This document shows, piece after piece, positions 1 through 39,264 of a stretch of 39,264 bases of DNA. This stretch comes from a virus. The notes beneath the pieces are model-generated. The model was not told where the DNA came from. It did not search any database and saw only the letters and a program-made list of their open reading frames with translations. Position 1 is the first letter of the stretch; each line of letters starts with the position of its first letter. Made by a program: the position numbers and the translations under genes. The DNA is taken from positions 1 to 39,264 of IMG/VR virus record IMGVR_UViG_3300024518_003035; one strand, 5' to 3'.

Positions 1-1439
1 TCCTTAAAAACAGTCTCTAAAATACCTTTAGACTCTAATTCTGGGGAGGCACTTTGAATCAGTTCCATTTTATCCGTTACCTGTAACAATCCAACGGCTG
101 TTTTTTTAGTCCCTGAGTCTGTAACAGGGTCTTTAAAAATTGAAATACCTTCCCCGTTTATTTGGCACCAAGTCGCTTTCATGGCGAACCCAAAAGTATC
201 TCTAGTAACGTGCTGATAAGTAAATGAACCTATCCCAAACACAATATTGCTTGAGGCAAACCCTTTTTCTTCCAAACCAGAAAGTATTTTTTTAGCCCTT
301 TCTAGTGTGATTGAGTCACCATAAATAATCCCTACTTTTTCATTGAGAACTTTGTAACCTTGCTCGTTTGTAGTTCCACCAAACACATCCCACAAACATT
401 CAACAGCACCCTTTTCCTCTGGGGTGGTCGGTAGAAGTTCAACAGATTCAAATGAACCCTCATCTATTTGAGTATATCCACATATAATTTCTACTGGGTC
501 GCCTGAATCAGGCCTAAATACAGTCTTACCTTCTCTGGCTAATATATCTTCTTTAAGTGTTACTGTATATTCAGTGATAACCTTCCAAAAATCCCAAGTA
601 TCAGAAACTATTGAAACAATACCAGAAGGATATAATTCAGTAATCAACCTTTTGAAAGTTGCCAATTCGTCAACCTTACCCCCTGCACACATTACGCTAT
701 GCTCTGTGGCTGGCACACTAGCCCCTATCAATTCCTTTTCACAGTCTGCACCGTAATAATCTTCTAAGAAGTCAATAGCTGGAATACTATCAGTTCCACA
801 GAAACTTGTTAGATGCCCTGCACCAGATACCATTGCATCATCTAAACCAGACATTCCCCGCAAAGAGAAATCATGGCCTTGAAACATAACGAAATCTAAA
901 GGCGTTCCAGTTTTATTGGCATAATCCACTAATAGCCTTTTGTACTCATAAGCTATTGTAGCGGAGGTAATAGGCTTCCACAATAACGTTGAAAGGATGG
1001 ATTCAAGATAGTTAGTAAGCCAAAAGAATTTATTTTCTGTATTTCTTATGGTTAATACAGGGATTCCAATAGGAACCAAGGAACCTTCTTCAAGGGCTTT
1101 AATCTCTATCGGCAAATATCCTAAATCGTGTAGTTCTTCAATATGTTTTGTCTCTATTGAATCGGGGCCTAAAGAGGTGTCCATTCTTCTTTTGTAATAT
1201 TTGATAATCTCTTCTTTTGGTTTAGAGAAAAACTCTTCATTCCATAAGTCAATAAGAAAAGCTTTAATCAATCCTTGTAGCCCAAAAAATACAACCTTAC
1301 CACTTTTGTCAGGCCAATTGAATAACCTATCAGAGCGGGGGGTAAAGTTTGAGTAGACTACTTCCGTCCCTTCTGGGTACTGTCTACGATGGTCAGCTTT
1401 ATAAAAGTCTATAGCTGTACTGGGTCTTTGTTTATACAT
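1..1439 (-). CDS. nadV: Nicotinamide phosphoribosyltransferase-like protein (NAMPT/NadV family; possible Namat), C-terminus off window
   Basis: Family enzymes join nicotinamide to PRPP to make NMN. In phage NARP1 systems the homologue (Namat) instead joins nicotinamide to ADP-ribose pyrophosphate, giving NAD+ directly. About 479 codons are visible and the stop lies beyond base 1; human NAMPT is 491 aa, so only the last few residues are missing. Family landmarks are intact: DFYKADH near residue 11, GHDFSLRGM at 188-196, CGTD at 214-217, the phosphorylated-histidine motif SVPATEHS with H247, FRPDSGDP at 308-315, and a late FGIGSFTYQ...TRDTFGFAMKAT block typical of bacterial members. The ATG at 1437-1439 follows AGGAGACAAG and lies inside the last codons of the upstream Prs-like gene (8-base overlap), so the two are probably translationally coupled. 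The family is certain; the choice of substrate is not. Confidence 0.93.
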   Translation of the reverse strand, partial: MYKQRPSTAIDFYKADHRRQYPEGTEVVYSNFTPRSDRLFNWPDKSGKVVFFGLQGLIKAFLIDLWNEEFFSKPKEEIIKYYKRRMDTSLGPDSIETKHIEELHDLGYLPIEIKALEEGSLVPIGIPVLTIRNTENKFFWLTNYLESILSTLLWKPITSATIAYEYKRLLVDYANKTGTPLDFVMFQGHDFSLRGMSGLDDAMVSGAGHLTSFCGTDSIPAIDFLEDYYGADCEKELIGASVPATEHSVMCAGGKVDELATFKRLITELYPSGIVSIVSDTWDFWKVITEYTVTLKEDILAREGKTVFRPDSGDPVEIICGYTQIDEGSFESVELLPTTPEEKGAVECLWDVFGGTTNEQGYKVLNEKVGIIYGDSITLERAKKILSGLEEKGFASSNIVFGIGSFTYQHVTRDTFGFAMKATWCQINGEGISIFKDPVTDSGTKKTAVGLLQVTDKMELIQSASPELESKGILETVFK

Positions 1440-2232
1440 CTTGTCTCCTGATTGTTGTTAGTGTTGGGTGTGTTTTTGTGCAAAATGAATCTGTAGTGTA
1501 AATATGGTCTATTAATCCCTCAAATACTTCAAAGCCTTTAGAGAATATACCATGAGTCACATACAATATAACTTTTTCATATCCTTCTTTTTTAAGCTTC
1601 TTTGCTAGTTCAATAAATGTTCTACCCCCGTCACAAATATCATCAATTATTATTACACTTCCAGTAGCAAAAGCATGGTTATTGTAAACCTCAGTATTAG
1701 TTATTTGCCCAGTTTTAACGTCCCTTTCCTTTAACGCTGTAACAAATCTTTCATTTCCAATGCTGAATATTTTTTGAACTTCATGAATTTTCTTTAATGC
1801 CCCTGCGTCTGGTGAACAAACTGAATATTCTTTATCGCCTAATATTCTTTCAAGCTCAATACAGTTACCCATCAAATCACTTTGGCTCACGTTCTCTAGG
1901 TTGTCAATCAAAGCCTCTGATATCCCTGAATGAACGTCCCAAACTATCACTTTCCTAGCTCCAATATCATTGATTATCTTAGCCATTGCCTTTAGTGAGA
2001 AGGCTTCTCCAATATCACAAACTCTATCTTGTCTGGCATAAGGTAAGTAAGGTATTTCTAGTTTATTCACTTTACCCTTTAAAGCCACACTTACCATTAT
2101 AAGCTCCATTATATTATCCGAGTTCCTTAGTGTTGCCTTTATGTTTACTTCTGTTCTTTGAGGTACTTTTACTTGTATTTCACCTCCCGAAAACTTAAAG
2201 CTTTCAATTTCCTTACCGTCAATTTCTATCAT
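1432..2232 (-). CDS. prs: Ribose-phosphate pyrophosphokinase-like protein (short phage Prs; possible ADP-ribose pyrophosphate synthetase, Adps)
   Basis: Prs transfers pyrophosphate from ATP to ribose-5-phosphate. In NARP1 the homologue Adps uses ADP-ribose as acceptor. At 266 aa this is shorter than cellular Prs (about 315 aa), as expected for phage members. Visible motifs: PYARQDR at 64-70 (ATP site), DVHS at 99-102 in place of the usual D-L-H-A, SPDAG at 140-144, a lysine near 168 in the flexible-loop position, the PRPP/ribose-5-phosphate loop IIIDDICDGGRT at 194-205, and THGIFS at 226-231. ATG at 2230-2232 is preceded by AAGGAGAAGAG. It is the first gene after a 440-base structured non-coding stretch and overlaps the NAMPT-like gene by 8 bases. 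Pairing with NAMPT implies the product supplies that enzyme's co-substrate; whether this is PRPP or ADPR-pyrophosphate is open. Confidence 0.92.
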   Translation of the reverse strand: MIEIDGKEIESFKFSGGEIQVKVPQRTEVNIKATLRNSDNIMELIMVSVALKGKVNKLEIPYLPYARQDRVCDIGEAFSLKAMAKIINDIGARKVIVWDVHSGISEALIDNLENVSQSDLMGNCIELERILGDKEYSVCSPDAGALKKIHEVQKIFSIGNERFVTALKERDVKTGQITNTEVYNNHAFATGSVIIIDDICDGGRTFIELAKKLKKEGYEKVILYVTHGIFSKGFEVFEGLIDHIYTTDSFCTKTHPTLTTIRRQDV

Positions 2233-2299
2233 CTCTTCTCCTTGTGTTGTTTGTTTCTGTTATCGCTGTTCTTAACAATACTCCGCTAGATTGTGTGCA

Positions 2300-2360
2300 A
2301 ACGTACCTCTCCTAGTAGCCAGAAAGGACAAATACCCTTACTAACTACTAGAAGAGGAAC
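2300..2360 (-). promoter_or_regulatory. 13-bp stem hairpin in the prs leader
   Basis: On the minus strand, CCUCUUCUAGUAG (2357-2345) can pair with CUACUAGGAGAGG (2318-2306): 13 pairs in a row including one U-G. The 26-base loop contains a second small AAGG/CCTT stem. The 3' arm ends about 75 bases before the prs start codon. There is no U-run after it, so it is not a classical terminator. It may be an RNA-processing, stability or regulatory element of the prs-nadV message. The stem is seen directly; its role is inferred. Confidence 0.55.
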
Positions 2361-2526
2361 ATACTACTCCGCTGAGTCGCTTAGCTGTACGCCCTTACCA
2401 CCTCTCCTCCGGACTAGTGACCTCGGGAACCTGTGGCTGGCCTATATTTATCTTTTGATTACTCAAAATTGAATACAATACTTTCGGGTCACAGCACCAT
2501 TGAATTGGCCGACCTCTGTTGTACTC
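2361..2526 (-). other. Non-coding GC-richer stretch with weak hairpins upstream of prs
   Basis: No convincing ORF on either strand. The stretch is more GC-rich than its surroundings. On the minus strand it holds a small hairpin GCTAAG-CGA-CTCAGC (2374-2388 region) and a GGTC...GACC stem enclosing CCA...TGG (2484-2513 region). A 9-base AGCGGAGTA sequence occurs twice around the 13-bp hairpin (near 2370 and 2280). No tRNA cloverleaf or recognisable sigma70 promoter was found. Together with its neighbours it gives a roughly 440-base gene-free stretch that looks like structured RNA. Confidence 0.35.
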
Positions 2527-2653
2527 TTATAATTTCGAGTGGGAATTTCTGAAAAGACCAACTCTACCGAAAAGTACCCCCCTAGAGTCTGGCGACCTGT
2601 CGGGGGATGAAGTCTTTTCAGTTACCTTTAATCTAACCCCATTCACTCTATAA
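2527..2653 (-). ncRNA. Predicted structured RNA with nested stems and a possible H-type pseudoknot
   Basis: Read on the minus strand, a series of exact complementary segments nest inside each other: TTATA (2653-2649) with TATAA (2531-2527); GAGTG (2648-2644) with CACTC (2541-2537); a 10-bp stem CTGAAAAGAC (2621-2612) with GTCTTTTCAG (2558-2549); and CCCCC (2606-2602) with GGGGG (2582-2578). ACTCT in the inner hairpin loop (2588-2584) matches AGAGT downstream (2565-2561), which would make an H-type pseudoknot. It begins 23 bases after the stop of the preceding small gene and lies in the leader of prs-nadV. It matches no riboswitch class I can recognise. Complementarity is directly visible; folding and function are inferred. 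Confidence 0.5.
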
Positions 2654-2675
2654 TGCAAGTGAAAAGATGGGTTAA

Positions 2676-2876
2676 TTACGAATGATAGATTTTCCAGTAA
2701 ATACGCTTTTTCCAAAACTGCCACCATTTACGCCTAGTCGCTGTCATGGTGCAACCTTCCCCAAATTTTATTTTATGGTCGCCCTGTGAAACGGTTATAG
2801 TCTCCCCAGAGGTGTTTTTCACCAAAAAACCTAAACCATTTTCAGGTGTTGGCAAGGTTAAATGCAAATCACTCAT
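2676..2876 (-). CDS. Small protein of unknown function (66 aa), tryptophan-rich basic C-terminus
   Basis: ATG follows AAAGAGGAATTAACAAG, a good ribosome-binding site. The first 45 residues look like a small beta-rich domain; the last 18 are basic and aromatic (RRKWWQFWKKR near residue 48-58), which could bind membrane or nucleic acid. It is the last ordinary gene before the structured leader of the Prs/NAMPT pair. A second same-strand reading frame at 2527-2727 overlaps its 3' end but lies in the structured RNA and has no RBS. No family recognised. Confidence 0.7.
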   Translation of the reverse strand: MSDLHLTLPTPENGLGFLVKNTSGETITVSQGDHKIKFGEGCTMTATRRKWWQFWKKRIYWKIYHS

Positions 2877-2998
2877 CTTGTTAATTCCTCTTTATCCAAT
2901 TGTTAAATAATCTTTACTCATCAAATAAGTAAGTCATTAGGTTATAGTGTGTTATGTGGGGTAGGTGTATAATACGTTATTCCGGTTTGTTAATAAGA

Positions 2999-3244
2999 TT
3001 AGGTGTAATTTTCTAAAGGAGCTTGCTTAAACCATTTTTTCATTGCCACCTCTAGATTCCATCTATCACTATAACCAATAGGAGTATCGTGTTCATTTAT
3101 GAATAAATGTATCACAGATAACACCCTAGAATTTCCGTAGCAAGAAAGCTCTAAATTTTCTTTTTTTATTGCAGAATCGGCAAAGCTAACCCAAGTTAAA
3201 GGATTTTTTTTCATGTCCTTTATTATATCATCAACTACTCTCAT
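2999..3244 (-). CDS. Hypothetical protein, 81 aa
   Basis: The ATG overlaps the stop of the preceding 47-aa gene as ATGA (3244-3241), with GAAGGGGGAT just upstream as ribosome-binding site, so translation is probably coupled. The protein is globular with an even residue mix, one tryptophan-rich segment near the C-terminus (AMKKWFKQAP) and no membrane segment. It is followed by about 120 gene-free bases. No family recognised. Confidence 0.7.
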   Translation of the reverse strand: MRVVDDIIKDMKKNPLTWVSFADSAIKKENLELSCYGNSRVLSVIHLFINEHDTPIGYSDRWNLEVAMKKWFKQAPLENYT

Positions 3245-3384
3245 TCCATCCCCCTTCTAGTGCTACCGTCTAATATGCGCTCATCTTCAAGCTGGGGCCT
3301 GTTCTGGGTGTTTCTCTCTACTTCCTGTAGAAAGTCATCATGGTCTATTAGGTCGTTTAAATAAGCGTCTATGTCAAATTTCAT
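3241..3384 (-). CDS. Small hypothetical acidic protein, 47 aa
   Basis: A short frame beginning MKFDIDAYLNDLIDHDDF and ending RRGME, rich in Asp/Glu. Its ATG overlaps the upstream gene's stop (ATGA at 3384-3381), and its own stop overlaps the next start (ATGA at 3244-3241). Being locked in a chain of 4-base overlaps, with an AAGGAGACAC site upstream of its ATG, is the main evidence that it is real. Function unknown. Confidence 0.6.
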   Translation of the reverse strand: MKFDIDAYLNDLIDHDDFLQEVERNTQNRPQLEDERILDGSTRRGME

Positions 3385-3581
3385 AGTGTCTCCTTGTTTA
3401 GCTTCTTGACTTCTATATCTACAATTGGCTCTATTACAGCTAGAACAGTCTCAATTGCTTCAATGCTAAAGTTCTCTTCATTAATCTCTTCGCATTGTGT
3501 TCTTATTTTTTCCAGAAAATCAAAAGAATATTTCCAACCGCATCTAGATTCGTAATCGTTTGCCTTTTTTAAACTTTCCAT
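3381..3581 (-). CDS. Hypothetical helical protein, 66 aa
   Basis: ATG is preceded by GCACAGGAGGATGAT, a full AGGAGG site. The sequence is mostly helical and charged (IRTQCEEINEEN, VKKLNKETL), with no membrane segment or cysteine motif. It overlaps the 47-aa gene by 4 bases and follows two tiny membrane-protein genes. Function unknown. Confidence 0.65.
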   Translation of the reverse strand: MESLKKANDYESRCGWKYSFDFLEKIRTQCEEINEENFSIEAIETVLAVIEPIVDIEVKKLNKETL

Positions 3582-3582
3582 A

Positions 3583-3675
3583 TCATCCTCCTGTGCATTT
3601 AACGATTAAATATACCCCACAAAACCCCAATAGGGATAGTAGGGCGTTTAGAGTCCATTGAATGTAAGGTGTCAT
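3583..3675 (-). CDS. Tiny single-pass membrane protein, 30 aa
   Basis: Reads MTPYIQWTLNALLSLLGFCG... with one hydrophobic helix over about residues 8-26 and a short polar end. The start overlaps the previous stop as ATGA (3675-3672). Its 3' end carries the AGGAGG site of the next gene. Tiny one-helix proteins are common in phages (holin accessory, superinfection exclusion, defence inhibitors), but none is recognised here. Small size is the main reason for doubt. Confidence 0.45.
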   Translation of the reverse strand: MTPYIQWTLNALLSLLGFCGVYLIVKCTGG

Positions 3676-3821
3676 TGTGCTTTCCTAATTGTTAAAACTG
3701 GAATAAAAAGAAACCACCACGTTGATATTTGGAGTAATACCCCTTCTCCAGCGTTACCACCATTTTTTAAAGTAACTAAATCACGCCTTTTCTGAAATTT
3801 TACCGTTCTTCTAATTATCAT
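3672..3821 (-). CDS. Small membrane-anchored protein, 49 aa
   Basis: Starts MIIRRTVKFQKRRD with a strongly basic N-terminus, a Gly/Asn linker, then a hydrophobic aromatic segment (STWWFLFIPVLTI near 33-45). ATG follows GGAGAGACG. It overlaps the next tiny membrane protein by 4 bases, so the two may act together. The positive N-terminus predicts an N-in topology. Function unknown. Confidence 0.45.
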   Translation of the reverse strand: MIIRRTVKFQKRRDLVTLKNGGNAGEGVLLQISTWWFLFIPVLTIRKAQ

Positions 3822-3834
3822 CGTCTCTCCTTAG

Positions 3835-4191
3835 TTAATTATCCTTAAATTCATTCGGCAAACACAGATAAAGCTCTAGCTCTACACTGGCAAACCGCCT
3901 TATATCTTCGTGATAAACTTCTCTCTCTTTAGCTGTCAATTTCTCGGTACTCCTAACCCTCTTGCTTTTTCCGTCATCTACTAAAAGAAACCGATAAGCC
4001 ATTTTTTCGTGTACCTCTTGGTCTGAATAGCCTGTGTAATCGGCTATTTCCTTGATTAAGCACTTCCAATAATATCTTCGTTGTTTACCGTTCTGGCTGT
4101 TGTCCCAAAGCTTTAAATCAAAAATACCACAGACTTGGGTTTGCTCAAATGGCCAGAGTATGTGACCTTTCTCAATTTTTACTTTAGCCAT
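3835..4191 (-). CDS. NinB-like phage recombination-associated protein (putative), 118 aa
   Basis: The C-terminal half has the pattern Y-T-G-Y-S...E...M...F, then RSTEKLTAKEREVY, an IRRFAS helix and a YLCLPNE end. This resembles NinB/Orf-like mediators, which bind single-stranded DNA and help load recombinases. ATG follows the previous stop directly (TAAATG). It sits downstream of Gp157 and a Sak4-like ATPase, which fits a recombination module. Assignment is by remembered motif pattern only; a generic hypothetical protein is the alternative. Confidence 0.5.
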   Translation of the reverse strand: MAKVKIEKGHILWPFEQTQVCGIFDLKLWDNSQNGKQRRYYWKCLIKEIADYTGYSDQEVHEKMAYRFLLVDDGKSKRVRSTEKLTAKEREVYHEDIRRFASVELELYLCLPNEFKDN

Positions 4192-4377
4192 TTAAAGTTC
4201 ACAAATAAAAGTTAATGGTGTCATGGATACGTGGTCATAAAGTAATTCATAATGTTTTAAAGCTTTTTTGCCAATCCAACACCAATAAACATTATCATCA
4301 GCCACGCAATCAATAAGGGCTATCTTTCCATTTCCTAAGTATTGAACTATATCGCCTTTTTTATAACGTGCTTTCAT
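4192..4377 (-). CDS. Hypothetical small beta-rich protein, 61 aa
   Basis: I chose the ATG at 4375-4377 because AAAGGAGATGAT lies at ideal distance. A longer in-frame start at 4422 has no such site and adds an unlikely leader. The start MKARYKKGDIVQYLGNGK resembles small SH3-like barrels (KKGDIV followed by a short turn), as in many phage proteins of unknown role. It ends immediately before the ATG of the NinB-like gene. Confidence 0.65.
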   Translation of the reverse strand: MKARYKKGDIVQYLGNGKIALIDCVADDNVYWCWIGKKALKHYELLYDHVSMTPLTFICEL

Positions 4378-4473
4378 ATCATCTCCTTTAAAGTTTAATG
4401 CGGTGGGTTGCCAAGGAATCAAATGAGGTTGAACTCAATTAGACCTACCCACCACACTTAAATTATCTACCGC

Positions 4474-4974
4474 CTATTTAATTTGAAGGTTAAGATTTTC
4501 TGATAAAGAAACGCAATCAATCTTCTCGCCACTTTTAAGAGCTTCTTTTAAATGCACCTTATCTGCTGCGATTGTTACTTTTTCCGTTCTATATTGGGCT
4601 GGTAACGCTTCGGGTTCACAAGAAACTAGAACAGATACAGATTTTCGCCAACTCAATGCAGACTTAGAATCAGATAGTTTTTTGCCCTTTTCTAGCCCTG
4701 CATCAATATAAAACTTTAGTCTCTCCGCCTTGTTTTCAATAGCTTTCTTTCTAGCTGTCAATGATTTAACTTCTTCTGCAATAGCCTTACTATCAGAGAT
4801 AAGATTTTTATACCAAGAAGCCACGCCTAACAATTTCTGTTCCTTCTCAATATTCAACTCATCAAGGATAGAATCAAAAGGGCAATCTGTAATATCCCCT
4901 TCATGCTCCATTGCCCAAGTCTCAATCTCACCTTCTGCTAATGCTATTTCTTCATTTAATTCATATAGTTTCAT
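4474..4974 (-). CDS. Siphovirus Gp157-family protein
   Basis: This 166-aa protein has the Gp157 layout: N-terminal MKLYEL followed by a helical stretch with repeated E/D, a central coiled coil (AIAEEVKSLTARKKAIENKAERLK, residues about 64-87), and a C-terminal WRKS...V...LP..Y..E pattern ending in a K-x-LK-x-G segment. Gp157 proteins are usually linked to phage recombination genes and to resistance against superinfection, with no settled biochemistry. Its ATG overlaps the ATPase stop (ATGA at 4974-4971), supporting joint function. Confidence 0.85.
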   Translation of the reverse strand: MKLYELNEEIALAEGEIETWAMEHEGDITDCPFDSILDELNIEKEQKLLGVASWYKNLISDSKAIAEEVKSLTARKKAIENKAERLKFYIDAGLEKGKKLSDSKSALSWRKSVSVLVSCEPEALPAQYRTEKVTIAADKVHLKEALKSGEKIDCVSLSENLNLQIK

Positions 4975-5714
4975 TTTTTATCCTCGGTTGTTGGTGGGTT
5001 TAATTTTAAATCATCTTCTGTAAGACCTTCCTCTTCTGGTATAATCTCAGGTTCAGGAGTTGGGCTTTCATACTCTTGAACCTGAGATAGCACAGTATTT
5101 AAATCATTCTCTATTAAAGTATCTTGAAATAGTCCCATTGGGCTTTTAACAGTGTTATTACCGTTGTTATGGGTTAGGAAGTAATATTGCCCATCTTTAA
5201 CAACAGTCTGTAAAACCATCGTAAACAAGCCCTCAAGAGTGATTGTCTGGTCTAACATCTTTCCAATGGTTTTACATTTTACTTTTCCTGCGTCCGTCTC
5301 TTCTGAATGACTAAAAAACACTATGTTTAAATCATCCCTAAGCTCGTTACAGGTATTTATAACACTCCAAGCGTTTGAGGCTATTTGAGTAAATTTAGTG
5401 AAACCCGCCTCCATAGCTCGCTTCATATACTCATTAGCCATTAAATACTGAAAGTCATCAATGATAATGGTGGTTATTTCCGGCCTATCACTTGATATTT
5501 TCTTTAAGGCTTTGATAATGAAAGTAGCATTATCGCTTACAAAAAGGTTTGCGGGGCCAGCGTCATTCTCTAAATGAAATACTTTTTTCCATTTCGGAAA
5601 GGGTAGCGGTTTTGTGATAATCTGAATCAAAAAAGTAGACTCAGATTTCATATTTCTAAGACTACAACTTTTTCCTGTTCCTGATTCGCCTATTATTAAT
5701 GTTGGATTACTCAT
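4971..5714 (-). CDS. Sak4-like RecA-fold ATPase
   Basis: This 247-aa protein has a Walker A GESGTGKS at 9-16 and a Walker B IIIDDFQ at 83-89, followed by NTCNELRDDLNIVFFSH, the usual third strand with a polar sensor, and HSEETDAGKVKCKTIGKMLD as in phage AAA_24/Sak4 ATPases. Sak4 proteins are single-strand annealing recombinases that work with SSB. The last 45 residues are acidic and proline-rich, a likely partner-binding tail. It lies between a 65-aa acidic gene and Gp157 with 4-base overlaps on both sides. Confidence 0.85.
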   Translation of the reverse strand: MSNPTLIIGESGTGKSCSLRNMKSESTFLIQIITKPLPFPKWKKVFHLENDAGPANLFVSDNATFIIKALKKISSDRPEITTIIIDDFQYLMANEYMKRAMEAGFTKFTQIASNAWSVINTCNELRDDLNIVFFSHSEETDAGKVKCKTIGKMLDQTITLEGLFTMVLQTVVKDGQYYFLTHNNGNNTVKSPMGLFQDTLIENDLNTVLSQVQEYESPTPEPEIIPEEEGLTEDDLKLNPPTTEDKK

Positions 5715-5908
5715 GATTCACTCCATTTTTTAAATACGTCTCTAATGTGCTCTTCAAGTCCGTCATCTTCAAAGAAGGTTAAATTGTCGAATTTTCTAGT
5801 AATATCAATTCCACTTACTGAAATACTTTCAATCTGGTATCTCTCACCAGATTCGTCACCACTTGCGAAAACTCTAACGTCTAACTCCATATCAATATCG
5901 TATTTCAT
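5711..5908 (-). CDS. Hypothetical acidic protein, 65 aa
   Basis: Begins MKYDIDMELDVRVFASG, with alternating hydrophobic and charged residues suggesting a small beta sheet, then a helical end (EEHIRDVFKKW). Its start and stop both lie in 4-base overlaps with neighbours, so it is translated as part of the Sak4 operon. A partner of the ATPase or an SSB-type protein are guesses; no family recognised. Confidence 0.7.
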   Translation of the reverse strand: MKYDIDMELDVRVFASGDESGERYQIESISVSGIDITRKFDNLTFFEDDGLEEHIRDVFKKWSES

Positions 5909-6075
5909 TTTTGCCCCTTAACTGGTACGTTTCTCTTAATATCAGAATGGTCTACAGTCTCACCAAACATTCTCATTGCTATAAAATCATTGTGGATTTT
6001 GACCATCTCGATTTTGAATAATTCAGCTCTGATTTCAGCTTGTATCTTTTCGGGTAATTCTAGTGTATCAATCAT
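5905..6075 (-). CDS. Small helical protein, 56 aa
   Basis: Frame MIDTLELPEKIQAEIRAELF...VPVKGQK, mostly amphipathic helix followed by a short tail. ATG overlaps the upstream stop (ATGA at 6075-6072) after a TAAGGAGACAAA site, and its stop overlaps the next start. Second gene of the leftward early operon. Function unknown. Confidence 0.6.
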   Translation of the reverse strand: MIDTLELPEKIQAEIRAELFKIEMVKIHNDFIAMRMFGETVDHSDIKRNVPVKGQK

Positions 6076-6215
6076 TTTGTCTCCTTAAGTAATAACTCTA
6101 ATCCCATATCTATCACTGTACCCCTGCTAATCGTATCAAGAGATTTCTTATTCAGCCTGTCATAAGCTCTCATAAGCTTCTTGTCTGTTGTGTCTTTGAT
6201 TTTCACTTGTTTCAT
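6072..6215 (-). CDS. Small ribbon-helix-helix-like protein, first gene of the leftward operon (putative regulator)
   Basis: I start this at the ATG 6213-6215 (47 aa), preceded by GAAGGACAACAA. A longer frame from 6257 would begin upstream of the likely transcription start. The sequence has a short strand (KQVKIKDTT), a helix, then SRGTVIDMGLELLLKE, which resembles the second helix of Arc/CopG ribbon-helix-helix proteins. Such proteins often repress their own promoter, and this is the first gene after the promoter at 6245-6274. The fold call rests on a short match. Confidence 0.5.
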   Translation of the reverse strand: MKQVKIKDTTDKKLMRAYDRLNKKSLDTISRGTVIDMGLELLLKETK

Positions 6216-6244
6216 TTGTTGTCCTTCATTTTGTGGTATACTAG

Positions 6245-6274
6245 ATAATATACTCAAAGTAACCTAGAAGTCAA
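6245..6274 (-). promoter_or_regulatory. Sigma70-type promoter for the leftward early operon
   Basis: On the minus strand TTGACT (6274-6269) is followed after 16 bases by TATATT (6252-6247), or after 18 by TATTAT. The spacer carries TACTTTGAGTA, an imperfect inverted repeat that recurs at the same distance from the -35 box in the promoter at 38348-38376. It lies between an intrinsic terminator and the first gene of the operon. GTATACC follows the -10 region. Strong candidate for an early, regulated promoter. Confidence 0.7.
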
Positions 6275-6324
6275 CTATTATTTTACTTATAACGAAAATA
6301 ATTTGGAAACCCTTAATTTTGGGC

Positions 6325-6354
6325 AAAAAAAACCCCGCCCATTTCTGAGCGAGG
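6325..6354 (-). terminator. Intrinsic terminator ending the virion-gene operon
   Basis: On the minus strand CCTCGCTC (6354-6347), a 6-base loop, then GGGCGGGG (6340-6333) form an 8-bp GC-rich stem with two G-U pairs, followed by eight T (6332-6325). It lies 15 bases after the stop of the last gene of the block and just before the next promoter, so it separates the late and early operons. Confidence 0.9.
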
Positions 6355-6368
6355 CCGAGACAAGGCGA

Positions 6369-6518
6369 TTAAGCTGGCTCTATTTCTTCTGTCTCTGTAT
6401 GCTTTGCTCTTTCCTCTTCAAGCTCTCTTGAAAGCCTGACATTGTTTAAGTACATCCATGCTTTTTCATCATACTTTGATAAAGCTATGAAGTCCTGTTC
6501 TTTAAATGTAATGTTCAT
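6369..6518 (-). CDS. Small hypothetical protein, 49 aa, last gene of the late operon
   Basis: Frame MNITFKEQDFIALSKYDEK..., with a charged helical C-terminal half (RELEEERAKHTETEE). ATG follows AAGGAGACGAGACA. Stop at 6369-6371 is directly followed by the terminator. Its place after the tail fibre could suit a chaperone or assembly factor for the fibre, but this is only positional. Confidence 0.6.
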   Translation of the reverse strand: MNITFKEQDFIALSKYDEKAWMYLNNVRLSRELEEERAKHTETEEIEPA

Positions 6519-6540
6519 TGTCTCGTCTCCTTGTTGGTTG

Positions 6541-7557
6541 TTAAATCACACTTACTATATTATATGAAATGCTAGAGGCTTGATGGCCTTTTGTGCCTGT
6601 ATTAGTGAAATTTGTAGTCCAATTACTTCCACTAATTAGATAAAAAGTCATTACCCCGCTAGAATCAATAGAAACTTTGCAATTAGCTGTTTCGGTTCCG
6701 CTATCTGTAACCGCTGCCATTAAACATTGTGCCCCCTGCGCTGGTGGTCTAATAGAAGCTGGCATACCTGAGCACGTCATCCCTGTAGTGTTTGATGTGG
6801 CTGAAACCGCATTAGTGTAAATAGTGACCATACTGCCCGTTCTAGCGTATGACATTGTAGGAGTCACGCTAGTTGTAAAACCTACATAAGTTGCTGTAAA
6901 TGTACCCTCATCATAGGTGAAAGTCTCATTTCCAGTTGATAGAGTTAAAGCGTCTACATTTCCAGAAGCGTTTATTATTGGGGCTGTCACAGTACCCGTT
7001 AAAGTAGGGGAAGCGTTCAATACAACAGTTGTTCCCGTTCCCGTTACTGTGCTACTAATAAGACCTTTTGAGCTATCTGTAGATACAGGTAAAGAAGCGG
7101 TTAAACTAGATAAAATAGGCTGTGCCGTTAGAGTAGTAACACCTGTCACAGCTAAAGTAGAACTCACAGAAGCCGTCCCAACTACAGTCAAAGTCTGCCC
7201 CCCAGAACTAGCGCCAATATAAACATTACCGGCAGAAAAATAAGCATCACTACCAGTCGCTAACCATAATTGAGGCAAGTCACCCGCTGCGCTCACATCG
7301 TCCACCACCCACTGCTCCACATCGGCAGAGTTATCTACTTTGATTTTGTACGTTCCTGACAGTAACCAAATATTAGCCTCGCCATTTGCATCAAGTATCA
7401 CAGGATTCGCATTAGCTGCACCCGTACGGCTTACCTGTGAACCTTTTGGGGTTGTAGTCCCTGCTGTGTAGGTGTAAACTTTACCACCTGCCAGGGGAGC
7501 CCCAGCAGCGTCAAAAGCTCTGAATTTTGGGTCTGGGAATAGTCCTGCGTTTGCCAT
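6541..7557 (-). CDS. Tail fibre-type protein with podovirus N-terminal anchor module
   Basis: This 338-aa protein starts MANAGLFPDPKFRAFD, then has AGGKVYTY, ANPVILDANGEANIWL and a Y-K-I-K-V-D segment. This is the roughly 90-residue module common at the N-terminus of podovirus fibres and spikes, which attaches them to the virion. The middle is Ser/Thr/Val-rich and repetitive, as expected of a trimeric shaft; the C-terminal 130 residues form a probable receptor-binding or adhesin-like domain. No enzymatic motif is visible. It ends the structural operon. Confidence 0.75.
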   Translation of the reverse strand: MANAGLFPDPKFRAFDAAGAPLAGGKVYTYTAGTTTPKGSQVSRTGAANANPVILDANGEANIWLLSGTYKIKVDNSADVEQWVVDDVSAAGDLPQLWLATGSDAYFSAGNVYIGASSGGQTLTVVGTASVSSTLAVTGVTTLTAQPILSSLTASLPVSTDSSKGLISSTVTGTGTTVVLNASPTLTGTVTAPIINASGNVDALTLSTGNETFTYDEGTFTATYVGFTTSVTPTMSYARTGSMVTIYTNAVSATSNTTGMTCSGMPASIRPPAQGAQCLMAAVTDSGTETANCKVSIDSSGVMTFYLISGSNWTTNFTNTGTKGHQASSISYNIVSVI

Positions 7558-7559
7558 AA

Positions 7560-9218
7560 TTATTTATCCTTATTAACTGCTTTTCGTGCTCCTAATTGAG
7601 CCGGTTGTTTAGCCATCCATTCCGCTAGGTCTGCAACGGTAAGTGTTTTTGATGCGAGCATAGGGGATGATTCAGCAGCGAGTAACATTGCTGCCGCCAT
7701 TGTCTTAGGGCTTTCAAAATATCTTGCCATCCCAGTACCAGCAGAAGCCGCAATCAAACCCGTAGCCTGTGCCCCTGTCTCTCTATTAGGCAGAATCTTT
7801 GAAACCTTGCCACCTTGCATTAACATAGCGTCTGACATCTGTAATAGTTTAGCTTGCTGTACAAAATCCTCTCCAAATATTTCAGTCATATCACCAAGGG
7901 CTTTTTGTCTAGTTTCTTTGTTTTTATTAAACAATGTTGACATAAAAACACCTATTCTCTTGTTTCTGGTTTTAGCGTTCGCCCCTATTTCTTCAAGTAA
8001 AGCGTCTCTCTTTTGAAGTTTATCAGCCCATCCTTCCATAAGGGGTTTATATTTTGGGTTTCCAGTTGCGTCAGCTACATCTATCAATTCGTCTTTCATA
8101 GACGTTCTAATATCTTTAAGAGCTTTATTAAGGTTCTTGGCTCCTGGCTTACCCCATTCTACAATATCATCAATAGTTCCTCTAAACTCTTTAAAATCAG
8201 TGGCAGAAACTTCACCACCTTTTAATTTAGCGTCTTTGAGTAAGTCGCTTAATGCTGATATGGTTTTTTTATTTGTGTTTGGATTAGGGTATTTTTTAAT
8301 AATATTTTCTATGGTAGAAACCGTCTTATCCATTTTAACAGTACCCATATTCCCTAATGCCTCGTTAATTACTTTTTTCTCAGGCGTGAATTCCTCAAAA
8401 TTATCTAAAGCTTTTAATATATTCTTACCTATTTCGTTTTGCTTTCCGTGAACCTGTTTTAATTCCTTGGCGCCTTTTCCAAAGCCAGTACCCCATCTCC
8501 TCAAAGCTTCCTCTGAAACATTGCTTAATTGAGAAGCTAAAACACCTAGACTCTTATTCACTATTTTTGCTGGAACCCCTAAAACTGTGGGAACCGCTGC
8601 ACTAATACCAATCTCTTTGCCTGCCTCTTTCAATGATGGAGTCTCACCTGTGACCGCCTTTTCTCCTTGATGGATTCCAGCAGATACCACACCCTCTGTA
8701 CCAGCAGCGGCTACACCTTTTACTAATGTATTAAGCCATTTTCCACCCTTGTAAGCCCATCCACCTAAAGCGGAACCTGTGGCAATACTTGGAACTGTGG
8801 CGGGGTCACTAATCACACTAGAAAGAATATTAGGTTTACCCGTTGGGCCTTGTCCTTTGCTTATCTGCTCAAAGGCTTTTAAATAAGGTATTTGATTCTC
8901 TCCTGAGAATTCTTCTCTAGTATCTAAATGCCTACCAAGAGCTGTAGGGGCTGTAAGTAAACCACTTAAAGCGTCCATTGAAGTCGCTGCCATTGTCTCA
9001 AAAAGACCTGGAGAGTTTTTTTTCTGTAGTTTTGAAGTTCTAGGAAATAGTATTTCAGTAGCACTATAAGACTCATCCACCTTATTACTATGCTCTTCTT
9101 TTTTCTGTAATTCAGGCTGTGCTTCAAACATTTCTGATACAGTATTAGTATCAAGTTTTGAAGGGTCTTTCTCGCTAATATTTATTATTTTACCAGTGAC
9201 ATTATCTCTTATTTTCAT
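7560..9218 (-). CDS. Internal virion / DNA ejection protein (putative), 552 aa
   Basis: Long, mostly helical protein with several Ala/Gly-rich hydrophobic stretches (around 90-110, 145-215 and 480-530) separated by charged helices. This is the usual look of podovirus proteins that leave the head and build a channel across the cell envelope (P22 gp7/gp20/gp16, T7 gp14-16). It is the third of three consecutive low-similarity genes between the tailspike and the fibre, the place held by ejection proteins in P22-like phages. No lytic transglycosylase motif is visible. It overlaps the previous gene by 4 bases. Confidence 0.6.
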   Translation of the reverse strand: MKIRDNVTGKIINISEKDPSKLDTNTVSEMFEAQPELQKKEEHSNKVDESYSATEILFPRTSKLQKKNSPGLFETMAATSMDALSGLLTAPTALGRHLDTREEFSGENQIPYLKAFEQISKGQGPTGKPNILSSVISDPATVPSIATGSALGGWAYKGGKWLNTLVKGVAAAGTEGVVSAGIHQGEKAVTGETPSLKEAGKEIGISAAVPTVLGVPAKIVNKSLGVLASQLSNVSEEALRRWGTGFGKGAKELKQVHGKQNEIGKNILKALDNFEEFTPEKKVINEALGNMGTVKMDKTVSTIENIIKKYPNPNTNKKTISALSDLLKDAKLKGGEVSATDFKEFRGTIDDIVEWGKPGAKNLNKALKDIRTSMKDELIDVADATGNPKYKPLMEGWADKLQKRDALLEEIGANAKTRNKRIGVFMSTLFNKNKETRQKALGDMTEIFGEDFVQQAKLLQMSDAMLMQGGKVSKILPNRETGAQATGLIAASAGTGMARYFESPKTMAAAMLLAAESSPMLASKTLTVADLAEWMAKQPAQLGARKAVNKDK

Positions 9219-10489
9219 GGTTCTATTACCTCATATCTATCACTGCCACCAATAAATGTTTTGCTAGGAACAGGGTCATTTAAATTTTCAAAATCAGCCA
9301 CATCAAACCCACCACTTCCAAGGCCTTGAATCATATATTTCCTTTTACTAAGAATCATATCCTTAAGCTGTTTACCTTTTCTTTGGAGTGTTTCAGGAGT
9401 ATCACCCATTTTTGGAATAATCTTTTCATACTTCTTCTCATCTTCTGCTCTCATTACACCGCCCTCTAACCCTTTACCTATGGTTTGCTTTACGCTTGCG
9501 ATATATTGCTTTTTTGCTTGAGCTTTAGTGTTCCAAGGGTTTAACCCTCCTAACGGGTCTGTAATAGGATTCCATTTACTTTCCCCTTCCATTTTAGGAA
9601 TAACATCTAATAATTTGTTTAAATCAGCGACAGCTCCGGCAGTCCCACCAATTTCAACAGCTTGAGAAGCAGGTACAGGTCTATTCTGCCCTTTGACGTT
9701 CTGTAAAGCCATCGCCTTCGCTAAATCTTCGGCTAAACTAGAACTCTTACCTTTTAAAGCTTTTAAAGTTTCCTTAGCTAAAGGAGTATTCCAATAAGGG
9801 GAACTATTTATCTTCATTACAAGTTTGTTTTTAGCCCCCTGATTTTTAGATAAATCTTCTATATCCAGAGTGGGCATGACCTCAGTTCTAAACTTTTCGT
9901 TTAAAGAGTCCATTTCTACCTGTTTAGCCATTAATTGCTGTTCTTTTCTTTCTGCTGGTGACATGCTGTTTTGGTACATGCTCCTTAATTGATTACCAAT
10001 GTTAGGGTCATACTGTTCAGGCCATCCCTCAGCATTAGGAAGTTTCTCATTAATAGCGGTCTGCCTCATCAAACCCCATTCATTCTCTGGGTTTTTAGAG
10101 CTTAATACTGTACCGGCTAAAGTACCCATTCTTTTATTGTACTTCTGCTTTTGGTCAAACTGTTGCTGTTGGTTCTCAAACTGGGCTTTTTGCTGTGCTT
10201 GCATATCCTTTTGAATCTGCTGTACATCGTCAATCATCCCCTCTTGCTGGAAAATCTGCCCTGCTCGCATTGGGTTACCCCGAGCCTGTTTCCAGATATC
10301 TTCACGTTTAGCCGTTATCTTCGCCTTACGTTCAGCAGTATCTAGTTCAAGGTCGGCAAGTGATTGTTGCCTAGCGTTTTGTTTATCCGCTCGCGCTTGC
10401 TGCCTGTTAAAATTAAGCTGGTTAGCAAAGCCACCAAGGTTAAGCTTAACAGGAGCGTCAAATTTCTGTATGTTCCAATTTACTGGCAT
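9215..10489 (-). CDS. Internal virion / DNA ejection protein (putative), 424 aa, Gln-rich coiled coil
   Basis: Residues about 20-130 are a highly charged, glutamine-rich coiled coil (QQARADKQNARQQ; QKDMQAQQKAQFENQQQQ). The rest is helical with AEDLAKAM and DMILSKRKY segments. No membrane helix or catalytic motif is seen. Overlap with the 552-aa gene and a position after the N/Q-rich protein suggest the three are packaged together. Functional call is by position and composition. Confidence 0.6.
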   Translation of the reverse strand: MPVNWNIQKFDAPVKLNLGGFANQLNFNRQQARADKQNARQQSLADLELDTAERKAKITAKREDIWKQARGNPMRAGQIFQQEGMIDDVQQIQKDMQAQQKAQFENQQQQFDQKQKYNKRMGTLAGTVLSSKNPENEWGLMRQTAINEKLPNAEGWPEQYDPNIGNQLRSMYQNSMSPAERKEQQLMAKQVEMDSLNEKFRTEVMPTLDIEDLSKNQGAKNKLVMKINSSPYWNTPLAKETLKALKGKSSSLAEDLAKAMALQNVKGQNRPVPASQAVEIGGTAGAVADLNKLLDVIPKMEGESKWNPITDPLGGLNPWNTKAQAKKQYIASVKQTIGKGLEGGVMRAEDEKKYEKIIPKMGDTPETLQRKGKQLKDMILSKRKYMIQGLGSGGFDVADFENLNDPVPSKTFIGGSDRYEVIEP

Positions 10490-10498
10490 TATTTACCC

Positions 10499-11848
10499 CT
10501 ACTTTTTTGAAGCCCCATAAATGGAAGCCCCAGCTTGACCCAAGTTCGCTAGTGTATTTAGCCCACTATTGACTGTATTCCTAGTTGCCATTGCTCTATT
10601 TGCGTTTGCATTACCAACACCTAAAGCAGCGTTACCCAATGCCTCACCTTCACCAATATACATATTCGCAAGGTTTACGTTACTACCATATCCTTGGTCA
10701 GCTAGTCCACCCTCAAGACCGGCTTGGAATTGGTTCTGTTGGCTATCCATATTATAATTTTGAAGGTTTGCACCTTGATTGTAATTAGCTGCAAATTGGT
10801 TCTCTTGCTGGTTCATGCCTTGACCTTGCCAATAGTTTTGATTAGCCATATTTTGAGCATAAGCGTTATTCTGATTAGCCATGTTCTGATTGAATTGAAA
10901 AGCATTTTGACCATATTGGTTGGCCCCTTGTTGGTCTTGAAAACCCATGTTCTGATTGAATTGAAAGTTTTCTTGACCCATACCGGCACCAAATTGGTTT
11001 TGGTTAATATCTGTTCCAGTACCAAATTGGTAGTTCCCTTGATTAAATTGATTCTGTTGTGCGAGCTGGTTAGCATCCATGCCTGCACCAAATTGGTAAT
11101 TCCCTAGATTAAACTGATTCTGTTGTGCTGATTGACCCGCCCCAAAGCCTCTATCAGCCTCAAAAGAACCTCTTGCCCTATTGAATTGATTACCATAATC
11201 CTGTGCAGCTAATCCAGAAGCATATTGCACTCTTTCTTTATCGGTTCCACCTGTAAAACGTCTGCCCTGTGCTGATGCTCTACCCTCAATAGACTTAATT
11301 CCTTCATCCCTTGCAAATTGATAACCTGGAGACTGCTCATAATTAAAGTTAAAATTACCAGCATCAGCCCTTTGAAAAGTAGGGTCTGCGCTTCTGTTAA
11401 ACTGTTGAAAACTTGGGTCTTGACCTCTTTGAGTTGGGTTATAGCCCTGCGCTTGTCCTTGTTGAAAGCTTTGATAAGCTGGGCTTTGACCTTGTTGGAA
11501 TTGATTAAACTGTGGTGCGTTTTGGCCGAAAGTCTGTTTACCATATTGCTCTGTTTGAAATTGGCTTGGGTCTGTCCCATACGCTCCGCTTTGAACGTTA
11601 GCCCTGTAAGTGTCCATATCACCCTGTCCAGCATCAGCTAGGTTTTGCATACCCCCAAGAGCTTGGTTATATCCTTCACCCACAAAGCCCTGAGCTTGGT
11701 TTGCTGCGTTCTGTTGGCTTCTGGCTGCTCTAGTGTCACCCATGACATAATCACCAATACCACGCCCGATATTATCTACAAAACCCATGTTCTCATTACC
11801 TAGCGTTCCACCAGAAACAACCCCTAAAGCATCATTCCAAAATCCCAT
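10499..11848 (-). CDS. N/Q-rich internal virion protein (putative ejection protein) with tandem repeats
   Basis: Of 449 residues, about half are Gln, Asn, Gly or Phe. A conserved-looking core around 165-220 (SPGYQFARDEGIKSIE, ASAQGRRFTGG, YASGLAAQDYGNQF) matches a pattern often seen in phage virion proteins annotated as DNA transfer proteins. Around it lie repeats such as QQNQFNQGNYQFG(A/T)G, about 22 residues each, and QFNQNM units. Short hydrophobic ends (GLNTLANLGQAGASIYGA) may contact membrane. Overlapping reading frames in this gene are by-products of its biased composition. ATG follows TAAGGAGAGGATATT. Confidence 0.65.
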   Translation of the reverse strand: MGFWNDALGVVSGGTLGNENMGFVDNIGRGIGDYVMGDTRAARSQQNAANQAQGFVGEGYNQALGGMQNLADAGQGDMDTYRANVQSGAYGTDPSQFQTEQYGKQTFGQNAPQFNQFQQGQSPAYQSFQQGQAQGYNPTQRGQDPSFQQFNRSADPTFQRADAGNFNFNYEQSPGYQFARDEGIKSIEGRASAQGRRFTGGTDKERVQYASGLAAQDYGNQFNRARGSFEADRGFGAGQSAQQNQFNLGNYQFGAGMDANQLAQQNQFNQGNYQFGTGTDINQNQFGAGMGQENFQFNQNMGFQDQQGANQYGQNAFQFNQNMANQNNAYAQNMANQNYWQGQGMNQQENQFAANYNQGANLQNYNMDSQQNQFQAGLEGGLADQGYGSNVNLANMYIGEGEALGNAALGVGNANANRAMATRNTVNSGLNTLANLGQAGASIYGASKK

Positions 11849-11891
11849 AATATCCTCTCCTTAAATATAAAAACCTACAAGCCTAACCCGT

Positions 11892-12668
11892 TTATGAATC
11901 CACTAATAAAATGTTAAATTCGCCTACTATATCAGCGGTGCCCGTTGTCGCTTTAGCCATATATCCTATATCCGTCAAGGCATCAAATTTTAATGGGTCT
12001 GGGAATGTCACATTAAGAGGTGCAGTTATTCCAGTACCCTCAAATTGAACCCTCATTGCTTCATAAGGTGCGGCAGTATCTAAAATTGATTCACGCTTAA
12101 AAAACATAAAGTCAAAGCTCTTTGTGGCATCAGAATAAATCCTGTAATCAAGAACATAAGCGGTCTTACCAAGTGGCACGCTATAAGCGGCTATTTCAGA
12201 TTGTGAATGAGGGAATCCAGTAAAATTAATAGTTGCCCAATCAGTACCACCCGCCCCGTTTTCTATTACAATGGCGGCTGCGTGTGACCCAGTGGTAGAG
12301 GTTGCGTAAGTACCTGTTGAACTAACATAAACCCTAAATAACCTGATAAATGTGGCACTTGTAGCAGTAGAAGCGGAAGTCCCTGCGGTAGCCACTGCCT
12401 CTGTTACTAAAGCCCCTGTTTCATCTAACCCTTGAAAAGTAACCTCTCTAGCACCTGTACCCGCTGCGGTATCGTTCGTATTACCAGCCTTTACCCTTAA
12501 AGTAGTGGCTCCGGCTACCTGCGGAGTATTGTATAAACCACCCACCGAAATAGGGACAAAGGTAGTGCCAAGTCCATAATTCATTCCAAACTTTTGAACT
12601 AAAGAATGCCCTGCAATATTACCTTTTGCTACTTCGATTAAAAAATCACTTGAAAAACTTCTACTCAT
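11892..12668 (-). CDS. Virion structural protein of unknown role, 258 aa
   Basis: Beta-rich, Thr/Ala/Gly-rich protein beginning MSRSFSSDFLIEVAKGNIAGH. It has long Ser/Thr stretches and a Cys-free composition typical of tail, collar or decoration proteins. It lies directly after the tailspike and before the ejection proteins, so it may be a tail accessory protein. In P22 the tail needle gene is near this place, but this protein lacks the coiled-coil look of a needle. Confidence 0.6.
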   Translation of the reverse strand: MSRSFSSDFLIEVAKGNIAGHSLVQKFGMNYGLGTTFVPISVGGLYNTPQVAGATTLRVKAGNTNDTAAGTGAREVTFQGLDETGALVTEAVATAGTSASTATSATFIRLFRVYVSSTGTYATSTTGSHAAAIVIENGAGGTDWATINFTGFPHSQSEIAAYSVPLGKTAYVLDYRIYSDATKSFDFMFFKRESILDTAAPYEAMRVQFEGTGITAPLNVTFPDPLKFDALTDIGYMAKATTGTADIVGEFNILLVDS

Positions 12669-12669
12669 T

Positions 12670-15051
12670 TTAATACCATCCGTCTGTAGCGTTATATGTG
12701 ACTATCAATGACTCACCATCTGCCAGTGTCCAGTTCGAGTTTACCCCTATTAAATGCTCACTACCATTAGGCGCTAAAGTAAGTGTGTTTGAACTAGAGC
12801 CCGTATTAACTATTCTAAAACTCTGCCCCTCCACCCCTGCCGGAAGAGTCGCCGTAAACCCTGCTGAATCAGTATTACCAAAAACTTGGTCATCTGTTAC
12901 GAGTATAGTGTAAGTGGTTGTTACTCTAGTGGGGGGTTTGATTCTGCCCCCATCTGTAGTAAAATCACTTACTATCCTAGCGTTACCATTTACGTCCAAC
13001 TTATAAGTAGGGGTTATGTCATTAATACCAACATTACCATTTTCATCCACTTGAACTCTATTCAAGCTATTAGTGTAAATGGCATAGTTACTTCCCACTG
13101 CCCCGTGGTAAACTACGCTTTCGGCTAATGATGCATGCTTAAAAGTCATGTATGATGCTACAGAAGATGTCGATTCTGTCACACCCACTATTTGGGAGGC
13201 CCCACCTTTTAGATGAACATAAAGGGAGGGTACAGCATTCAACCCCATTTTACCGCTATTGTCTATTCTAAAATATCCAGCCGCTAAAGTATTAACCCAC
13301 CCCGTTCCATCCCACTTCATTCTAAAATCATTTATACTATTGCCTAACTGTATTTCCCCATCATCTTTATTAATTCTAATATTATTAGCTGCTAATATTT
13401 CATCTGTACTAGTTAATTGTTCTGCTGTAATAGTCTCCTCTGATAAGATACTAGATGGAGTGGTTAAGTCAGAAGCAAAATTAAGCCCCGAAGTCGCAAA
13501 AACAAAACTAGAGTCCGAGCCTATACTATCATAACCCGAACGTATATCACCCACTTTGCCATATATGACTTTATTATTAAGCATTAGCATTAGCCATGTA
13601 TTATTATTTATAGCTGTTGCAGAAGAAGCAAGCTCAACACCTACATCATTTGAAAGTATTATGTCAAAATATGAGTTTTGTAAAAATCTATTAGGGTAAG
13701 TTGAATTTACGGCTGGTGGTCCAGAAAGATTTTGAGCGTCAGAAGCAAGAGAATCAGAATTATACACATAATCATAAGTTCCTGTAGCGGTTACATTATA
13801 ATAGTTGTCAGCCATTGCACTAGCGTCTGGAGCATAATTTAAGGAACTCCCGTAAATAGTTGCAACAGGGTCAATATTTATTAAACAGGTAGCGTCTTGA
13901 TTAACTATTACATTATCAATACGAAGCTTTCTAGCCCTTCCTCGGATTATAGAGTCCATTGTTACTGTACCCGAAACCGTACCATTGCTGATTTTTACAT
14001 TACTAGCTCTTGAGAACATAAAAATGCCAGCAGTATAGTTTGAACCAAAATCCACGCAAGTAAAATTATCTAAAGAAATAGAGTACTCCCTTCCTGTGTT
14101 ATCAGAAGTGTTTGCCATTTGACAGAATAACATTATTTCACAATTCTTAGCAAATATACCGTCAAAAATTACATGAACCCCTCCTAAAGTTGGCTCAGTC
14201 CCCACATCTCTCCTAGTGGATAAAGCCATGAAACAATCCTCTATATATGTACCATATACCTCAATTTGAGCGTTTCCTCCTTCAAATTGAAAAGCCTTTC
14301 CTCCGTCTCTTATATCTGTATTTCCCCTTGAACAGTTTTTAATATGGCCTCCAAATACTGTAACAGAACCAGTATTTGAAGCCCCTCCTATTCCATTATT
14401 ACCAGAACCGCCAGTAATGATAGAATCACCTCCCCCATCGACATGAGGATTTATAAATGTTACATTTTGATTATCTGCGTTTGTACTAACAGTCCCACCA
14501 TCACCAATCTGACTAGCCCTGATATAACTACCACCGCCCAACCATTCTACGGTTAATTCACCCTTTATTAATAAAATATTACTTACTAAATAATCTGAAC
14601 CAGTAGAAGGAATTGTTACTTTTGCCCCGCCTATTGCACTCATAGAGTCCATACAAGCCTGTAACGGTGCTAAATCATCCCAAGAGTCAGCACCATCATT
14701 TCCCTTTGCGCCAAATTGCAATACAGATACTATACCATTGTGTATTAATTCAAATCTTCCTACTGTTGGCAATGTAACATGTGCAATTATTAACCCACCG
14801 TCTGGGGTTGCTGTTGACGTTGAATTCCAATAATAAGCTCCCGCCCCTAAATCACCTTTAACATAGTAGCCTAATGTATTGATATAAGATACAGTACCAA
14901 TAGGCAGGTTTATCATATCATCAACAGTATCGGCCTTTGGTGTTATTAATTTATTTTTAATAAACTCAAACCAGAACATCCAAGGCATAGAAGGTTTATT
15001 ACTTTCTTTAAGTAAAAAGGGGTGTTCCCTTGGTACTGGAGGGAGAGCCAT
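12670..15051 (-). CDS. Tailspike protein with pectate-lyase-like beta helix
   Basis: 793 aa. After a short virion-binding N-terminus (about 1-110, including the GDLGAGAYYWNS pattern), FGAKGNDGADSWDDLAPLQA near 114-133 is the typical entry of a pectate-lyase-3 type right-handed beta helix, which continues to about residue 430. Such spikes bind and often cleave surface polysaccharide. The C-terminal part contains VGIND...YKLDVNGNARI and a final TLPAGVEGQSFRIVN-type barrel; I do not see an S74 autocleavage domain. It overlaps the hub gene by one base. Confidence 0.8.
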   Translation of the reverse strand: MALPPVPREHPFLLKESNKPSMPWMFWFEFIKNKLITPKADTVDDMINLPIGTVSYINTLGYYVKGDLGAGAYYWNSTSTATPDGGLIIAHVTLPTVGRFELIHNGIVSVLQFGAKGNDGADSWDDLAPLQACMDSMSAIGGAKVTIPSTGSDYLVSNILLIKGELTVEWLGGGSYIRASQIGDGGTVSTNADNQNVTFINPHVDGGGDSIITGGSGNNGIGGASNTGSVTVFGGHIKNCSRGNTDIRDGGKAFQFEGGNAQIEVYGTYIEDCFMALSTRRDVGTEPTLGGVHVIFDGIFAKNCEIMLFCQMANTSDNTGREYSISLDNFTCVDFGSNYTAGIFMFSRASNVKISNGTVSGTVTMDSIIRGRARKLRIDNVIVNQDATCLINIDPVATIYGSSLNYAPDASAMADNYYNVTATGTYDYVYNSDSLASDAQNLSGPPAVNSTYPNRFLQNSYFDIILSNDVGVELASSATAINNNTWLMLMLNNKVIYGKVGDIRSGYDSIGSDSSFVFATSGLNFASDLTTPSSILSEETITAEQLTSTDEILAANNIRINKDDGEIQLGNSINDFRMKWDGTGWVNTLAAGYFRIDNSGKMGLNAVPSLYVHLKGGASQIVGVTESTSSVASYMTFKHASLAESVVYHGAVGSNYAIYTNSLNRVQVDENGNVGINDITPTYKLDVNGNARIVSDFTTDGGRIKPPTRVTTTYTILVTDDQVFGNTDSAGFTATLPAGVEGQSFRIVNTGSSSNTLTLAPNGSEHLIGVNSNWTLADGESLIVTYNATDGWY

Positions 15052-16499
15052 TAAGAGAACTCCGCATGAGCGTCAAGGATATTAAAAGGGGTAGGCTCTG
15101 AATATGTAATCTCAAACACTCTAGCCCTTGATGAACCTAAACGATTCTGTTTGACTCTAGTTAAATATTCTCCAATCTTACCCGCTGATAATTGCCTCTC
15201 AATACTCCAATTCCTACCGGCATCATCAGACCATCTAAGCATAACTTTAGGGTCACTTCCTTGCCCTGTGACAAGTCCTACACCTACCTCAATATCTAAT
15301 TGAAAGCTGGTATAGAATACTCTGTCTAATGCGTTCCAAATAACAGGAGAAACACGTTTTCTAATAATAGGGTCTCCATTATCGGTATAAGTAGTGGTTG
15401 AAATCTCGTAAATATTACCGTTGTCGTAATCACCTAAATAGTTCTTACCATTAAAGAATCCTTGCACTCTTCCTCTATGCCTTTCATCTACTCCCGTAAC
15501 AGGATTTCGATAACTTCTTTCATGCCACATCCCGTTTTCAGTATCATACACCCATGTTTTATTATCAGTGGGAAAGGTGAGCACATAAAAGCTATTCCCT
15601 TCTTGTTGGTAGCAATAACCCACAGCGTCCGTAGTACTTGTATAACCATGAATAGCAGTCTCAAGGGGTTTGGTGGAGATGGGTATACCATCAAAGCCAC
15701 CCTCTATACTTCTATAAATCTGCCCAAAACCCTGAGCGTTTGAACCTAGCCAGAATATACTCTTACCATCTTGAGCCAATGAACTTGGAGCCTGATTACC
15801 TATTTGATGATAGGTTCCCTCCATTCTCAAAAATTGGTTGTTAGAGTCTCCAGTATTATAAAACACTTCATAAGATTGTTTACCAAATACCCATATCCTG
15901 CGATTAGATACAATCAAAGAATTAACGTAATCACTTGAACCCTCTTTCGATAGAGTTGAAAGACTGCTCCACGTTGTAGGGTCATCCACAGCCGAATAAA
16001 GGCATAAGGTGGAATTAGGCTTGTTAACTATGTAAAACCCGTCAATGATAGCGCAATGAGTAGCAGCGGGAAAATCAACGTCACTGATAACCGTAGCTGT
16101 ATTTGTAGATAAATTATAAGTGTATCCCGATGTTGAACCATCAACCACGAGCATTTGCACGCCATTATCAGCCATTTGAACTATGGTTGCGTCATCTTCA
16201 AAGGCTCCGGTAGTCAATGTAAAACGTGAAGTCTCTGAAAAAGCAGTATCATACTCTGAAACACCATTACCTCTAACACCGAAAAACTGCTCTGTGGATG
16301 ACTGATACAAGGCTCGCATTTTATTAGCACCTGAACTCTGAGTAGCTGTGAGTAACGTCCCTGGTGTAGTTCTTAAACTAGTGACTACCTTTGTTTTCCC
16401 GTCTTTGTAACTCTCGGGATACATGTTCAGAGTACTTTGGGAAGATATATCCAAAGTTTCCATTAAATAAGATTGACCGACGAAAGGAATCTCTACCAC
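15051..16499 (-). CDS. P22 gp10-like tail hub / packaged-DNA stabilisation protein
   Basis: 482 aa with the family pattern: IPFVGQSYLMETLDISSQSTLNMYPE at the start, a beta-propeller-like middle with repeated W/Y-G-x-Q-S-Y-E-V-F-Y and G-T-Y-H-Q-I-G segments, and the conserved end VMLRWSDDAGRNWS. In P22 gp10 forms the hexameric hub below the gp4 adaptor that holds tailspikes and plugs the exit channel. The next upstream gene is gp4-like, the same order as P22. Confidence 0.85.
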   Translation of the reverse strand: MVEIPFVGQSYLMETLDISSQSTLNMYPESYKDGKTKVVTSLRTTPGTLLTATQSSGANKMRALYQSSTEQFFGVRGNGVSEYDTAFSETSRFTLTTGAFEDDATIVQMADNGVQMLVVDGSTSGYTYNLSTNTATVISDVDFPAATHCAIIDGFYIVNKPNSTLCLYSAVDDPTTWSSLSTLSKEGSSDYVNSLIVSNRRIWVFGKQSYEVFYNTGDSNNQFLRMEGTYHQIGNQAPSSLAQDGKSIFWLGSNAQGFGQIYRSIEGGFDGIPISTKPLETAIHGYTSTTDAVGYCYQQEGNSFYVLTFPTDNKTWVYDTENGMWHERSYRNPVTGVDERHRGRVQGFFNGKNYLGDYDNGNIYEISTTTYTDNGDPIIRKRVSPVIWNALDRVFYTSFQLDIEVGVGLVTGQGSDPKVMLRWSDDAGRNWSIERQLSAGKIGEYLTRVKQNRLGSSRARVFEITYSEPTPFNILDAHAEFS

Positions 16500-17207
16500 T
16501 TAAACCCCACCAAACAGGTAAGACCCACCTAAACCACGACTAGTAGCCTGTCTTGCTGTATTCTGCATTATGGGCTTGTCCTTACTGTTCATTCGTTTAA
16601 TCCATGCTTTAGCCTCTTTTTTGTTCTCATAGATAACTGGGGAGATATTTGCTTTGTATTCAGGCGAAATATCAATAGCTAATTGATTCTTAATGTATTT
16701 GATATAAGCTGGTGCCAAATCAACTGAGTCAGTCACGGCTGAATAAGTGGATAATGCTGCCTGAGTCTCTAAATAAAGAGTGTACCCAGTGGATGGAGTT
16801 GGATATAAATTAACTACTCCTAAAGGATAGGTATTCCGATAATACAGATTAAACGGGTATGAAGAACTAGTAGCCTTAAGGGCCGTTAAACTATACTTTT
16901 CATTTGAAATAATATTAACAGGTATATCTAAATTGCTTGAATCCCTTACGAACGCAAAGTTAATACTCACTGGACGTACTGAGTTATCCCCGCCCGTTCC
17001 AAAGGTATAAGTACCCGCTGTTGTCAATGCCTGTGATAATTGAGCTTGTGAAGGGTGCATTAAAGGTTGCAGGTTCATAAGCTCTATCACATCATTAAAT
17101 GCGATCAAACCATCAGCAGCCTCATCAGCAGATAACGACTCACCAGCCGCCTTTACATTAAGAGACTTTAAAGCACCCAGTATAATTGCATTGACTGTTT
17201 GAGCCAT
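16500..17207 (-). CDS. P22 gp4-like head-to-tail adaptor (tail accessory factor)
   Basis: 235 aa. An N-terminal helical part (LGALKSLNVKAAGESLSADEAADGLIAFNDVIELM) and a C-terminal APAYIKYIKNQLAIDISPEY segment are hallmarks of the gp4 family, which forms a 12-mer ring under the portal after DNA packaging. P22 gp4 also has muramidase activity; I cannot identify its active site here. It lies between a small gene after the coat protein and the gp10-like hub. Confidence 0.8.
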   Translation of the reverse strand: MAQTVNAIILGALKSLNVKAAGESLSADEAADGLIAFNDVIELMNLQPLMHPSQAQLSQALTTAGTYTFGTGGDNSVRPVSINFAFVRDSSNLDIPVNIISNEKYSLTALKATSSSYPFNLYYRNTYPLGVVNLYPTPSTGYTLYLETQAALSTYSAVTDSVDLAPAYIKYIKNQLAIDISPEYKANISPVIYENKKEAKAWIKRMNSKDKPIMQNTARQATSRGLGGSYLFGGV

Positions 17208-17545
17208 TATTTACCTCGTTTATTTTTCTTTCTAGTAATAGCCGCTCTTTGTTGTGGGCTTAACGGTTTAGCTTCTTCTCTAATTTCAGGGCTTTCTTCG
17301 CTTTTCGTTTCTCCAAGTACAGGAGAATCAGCTCTTGGGCTATCTTGAATAGTTTCTTCCACATCTTCAAATACCTCTGGGTTCGTTCTAATAACTTCTT
17401 TCTCGGTCCCTTTTTGGGCTTCGTTTACTCTTTCCATCCAATGACTTTGAAAACCTTCTAATCCGGCCTCATACTCTTCAATGGCGTTATTTACTTTGAC
17501 TGTCTCTTCTTTGCTCTTGTATAAATATCTAGGGTATTGTTTCAT
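17207..17545 (-). CDS. Hypothetical virion-region protein, 112 aa
   Basis: The N-terminal half is helical (YPRYLYKSKEETVKVNNAIEE); the second half is acidic, proline-rich and probably disordered, ending in a basic KKNKRGK tail. Genes of this type often sit between coat and gp4-like adaptor genes in P22-like phages, without a known role. ATG follows TAGGAGACTTA, just after a hairpin at 17560-17581. Confidence 0.65.
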   Translation of the reverse strand: MKQYPRYLYKSKEETVKVNNAIEEYEAGLEGFQSHWMERVNEAQKGTEKEVIRTNPEVFEDVEETIQDSPRADSPVLGETKSEESPEIREEAKPLSPQQRAAITRKKNKRGK

Positions 17546-17555
17546 TAAGTCTCCT

Positions 17556-17581
17556 AAAATGGGGGCAGTTACCCACCCCCA
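17556..17581 (-). terminator. Weak hairpin terminator or attenuator after the decoration gene
   Basis: On the minus strand TGGGGG (17581-17576), a 10-base loop, then CCCCCA (17565-17560) and a short TTTT (17559-17556) form a GC stem with a weak U-run. It lies between the decoration-type protein and the 112-aa gene. It could reduce read-through or protect the 3' end of the coat/decoration message. A full terminator is less likely because the U-run is short. Confidence 0.5.
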
Positions 17582-17586
17582 AAGTG

Positions 17587-18057
17587 TTAAGCTGCGACTG
17601 CTTTGATGATGGCATAATTAATAATGATTGCTCCAGTTTCGGCTGTACCGGCTGCTACATTACCATTAATTACTGTAATCTCAAAAGAACCAGCGGCGGT
17701 GTCTGTTACAACGCAATTAGTATTGAGAGCCACAGCATCACGAAAACTGAGTACAACGACATCTGCTTCTGCCATAGATGAATTTGTAACAGTAAACTTT
17801 GCAGAAGCTTCCGCTGCTAACGAAGTTGTGTCTGTTGTGATTTGACCGCAAATAGTAGCTATTGTTACCGCTGTAGCCCTACTCGTTATTTGTGTGACTG
17901 CACCACCTGAACCAGTAGAATACCCAACCCCTAAAGAAGAGGAAGAGGATAATATTGAGCTAGTTGTTGCAACAGGGTCACGAAGTACGGACCCATCGTC
18001 ATTACCGTAATCTAAAGGTACGGCACCTGCTAAGTATGAATTTGCTGATGTTGGCAT
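17587..18057 (-). CDS. Capsid decoration/head-associated protein (putative), 156 aa
   Basis: Beta-rich Ser/Thr/Ala protein with GVGYSTGSGGAVTQITSR around 43-60, CGQITTDTTSLAAEASAKFT around 70-89, and a hydrophobic end IIINYAIIKAVAA. This pattern is widespread next to phage coat genes, where the product is usually called decoration or structural. ATG follows AAAAGGAGGCTTTAAA, a very strong site suiting abundant expression. Role inferred from position. Confidence 0.65.
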   Translation of the reverse strand: MPTSANSYLAGAVPLDYGNDDGSVLRDPVATTSSILSSSSSLGVGYSTGSGGAVTQITSRATAVTIATICGQITTDTTSLAAEASAKFTVTNSSMAEADVVVLSFRDAVALNTNCVVTDTAAGSFEITVINGNVAAGTAETGAIIINYAIIKAVAA

Positions 18058-18080
18058 TTTAAAGCCTCCTTTTAAGTTTA

Positions 18081-18106
18081 AAACTCCCCCAGCGTTGTGC
18101 TAGGGG
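18081..18106 (-). terminator. Hairpin after the coat gene, partial terminator
   Basis: On the minus strand CCCC (18106-18103), a bulged T, AGC, a 5-base loop, GCT and GGGG (18090-18087) form a stem followed by GAGTTTTAA. It begins eight bases after the coat stop codon and precedes a strong RBS for the decoration gene. Probable leaky terminator or 3' stabiliser giving more coat than downstream product. Confidence 0.6.
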
Positions 18107-18113
18107 TAGTCAA

Positions 18114-19316
18114 TTACGGTATGTAAATACGTACAGCTCGTGACGGTTCAGTCACTACAGCACCCATCAAAATATCCCAACGCATATACTGCTGAGAAGA
18201 TTTAATATCAAATCCTGTGATACATCTCATGGAGATATTATCAAGTACTTTACGAGCACCGACAACACCCTTATCTGATGGTATTTCTAAATCACAAAAT
18301 CCAACCGCTGCAAAATCAGGATGGAAAGCAAGACCCTGTCTAAACGCTGTGCTTAGAGTCCCAAGAACTGTTACCGCTGCACCTGCGACAGGTAAGGCAG
18401 TTACATTCTGGTAAGGGCCAGCTAATTCAATCTGAGGGCTGATAGTCAAAATGACATCTCCACCAGCAGAAGCAGTAACATTCCTGAACTGCATTAATTC
18501 GCCAGTATCTTGTTTGGTGAATTTGTCCACAGAATTTACACCAGCTATAGTGAAAATATCATTAGCTGCGATGGTTCCTGTTCCTGTGTCAATATCCAGA
18601 GTTGTAGCATCATCAACGGAGGTGGTTTTAACCAAATAAGCTCCATCATGAGCACCAACTGTATGACTTGAAACATTCTGAGACATACCGAACTTAAACC
18701 CAAGTGTAGGGGTTACGTCGATAATACCATCATTGTATTGCTGTGAAATGCTAGAAGCGTTATTAAAAAGACCAGAAGAACTAGAAACAATCTGCTTCAT
18801 GCCTTTAGGGCTTAAAATAACTGTTCTCTCACCATCACGCAAACAACTTGCATCATCAAGAATTACACCAGCATTCAAAATATCGTCTGAATCGACATTT
18901 GTTACAGGAAGGGCAACAGCTTGGTTGATAGCATTAGCGGTTTGACTATAAACGTATTGGTCAACTTTTGCGGCCAAAGTGTTCATAATTGGTTTTACAC
19001 GGTACTCCATGAAACCGTTTACATCTTGAGCTAGTTCGGCATCAGTGTAAGTTAAATCAACCCCAAATACTTTTGATTTGGTAAAGGGTACTGAACGCTG
19101 TTCAATTCCTTTCACATCAATATCAAAACTATCCTCTCGAACTTCTACAAGTTGGTGAGTACGTAAATTGATTGCAGCACCTGGCTTAGTACCAAAAGCA
19201 CTGTAAGTATCATCATAATGCGGTTTTATTGCATTAGTGATTACTGTTCCATTCCGAAAGTCTGACATAGACCCGGGAAGAACAATATCATTAATTAAAT
19301 TGACATTTGTAGCCAT
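18114..19316 (-). CDS. Major capsid protein, P22 coat (gp5) type
   Basis: 400 aa, against 430 in P22. Family features: N-terminal arm ending in a PG residue pair, the E-loop-like FGTKPGAAINLRTHQLVEVREDSF, FTKSKVFGVDLTYTDAELA..DVNGFMEYRVKPIM, and a central inserted beta domain (about 220-320) rich in Gly/Thr, like the P22 I-domain. The C-terminal HPDFAAVGFCDLEIPS and RCITGFDIKSSQQYMRWDIL also match coat proteins. ATG follows TTAGGAGGCCAATC. The scaffold gene precedes it and a decoration-type gene follows. Confidence 0.9.
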   Translation of the reverse strand: MATNVNLINDIVLPGSMSDFRNGTVITNAIKPHYDDTYSAFGTKPGAAINLRTHQLVEVREDSFDIDVKGIEQRSVPFTKSKVFGVDLTYTDAELAQDVNGFMEYRVKPIMNTLAAKVDQYVYSQTANAINQAVALPVTNVDSDDILNAGVILDDASCLRDGERTVILSPKGMKQIVSSSSGLFNNASSISQQYNDGIIDVTPTLGFKFGMSQNVSSHTVGAHDGAYLVKTTSVDDATTLDIDTGTGTIAANDIFTIAGVNSVDKFTKQDTGELMQFRNVTASAGGDVILTISPQIELAGPYQNVTALPVAGAAVTVLGTLSTAFRQGLAFHPDFAAVGFCDLEIPSDKGVVGARKVLDNISMRCITGFDIKSSQQYMRWDILMGAVVTEPSRAVRIYIP

Positions 19317-19338
19317 GATTGGCCTCCTAAATTATTTA

Positions 19339-19391
19339 AACCATCGGAATTGACGGTTTTATGTTGTAGCGATTAGGAGCGTCCGTAGACG
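19339..19391 (-). promoter_or_regulatory. Two small hairpins in the coat-gene leader
   Basis: On the minus strand CGTC-TACG-GACG (19391-19380) is a 4-bp stem closed by UACG, one of the extra-stable UNCG tetraloops. Further down, AACCGTC (19358-19352) pairs with GATGGTT (19345-19339) across a 6-base loop. They lie between the scaffold stop and the coat RBS and may protect the coat message or mark a processing point. Structures are visible; function is inferred. Confidence 0.4.
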
Positions 19392-19430
19392 GGAAAGGGC
19401 TATAAAAGTCCTTTAGGTTCGCAAGTATTC

Positions 19431-20240
19431 TTACTTTGTTCTACGTCTAATGCAAAATTCCTTCCAAGATTCTTTCTTTTCATCGAAAGCAATTCCAGAA
19501 GCTGCCTTAGCACGGGTTGCGCCTCCCTTCTCTGATTCAATCGGAGTGGGTGCGGAGCTAACGGTTTTAGGTGTTTTAGCTAACACCTTTGTTTCAACAG
19601 CAGTAATGGCCTTTAACTGTTCTATTGGCGATAATTCCAGAATATCTTCTAGTTCATCGGGGTTCTCATCGAAATGAGATACTATTTTGGTGCCTTGCTT
19701 TGTGCTGTTTAACAAATCTCTCACTGTCTTAGCTGATTCTACAGATACAAATTCTGCATGGTCTTTCAGCTTTGATATAATTCTTTTCTCTTTAGCCAAG
19801 TAATTAGGGTCAGATTCAAGGGCTTTCTCTTGCTGTTCTGCCCAACTCTGGCTTTTCTTCCTTCCCGCTTCTTGTTGTCTTACTCTAGCCCTTTCATCAG
19901 CTCTAATCCTGTCTTCTTCTTGCTGGCCCCATCTCTGATTGTCTGCTTCAAGCTTGTCTTCATCAACGTAATTATCAGGGTCGGGTTTACTCTTAAGTTG
20001 GTTAGCTTGCTTTAATTCTTCGTTTTCTCTTCTTAATGCTTTCGCCTCTCTTTGGGCTTCTCTTGCTTGATATGTGAGAGTTTTATTTCGGTCGCTTAGT
20101 CTTTGCTTGCCTTTTGCTTTTTCGGCTTCTTTGGCCTCTTCTACTTGCTCTGGGGTCTTTTCTACCACTTCCTCAACGGTTTCAATGACCGCTGTTTCAG
20201 GTTCTACCTGTAATTCTTCTTGTGGTGTTTGTTCGTTCAT
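19431..20240 (-). CDS. Capsid scaffold protein
   Basis: 269 aa, highly charged, with an acidic N-terminal stretch (VEPETAVIETVEEVVEKTPEQVEE), long coiled coil (about 45-160: QAREAQREAKALRRENEELKQ, DERARVRQQEAGRKK) and a basic C-terminal end (KESWKEFCIRRRTK). In P22 the basic C-terminal helix-turn-helix of scaffold binds coat. Place directly upstream of coat gives further support. No protease motif is visible. Confidence 0.8.
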   Translation of the reverse strand: MNEQTPQEELQVEPETAVIETVEEVVEKTPEQVEEAKEAEKAKGKQRLSDRNKTLTYQAREAQREAKALRRENEELKQANQLKSKPDPDNYVDEDKLEADNQRWGQQEEDRIRADERARVRQQEAGRKKSQSWAEQQEKALESDPNYLAKEKRIISKLKDHAEFVSVESAKTVRDLLNSTKQGTKIVSHFDENPDELEDILELSPIEQLKAITAVETKVLAKTPKTVSSAPTPIESEKGGATRAKAASGIAFDEKKESWKEFCIRRRTK

Positions 20241-20256
20241 CTTTATTCCTCGTCTC

Positions 20257-20865
20257 TTAAGAATTGTGAGCTTCCCATATTGCCAAGATTAAACCCATAT
20301 CAGGACTTTCAATACTATCTAGTCCAACCTGACTATCTATACTTACAGCTAATTCAGGTTCCTCTTGCCTTTCTAATATAACTAATTCTTCGGTACTAGG
20401 GGTAGATATTTCTTCTGGTTCATCTACTATCCGTAGGCTAGCCTTACCATAAGCCTCTAATCCCTTTATTTCCTCATCAGTCCATTGCTTTTTCTTTACT
20501 CCATATATCTTTTTCCCGCCACCCATGACATTGGTAGAGGCTGTTTCAAAAGGTGTCTTGGGTTCAAATGATACCCTTTTACCACCAATACCAAAAGTGA
20601 GTAAACGAGTAACCACCAATTCAACAGGTGGTATAATTGGGTTCTTAGGCTCAAATACAACCCTACGGCCATTTATAGCCATTGTGGTTAAACGAGTAAA
20701 CGGACCTTCACCCTTGCCCGTTTTCCTACGCCTACCACCAATACCAATGGAAAGTAAACGGGTTACTGTAGCAGAGCTTTTAGGTCCAGAAGCAGGATTC
20801 TTAGGAACGAAACCAGCGTATGGCCTTACACCTATTCCTTTTTGTCCATGCCTAGTCTTTGCCAT
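20257..20865 (-). CDS. Virion-region protein with three internal repeats, 202 aa
   Basis: Residues about 30-110 contain three related units: VTRLLSIGIGGRRRK, TRLTTMAINGRRVVFEPKNP and VTRLLTFGIGGKRVSFEPKTP. The second half is acidic. The N-terminus is basic and Gly/Pro-rich. Gene lies between a fibre-like protein and the scaffold, so is probably translated with virion genes. The repeats look like beta strands of a small structural protein. No known family. Confidence 0.65.
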   Translation of the reverse strand: MAKTRHGQKGIGVRPYAGFVPKNPASGPKSSATVTRLLSIGIGGRRRKTGKGEGPFTRLTTMAINGRRVVFEPKNPIIPPVELVVTRLLTFGIGGKRVSFEPKTPFETASTNVMGGGKKIYGVKKKQWTDEEIKGLEAYGKASLRIVDEPEEISTPSTEELVILERQEEPELAVSIDSQVGLDSIESPDMGLILAIWEAHNS

Positions 20866-20866
20866 T

Positions 20867-21682
20867 TTAGCTTATAACGAAGGTGTCCGTATTACTTGGG
20901 GCTTCTGTCATTGCTGTAACAGTTATTAATTTAGTACTACCCGTGTAATCGGTTATATCTGTTGATTGACCGTTTAAGACTCCGCTAGTGAAAGTAACTA
21001 CTCGACCATTATAGTGGTCATCTGTAGCCTCTATCAGGTTAGTCGTGAAAGTCGTAGTTGTCAGGGTTCCTGTAACGGCTGCCCCAGGTACTAAAGCAAA
21101 TGCCCCTTGTTCCAAATTAACAGCACTAGCAGCCACACCGTTAATTTTAGTCATATCAGCAGTAGTTTCGTTGGTTACGGTTGTAGCGGTATCAACTAAT
21201 TGAATATCCGTTCCGCTTAAATCAAGCGCAGTGGTAGGGTTCTCTACATTAGCCCAATCAATTCCTATATTACCGGAGGCCGTTGTGTTCAAGTTATTAG
21301 GCACTTTACTTGATAAAGTAGTGGCTAAGGCAGCTAAATCAGTACCCCTCATAAATCTATTTTCAATACTAAACTCACCCACCACATAACCCACGACAGA
21401 AGTGCCTCCCACTGTACCGGTAGTAATTACAATTTGATAGTCATTTCCTACTGCATAAAAGGCGTCAGCAGAAAGGTCAATTAACACATTATTCAACCCT
21501 ACAACAGAATCAAAATCTACTGATAAAGTAATACCGGCGGTACTCTGAGTAGTTCCATTTGCTTTATACACTGAAATGACAGGGGAGCCAGCCAATACAG
21601 TGCTTGCTCCATCACTACCCACAGTAGTAAACTTTGTGTTCAGTGTTGCGTAATCTTCTGCAAAATCGCCTATATATGACAT
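20867..21682 (-). CDS. Virion structural protein of unknown role, 271 aa
   Basis: Starts MSYIGDFAEDYATLNTKFTTVG, followed by repeated beta/Thr-rich stretches (GTVGGTSVVGYVVGEFSIE, IDWANVENPTTALDLSGTDIQ). A similar arrangement occurs in phage virion proteins of tail or capsid surface. No enzymatic motif. Ends immediately before the 202-aa repeat protein. Probably a fibre or surface protein. Confidence 0.6.
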   Translation of the reverse strand: MSYIGDFAEDYATLNTKFTTVGSDGASTVLAGSPVISVYKANGTTQSTAGITLSVDFDSVVGLNNVLIDLSADAFYAVGNDYQIVITTGTVGGTSVVGYVVGEFSIENRFMRGTDLAALATTLSSKVPNNLNTTASGNIGIDWANVENPTTALDLSGTDIQLVDTATTVTNETTADMTKINGVAASAVNLEQGAFALVPGAAVTGTLTTTTFTTNLIEATDDHYNGRVVTFTSGVLNGQSTDITDYTGSTKLITVTAMTEAPSNTDTFVIS

Positions 21683-21689
21683 TTAAACC

Positions 21690-22412
21690 TCATGTGTAAA
21701 TTAATCTGTTTCTTTGTGCTGAAAGTAAACCACCATGACCACCAGCCGTGGCAATCGCATAAGGTGAAAAATCCGAATCTGACCCAAACTGTGGGGTTAT
21801 AGGGGGATGGTCCGTTATTGTTGGGGTATTAACCAAACTTGCTGCATTACCCGCCCCACTATAATCTGGCTCTGGTGAATACCCAGAGCAAGGCCAATAT
21901 CCTATCGTTGGCGATGGGCCAGTCCCGTAATAATCGTCTTTTGCTTCACCTGCATTCAAAGCAAAGTCCCATATTTTAACTTCTGCAATTGCCCCGTTAG
22001 AGTACCCCGATGCAATTTTGCCTATTTCAAAATTACCTGCGTTTGTCGGAGTAGTCGCTGGCACAGCCCCATTATAAGACAAGGCCTGAGACGCTCCATT
22101 TAGAAAACATATTGACCTTGCATTTCCCACCAAAGCACCATCAAACACCCATAGTACCCTATCCCAAGTCGTAACATTCCTAGAGAAATTAGCAGAAGTA
22201 TTACCTCCATTTCGCATTGCTAAATATATCTTCCCATCACTATACACTTGAATTGACAAGTCGCTAGTGGTACTAGAAAACTTAGAAATATTTACAACTG
22301 CACTTGAGGATGCTCGCTTAACCCATGCTCCCATTGAGAACGTAGTAAGGCCATCTATTGAGGAGAAATCACCACAATTCAGATAATCACTAGCTCCAAA
22401 CTGTCTAGCCAT
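21690..22412 (-). CDS. LamG/concanavalin-like jellyroll virion protein
   Basis: 240 aa with features of a LamG-like jellyroll: TFSMGAWVKRASSS, DGKIYLAMRNGGNT, WDRVLWVFDGALVG, ICFLNGASQ and a G-x-I-A-E-V-K-I-W-D-FAL segment near the end. Such domains on virions usually bind glycans. The protein is followed by other virion genes and may decorate the capsid or help adsorption. RBS is weak (GGATG only), so it may depend on translation of the small upstream gene. Confidence 0.7.
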   Translation of the reverse strand: MARQFGASDYLNCGDFSSIDGLTTFSMGAWVKRASSSAVVNISKFSSTTSDLSIQVYSDGKIYLAMRNGGNTSANFSRNVTTWDRVLWVFDGALVGNARSICFLNGASQALSYNGAVPATTPTNAGNFEIGKIASGYSNGAIAEVKIWDFALNAGEAKDDYYGTGPSPTIGYWPCSGYSPEPDYSGAGNAASLVNTPTITDHPPITPQFGSDSDFSPYAIATAGGHGGLLSAQRNRLIYT

Positions 22413-22443
22413 TAAGCATCCGTATATTTTAAAGTTTTGTTTA

Positions 22444-22584
22444 TCACGCTGTTTTTAACCTTGTTATTGTCTCACAAAGATGTTTTCTCTCATCGTACTC
22501 TTCTTTTGCTATACTCATTTTATCGGCCACACGTTTGCCCTCACCATCAAACATTCCGCAAAGATAACTATCTAAATCAAACAT
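22444..22584 (-). CDS. Small cysteine-containing hypothetical protein, 46 aa
   Basis: Frame MFDLDSYLCGMFDGEGKR...ITRLKTA. Its ATG lies 8 bases inside the upstream gene's end, implying translational coupling. The helical second half (MSIAKEEYDERKHLCETITRLK) could form a coiled coil. It sits among virion genes. Function unknown; its small size and lack of a clear RBS lower confidence. Confidence 0.45.
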   Translation of the reverse strand: MFDLDSYLCGMFDGEGKRVADKMSIAKEEYDERKHLCETITRLKTA

Positions 22585-23074
22585 CAGTATATTCAAAATA
22601 CAACCCGAAAACAGTTACAGCAGCAGCGATAGTATCAGCACTCGCACCATCCCTTGAGAAGATAAAAGGCACCATGTCACCTACCTCAAAGTTACCCGCT
22701 GTCGCTGCCATTGTGGCATGCTGGAGCAAATCAGTGGTTCCGGGTGCAACATCTGTCACAGTCAAAGCCTCTTGTGCTGTGGCCTGGTCCATTGATTCAT
22801 TGGCCGCAACAGTTTTATAATCTAAATTTGCGATATAGTTGCCACTAGTAGCTGTAGAAGTCCATTCAATTTGGAAAACTGGTGAGTCTACATAGTTTTG
22901 AGGCACTTGAAAGGTGCCGTATAATGAGTCTTTTGTACTGGTATCATTAAACACTAAAACCAATTGGTCAAAGAAATCATTAGTTCCTTTTACTGATTGA
23001 GGCTCAAAAAACACCTCTCCGCTCGCATCCGGTTTAGTAGAAAAGCCTAGTATTGGGATTCTGTGAGTAGCCAT
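22577..23074 (-). CDS. Virion structural protein, 165 aa
   Basis: Begins MATHRIPILGFSTKPDASGEVFFEPQ, then beta-rich segments (FDQLVLVFNDT, PVFQIEWTSTATSGN) and a hydrophobic end IAAAVTVFGLYFEYTDV. This is the look of small phage fibre or capsid-surface proteins. The ATG overlaps the stop of the upstream 81-aa gene by one base. No closer assignment possible. Confidence 0.6.
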   Translation of the reverse strand: MATHRIPILGFSTKPDASGEVFFEPQSVKGTNDFFDQLVLVFNDTSTKDSLYGTFQVPQNYVDSPVFQIEWTSTATSGNYIANLDYKTVAANESMDQATAQEALTVTDVAPGTTDLLQHATMAATAGNFEVGDMVPFIFSRDGASADTIAAAVTVFGLYFEYTDV

Positions 23075-23319
23075 TATTTATCCTCATCATATTTAAATTT
23101 AAAAACAATTGCAGCTAGTACTTTTTTCTCTGCATTACTAAATACATAAGGGCTTGTAGCTGTATTAAAAGCCGCTACCCCGCCCGCCTGAGTAGTCTGT
23201 AAATAGTCCTCATATCCTTGAAAGGCCGCGTTTAAAGTTGCCTTGTCGTAATCGGGATGTTTGCCTTTGACGTACTCCCTTCGCATTTCTGCTAGTCGCT
23301 TATTACTTATTACTGCCAT
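23074..23319 (-). CDS. Small hypothetical virion-region protein, 81 aa
   Basis: Helical protein with an N-terminal KRLAEMRREYVKGKHPDYDKATLNAAFQ segment and a C-terminal NAEKKVLAAIVFKFKYDE. ATG follows AAGGGGATAATATGGC. Genes with this kind of sequence, next to a 165-aa beta protein, form a conserved-looking pair. Function unknown. Confidence 0.6.
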   Translation of the reverse strand: MAVISNKRLAEMRREYVKGKHPDYDKATLNAAFQGYEDYLQTTQAGGVAAFNTATSPYVFSNAEKKVLAAIVFKFKYDEDK

Positions 23320-23328
23320 ATTATCCCC

Positions 23329-23742
23329 TTATCCTTTGTATGAACACATTCCGCCATTAGCGATTAATTCCGCAATTTTATCTAAATGGTTCTCTGTCTT
23401 CTGAATCCTTTCATGGTCTCTCGATGTCATACCGTGAATATCGTTTAGCTTCTCTGCCCTATCGTCACTCTTTTCAGTTAGCTTCTCTAATGACTTGTTT
23501 ACCTGCTTGGTCTCAATATTTGTACTCGTAACCACTACGCCTATCGAACTTGTGTTTTCAGTTAGCTTAATGAGTATTGATTTTACATCTTTGACAATAG
23601 TCGTCATCACTGCCTCATAAGAGCTTACTGATTGTTCTTTTGCTTTCTCTTTTCCTTTACTGTAATCAAAAATAATCTTTAGCAAGATACCTACTGCTGC
23701 TAATATGATTGAAATTCCTTTAGCCAGTTCCATATCCATCAA
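23329..23742 (-). CDS. Membrane-anchored coiled-coil protein, 137 aa
   Basis: One N-terminal transmembrane helix (about 7-26: KGISIILAAVGILLKIIFDY), then charged coiled coil (VTSTNIETKQVNKSLEKLTEKSD...). The layout fits holin-like or spanin-like proteins, or a phage membrane scaffold. No lysis enzyme lies next to it, so a lysis role is unproven. It directly follows the portal gene with a 4-base overlap. Confidence 0.6.
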   Translation of the reverse strand: MMDMELAKGISIILAAVGILLKIIFDYSKGKEKAKEQSVSSYEAVMTTIVKDVKSILIKLTENTSSIGVVVTSTNIETKQVNKSLEKLTEKSDDRAEKLNDIHGMTSRDHERIQKTENHLDKIAELIANGGMCSYKG

Positions 23743-26081
23743 TCACCCTCAACCGTTTTTACATCGTACCCACCCTTACCGTTTGGGGTAATAACTGAGC
23801 TTTTCTTCTTGGCTGGACTTGCATCCACATTAACTGTAATAGGAGCAGATTTCACCTCTTTAGGCTTCTTCTCTTCCTTTTCTTCCTTGTCGGGTTTCTC
23901 CACATTGGCGGGCATTAAAGCTCGTTTATCTGCGTTCTGTTCTTTGATAAGGTCTACTTGTATTACTTTATCAGATTTCTGAGTGTCAGCATGAACCTTT
24001 ATCAATTCTACTTGGTGGCCATCTTCTGCTATTTTCTGCTGTGAGCTAACTGTTAAGTCAGTCTTAAGCATATCCTGTTCAAGTTCTTTTGCTTTGAGTT
24101 GTAACTCGCCGGCTATCTTTTGACCTTCTAGCTGTACTCTTTGCTGGTCAAGTTTGAGCTTTTCCATCTCAACCTGAATCTTACCCGCTGCCGCTGCTTG
24201 CTTATCCGCGTCAGCTTTTTGCAATTGTTCTTGAAGCTGTTGCATTTGTTGCTGCATTTGCCCTAATTGTTGCTGAGCTTGTTGCAATTGCTGAGTCAGT
24301 ACGCCTATTTCATCATCTTGGCCTTTTTTATTCAATTGGTCTGCAAGCTGTGGGTATTTCATAGCTGTAAAAGCATCCATTAAATCGGCCAAACCATCCT
24401 TACCAAACCAATCCTGAGCCCTAACTACCTTGCCCATACCAATCTCTTGAATAGCAGCCGACTTGCTTGACATCTCAATTAGTCCAGCGGCTTCCTCTTC
24501 TCTCTGAGTATTGAAATTAGAAGTTATGGAGGTAGTCACGTTAAAGTTACCATCACCCAAGCCTTCATCACCTTCGCCATTAATTTCTTCAATTGTTTCT
24601 TCTTCCTCATCATCCCTTAGAGTAATGGTTCGTTTTGTATCATAGATTACCGATAAGCCTGAATTAATGACCCTAGCTTCATGATTAATACACATTGCCA
24701 AATTATCGGGGTAATGGAAGTTAGCCGTATTAGCTTGACTAGCTTTTTGACGGATAGCCACACCTGAAACCTCGTTCGATTTCTCACCTAATGAAGCCTG
24801 ATTAATACCTGTAATAGCCCTTAAGTCTTCAAGTATGCTCATTTTCTGTTGTGTTAAATTGCTTAAATCAACTGAAAATTGGGCTCTTTGTGGAGCAGGA
24901 GCAAGGCTTCCATTAAGGGAAACCATGTTGTACTCTAGCGTGGCCTCATCAGATACGTTACTATTTGCATACTGAGTCTCAAAGCCCTCAAATTGTCCAG
25001 CAGCACCCACCCAAGGGGCTCGTGGTGCTTTAGCGATAATATCAGCTTCATTACTACTGACAAAGTTATAAAGTCTTAAAGGTGCCTTAATATCTCGAAT
25101 AAGACCTTTGCAGATAAAACGCCCATTAAGATTATCTTCTTTGCCAATCACCGTACAAATAGGGATTTCTTTCCAAGGTAATTCTTTTTCTTCAAGAATA
25201 TCCTGACCACTCATTTTGTAATACATCCAGTACGGGTCCTCTACTTCACGCTTTTGTAGAATTCTTTCATCACTTAATTCTTCCTTGACTTCATCCTCAA
25301 ATAATATCTTGGTTTGGCCTTCTTCCCTTCCAACACCAGCCACTTCAATAAGAGTACGAGTCTTAAACATCTTACAGTAATAATCGGCAATCATAACATC
25401 TTTCTCTGTCTGCCAGAAATCAGTCTGCTTTTGGTTGCTTTCCCAACTATTTAGAGGGAAATCAGGGTATTTAGTCTCATAGAGTGTTTTTTCTAGCGGG
25501 TTAATCACAAAGCCATACTCACAATCACTATAATCTGGTCTTTGTCTTCGCCAATCCATATACACGGAACGAGCGTCTTTAATCGGTTCTACTATAATCT
25601 TTTGGTTAAACGTACCCTCAATGAACTCAGTCTTGACAATATAATGCCCTCTTCCTTCATCTACTGAATCATCAAAAGCGGCTTGTCGCGCTTGACTTGC
25701 TATACTCTCATATTGAATCTGTCTGACTAAACCCTGTCTTCGTTCAGCGAACTTTTCATTAGCTCCTGAGTCAGTGGGTGAAATCTTTATCGAAGCCTTT
25801 GACTGTCTAGCTTGGTTCTTGGTGAAATCCGTAAACTGATTGGACCTCATTATTGTGAGGAATGAGCGTCTTGAGTTCTTTCTACTGGTTACATCATCAG
25901 GGTTCCATTGGTCATCATCTTCACCTATAGAGAACTTTTTATCGTCCTCCATAACGATTCTTTCAGAGCCTTCATAGTCTTGAATCTCTTTGAACCGTTC
26001 TAGTGCTAGCGTGTGTATTTCTTCTTGGACTTCTTCTGCGGTCTTCTTTTTAGTTTCTTCTGTGGATTGGGTCTTAGCCAT
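23739..26081 (-). CDS. Portal protein, P22 gp1 type
   Basis: 780 aa, against 725 in P22. Family landmarks: a long acidic N-terminus with QWNPDD and RSFLTIMRSNQF, SIKISPTDSGANEKFAERRQGLVRQIQY, YGFVINPLEKTLYETKYPD, an I-P-I-C-T-V-I-G-K-E-D-N segment, and ITGINQASLGEKSNEVSGVAIRQ. Residues about 590-680 are an extreme Gln-rich coiled coil, comparable to the P22 barrel. It forms the dodecameric ring at the packaging vertex. Just upstream are two hairpins that can hide the ribosome site. Confidence 0.9.
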   Translation of the reverse strand: MAKTQSTEETKKKTAEEVQEEIHTLALERFKEIQDYEGSERIVMEDDKKFSIGEDDDQWNPDDVTSRKNSRRSFLTIMRSNQFTDFTKNQARQSKASIKISPTDSGANEKFAERRQGLVRQIQYESIASQARQAAFDDSVDEGRGHYIVKTEFIEGTFNQKIIVEPIKDARSVYMDWRRQRPDYSDCEYGFVINPLEKTLYETKYPDFPLNSWESNQKQTDFWQTEKDVMIADYYCKMFKTRTLIEVAGVGREEGQTKILFEDEVKEELSDERILQKREVEDPYWMYYKMSGQDILEEKELPWKEIPICTVIGKEDNLNGRFICKGLIRDIKAPLRLYNFVSSNEADIIAKAPRAPWVGAAGQFEGFETQYANSNVSDEATLEYNMVSLNGSLAPAPQRAQFSVDLSNLTQQKMSILEDLRAITGINQASLGEKSNEVSGVAIRQKASQANTANFHYPDNLAMCINHEARVINSGLSVIYDTKRTITLRDDEEEETIEEINGEGDEGLGDGNFNVTTSITSNFNTQREEEAAGLIEMSSKSAAIQEIGMGKVVRAQDWFGKDGLADLMDAFTAMKYPQLADQLNKKGQDDEIGVLTQQLQQAQQQLGQMQQQMQQLQEQLQKADADKQAAAAGKIQVEMEKLKLDQQRVQLEGQKIAGELQLKAKELEQDMLKTDLTVSSQQKIAEDGHQVELIKVHADTQKSDKVIQVDLIKEQNADKRALMPANVEKPDKEEKEEKKPKEVKSAPITVNVDASPAKKKSSVITPNGKGGYDVKTVEGD

Positions 26082-26084
26082 TCA

Positions 26085-26128
26085 ACGCACCTCGTTGTAT
26101 ATTCAAAATGTGGTGCGTACTAAGTACG
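26085..26128 (-). promoter_or_regulatory. Hairpin pair covering the portal ribosome-binding site
   Basis: On the minus strand ACGCACC (26118-26112) is the exact complement of GGTGCGT (26091-26085). The second arm overlaps the portal Shine-Dalgarno GAGGTG, three to ten bases from the ATG. An upstream hairpin CGTAC-TTA-GTACG (26128-26116) shares three bases with the first arm, so the two structures compete. This is the layout of a translational on/off control. Pairing is visible; regulation is inferred. Confidence 0.5.
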
Positions 26129-26193
26129 GGGAGTTTTTACACTCGGTTATAATATATATATTTAAACTAAGGTAGGGGGTATTAAATTAAAAA

Positions 26194-26318
26194 GGATGAG
26201 TGTGCATTCAACGCCACACAGTTTCTAAGACCTCGTCTAGGCTTATTCTTTTACTCCTTGTGACAGGCTTGCGTGTTCTCCCTAGAAGTTCCAACACGAA
26301 CAGTAAACACACTCATCC
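26194..26318 (-). repeat. 11-bp inverted repeat enclosing a branched structure between terminase and portal genes
   Basis: GGATGAGTGTG at 26194-26204 and CACACTCATCC at 26308-26318 are perfect inverted copies. Between them, on the minus strand, are CGTGTT/AACACG and AAGCCT/AGGTCTT stems, giving a three-way junction. The 3' arm on the minus strand is followed by TTTTT. There is no ORF. Possible small RNA, processing site, or DNA site (for example a packaging or replication site next to terminase). A pac site is a reasonable alternative. Confidence 0.5.
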
Positions 26319-26321
26319 AAA

Positions 26322-26561
26322 CTACTCAAAAGGATTCTTAGGAAGGGGAGCCCAGTGGGTTATATCTTCACTAGTCAGCTCATTATCAGCATCTTCATCG
26401 AACCATTTGCCTTTCTCATAAAACCCCATAAAAGGAGCGTCTTTGTAGTCAGGGTATTCGTTTTCGTACAAATGAGGCAATAAGTTTACATTCCCGTTAT
26501 CAGATGGTTGGAAATCTTCAATCTTAATCCATTCTATCTTACCCAAAACTACTACCTCCAT
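26322..26561 (-). CDS. DUF551-like small protein, 79 aa
   Basis: Shows the DUF551 pattern: W-I-K...P near the N-terminus, GFYEKGKWF in the middle and the end THWAPLPKNPFE. These phage proteins are widespread and have no known activity. Start uncertain: the ATG at 26561 has AGAGG before it, whereas a TTG five codons in has an ideal GGAGG site. It overlaps the terminase 3' end by 23 bases. Confidence 0.75.
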   Translation of the reverse strand: MEVVVLGKIEWIKIEDFQPSDNGNVNLLPHLYENEYPDYKDAPFMGFYEKGKWFDEDADNELTSEDITHWAPLPKNPFE

Positions 26562-27987
26562 AACCTCTACTGTAAACTTGTTTCTTCACTGGCTTGACGC
26601 TTGCCTCATCTTTGCTCATATACACATAACGGACGCAATCTAAAATATGGTCATTTACTTTGACTATCTTTCCTTTCTCATCCCTACGATATAGCCTAAA
26701 TTCCTCAAAAAACATCCTTTGACTAGCAAACACCTTGAGCCTACCAGTGCTGAAAGCTTCCCATACTTTATAGATTCCCGCCTCAACAGCGTTTTGAGCT
26801 GGTGTAACCTTAAGACCTAAGTCCATATAAGACTGTATTAATTGGGTGCCATCGTTTTGACTTCTACCTCTTGCAGCGGGGTCAATCTTACCCTTTATCC
26901 AATCACCTCTTGCATGAAACGCCTGAGCGTGAATAGCGGGTTCAGCCTCACCTTTCTTGTAAACACTGTAAATATAGGTCGTATCTGTTTCTCTATCCAA
27001 TGCTATCCAACAACCAGCGGTATTATTCCAACCCACATCCATTGCATATAATTTAGGCCAGTGTTCAGGTATCTCAAAGTCGGGTACTGTTATCTCTGAT
27101 TCGGATACAGGATAAATAGCACCACTTCCTAATTGTGGAATACCCTTTGACCTGGCTTCACGTTGGTAAATGGGAATACTAGCCAATAACACGTCTCTTT
27201 GCTTCTCACTGATATGTGGAACATCCCACCAATCAGCCATCATGACAAATACAGCACCCACATTCTTTATATTAGCCCAATCACCCTCTGGTAAGAAATG
27301 CATTACAGTATCGGAAATACCCTCTAATGGGGTATAAGTGCAGATGCTAAGCCCTGTATCATCACCACCGCTAGTATCCATTAAACGTAATAAGCACTCA
27401 GTATGAATCAGAATGGGTGGTTCTTCATCTTCCCAAATAAAATCCTTCTTAGTTCCTTGGAATGCTTTACGCTTTTGGTCATAACTCTTGAATCCTAGTA
27501 AACTGGTACCACCTGATACGTGTTTAATCCTTACCGTTTCAATCGCCTCCGGAACACCTGTCTTTGGAGTAGTGCCAAGTATCAAGTGCTTTGGTATTAA
27601 TCCGCTGCCTATATCGTTTATATCTCCTAACAGCTTCTGTTGTAATATATCTCGCACCGTTTGACTAGTATCACCTGCTGCCCAGCCTTGAGTTGGTTTA
27701 GTGAATCTGCGCCCTTTCCACCAATCTGGGTATAATCCGGTTAAATGACACGTTACCTCATAGCCACCCATTGATTCTGTCTTGCCAATACGATTAGCAG
27801 CTAAACAGCATCTCTCTGTATAAGTTGCGCCAGCTTCAAAAAACTCCATGTGCTTTTTGTACAGCTCTCGTCTTAGTGGGCCTACTTCTGGGAAGTATGA
27901 TTTAATCTTGTTGTACTTGACACGGTTTGCAAGCTCCTCTTTGATGAGGATTTTCTCTATTAGTATTTCACGGTTAGATACTGGCAT
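26539..27987 (-). CDS. terL: Terminase large subunit
   Basis: 482 aa. ATPase: a Walker-A-like AANRIGKT at 63-70 and Walker B FIWEDEE at 183-189, with the catalytic acid pair. Nuclease: YAMDVGW with D317, KIDPAARG with D369, and DHILDCVRY with D446/D450, the three acid groups of the RNase-H-like domain. It cuts and pumps DNA through the portal into the head. The stop of the preceding gene directly abuts its ATG (TAAATG) and the RBS is weak, suggesting coupling. Confidence 0.92.
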   Translation of the reverse strand: MPVSNREILIEKILIKEELANRVKYNKIKSYFPEVGPLRRELYKKHMEFFEAGATYTERCCLAANRIGKTESMGGYEVTCHLTGLYPDWWKGRRFTKPTQGWAAGDTSQTVRDILQQKLLGDINDIGSGLIPKHLILGTTPKTGVPEAIETVRIKHVSGGTSLLGFKSYDQKRKAFQGTKKDFIWEDEEPPILIHTECLLRLMDTSGGDDTGLSICTYTPLEGISDTVMHFLPEGDWANIKNVGAVFVMMADWWDVPHISEKQRDVLLASIPIYQREARSKGIPQLGSGAIYPVSESEITVPDFEIPEHWPKLYAMDVGWNNTAGCWIALDRETDTTYIYSVYKKGEAEPAIHAQAFHARGDWIKGKIDPAARGRSQNDGTQLIQSYMDLGLKVTPAQNAVEAGIYKVWEAFSTGRLKVFASQRMFFEEFRLYRRDEKGKIVKVNDHILDCVRYVYMSKDEASVKPVKKQVYSRGYGGSSFG

Positions 27988-28260
27988 TTAATCGTCAAAC
28001 TCATTTAATGGCTTTGAATAGATTATCATATCTTTGTAATCATAAAGCTGAATAACACCATAATCATTTTTTAAATATATATCAGCCTCGGCAGCATAAT
28101 CAAGAATAACGGGGTTTGGGTTCACTCTATCCCCTTTTTTATCATTATATGAGTCTATCAAGTTCATATCTAAATCTTTAATATAAACCTTTCCATTTGG
28201 GTAAGCTGTACCCATCCACTCACCCTTAAATCTTACTATGGGTTTTAATTTCCTCATCAT
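27988..28260 (-). CDS. Standalone protein resembling the podovirus fibre N-terminal anchor module, 90 aa
   Basis: The region YPNGKVY...NPNPVILDYAAEADIYLKNDY closely parallels GGKVYTY...NANPVILDANGEANIWL in the tail-fibre protein at 6541-7557, so it looks like a single anchor domain without a fibre. I use the ATG with GGAGAGAG upstream (28258-28260); an upstream TTG at 28275 is possible. It lies between a tiny membrane protein and terminase. Role unknown; perhaps a collar or fibre-attachment protein, or a relic of a fibre gene. Confidence 0.65.
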   Translation of the reverse strand: MMRKLKPIVRFKGEWMGTAYPNGKVYIKDLDMNLIDSYNDKKGDRVNPNPVILDYAAEADIYLKNDYGVIQLYDYKDMIIYSKPLNEFDD

Positions 28261-28323
28261 CTCATCTCTCTCCAATTGCCCTTTTTAGGCTTTAAGTGTC
28301 ATTCTCTCACCGATGGGATAGAA

Positions 28324-28458
28324 CTATACATCAAACCACCATTTAATAAGAGCAATGAATCCCTCTAATATATTAGCTACTACAAAAAAGATACCCGCCC
28401 CTATCATCAAGCCTATCATTATGAATATTATCTGGGTCGTGTTGATTACTATGCTCAT
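28324..28458 (-). CDS. Small membrane protein, 44 aa
   Basis: Frame MSIVINTTQIIFIMIGLMIG... is almost all hydrophobic (about 8-36) and ends IKWWFDV. ATG follows GGAGACAGT, a good site. One or two membrane helices are possible. Candidate holin or inner-membrane effector, but no family recognised. Found between the small helical gene and the anchor-domain gene. Confidence 0.55.
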   Translation of the reverse strand: MSIVINTTQIIFIMIGLMIGAGIFFVVANILEGFIALIKWWFDV

Positions 28459-28468
28459 ACTGTCTCCT

Positions 28469-28666
28469 TCATATCCATTCTATTTCACATCCCATTAGAT
28501 AATTACAGCCTTTTTTAGCCCCTTCTAGCCATTTGTCTTTTTTTACTTTTAGTTTTACCATTCCAAAATACCCTTTTCTCTTTGTGTGCCATTCGCGAAC
28601 CTTTACTATTCTTTTAAGAAAGCTATAGCCAGTTTCGTAATAATAACTTTCATCTTTATCAGTCAT
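28469..28666 (-). CDS. Hypothetical basic protein, 65 aa
   Basis: Tyr/Lys-rich sequence (VREWHTKRKGYFGMVKLKVKKDKW) ending CNYLMGCEIEWI. ATG overlaps the previous stop (ATGA at 28666-28663), with AAGGAGACACA upstream. A small beta-type fold is likely. Function unknown. Confidence 0.6.
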   Translation of the reverse strand: MTDKDESYYYETGYSFLKRIVKVREWHTKRKGYFGMVKLKVKKDKWLEGAKKGCNYLMGCEIEWI

Positions 28667-28803
28667 TGTGTCTCCTTAAAGCACCTGATCCAGTCCTTAA
28701 CAGCCTCAAACTTAATTATAACTATATCTTGACACTGTACCGGAGCAATTCTGTATTCTTGCATTAGCTCATAAAACTCTTCACTTTCTAGTTCATCCAT
28801 CAT
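28663..28803 (-). CDS. Hypothetical protein, 46 aa
   Basis: Frame MMDELESEEFYELMQEYRIAP...WIRCFKETQ, acidic N-terminal helix then a hydrophobic strand. Its ATG lies in a 4-base overlap with the preceding 98-aa gene and follows AGGAGCTAGG. Its 3' end supplies the RBS of the next gene. Function unknown. Confidence 0.55.
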   Translation of the reverse strand: MMDELESEEFYELMQEYRIAPVQCQDIVIIKFEAVKDWIRCFKETQ

Positions 28804-29096
28804 CCTAGCTCCTTTAGTCTCTGTAATAGCTCATCTTCTGATAATGCTTCATAAGCGTTTAGGTTTGTCTGCTCAATTTCGGTGGGTTGTCTTCTCTCAA
28901 TATAAGGTAAAAGTACCTCAGCTATCTTTCTTTTCACTGATGGCTCAGTTTCCTTGTCCCACATTTCTTTCAGGAGAACCTCAACGGGGCCATCCTTACC
29001 ACTTTCTTTTATCTGCTCTAATAGCTTAGACCGCTTGCTACTCTTGCCTTTAACAGCCCCGCCTGTCTTTGGTAGTCCCTTTGGTTTAGTCTTCAT
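28800..29096 (-). CDS. Putative small terminase subunit / terminase-linked protein, 98 aa
   Basis: Basic N-terminus (MKTKPKGLPKTGGAVKGKSSKRSKL) followed by helices DGPVEVLLKEMWDKETEPSVKRKIAEVLLPY and a polar C-terminal ISxxEL-like helix. This general pattern is seen in short phage proteins upstream of terminase that are suggested small subunits. P22 gp3 is larger (162 aa). Placement three genes upstream of terL supports the call, but no unique motif proves it. Confidence 0.45.
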   Translation of the reverse strand: MKTKPKGLPKTGGAVKGKSSKRSKLLEQIKESGKDGPVEVLLKEMWDKETEPSVKRKIAEVLLPYIERRQPTEIEQTNLNAYEALSEDELLQRLKELG

Positions 29097-29115
29097 AATC
29101 AGTTCCTAATAGAAT

Positions 29116-29298
29116 CTATTTTGAATCTTTAGTTTTTTGAGTTACGTCTTGTAAACTCACTGTTTTTCCTGCCCTACTCGCTCCACTTTGTAAAGGGTTG
29201 GTGATAATCTCATCCATAAGGTCTCTCATTTCTTTCTGAGAATACCTTTCGGCCATTGTGTTTCTCATTAGAATAGCCGTACCGCTTGTTTCTTTCAT
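29116..29298 (-). CDS. Hypothetical protein, 60 aa
   Basis: Contains MRNTMAERYSQKEMRDLMDEIITNPL and a Ser/Lys-rich tail (SGASRAGKTVSLQDV). The ATG overlaps the upstream stop (ATGA at 29298-29295). Helical and basic, no membrane segment. Function unknown. Confidence 0.55.
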   Translation of the reverse strand: MKETSGTAILMRNTMAERYSQKEMRDLMDEIITNPLQSGASRAGKTVSLQDVTQKTKDSK

Positions 29299-29534
29299 TT
29301 AGTAACCTTGTTTTGCGTGTTTAAGTGCCATGTCTTCCAGTTATTTTCTTCTTTTTCCATTTTTATCTTAAGTTGTTTCATTTCTTCTAGGAACTTAGGG
29401 TCTCTTGGGTCATCGTACATTGATTTTATGTTTAAGCCAGGTAATTGCCCTATAATTAGCATTACCAATATAAATGGAGAGAATACCGCCATGACTCCTA
29501 TAAAATATACTAGGATTACGAAAGTTTCACTCAT
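29295..29534 (-). CDS. Membrane protein with cytoplasmic coiled tail, 79 aa
   Basis: N-terminal hydrophobic segment (about 5-34: FVILVYFIGVMAVFSPFILVMLIIG) is long enough for one long or two short membrane helices. The remainder is charged (FLEEMKQLKIKMEKEENNW). Overlaps the next gene by 4 bases. Could be a holin-like or inner-membrane anchored protein; no family recognised. Confidence 0.6.
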   Translation of the reverse strand: MSETFVILVYFIGVMAVFSPFILVMLIIGQLPGLNIKSMYDDPRDPKFLEEMKQLKIKMEKEENNWKTWHLNTQNKVTK

Positions 29535-29696
29535 CTATCCCTCACTCCAATAGGAACCTTCTCCCGGCTTATCCATTCTTATTGATTTTCTGCAATCGTA
29601 GCAGAAGAATTCACCTTTTTCCGGCCTACTCTTCGGCACAATAGTGTCCATAGTCTTATTGCATTGAGGGCAGTTTGGTTTTGTTGGTTGGTTCAT
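29535..29696 (-). CDS. Small zinc-ribbon protein, 53 aa
   Basis: Frame MNQPTKPNCPQCNKTMD... has two CxxC pairs, C9/C12 and C32/C35, spaced as in a small zinc ribbon, with a basic linker. ATG overlaps the upstream stop (ATGA at 29696-29693). Small zinc ribbons in phages often bind nucleic acid or host RNA polymerase. The family is not identified. Confidence 0.65.
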   Translation of the reverse strand: MNQPTKPNCPQCNKTMDTIVPKSRPEKGEFFCYDCRKSIRMDKPGEGSYWSEG

Positions 29697-29971
29697 GGGT
29701 TAACCTTCTTTAAAAGTGCTCCTTGAGCCTCTATCAGCTTGTGGTGTTTGGTTAGAAGCTCCTCATAGTCCTTGTAAATCTCCTGTTTTGCTTTATACAT
29801 TTCTGTTTCCCTTTTGCGGGAAGCGGCTTCGAGTATTAGATGCTCAGACTTTAGGTGTTCAATTTTATAATATTCATCTTCTAAAAGGCTTTGATAATGT
29901 TTAAGTGAGCTTTTTAAAGATTCTGTTTCACTCAATGGCATAAAAAAGTATTTAAATAAATTCTGACTCAT
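29693..29971 (-). CDS. Coiled-coil protein, 92 aa
   Basis: Nearly whole length is charged helix with heptad-like spacing (LKSSLKHYQSLLEDEYYKIEHLKSEHLI, TEMYKAKQEIYKDYEELLTKHHKLIE). No membrane segment. It lies between a membrane-anchored Cys-rich protein and the zinc-ribbon gene. A structural or adaptor role is plausible but unknown. Confidence 0.6.
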   Translation of the reverse strand: MSQNLFKYFFMPLSETESLKSSLKHYQSLLEDEYYKIEHLKSEHLILEAASRKRETEMYKAKQEIYKDYEELLTKHHKLIEAQGALLKKVNP

Positions 29972-29974
29972 AGG

Positions 29975-30403
29975 TTATCCTAGTTTTAAATATACTCCTG
30001 ACATAATTACAACGGTTAGGAAAAAGATAGTTGATACCCAAATAAGCCAAGTGACTGTATTGTTAAGTTTTTTATCTAGTTTATCAATTGTATAAAGAGA
30101 TTCTTCATAGTCCTTCGCTTTTACGTAAAGCTCTGGGTCTGGTTTTTTATCCTTGATTGCCTCATATTTAGCTTTCCAATCAATAGGGGTGAAACCTTTA
30201 CAGGTTAAGTCTTTGTTCTCTCTTTTGGGATAGTAACCATATTCCTTTTGAACAAAACCTTCCTTATAATCATTTACTTTTCCTTTGATTTTTACTGTTA
30301 GATCGCTATTGCAAACATCTAAACCATGCAAATTTGTTATGGGTTGAAAGTATTCATAATGCTTGCAGTTACTACAACCCGCATTCTTTTTTGTATTACT
30401 CAT
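29975..30403 (-). CDS. Cysteine-containing protein with C-terminal membrane anchor, 142 aa
   Basis: N-terminal part has C10, C13 (CSNC), then C31 and C68, which could bind metal. The centre is charged. A C-terminal hydrophobic helix (TWLIWVSTIFFLTVVIMSGVYL) is a tail anchor. Start overlaps the upstream gene by 4 bases. Function unknown; a tail-anchored small zinc protein could act at the inner membrane. Confidence 0.65.
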   Translation of the reverse strand: MSNTKKNAGCSNCKHYEYFQPITNLHGLDVCNSDLTVKIKGKVNDYKEGFVQKEYGYYPKRENKDLTCKGFTPIDWKAKYEAIKDKKPDPELYVKAKDYEESLYTIDKLDKKLNNTVTWLIWVSTIFFLTVVIMSGVYLKLG

Positions 30404-30657
30404 TCAAACCTCCCACCATCAACTAAGTTGCAAATTCTTAAATACATATCAGTGTTATTATCTTCAGTATCACCTATTTTAAACGATGGATACCAATTTT
30501 CAATCATATACTTAGTTCCTGAGATTTCATTTACATACTCATATCTAATGATTGATTTACCAAAGTTACGCTCTTGTGGGTTCTCTTGAGTATAGCAGTG
30601 TTTAGTTATTTTCCACTTATATTTTTCGCTTTCTTTTACCACTAAAGGTGTAATCAT
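30400..30657 (-). CDS. Hypothetical beta-rich protein, 85 aa
   Basis: Many aromatic and charged residues (KYKWKITKHCYTQEN, KSIIRYEYVNEISGTKYMIENWYPSF). Small globular beta protein. Linked by 4-base overlaps on both sides. No recognised family. Confidence 0.6.
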   Translation of the reverse strand: MITPLVVKESEKYKWKITKHCYTQENPQERNFGKSIIRYEYVNEISGTKYMIENWYPSFKIGDTEDNNTDMYLRICNLVDGGRFE

Positions 30658-30815
30658 TCAAAACCTCGTTTCATCTCTTCTTTTTGCTTATCAGTGGCCA
30701 GGTAGTACATATCTTTGTATCTCCTCTCGAAAATTGGTAATGCTTTTTTTGATAGTCCTGATTGTTCCCAGTTGAAACGAGCTACTCCCTTTAATATTTT
30801 TGTTAGAGAACTCAT
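30654..30815 (-). CDS. Hypothetical basic helical protein, 53 aa
   Basis: I start this at MSSLTKILKG (ATG 30813-30815), which forms an ATGA overlap with the previous stop and has CAGAGGG upstream. A longer start at 30851 has no site. It contains NWEQSGLSKKALPIFERRYKDMYYLATDKQ, mostly helical and basic. Function unknown. Confidence 0.55.
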   Translation of the reverse strand: MSSLTKILKGVARFNWEQSGLSKKALPIFERRYKDMYYLATDKQKEEMKRGFE

Positions 30816-31069
30816 CCCTCTGTTTCCCTTGGGTCGCCTTGGTGGTCCCATTCTCTTAGCTTATTGCCATTATACGCTTTAACCGCTAAATCAGCGTATT
30901 TATCAGATAGTTTCTTGTAGTCTTCTAATAGGGCTAGGTATTTAGTCTCGTAGTTAGGGGGTAGTTCGGTTTCACGAGTATTATTACTGGTATAAAAAAC
31001 GTTTGTTAAACCGGCTTCATTAAGACTTTCCTCAAATTCTTTTCGAGATTCTTCTAGAGTTTTATTCAT
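30812..31069 (-). CDS. Hypothetical helical protein, 85 aa, carrying the segment duplicated at 38.9 kb
   Basis: Helical, charged protein (EESRKEFEESLNEAGL, LALLEDYKKLSDKYADLAVKA). The 87 bases at 30876-30962, coding for its middle part, occur again in opposite orientation at 38893-38979 with about seven differences. Start overlaps the upstream stop as ATGA. Coiled-coil character but no family. Confidence 0.65.
   Translation of the reverse strand: MNKTLEESRKEFEESLNEAGLTNVFYTSNNTRETELPPNYETKYLALLEDYKKLSDKYADLAVKAYNGNKLREWDHQGDPRETEG
30876..30962. repeat. 87-bp dispersed inverted repeat, copy within the 85-aa gene
   Basis: Reverse complement of this stretch matches 38893-38979 at about 80 of 87 positions. 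One end matches for about 39 bases and the other for about 26 without a difference; differences cluster between. This copy is inside an intact frame; the other is not. It indicates a duplication with inversion, or exchange with a relative. Confidence 0.8.
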
Positions 31070-31236
31070 AATGGCATCCCGTATTGTGTGCGATGCTGTG
31101 CAGTATATCCATTCATGAACTGCCTGCCTGGAATCGGGTAAAATGGAACTATATCAGCATTAGGGTATCGTTGCTGTAGAACTTGCTTTTGATACTCTTC
31201 TTTACTTATTAGTCTATTGCTATTATCGTATCTCAT
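31066..31236 (-). CDS. Hypothetical protein, 56 aa
   Basis: Frame MRYDNSNRLISKEEYQKQVLQQRYPNA, then IVPFYPIPGRQFMNGYTAQHR and ending YGMPL. Start overlaps the preceding stop as ATGA, and AAGAGGAAG precedes. Polar, Tyr/Gln-rich, mostly extended. Function unknown. Confidence 0.55.
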   Translation of the reverse strand: MRYDNSNRLISKEEYQKQVLQQRYPNADIVPFYPIPGRQFMNGYTAQHRTQYGMPL

Positions 31237-31460
31237 TTCTTCCTCTTCTTGAAGTTACCTACTTTAAGGGGTTTGGTTTCAGGTATGTAAAAGTTGATAG
31301 GTTCTCCGATAGTAACTTTTTGACCGGCTTTCATTACTGGCTCTACCTCCACCTTCCTTAGTCTGGAGGGGTCTATCTTGGGCTTGGCTGTATTAGTCAT
31401 AATCTTCTTAAAACTAACTTTCTTCATCTTCTGGTCTAAATGCTTTCTAAAGGTTTTCAT
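31233..31460 (-). CDS. Hypothetical strongly basic protein, 75 aa
   Basis: About a quarter of the residues are Lys/Arg, with ends MKTFRKHLDQKMKKVSFKK and GNFKKRKK, and a hydrophobic middle (KVTIGEPINFYIPETKP). Such a charge suggests nucleic-acid binding. The start lies inside the previous gene (14-base overlap). No family recognised. Confidence 0.6.
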   Translation of the reverse strand: MKTFRKHLDQKMKKVSFKKIMTNTAKPKIDPSRLRKVEVEPVMKAGQKVTIGEPINFYIPETKPLKVGNFKKRKK

Positions 31461-31605
31461 ATACCTCTCTTCGGTCTAATGAGTTATGCACTATTAATCC
31501 TAATTCAACGTCAATCTTAGGGTCACAAGGACAGGAGTAGTTACCATCTAAATCATTTAGATTATGCTCTATTAGGTCGTTAACTGGGTAAACGTGTTCG
31601 GTCAT
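31447..31605 (-). CDS. Small hypothetical protein, 52 aa, typical phage accessory type
   Basis: Frame MTEHVYPVNDLIEHNLND...CPCDPKIDVELGLIVHNSLDRREVYE. The pattern H-V-Y-P-x-N-D-L-x-E-H, then CxC-x-P and H-N-S-L-D-x-R-E is familiar from many phage accessory genes, but no function is known to me. C25/C27 could bind metal with histidines. No strong RBS. Confidence 0.6.
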   Translation of the reverse strand: MTEHVYPVNDLIEHNLNDLDGNYSCPCDPKIDVELGLIVHNSLDRREVYENL

Positions 31606-31633
31606 ATCTTTGGCTTGGGTTTAGAGGTGTTTT

Positions 31634-31783
31634 TCATAGCATTAACTGTATTTCTTTAAGTTCTTTGTATATGGTTTCTATTGTTGATTCTAGCCAAATT
31701 ACGTATTCAGGGTTTCCAACTTCCTCCATATCATCCCAACCTTTCCCTGTCTCTTCTTCGTATTGTTTTCTAAGGTCTTTCAC
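31634..31783 (-). CDS. Hypothetical protein, 49 aa, GTG start
   Basis: Starts at GTG (31781-31783) overlapping the previous stop as GTGA with a strong GGAGGGGAT site. Sequence KDLRKQYEEETGKGWDDMEEVGNPEYVIWLESTIE is helical; the Y-E-x-E-T-G-K...PEYV-x-WLE pattern is common in small phage proteins. Followed by a very short frame that I do not count. Confidence 0.55.
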   Translation of the reverse strand: MKDLRKQYEEETGKGWDDMEEVGNPEYVIWLESTIETIYKELKEIQLML

Positions 31784-31974
31784 ATCCCCTCCAAGTACCC
31801 ATGCTCATAAGACCATTGTTTAGTTCCAAATTCAGCAGGTACTTGACCCAAACCTCTTGGCTTTAAATGATTCTTGTCCATAAATTCAAATTCAGACCGT
31901 TTTCTTTTGTATTCCATTTCTCTAATCTCTTCTTCTGTTAGTTCTTTCTCAGTAGGCTTAATGGGGATACTCAT
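31780..31974 (-). CDS. Hypothetical acidic protein, 64 aa
   Basis: Starts at the ATG 31972-31974 (MSIPIKPTEKELTEEE) rather than the upstream TTG. Helical, charged centre (EIREMEYKRKRSEFEFMDKN), and ending TKQWSYEHGYLEGM. The RBS is weak, so it may depend on coupling to the upstream gene. Function unknown. Confidence 0.55.
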   Translation of the reverse strand: MSIPIKPTEKELTEEEIREMEYKRKRSEFEFMDKNHLKPRGLGQVPAEFGTKQWSYEHGYLEGM

Positions 31975-31975
31975 T

Positions 31976-32215
31976 TCAATTACCAACAGTTGTGGGGGCG
32001 TTTAATTTAGTGTTTCCCGTTCCGTCTGTTGTTGTTCCATACCAGTAAGGTGCTCTGATGGGTTCAGGGTACGTTGGATATACTGGATAAGTAGGGTAAA
32101 CTTGTATTTTCTCTTCAAATAACTCATTTAGGTCTATTCTAAGCTCTCTAGCTTCTTTAATTGTTAAAGAGACTTCTTTGCCTTTTATATCTAATACTAT
32201 TTTTTTTAATTTCAT
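31976..32215 (-). CDS. Hypothetical protein with Tyr-Pro repeats, 79 aa
   Basis: First 35 residues form a helix/strand unit (LKKIVLDIKGKEVSLTIKEA), then a YPTYPVYPTYPEP repeat of extended shape and a Thr/Gly-rich end. Start overlaps the previous stop as ATGA. Possibly a small scaffold or interaction linker. Function unknown. Confidence 0.55.
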   Translation of the reverse strand: MKLKKIVLDIKGKEVSLTIKEARELRIDLNELFEEKIQVYPTYPVYPTYPEPIRAPYWYGTTTDGTGNTKLNAPTTVGN

Positions 32216-32490
32216 TTCTTAACCTCTTTTACTGTTGACGCTACTAAAACAGAATCATCAATTTTATTATCTATAAACGCTTTACTGTAGGCTTCTTCTG
32301 GGCTTAAAGCGTTTACATTGAATACCCTTTTACTTTCATTGAAAATAAATTTCACTATAAAAAGTTTAAAGCTCCGTTTCTTAACCTCTTTAAATACAAC
32401 ATCTGGCTTGTCCCTAGTCATTTTTTTAGGGTTCCATTGCTTTATCCTTCCTGAGTCCTTACCGGCTTTTATGATTTCTTTAATGTTCAT
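32212..32490 (-). CDS. Hypothetical basic protein, 92 aa
   Basis: Lys-rich, with a strand-rich core (RSFKLFIVKFIFNESKRVFNV, ALSPEEAYSKAFIDNKI). The pattern of V-F-N-V-N-A-L-S-P-E-E-A-Y resembles small DpnD/PcfM-like phage proteins. 4-base overlaps both ends. No confirmed function. Confidence 0.55.
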   Translation of the reverse strand: MNIKEIIKAGKDSGRIKQWNPKKMTRDKPDVVFKEVKKRSFKLFIVKFIFNESKRVFNVNALSPEEAYSKAFIDNKIDDSVLVASTVKEVKK

Positions 32491-32702
32491 GCTGATTCCG
32501 TGTGAACTAAATTAACCGCTTTAAGCTCCTTGAGTTCCTTGAGTTCCTTTTCTAGCTGCTTTACCACTTTCCACGGGCCTTGCGCCATTCTATGCTGTAA
32601 AGCTTCGTTATCGCTTTTAGCTTGCCTTAACTGTGCCTTTAGGTTCTCTATTACCTCTATAGTGGGTAACGTGGTATGTGTTATTATTGGTTTATTCTTC
32701 AT
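32487..32702 (-). CDS. Small coiled-coil protein, 71 aa
   Basis: Start chosen at MKNKPIITHTTLPT (ATG 32700-32702) because AGGGTGGA precedes it and the upstream gene ends at TAA inside the same stretch. A longer start at 32789 would overlap that gene. Residues 16-65 form a charged coiled coil (IENLKAQLRQAKSDNEALQHRM, QLEKELKELKEL). Function unknown. Confidence 0.6.
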   Translation of the reverse strand: MKNKPIITHTTLPTIEVIENLKAQLRQAKSDNEALQHRMAQGPWKVVKQLEKELKELKELKAVNLVHTESA

Positions 32703-32844
32703 ATTCCACCCTGTAATACCTGTCCGCCGGCCCCAGATTCTTATACTGATTCTCAGATATCTCAACAAAAGCGTTCTCTTTAATCTCAAAGTAAATCACC
32801 TTGCAGTTTGTTGAAATCGAAGTGTTTTCGCTTGTTCTATTCAT
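32692..32844 (-). CDS. Hypothetical protein, 50 aa
   Basis: Frame MNRTSENTSISTNCKVIYFEIKEN...NLGPADRYYRVEYEE, with AAAGGGTAGAG upstream. Beta-strand-like core followed by an aromatic tail. Overlaps the following coiled-coil gene start. Function unknown. Confidence 0.5.
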   Translation of the reverse strand: MNRTSENTSISTNCKVIYFEIKENAFVEISENQYKNLGPADRYYRVEYEE

Positions 32845-32880
32845 CTCTACCCTTTAATATAGTAAATACTTTAGCTATTC

Positions 32881-33030
32881 CTAATAGTTTTTAAAAATAA
32901 ATTGGTCTTGCTCCCTGACCTTCTTTGAGTTGATGAATTTTAACTGGGCCTCTACAGCTTTCTCGCCAGTTAACCGTTCAGAATCTATTCTTCTTAACTC
33001 TTCTAGTAATTCTTTTGCGTCTGTCTCCAT
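32881..33030 (-). CDS. Hypothetical helical protein, 49 aa
   Basis: Frame METDAKELLEELRRIDSERLTGEKAVEAQ, helical and charged, then KVREQDQFIFKNY. ATG follows AAGGAGATGAG. This sequence looks like a single helix pair with no membrane segment. Function unknown. Confidence 0.55.
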   Translation of the reverse strand: METDAKELLEELRRIDSERLTGEKAVEAQLKFINSKKVREQDQFIFKNY

Positions 33031-33039
33031 CTCATCTCC

Positions 33040-33303
33040 TTATTTAAGCTTGTTAAATTGAGTGCCAATAAATAACACGGAAGGCCAAACAGGAACCAAA
33101 ACCCAGAATAAAACCTTTCTTTTTGTTAATTCTCCATCTAAACAATCTGGCATGATTAAGCTAGTAAACGTAACTATCCACTGAAAAACCCATATAACAC
33201 TTATGGAGGCTATTATAAAAAACCATATTCCAGGCAGTTCTATTTCCCCACCACCTCCGCCTATGGATAGTGGCATCATTATTGGTATTGGCATTATATT
33301 CAT
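33040..33303 (-). CDS. Small membrane protein, 87 aa, with glycine-rich N-terminus
   Basis: Residues 1-20 include MNIMPIPIMM then GGGGG; two hydrophobic segments follow (about 25-50 WFFIIASISVIWVFQWIVTF, and 66-80 VLFWVLVPVWPSVLF). ATG follows GGGAGATGAG. Two-helix membrane protein of holin-like size, but no lysis neighbours are seen. Confidence 0.6.
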   Translation of the reverse strand: MNIMPIPIMMPLSIGGGGGEIELPGIWFFIIASISVIWVFQWIVTFTSLIMPDCLDGELTKRKVLFWVLVPVWPSVLFIGTQFNKLK

Positions 33304-33304
33304 C

Positions 33305-33532
33305 TCATCTCCCAGTTGTTTTTCCGATTAACTCAATTAATAATTCTTCCATTGGTGTCCTTTCCCATTCTTGCCACTCAATCCAAGGGCAAATGAAATT
33401 ATTTTCAAATGTAATTTTTACTTCCTTAATACCTATCTCCTCTTCAATGAGGCTCAAATAGCGCGATACTTTTTGAAACTTCTCTACGCTTTTTATCTGA
33501 CAGTTCTTGATTATAATTTCGCTTCTCGCCAT
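33305..33532 (-). CDS. Hypothetical protein, 75 aa
   Basis: Mixed alpha/beta sequence (IIIKNCQIKSVEKFQKVSRYLS, IKEVKITFENNF, WIEWQEWERTPMEELL). ATG follows TAGGAGATAAGAG. Translated just after the sigma factor. Could be a regulator or anti-sigma partner by position only; no evidence in the sequence itself. Confidence 0.6.
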   Translation of the reverse strand: MARSEIIIKNCQIKSVEKFQKVSRYLSLIEEEIGIKEVKITFENNFICPWIEWQEWERTPMEELLIELIGKTTGR

Positions 33533-33542
33533 CTCTTATCTC

Positions 33543-34283
33543 CTAAGTGTATAATTGTTTCATTTCTTTAAAAATTGGTGTCTCTATAGCTGATTCCCAT
33601 TTTATTTTTCCTCGAATTTTCTTTAAAGCTTTATTTTTTGTCTGTCTTATCGCTTCATGAGTCAAGCCCATCTCGTACCCGATTTCCCGTAAATTCTTTG
33701 AACATTTGTGGCTTATGCCGTAATACTTGCATACTACATCGTATTCCCGTTCTGTTAAGAATCCTAAAACTGCTCTGGCGTATGCTTTTACGTCCTCTGG
33801 GCTTTCCGGTTCTTTTGCTTTTAACTCATCCATCATTGTCTGGCCTTCTCGGTTCTTGGCCTCTAATGAAACCTCTCCCCAGTGAACTAATTTTAGTTTT
33901 TCTACCATTTTCCCCTTCTTTTTTACCACTACTTTTTTAACCTTTGCTCTTACCAAAGAGGCATCGGATTGGTTAAATGTTGTTAAAGCCGCCTGTATTC
34001 GCCATACTGCAAAAGTAAAGAACTTATTACCCAGTGTAGGGTCAAAAGCTTTTAAGGCTTTTATCATGTGTGGTACCGAATGATTAAAGAAATCTTTATA
34101 GTTTAATTTCGGTTCTTTTACTCTAACAGCGTATTTATGAAAATATCCGTAGTTCTTCCGGTAAAGCTCGGTTAAAGCAAAATCTCTCACATGCTTTTTA
34201 TGGGAGTTTCTCTGCCATAATAACGCCAATTGCTCATTTGTTAGAGTCTCCATCATTCCGCCTTTTCTTAGAGTCATCACCAT
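33543..34283 (-). CDS. Phage-encoded sigma-70-family RNA polymerase sigma factor
   Basis: 246 aa. Region 2 is visible from about 38 to 105: YAVRVKEPKLNYKDFFNHSVPHMIKAL, then FDPTLGNKFFTFAVWRIQAAL, which parallels the F-D-P-x-x-G-x-x-F-x-T-Y-A-x-x-W-I-R core that melts and reads the -10 box. A basic linker VKKVVVKKKGK follows, then region 4 at about 175-224: FLTEREYDVVCKYYG...NLREIGYEMGLTHEAIRQTKNKALKKIR, the -35-reading HTH. Starts are ATG 34281-34283 (AAAGGTGG site) or ATG 34254-34256 (GGCGGA). Likely redirects host polymerase to late phage promoters. Confidence 0.88.
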   Translation of the reverse strand: MVMTLRKGGMMETLTNEQLALLWQRNSHKKHVRDFALTELYRKNYGYFHKYAVRVKEPKLNYKDFFNHSVPHMIKALKAFDPTLGNKFFTFAVWRIQAALTTFNQSDASLVRAKVKKVVVKKKGKMVEKLKLVHWGEVSLEAKNREGQTMMDELKAKEPESPEDVKAYARAVLGFLTEREYDVVCKYYGISHKCSKNLREIGYEMGLTHEAIRQTKNKALKKIRGKIKWESAIETPIFKEMKQLYT

Positions 34284-34307
34284 TTTACCACCTTTGTTGT
34301 TAAAAAC

Positions 34308-34400
34308 CTATCGGCCCATGGCCTGAGCTATCATAAACACCATCAAAAAACCCAACATTGAAAGCATTGCCGACAGAATCCACCAGGTATATTCTTTCAC
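34308..34400 (-). CDS. Tiny membrane protein, 30 aa, GTG start
   Basis: Frame (V)KEYTWWILSAMLSMLGFLMV... is mostly one hydrophobic helix. GTG start overlaps the previous stop (GTGA at 34400-34397). Its end is close to the sigma gene's RBS, and coupling could help start sigma translation. Function unknown; confidence limited by size. Confidence 0.45.
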   Translation of the reverse strand: MKEYTWWILSAMLSMLGFLMVFMIAQAMGR

Positions 34401-34639
34401 GCCTTACTCTCTTCTAAATTCTGCAAAACTATTGCCAGCTCAAAATCTTCAGTTTCTATCGCTTTTTGCTGATATTTCTTGAGTTCTATGCTTATTTTGT
34501 CCATTTTCAACTTTAGCTCTTCATGCTCCAATTTCAGATTTATGTAGTCTCCCCACCATCCCCTCAACCAAATTGTCATAATCAAGTGCTTTTTCTCTTT
34601 TCTAGCTACCGAACGTTCTCTTTTCTCTAAATCAATCAT
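34397..34639 (-). CDS. Coiled-coil protein, 80 aa
   Basis: Basic N-terminal helix (EKRERSVARKEKKHLI), a hydrophobic patch MTIWLRGWWGDYI, and a coiled coil (LKLEHEELKLKMDKISIELKKYQQK). Overlaps its neighbours by 4 bases both sides. The W-rich patch may touch membrane. Function unknown. Confidence 0.6.
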   Translation of the reverse strand: MIDLEKRERSVARKEKKHLIMTIWLRGWWGDYINLKLEHEELKLKMDKISIELKKYQQKAIETEDFELAIVLQNLEESKA

Positions 34640-34791
34640 TTATCACCGTTAGGCCCAAAAAACAAAGTGCTTTTCTTTGTGCTCTCTTTTGCTTTGTCAA
34701 CCGATTTTATTAGTTTTTGGGCTCTCTCTATAGCCTCAGTTAAGGGGTTTTTTTCTGGCCAATCTTCTATATTTCCTATATCTCCGCTCAT
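34636..34791 (-). CDS. Hypothetical protein, 51 aa
   Basis: Frame MSGDIGNIEDWPEKNPLTEAIERAQKLIKSVDKAKEST, helical middle, ending LFFGPNGDK. ATG follows AGAGGAATGA. The stop overlaps the next start. Function unknown. Confidence 0.55.
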   Translation of the reverse strand: MSGDIGNIEDWPEKNPLTEAIERAQKLIKSVDKAKESTKKSTLFFGPNGDK

Positions 34792-34806
34792 TCATTCCTC
34801 TTTGTG

Positions 34807-35340
34807 TTAAGTCTTTAGTTGAACTCGATTCCAAGTTTTGCCGTATCTTATACAGTAAATTGTGCAGTGTGAAACCCCGAACATATTCCCTATTACAGTA
34901 TTTCCTAATCCATCTTTAATTAACTGTTTTATCTTTCTAACTTTATTCTCATTCAATTTTGCCGTAGAAGTTTTACTACCATAAATCATTGTTCCGTGAC
35001 GGTGCCTATCATTAGCGTTATCCTTATAAGTACCCCACTCAAGATTTGAAAGCCTATTGTCGCTACGATTATTATTCCTATGCCTACAAATAAGATTTTT
35101 ATCAGGAGAAGGGGAGAATGCCTCTAATACAGCTCTGTGGCAAAGTATTCTTTTAGGTTTTCTGTTTTTGTAAAAATATACGAGCTTATAACCATTCCCC
35201 TGATTAATTAGTTTCAATATTAAGGGATAGTTTTGGCTCGTTCTGAAGTTATTCCAACTTCTAAACCGCCCCATCGTCGAAACTTCATACAAGGGATACT
35301 CTTTAATTTTTTTCCAAATCTCTTTCATAAGTAAGTCCAT
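34807..35340 (-). CDS. NUMOD4-HNH homing endonuclease
   Basis: 177 aa in three parts. NUMOD4: EIWKKIKEYPLYEVSTMGRFRS at 7-28. HNH nuclease: CHRAVLEAF near 67-75 followed by CRHRNNNRSDNRLSNLEWGTYKDN at 85-108, with the H-N...N pattern. C-terminal HTH-like DNA-binding part: LNENKVRKIKQLI...VIGNMFGVSHCTIYCI. Such free-standing enzymes cut alleles lacking them and spread. It lies between two ordinary phage genes with a one-base overlap. ATG at M1 or M5 are both possible. Confidence 0.88.
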   Translation of the reverse strand: MDLLMKEIWKKIKEYPLYEVSTMGRFRSWNNFRTSQNYPLILKLINQGNGYKLVYFYKNRKPKRILCHRAVLEAFSPSPDKNLICRHRNNNRSDNRLSNLEWGTYKDNANDRHRHGTMIYGSKTSTAKLNENKVRKIKQLIKDGLGNTVIGNMFGVSHCTIYCIRYGKTWNRVQLKT

Positions 35341-35699
35341 TATTCAATTACTGAACAAATACAATCGAACATGATTTCAGACGGGGATGTAGCCATCCAA
35401 AACCCCCAACTACTACTGGTGCTTCTTTTACCCTGCTTACGATATACATTGTCCATCAAAGAGCAATAAGCAATCCATTGCTCATTATTCAACTTCCTCA
35501 ACATCTCGACTAAATAGTGTCGGCATTCTTCTTTGTGAGGATTCCATTCGGCAAAGTGTGGCTCAACATCTGTCTCAGTTAAATTAATACCATCACTAGC
35601 GGGGTTTTCTGTATAGAAACACATTTTTCCTGTTTCTATCTCTTCAAAAATATTCACGCCCATCCAATGCGCTGCTCGTTTCAGTTTATCTAGTTCCAT
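35340..35699 (-). CDS. Hypothetical phage protein, 119 aa
   Basis: Mixed alpha/beta protein beginning MELDKLKRAAHWMGVNIFEE, with NPHKEECRHYLVEMLRKLNNEQWIAYCSLM and a C-terminal TSPSEIMFDCICSVIE. Sequences with the N-P-x-x-x...W-x-x-Y-C/L pattern are frequent in phage early regions. ATG follows AAGGGGATACA. Function unknown. Confidence 0.65.
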   Translation of the reverse strand: MELDKLKRAAHWMGVNIFEEIETGKMCFYTENPASDGINLTETDVEPHFAEWNPHKEECRHYLVEMLRKLNNEQWIAYCSLMDNVYRKQGKRSTSSSWGFWMATSPSEIMFDCICSVIE

Positions 35700-35708
35700 T
35701 GTATCCCC

Positions 35709-35867
35709 TTAAATATCCTGTAATAGGTCTTGTTCTTTTAGCCATTCTTCAAAGCTCTCTAAAGGCTCTAATTTGTCATTAATGTCAATATTACCAATAA
35801 AAAGTGCTTTGAGATATTCATCCTTTAATTGTCTTATCATGAACTTCTGGCTGTCTATCTTAATCAA
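35709..35867 (-). CDS. Hypothetical protein, 52 aa, probable TTG start
   Basis: Frame with TTG start at 35865-35867 (GGGGGT site, overlapping the end of the upstream gene), or ATG at 35840 giving 43 aa. Contains IDSQKFMIRQLKDEYLKALFIGNID and EPLESFEEWLKEQDLL, all helical. The pattern M-I-R-Q-L-K-D-E-Y is familiar in small phage proteins. Function unknown. Confidence 0.5.
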   Translation of the reverse strand: MIKIDSQKFMIRQLKDEYLKALFIGNIDINDKLEPLESFEEWLKEQDLLQDI

Positions 35868-36309
35868 GCGTACCCCCTGCATCTAAAAACATTTCTTTAA
35901 GTAGCTCACATTCATCTCTATAATTTGGCTTTCCCGTCTTATGCTGGTTTTCTTCAATAAACCTTATCATATCAGGAAATTCTTTTTCTAGGTGCTTAAT
36001 AAACCCTAATGGGGCCATGTGTGCAGAAACGAGAGTGTCATAGAGGTGATGTGTAACGCAAAGCATGGCACAATTATCAGGATGGTTCCTAAATAGTACA
36101 TTTGCCCTTCCAATAATATGGTGCGCATCCAACTTAATACCGTACCTACCACAAACAATACAGGCTCTTTTGGTTTGATGCTGGAATTTGCCCCACATCG
36201 TCATAGCCTTTGTTTTCCAATATTTACTATTCGGGTTATCCTTTTTCTTTTGTAGTAGGCTCTTTGACTTAGTGCCTTTCTTTCGTTTACCTGGCTTGGG
36301 TAGTTGCAT
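35860..36309 (-). CDS. HNH nuclease / NinG-like protein, 149 aa
   Basis: Basic N-terminus (KPGKRKKGTKSKSLLQKKK), a CxxC pair C50/C53, DAHHIIGR with H63/H64, then HPDNCAMLCVTHHLYD with C84 and H87/H88. This combines an HNH core with a zinc-binding C4-like arrangement, as in NinG/Rap-like recombination nucleases or plain phage HNH enzymes. It lies directly after a DNA methyltransferase gene and its start overlaps that gene's stop by one base. Confidence 0.75.
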   Translation of the reverse strand: MQLPKPGKRKKGTKSKSLLQKKKDNPNSKYWKTKAMTMWGKFQHQTKRACIVCGRYGIKLDAHHIIGRANVLFRNHPDNCAMLCVTHHLYDTLVSAHMAPLGFIKHLEKEFPDMIRFIEENQHKTGKPNYRDECELLKEMFLDAGGTLD

Positions 36310-36941
36310 TAGAAATTCATTACCTCTTGTTGTAATCGTTTAACAGCTATCTCACAATATTTTTCTTCTAGCTCAATTCCTATTGCTTTTCGATTTAAGT
36401 CTTTGGTGGCTCTTAGAGTGGTTCCGCTACCCATAAAAGGGTCTAAAATAGTTTCACCTACATTTGCCTCTAGTATTTGCTTAATCAGCCCTACAGGCTT
36501 CTCTGTGGGGTGTAATTCGTTTCCTGTTCTAGCTTCGTTTAAAACGTCAGGTATTCTCTTAATGAAATCATGATTTTCTTTAGCATAAAAGCAACAAGCC
36601 TCCCACATCCTACCGTGCTCATGCTTTAAATCACCCATTGACCAATTGTTTTTAACCCAAGCAAGCACGCTTTTAGGTTTTGGCATATCAGTCAAATTAT
36701 CCCATCTACAGAAGAAATAAGCCGCTCTGGTCGCCTTTTCCATTGCCATATCTATTAAATCAAGCGGTAAGCAAAGGTCTCCAGCTATTTTCTTGTGTTT
36801 TATAATCCTGTGGTTGCTCTGAAAGTCCATTCCATAAGGCGGGTCAGTAAGTACCAAATCCACTTTGGGCAAATCTGGCAATATATCCCGACAATCGCCA
36901 TTGTATATCGTACAATTCTCATCTTGGTAATATGGTTGCAT
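36309..36941 (-). CDS. Site-specific DNA methyltransferase (beta-type, N6-adenine or N4-cytosine)
   Basis: 210 aa with motif IV LTDPPYG at 31-37 before the AdoMet-binding motif DPFMGSGTT near 167, the order of beta-class enzymes. HPTEKPVGLIKQIL is the usual motif X helix. D-P-P-Y predicts amino-group methylation on adenine or, less often, cytosine. It is an orphan: no restriction enzyme partner is evident unless the neighbouring HNH protein is one. Likely protects phage DNA from host restriction. Confidence 0.9.
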   Translation of the reverse strand: MQPYYQDENCTIYNGDCRDILPDLPKVDLVLTDPPYGMDFQSNHRIIKHKKIAGDLCLPLDLIDMAMEKATRAAYFFCRWDNLTDMPKPKSVLAWVKNNWSMGDLKHEHGRMWEACCFYAKENHDFIKRIPDVLNEARTGNELHPTEKPVGLIKQILEANVGETILDPFMGSGTTLRATKDLNRKAIGIELEEKYCEIAVKRLQQEVMNF

Positions 36942-37264
36942 TAATCACCCACCAAGAACAAAGGACAGCAACCATCTTCCTTGATTTGAGTACCCCTTTC
37001 AACATCGGGCATCATTTTTATGCGTTTATTTGCTTGGGTGTGGGTTATCTCTAATGAGGTTCCCTTGCTCCACTTCTCGAGCTGTTTTGTCGTAGACCCA
37101 TTGTAAAGCCTGAGTAATAGTTTAATCTTAGCCTCATGAGAGTGTTTGAATTCCTTCACCTTTACCGCTGCCACCTTGGAGCTTATAGGGTCGTTTACTC
37201 TGTGAAGGGTTTTAGGGTCAAACATATCAGTAGTCTCTACTCTCTCTTGTATTATGGTTCTCAT
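36941..37264 (-). CDS. Winged-helix-like DNA-binding protein (putative), 107 aa
   Basis: Contains DPKTLHRVNDPISSKVAAVKVKEFKHSHEAKIKLLLRLYNGSTTKQLEKWSKGTSLEITHTQANKRIKMM pattern: a DP-x-x-S-x-x-A-A region, a helix (HEAKIKLLLRLY), then an HTH-like segment and the usual R-I-K-x-M...G-x-Q end. Similar phage proteins are thought to bind DNA in replication or regulation. Overlaps the methyltransferase gene by one base. Confidence 0.55.
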   Translation of the reverse strand: MRTIIQERVETTDMFDPKTLHRVNDPISSKVAAVKVKEFKHSHEAKIKLLLRLYNGSTTKQLEKWSKGTSLEITHTQANKRIKMMPDVERGTQIKEDGCCPLFLVGD

Positions 37265-37491
37265 ATTACCTCAACCTCTTCAACGGTTATAAAGTCACCT
37301 TCACCGTTATAAGCTCCCAAATAGAGGTATTTTTTACCGCCCATCTCTTCTTCAATATCAGGAGACATATCTCCAGCAGAATATTCTTGAAAATGCTTTT
37401 TAGCCTCTTCTATAGCTTGACCTTTAGAAGAAAAAACCGCCACCTTTAAATCAAGGTGCCTGTCATGGTCACACATTACAAAGACTTTCAT
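37261..37491 (-). CDS. Hypothetical protein, 76 aa
   Basis: Alpha/beta protein beginning MKVFVMCDHDRHLDLKVAVFSSKGQAIEEAKKHF, with an acidic C-terminus ending FITVEEVEVI. The V-F-S-x-K-x-x-A-I-E-x-A-K helix pattern is common in phage small proteins. 4-base overlaps with both neighbours. Function unknown. Confidence 0.6.
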   Translation of the reverse strand: MKVFVMCDHDRHLDLKVAVFSSKGQAIEEAKKHFQEYSAGDMSPDIEEEMGGKKYLYLGAYNGEGDFITVEEVEVI

Positions 37492-37682
37492 TTCCCCTCC
37501 GCTTTCTTATAAGCTTTTTCGATTTCTTTATTGTGTGGGTCGAGTAAAAGCTTTGAAACATCTGTCCCCTGTTTCTTAGCTTTTTCTTTCAATGCTTCTT
37601 TTATAATAATGTTTGATTTGAAGCTTTGAGCCTTATCTCTGAATCTAATGTGCGTTTTTGGGTATCTTTGTTTGTCTTTCAT
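37488..37682 (-). CDS. Hypothetical basic protein, 64 aa
   Basis: Lys-rich, with RYPKTHIRFRDKAQSFKSNIIIKEALKEKAKKQG and a charged end. Two short helices and a basic strand could bind DNA or RNA. ATG is preceded by AAAAGGGAACT. Function unknown. Confidence 0.55.
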   Translation of the reverse strand: MKDKQRYPKTHIRFRDKAQSFKSNIIIKEALKEKAKKQGTDVSKLLLDPHNKEIEKAYKKAEGK

Positions 37683-37691
37683 AGTTCCCTT

Positions 37692-38318
37692 TTATTCGTA
37701 AAAAGTTACCCATATCATTTTATCGCCTACTTTCGATATGATAACGGGGTCTGGTTGTTTAACATCTTCTACAACAGGATAGGCTACTTCAAAATTATCC
37801 ATTCCTATTTTCTTAGCTTCCTCTATTTGGTCTAAGCAATATTGAGGTATAACGTCTTCCATATAGTCATTAAGTTTGGAATATCTTATTACTACTCGTT
37901 TTCTGTTTGAACCAAAACCAAAATCAAAATCATACGACATTATGTTAGAATAATGAGGCCTACTGTATTCATCGCCAGTTCTTGATGAGTATTCCAATTC
38001 AGACTTTTCCTTTTCCCAAGATGAAACGTTTAGAAATGCAGGCTTATTCTTTAAATGCTCTTTTAGCTTTCGTCTATATTCCCTCTTTCTTTCATGTTTA
38101 ACCCATTTTTCCATCACCCTTTCTTTTCGCTCTCTGTATATAATTGGAGCGTTAAGCTTTTTTTCCAATTGGTCAGCGCAGAAATGTGTCCTTAAATCTT
38201 GGTCAGTAACGGGTTTTATTTCTAGTGCTAATAGCTTCTGACCTAATGGTAAGTTACCTATACTTATTAACTCTTCTTCTGATTTACTTTGAATAGCCTC
38301 TGTAATAGAGTTCTTCAT
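37692..38318 (-). CDS. Hypothetical protein, 208 aa, first gene of the accessory operon
   Basis: First gene after the promoter at 38348-38376; ATG follows AAGGGAGATAAA. N-terminal part helical, the middle strongly basic (YRERKERVMEKWVKHERKREYRRKLKEHLKNK, about 81-112), C-terminal part beta-rich (FDFGFGSNRKRVVIRYS, VISKVGDKMIWVTFYE). Being the first and longest gene in the operon, with a basic patch, it could act early on nucleic acid. No family recognised. Confidence 0.65.
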   Translation of the reverse strand: MKNSITEAIQSKSEEELISIGNLPLGQKLLALEIKPVTDQDLRTHFCADQLEKKLNAPIIYRERKERVMEKWVKHERKREYRRKLKEHLKNKPAFLNVSSWEKEKSELEYSSRTGDEYSRPHYSNIMSYDFDFGFGSNRKRVVIRYSKLNDYMEDVIPQYCLDQIEEAKKIGMDNFEVAYPVVEDVKQPDPVIISKVGDKMIWVTFYE

Positions 38319-38347
38319 TTTATCTCCCTTTATTGAGTATATACCCT

Positions 38348-38376
38348 ATAATACTTTAAAGTATTGTCATTGTCAA
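38348..38376 (-). promoter_or_regulatory. Near-consensus sigma70 promoter with operator-like palindrome
   Basis: On the minus strand TTGACA (38376-38371) is followed by exactly 17 bases and TATTAT (38353-38348). Within the spacer and touching the -10 box is a perfect 14-bp palindrome ATACTTTAAAGTAT (38364-38351). The related TACTTTGAGTA lies at the same distance from the -35 box in the promoter at 6245-6274. It should drive the long leftward accessory operon and looks built for repression by a dimeric protein. Confidence 0.85.
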
Positions 38377-38377
38377 G

Positions 38378-38572
38378 TCACCATTTGTATTTCGGTAAAT
38401 AATCCACTTGCATTGTTAAATCCTCTAAATAATCATCAACCACCAAAGAGCGGTTATAGACCTCAATACAAGTTTTGTTAGACTTGATTGCCCAGTGGTT
38501 GTCTATAGCTGTCTTAATGCCGTAGATTGTGAGAAAGGATAGAGTTAGGGTTAGGAATAGTTTCATTCTCAT
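38378..38572 (-). CDS. Small secreted or membrane-anchored protein, 64 aa
   Basis: Begins MRMKLFLTLTLSFLTIYGIK, a typical signal peptide or anchor, then a polar region with one cysteine (SNKTCIEVYNRS). No lipobox. ATG follows AAAAGGAGATGAGA. It ends inside the upstream side of the promoter region. Possible envelope-located phage protein; function unknown. Confidence 0.6.
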   Translation of the reverse strand: MRMKLFLTLTLSFLTIYGIKTAIDNHWAIKSNKTCIEVYNRSLVVDDYLEDLTMQVDYLPKYKW

Positions 38573-38603
38573 CTCCTTTTGTTTACTCTGTTAGTTGTGG
38601 GGG

Positions 38604-38759
38604 TTATCCGTGAATTTTCACTACTTTCTTTAAAATAGGCAGTGCCAGCATTAATTGTTCTTTCATAAACTTATTTTCCATTTCTAGCGACTCTATTTTT
38701 CCCTCTAAATTTCTAATTGTATCATAGGCAAATTTTAATTTTCCTGTTGTTTTGTTCAT
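38604..38759 (-). CDS. Small coiled-coil protein, 51 aa
   Basis: Starts at MNKTTGKLKFAYDTIRNLEGK (ATG 38757-38759) after AACAGGAGTAACGAG. A longer upstream start has no site and would run through the C8 tract. Coiled coil (IRNLEGKIESLEMENKFMKEQLMLALPILKK). Shares its 5' untranslated sequence with the gene at 38984-39139. Function unknown. Confidence 0.55.
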   Translation of the reverse strand: MNKTTGKLKFAYDTIRNLEGKIESLEMENKFMKEQLMLALPILKKVVKIHG

Positions 38760-38788
38760 CTCGTTACTCCTGTTAGTTGTGGGGGGGG

Positions 38789-38851
38789 TTACCATTCTGT
38801 TGATTGTTCATTAACATCTTTAAGAAGTTGTTCTTTGCATAATTCAAGCAT
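38789..38851 (-). pseudogene. Short frame, probably the 3' remnant of a disrupted gene
   Basis: Ends MLELCKEQLLKDVNEQSTEW. The frame stays open further upstream (G-F-D-G-L-R-S-K-D-L-L-R-L-I-G) until a stop inside the inverted repeat at 38893-38979, so the natural start of the gene seems to have been replaced by the repeat. A GAGG site before the ATG would allow a 20-aa product. Low confidence. Confidence 0.3.
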
Positions 38852-38892
38852 ACCAATCAACCTCAGTAAGTCTTTAGACCGTAATCCATCAA

Positions 38893-38979
38893 ACCCCCTA
38901 ACTACGAGACTAAATACCTAGCCCTATTAGAGAAATACAGTAAACTAGCTGACAAATACGCTGATTTAGCGGTTAAAGC
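38893..38979. repeat. 87-bp dispersed inverted repeat, second copy
   Basis: Plus-strand bases match the minus strand of 30876-30962 at about 80 of 87 positions. On the plus strand it keeps the reading frame (N-Y-E-T-K-Y-L-A-L-L-E), but a TAA lies just upstream and no start codon is present, so it is not expressed as the 85-aa protein. It begins just after the stop of the DUF1660-like gene. Confidence 0.8.
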
Positions 38980-38983
38980 CTTG

Positions 38984-39139
38984 TTAATCCCATTTGTTTG
39001 TTATAAGGTTTTTAGAAATTACTTTTCCACAACATTTACAATTCGCGTGTTTTCCATTAAACTGCCATTCTCCCGTAGGGAAGTGGTTAAAAATCAAACA
39101 AATAAACATTTTAAATTTCTGCCATTTAGTGTATCCCAT
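38984..39139 (-). CDS. DUF1660-like small zinc-binding protein, 51 aa
   Basis: Begins MGYTKWQKFKMFICLIFNHF, then FNGKHANCKCCGKVISK with a C-x-C-C-G arrangement. The K-M-F-I-C-L-I-F-x-H and C-x-x-C-G-K pattern is that of the phage DUF1660 family. ATG at 39137-39139 follows AACAGGAGTAACGAG; a longer in-frame start at 39205 overlaps the upstream gene. Function unknown. Confidence 0.7.
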   Translation of the reverse strand: MGYTKWQKFKMFICLIFNHFPTGEWQFNGKHANCKCCGKVISKNLITNKWD

Positions 39140-39159
39140 CTCGTTACTCCTGTTAATTG

Positions 39160-39264
39160 TTAGTTGTATACTTTCTGGGATTCTATCATGTAAACTGTCA
39201 AGCATTTTTCACACTTCAAATACCACTTAAAGTAATACTTACCCGTTCCTTTCTTCTTCGGGGT
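39160..39264 (-). CDS. Partial small zinc-ribbon-like protein, N-terminus off window
   Basis: The last 34 codons of a frame entering from the right edge: ...KKKGTGKYYFKWYLKCEKCLTVYMIESQKVYN. A CxxC pair (CEKC) after an aromatic strand is like the second half of a zinc ribbon. Stop at 39160-39162. Further Cys pair is expected upstream of the window. Confidence 0.55.
   Translation of the reverse strand, partial: TPKKKGTGKYYFKWYLKCEKCLTVYMIESQKVYN

Follow-up and report, generated by a model that had tools for sequence, protein, structure and literature searches.

Several phages carry gene pairs that restore NAD+ and defeat the KomABC, SPARSA or Nezha defences (PMC12774641, PMC11559045), and the gene pair described here is homologous to them. 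In the SPbetaL1 system, Namat (nicotinamide ADP-ribose transferase) is distinguished from Nampt by a selectivity-clamp loop (SCL, with Arg40) and a selectivity-clamp helix (SCH, with Phe392 and Tyr396 within GSx..x..xTRD), which together hold the adenine of ADPR-PP; the same enzyme also uses PRPP in vitro, giving NMN (PMC12774641). The Adps (ADP-ribose pyrophosphate synthetase) and Namat of DyoEdafos make NAD+ from ADP-ribose in vitro (PMC13232231). NadV-type genes are found in about 2% of small phages (<25 kb) versus 22-33% of phages >100 kb (PMC9503650).

We analysed a linear IMG/VR virus contig of 39,264 bases, here called the window. Because portal (phrog_156), terminase, coat (phrog_283), scaffold and head-closure genes are present, the virus is, as judged from these predicted genes, a P22-like podovirus. 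The nearest annotated terminase, that of EBPR podovirus 1, is 57% identical and no close isolate was found, while three short IMG/VR contigs reach 77% identity in the terminase. A phage-encoded sigma-70-like factor (Sigma70 region 4; phrog_351) lies at 33543-34283 on the minus strand. The left contig end cuts the Namat-like gene, whose C-terminal residues lie beyond base 1; a circular contig, which would have allowed the rest of Namat to be recovered, was rejected: the reading frame does not resume at the opposite end, and a check for end repeats found none.

An earlier sequence-only reading had reported a Prs-like and a NAMPT-like gene overlapping by 8 bases, and both open reading frames were indeed found there, on the same strand and with an 8-nt overlap (1432-1439). 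The features of the pair are as follows.

1432..2232, minus strand: Adps-like gene (ADP-ribose pyrophosphate synthetase), 266 aa, ATG start, stop TAA at 1434-1432
3..1439, minus strand: Namat-like gene (nicotinamide ADP-ribose transferase), first 479 aa, ATG start, C-terminus cut by the contig end
2238..2242, minus strand: AGGAG ribosome-binding site of the Adps gene, read from the sequence
1445..1449, minus strand: AGGAG ribosome-binding site of the Namat gene, within the Adps gene, read from the sequence
1618..1644, minus strand: Adps loop DDICDGGRT, residues 197-205, replacing Prs DDxxDTGGT (alignment)
1281..1355, minus strand: selectivity-clamp loop region YSNFTPRSDRLFNWPDKSGKVVFFG, residues 29-53, with Arg38 equivalent to SPbetaL1 Arg40 (alignment)
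699..701, minus strand: His247 in ATEHSVMC, the catalytic-histidine loop, invariant in the homologue alignment
495..515, minus strand: RPDSGDP, residues 309-315, with Arg309 and Asp311 equivalent to SPbetaL1 Arg306 and Asp308 (sequence, alignment)
198..230, minus strand: selectivity-clamp helix motif GSFTYQHVTRD, residues 404-414 (Namat consensus of PMC12774641; 170-homologue alignment)

The incomplete Namat could be taken as a sign of a decaying, non-functional pair. We considered this extremely unlikely: the gene is cut by the contig end and not by a stop, and every catalytic residue in the sequenced part is retained, as are the two ribosome-binding sites. The pair had also been assigned to an early-type operon. 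This is reasonable, as it follows recombination genes (Sak4-like, Gam/Gp157-like and NinB/Orf-like) on the same strand, but it is not proved, as 443 gene-free nt lie between.

These 443 nt (2233-2675, minus strand), directly upstream of Adps, contain a very long hairpin, and RNA folding of 448 nt over the stretch gave -140.7 kcal/mol versus -112.2 kcal/mol for shuffles (z -4.96). In a coarse whole-window folding scan, several other stretches had a similar z, so that this one is not unique in that respect. No homologues of it were found in phages, in the fetched loci or in two exact-pattern scans of IMG/VR, and for this reason no covariation test was possible; its lone Rfam match (E=0.98) was attributed to chance. 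We also rejected a structured leader common to NARP1 phages, as among the folded gaps of at least 120 nt only L002 and the bacterial contig L084 had z < -3. There is a slim chance that the stretch encodes a structured phage RNA of a kind not yet described, perhaps a leader sensing NAD+ or ADP-ribose and controlling the NARP1 pair. The contig L084 (CAKLQF020000015.1) is filed as 'Acinetobacter phage MD-2021a' and looks like a bacterial chromosome, with iron transport and efflux genes; Pfam assigns its annotated NMNAT/ADP-ribose pyrophosphatase gene to the NrtR regulators.

In profile searches, the Adps-like protein matched phrog_619 (E=4e-79) and TIGR01251 (E=4e-36) and the Namat-like protein phrog_448 (E=1e-196) and NF006629 (E=5e-171). 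General libraries name the first ribose-phosphate pyrophosphokinase and the second nicotinate/nicotinamide phosphoribosyltransferase, and these names cannot tell NARP1 from salvage. PADLOC matches of Adps (PsyrT, ShosT) were set aside as generic phosphoribosyltransferase-domain matches. The Prs/NAMPT-type names of the general family models would suit an ordinary salvage route, in which the Prs-like protein would make PRPP from ribose-5-phosphate, the NAMPT-like protein would make NMN, and the last step to NAD+ would fall to an NMNAT of the host or to an unseen one of the phage; the PRPP activity retained by SPbetaL1 Namat (PMC12774641) speaks for it as well. We nevertheless regarded this route as very unlikely, because NARP1 is favoured by the trees, by the clamp residues and by the altered loop of the Prs-like protein.

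As for the loop, the AlphaFold model of the Adps-like protein (pLDDT 95) matched the PRPP-synthetase fold over its full length, and in the alignment the protein retains the ATP and catalytic residues and keeps residues conserved in both Adps and Prs (among others Phe14, Arg67, His101, Lys168, Arg170 and Asp197/198). The DTGGT loop of Prs holds the 5'-phosphate of ribose-5-phosphate; it is changed, with Thr225 lost, in the window Adps and SPbetaL1 Adps alike. Similarly, Ser81, Arg105, Gln134, Ser308 and Phe313 of E. coli Prs, which we take to lie within or bordering the allosteric ADP/phosphate site of class I Prs, correspond in the window to a gap, Gly, Ile, a gap and a gap, respectively, and are equally lost in SPbetaL1 Adps. 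The Adps-like protein therefore lacks the class I Prs signature (DDxxDTGGT plus these residues). The changed loop and the lost allosteric-site positions would fit a larger, ADP-containing substrate and a loss of ADP inhibition. Of the visible key residues, which had all been described as present, His247 and RPDSGDP stand, and the PRPP-type loop is there, but as DDICDGGRT and not in the Prs-type form.

As for the clamp, the best PDB matches of the Namat-like protein were 9w5x/9w5w (555 bits), versus 223-226 bits for vertebrate Nampt. Both clamp elements are present: the SCH motif GSFTYQHVTRD fits the Namat consensus, and the SCL stacking residue (in Namats an Arg, or the residue following Lys/Tyr) is Arg38, which aligns with Arg40 of SPbetaL1. 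Precisely, position 3 of the SCH motif is Phe (Phe406) and position 7 is His (His410) rather than Tyr or Phe. Of the residues contacting NAD+ in the SPbetaL1 crystal, 18 out of 20 are identical in the window Namat. The non-matching Ser376 (Ala362 in SPbetaL1) is the family norm, being found in 144 of 153 relatives, and the non-matching His410 (Tyr396 in SPbetaL1) is shared by DyoEdafos Namat; since the latter is active with its Adps in vitro, His at this position is compatible with activity. The Nampt-type SCH (GGxLLQ, with no aromatic residue at position 3) is absent from the window, which has Phe406; in ten Nampts without Adps (vertebrate, Xanthomonas and eight phage) the residue at this position is Gly, Ala or Lys. 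Given the PRPP activity of its SPbetaL1 counterpart, the window Namat may well have an added PRPP-dependent, NMN-forming side activity.

A peptide-pattern search for Adps relatives from the single sequence found none, and pairs were therefore collected through Namat. With a Namat query we obtained 80 IMG/VR virus loci. The flanks retrieved with them contained an Adps-like gene in 75 cases, in most of these immediately upstream of Namat. In an alignment of 170 homologues, SCH position 3 was Tyr, Phe or Trp in every inspected Adps-paired homologue, including one divergent paired phage whose motif GSYSLNMLSRD departs from the consensus and still has Tyr at this position. NMN adenylyltransferase genes adjoin the unpaired phage Nampts of 7t3, RaK2 and Milchi, with a weak match in S2L, but none was detected beside paired phage Namats among the related virus loci, which again argues against salvage. 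None was found near the window Namat on the sequenced side, the contig ending inside Namat. The combination of an aromatic SCH motif with a nearby Adps-clade gene thus separates NARP1 from Nampt salvage across the 170 homologues; this two-part test helps in correcting the annotation of the many phage genes that still go by the names Prs and NAMPT.

The Namat genes of two other viruses, L063:5977-8382 and L077:1269-3968, have in-frame interruptions of about 250-320 aa, which split catalytic motifs at an exact point (RPD^SGDP in L063, PA^TEHS in L077) and have intein-like ends (Cys start, GN end, then Ser/Thr); Pfam found no Hint domain. In phrog_12872 and the Shigella phage Ag3 protein C8XUN4 (547 aa), the N-terminal part matches Adps and the C-terminal part Namat, which suggests that a NARP1 gene has been fused or has lost part of its sequence. 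The Adps and Namat genes of some other phages are separated by additional genes (as at L025:5402-5980, L027:5392-5967 and L060:5473-5985); they include two NUMOD4-HNH homing-type endonucleases, one sub-threshold Macro-domain match and several genes with no known family, and among ten inserted ORFs there was no RyR match that would indicate a RyDEP-like gene.

Trees had been proposed as a check on the sequence-only reading, and in them both proteins fall with the characterised NARP1 enzymes and not with Prs or Nampt. Namat candidates and Nampts were the two sides of one branch, with an SH-aLRT of 100 (129 rows), again of 100 with the clamp columns masked (128 rows), and with 100/100 under a mixture model (31 rows). 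The window Namat is on the side of the characterised SPbetaL1 and DyoEdafos Namats, separate from the Nampts of vertebrates, Xanthomonas and NARP2-type phages, and inside a set of ten viral and bacterial members (99/99); SPbetaL1, DyoEdafos, ICP1 and a Felixounavirus are elsewhere on the Namat side, outside this set. The Adps-like protein was in the Adps clade, split with an SH-aLRT of 100 from nine housekeeping Prs, all of class I.

Taken together, both trees, the Namat/Nampt clamp signature and a gene pairing of the NARP1 and not the NARP2 type support the sequence-only reading, and the pair is very probably a NARP1 module, rebuilding NAD+, in a P22-like podovirus. We infer its chemistry from characterised relatives; its early expression is presumed. 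By analogy with them, Adps would use ATP to put pyrophosphate on ADP-ribose, giving ADPR-PP, and Namat would let nicotinamide replace this pyrophosphate, giving NAD+ directly. Since ADP-ribose and nicotinamide are the leftovers of NAD+-destroying defences (TIR, SIR2 and SEFIR effectors), the phage would refill NAD+ during infection, in a presumed counter-defence role.

The same chemistry could instead be a general NAD+ supply for phage replication, not directed against a specific defence. Such a supply would agree with the pair being common also in bacterial genomes, where its role is unknown (PMC12774641), but homologous pairs rescue cells in which NADase defences act (PMC12774641) and ICP1 NrsAB has a fitness cost in the absence of Nezha (PMC11559045), so that we considered it unlikely. 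Close relatives occur in at least 80 bacterial genome loci, an Adps-like gene accompanying them in 77 of the 80 listed, and a separate housekeeping Prs was found in each of ten pair-carrying bacterial genomes (10/10), a further point against salvage. Among the matches listed, bacterial Adps-Namat pairs (L099-L178) often have an NrtR-type regulator nearby. NrtR proteins sense ADP-ribose (PMC9503650), and such a neighbour would fit an ADP-ribose pathway in the bacteria themselves. An NMNAT beside Namat relatives in bacteria would speak for NMN salvage, but the genes that blastp had flagged as such were discarded, as all six tested by Pfam (6/6) were NrtR-type Nudix regulators.

Compared with known systems, the NARP1 of the Bacillus phage SPbetaL1 has the same gene order, overlap style, catalytic core, SCL Arg and SCH Phe as the window, with 55% identity in Namat and 32% in Adps; it differs in Tyr396 and Ala362 (His410 and Ser376 in the window), in a shorter SCL and in the Adps loop (DDLSSFGGT versus DDICDGGRT). 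The NARP1 of the mycobacteriophage DyoEdafos (Adps gp77, RyDEP gp78, Namat gp79; PMC13232231) shares SCH Phe and His with the window, but has the gene of the cADPR-cleaving RyDEP between the pair, whereas in the window the two genes themselves overlap, and a scan of ten neighbouring ORFs turned up no RyR domain. NrsA-NrsB of the Vibrio phage ICP1 (anti-Nezha; PMC11559045) is a homologous pair, 53-54% identical to the window in Namat and 42% in Adps; it comes from a large myovirus and belongs to another lineage on the Namat side. The NARP2-type Nampt plus NMNAT found, for example, in the phages 7t3 and RaK2 has a homologous NAMPT-like catalytic core, but is 28-30% identical, with no aromatic SCH motif, no Adps and an adjoining NMNAT. 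NARP1 being already known, the gene pair adds a clear but ordinary member, and its modest interest is in the small carrier, an uncultivated podovirus of the P22-like type (about 40 kb), which would now count among the viruses with NARP1.
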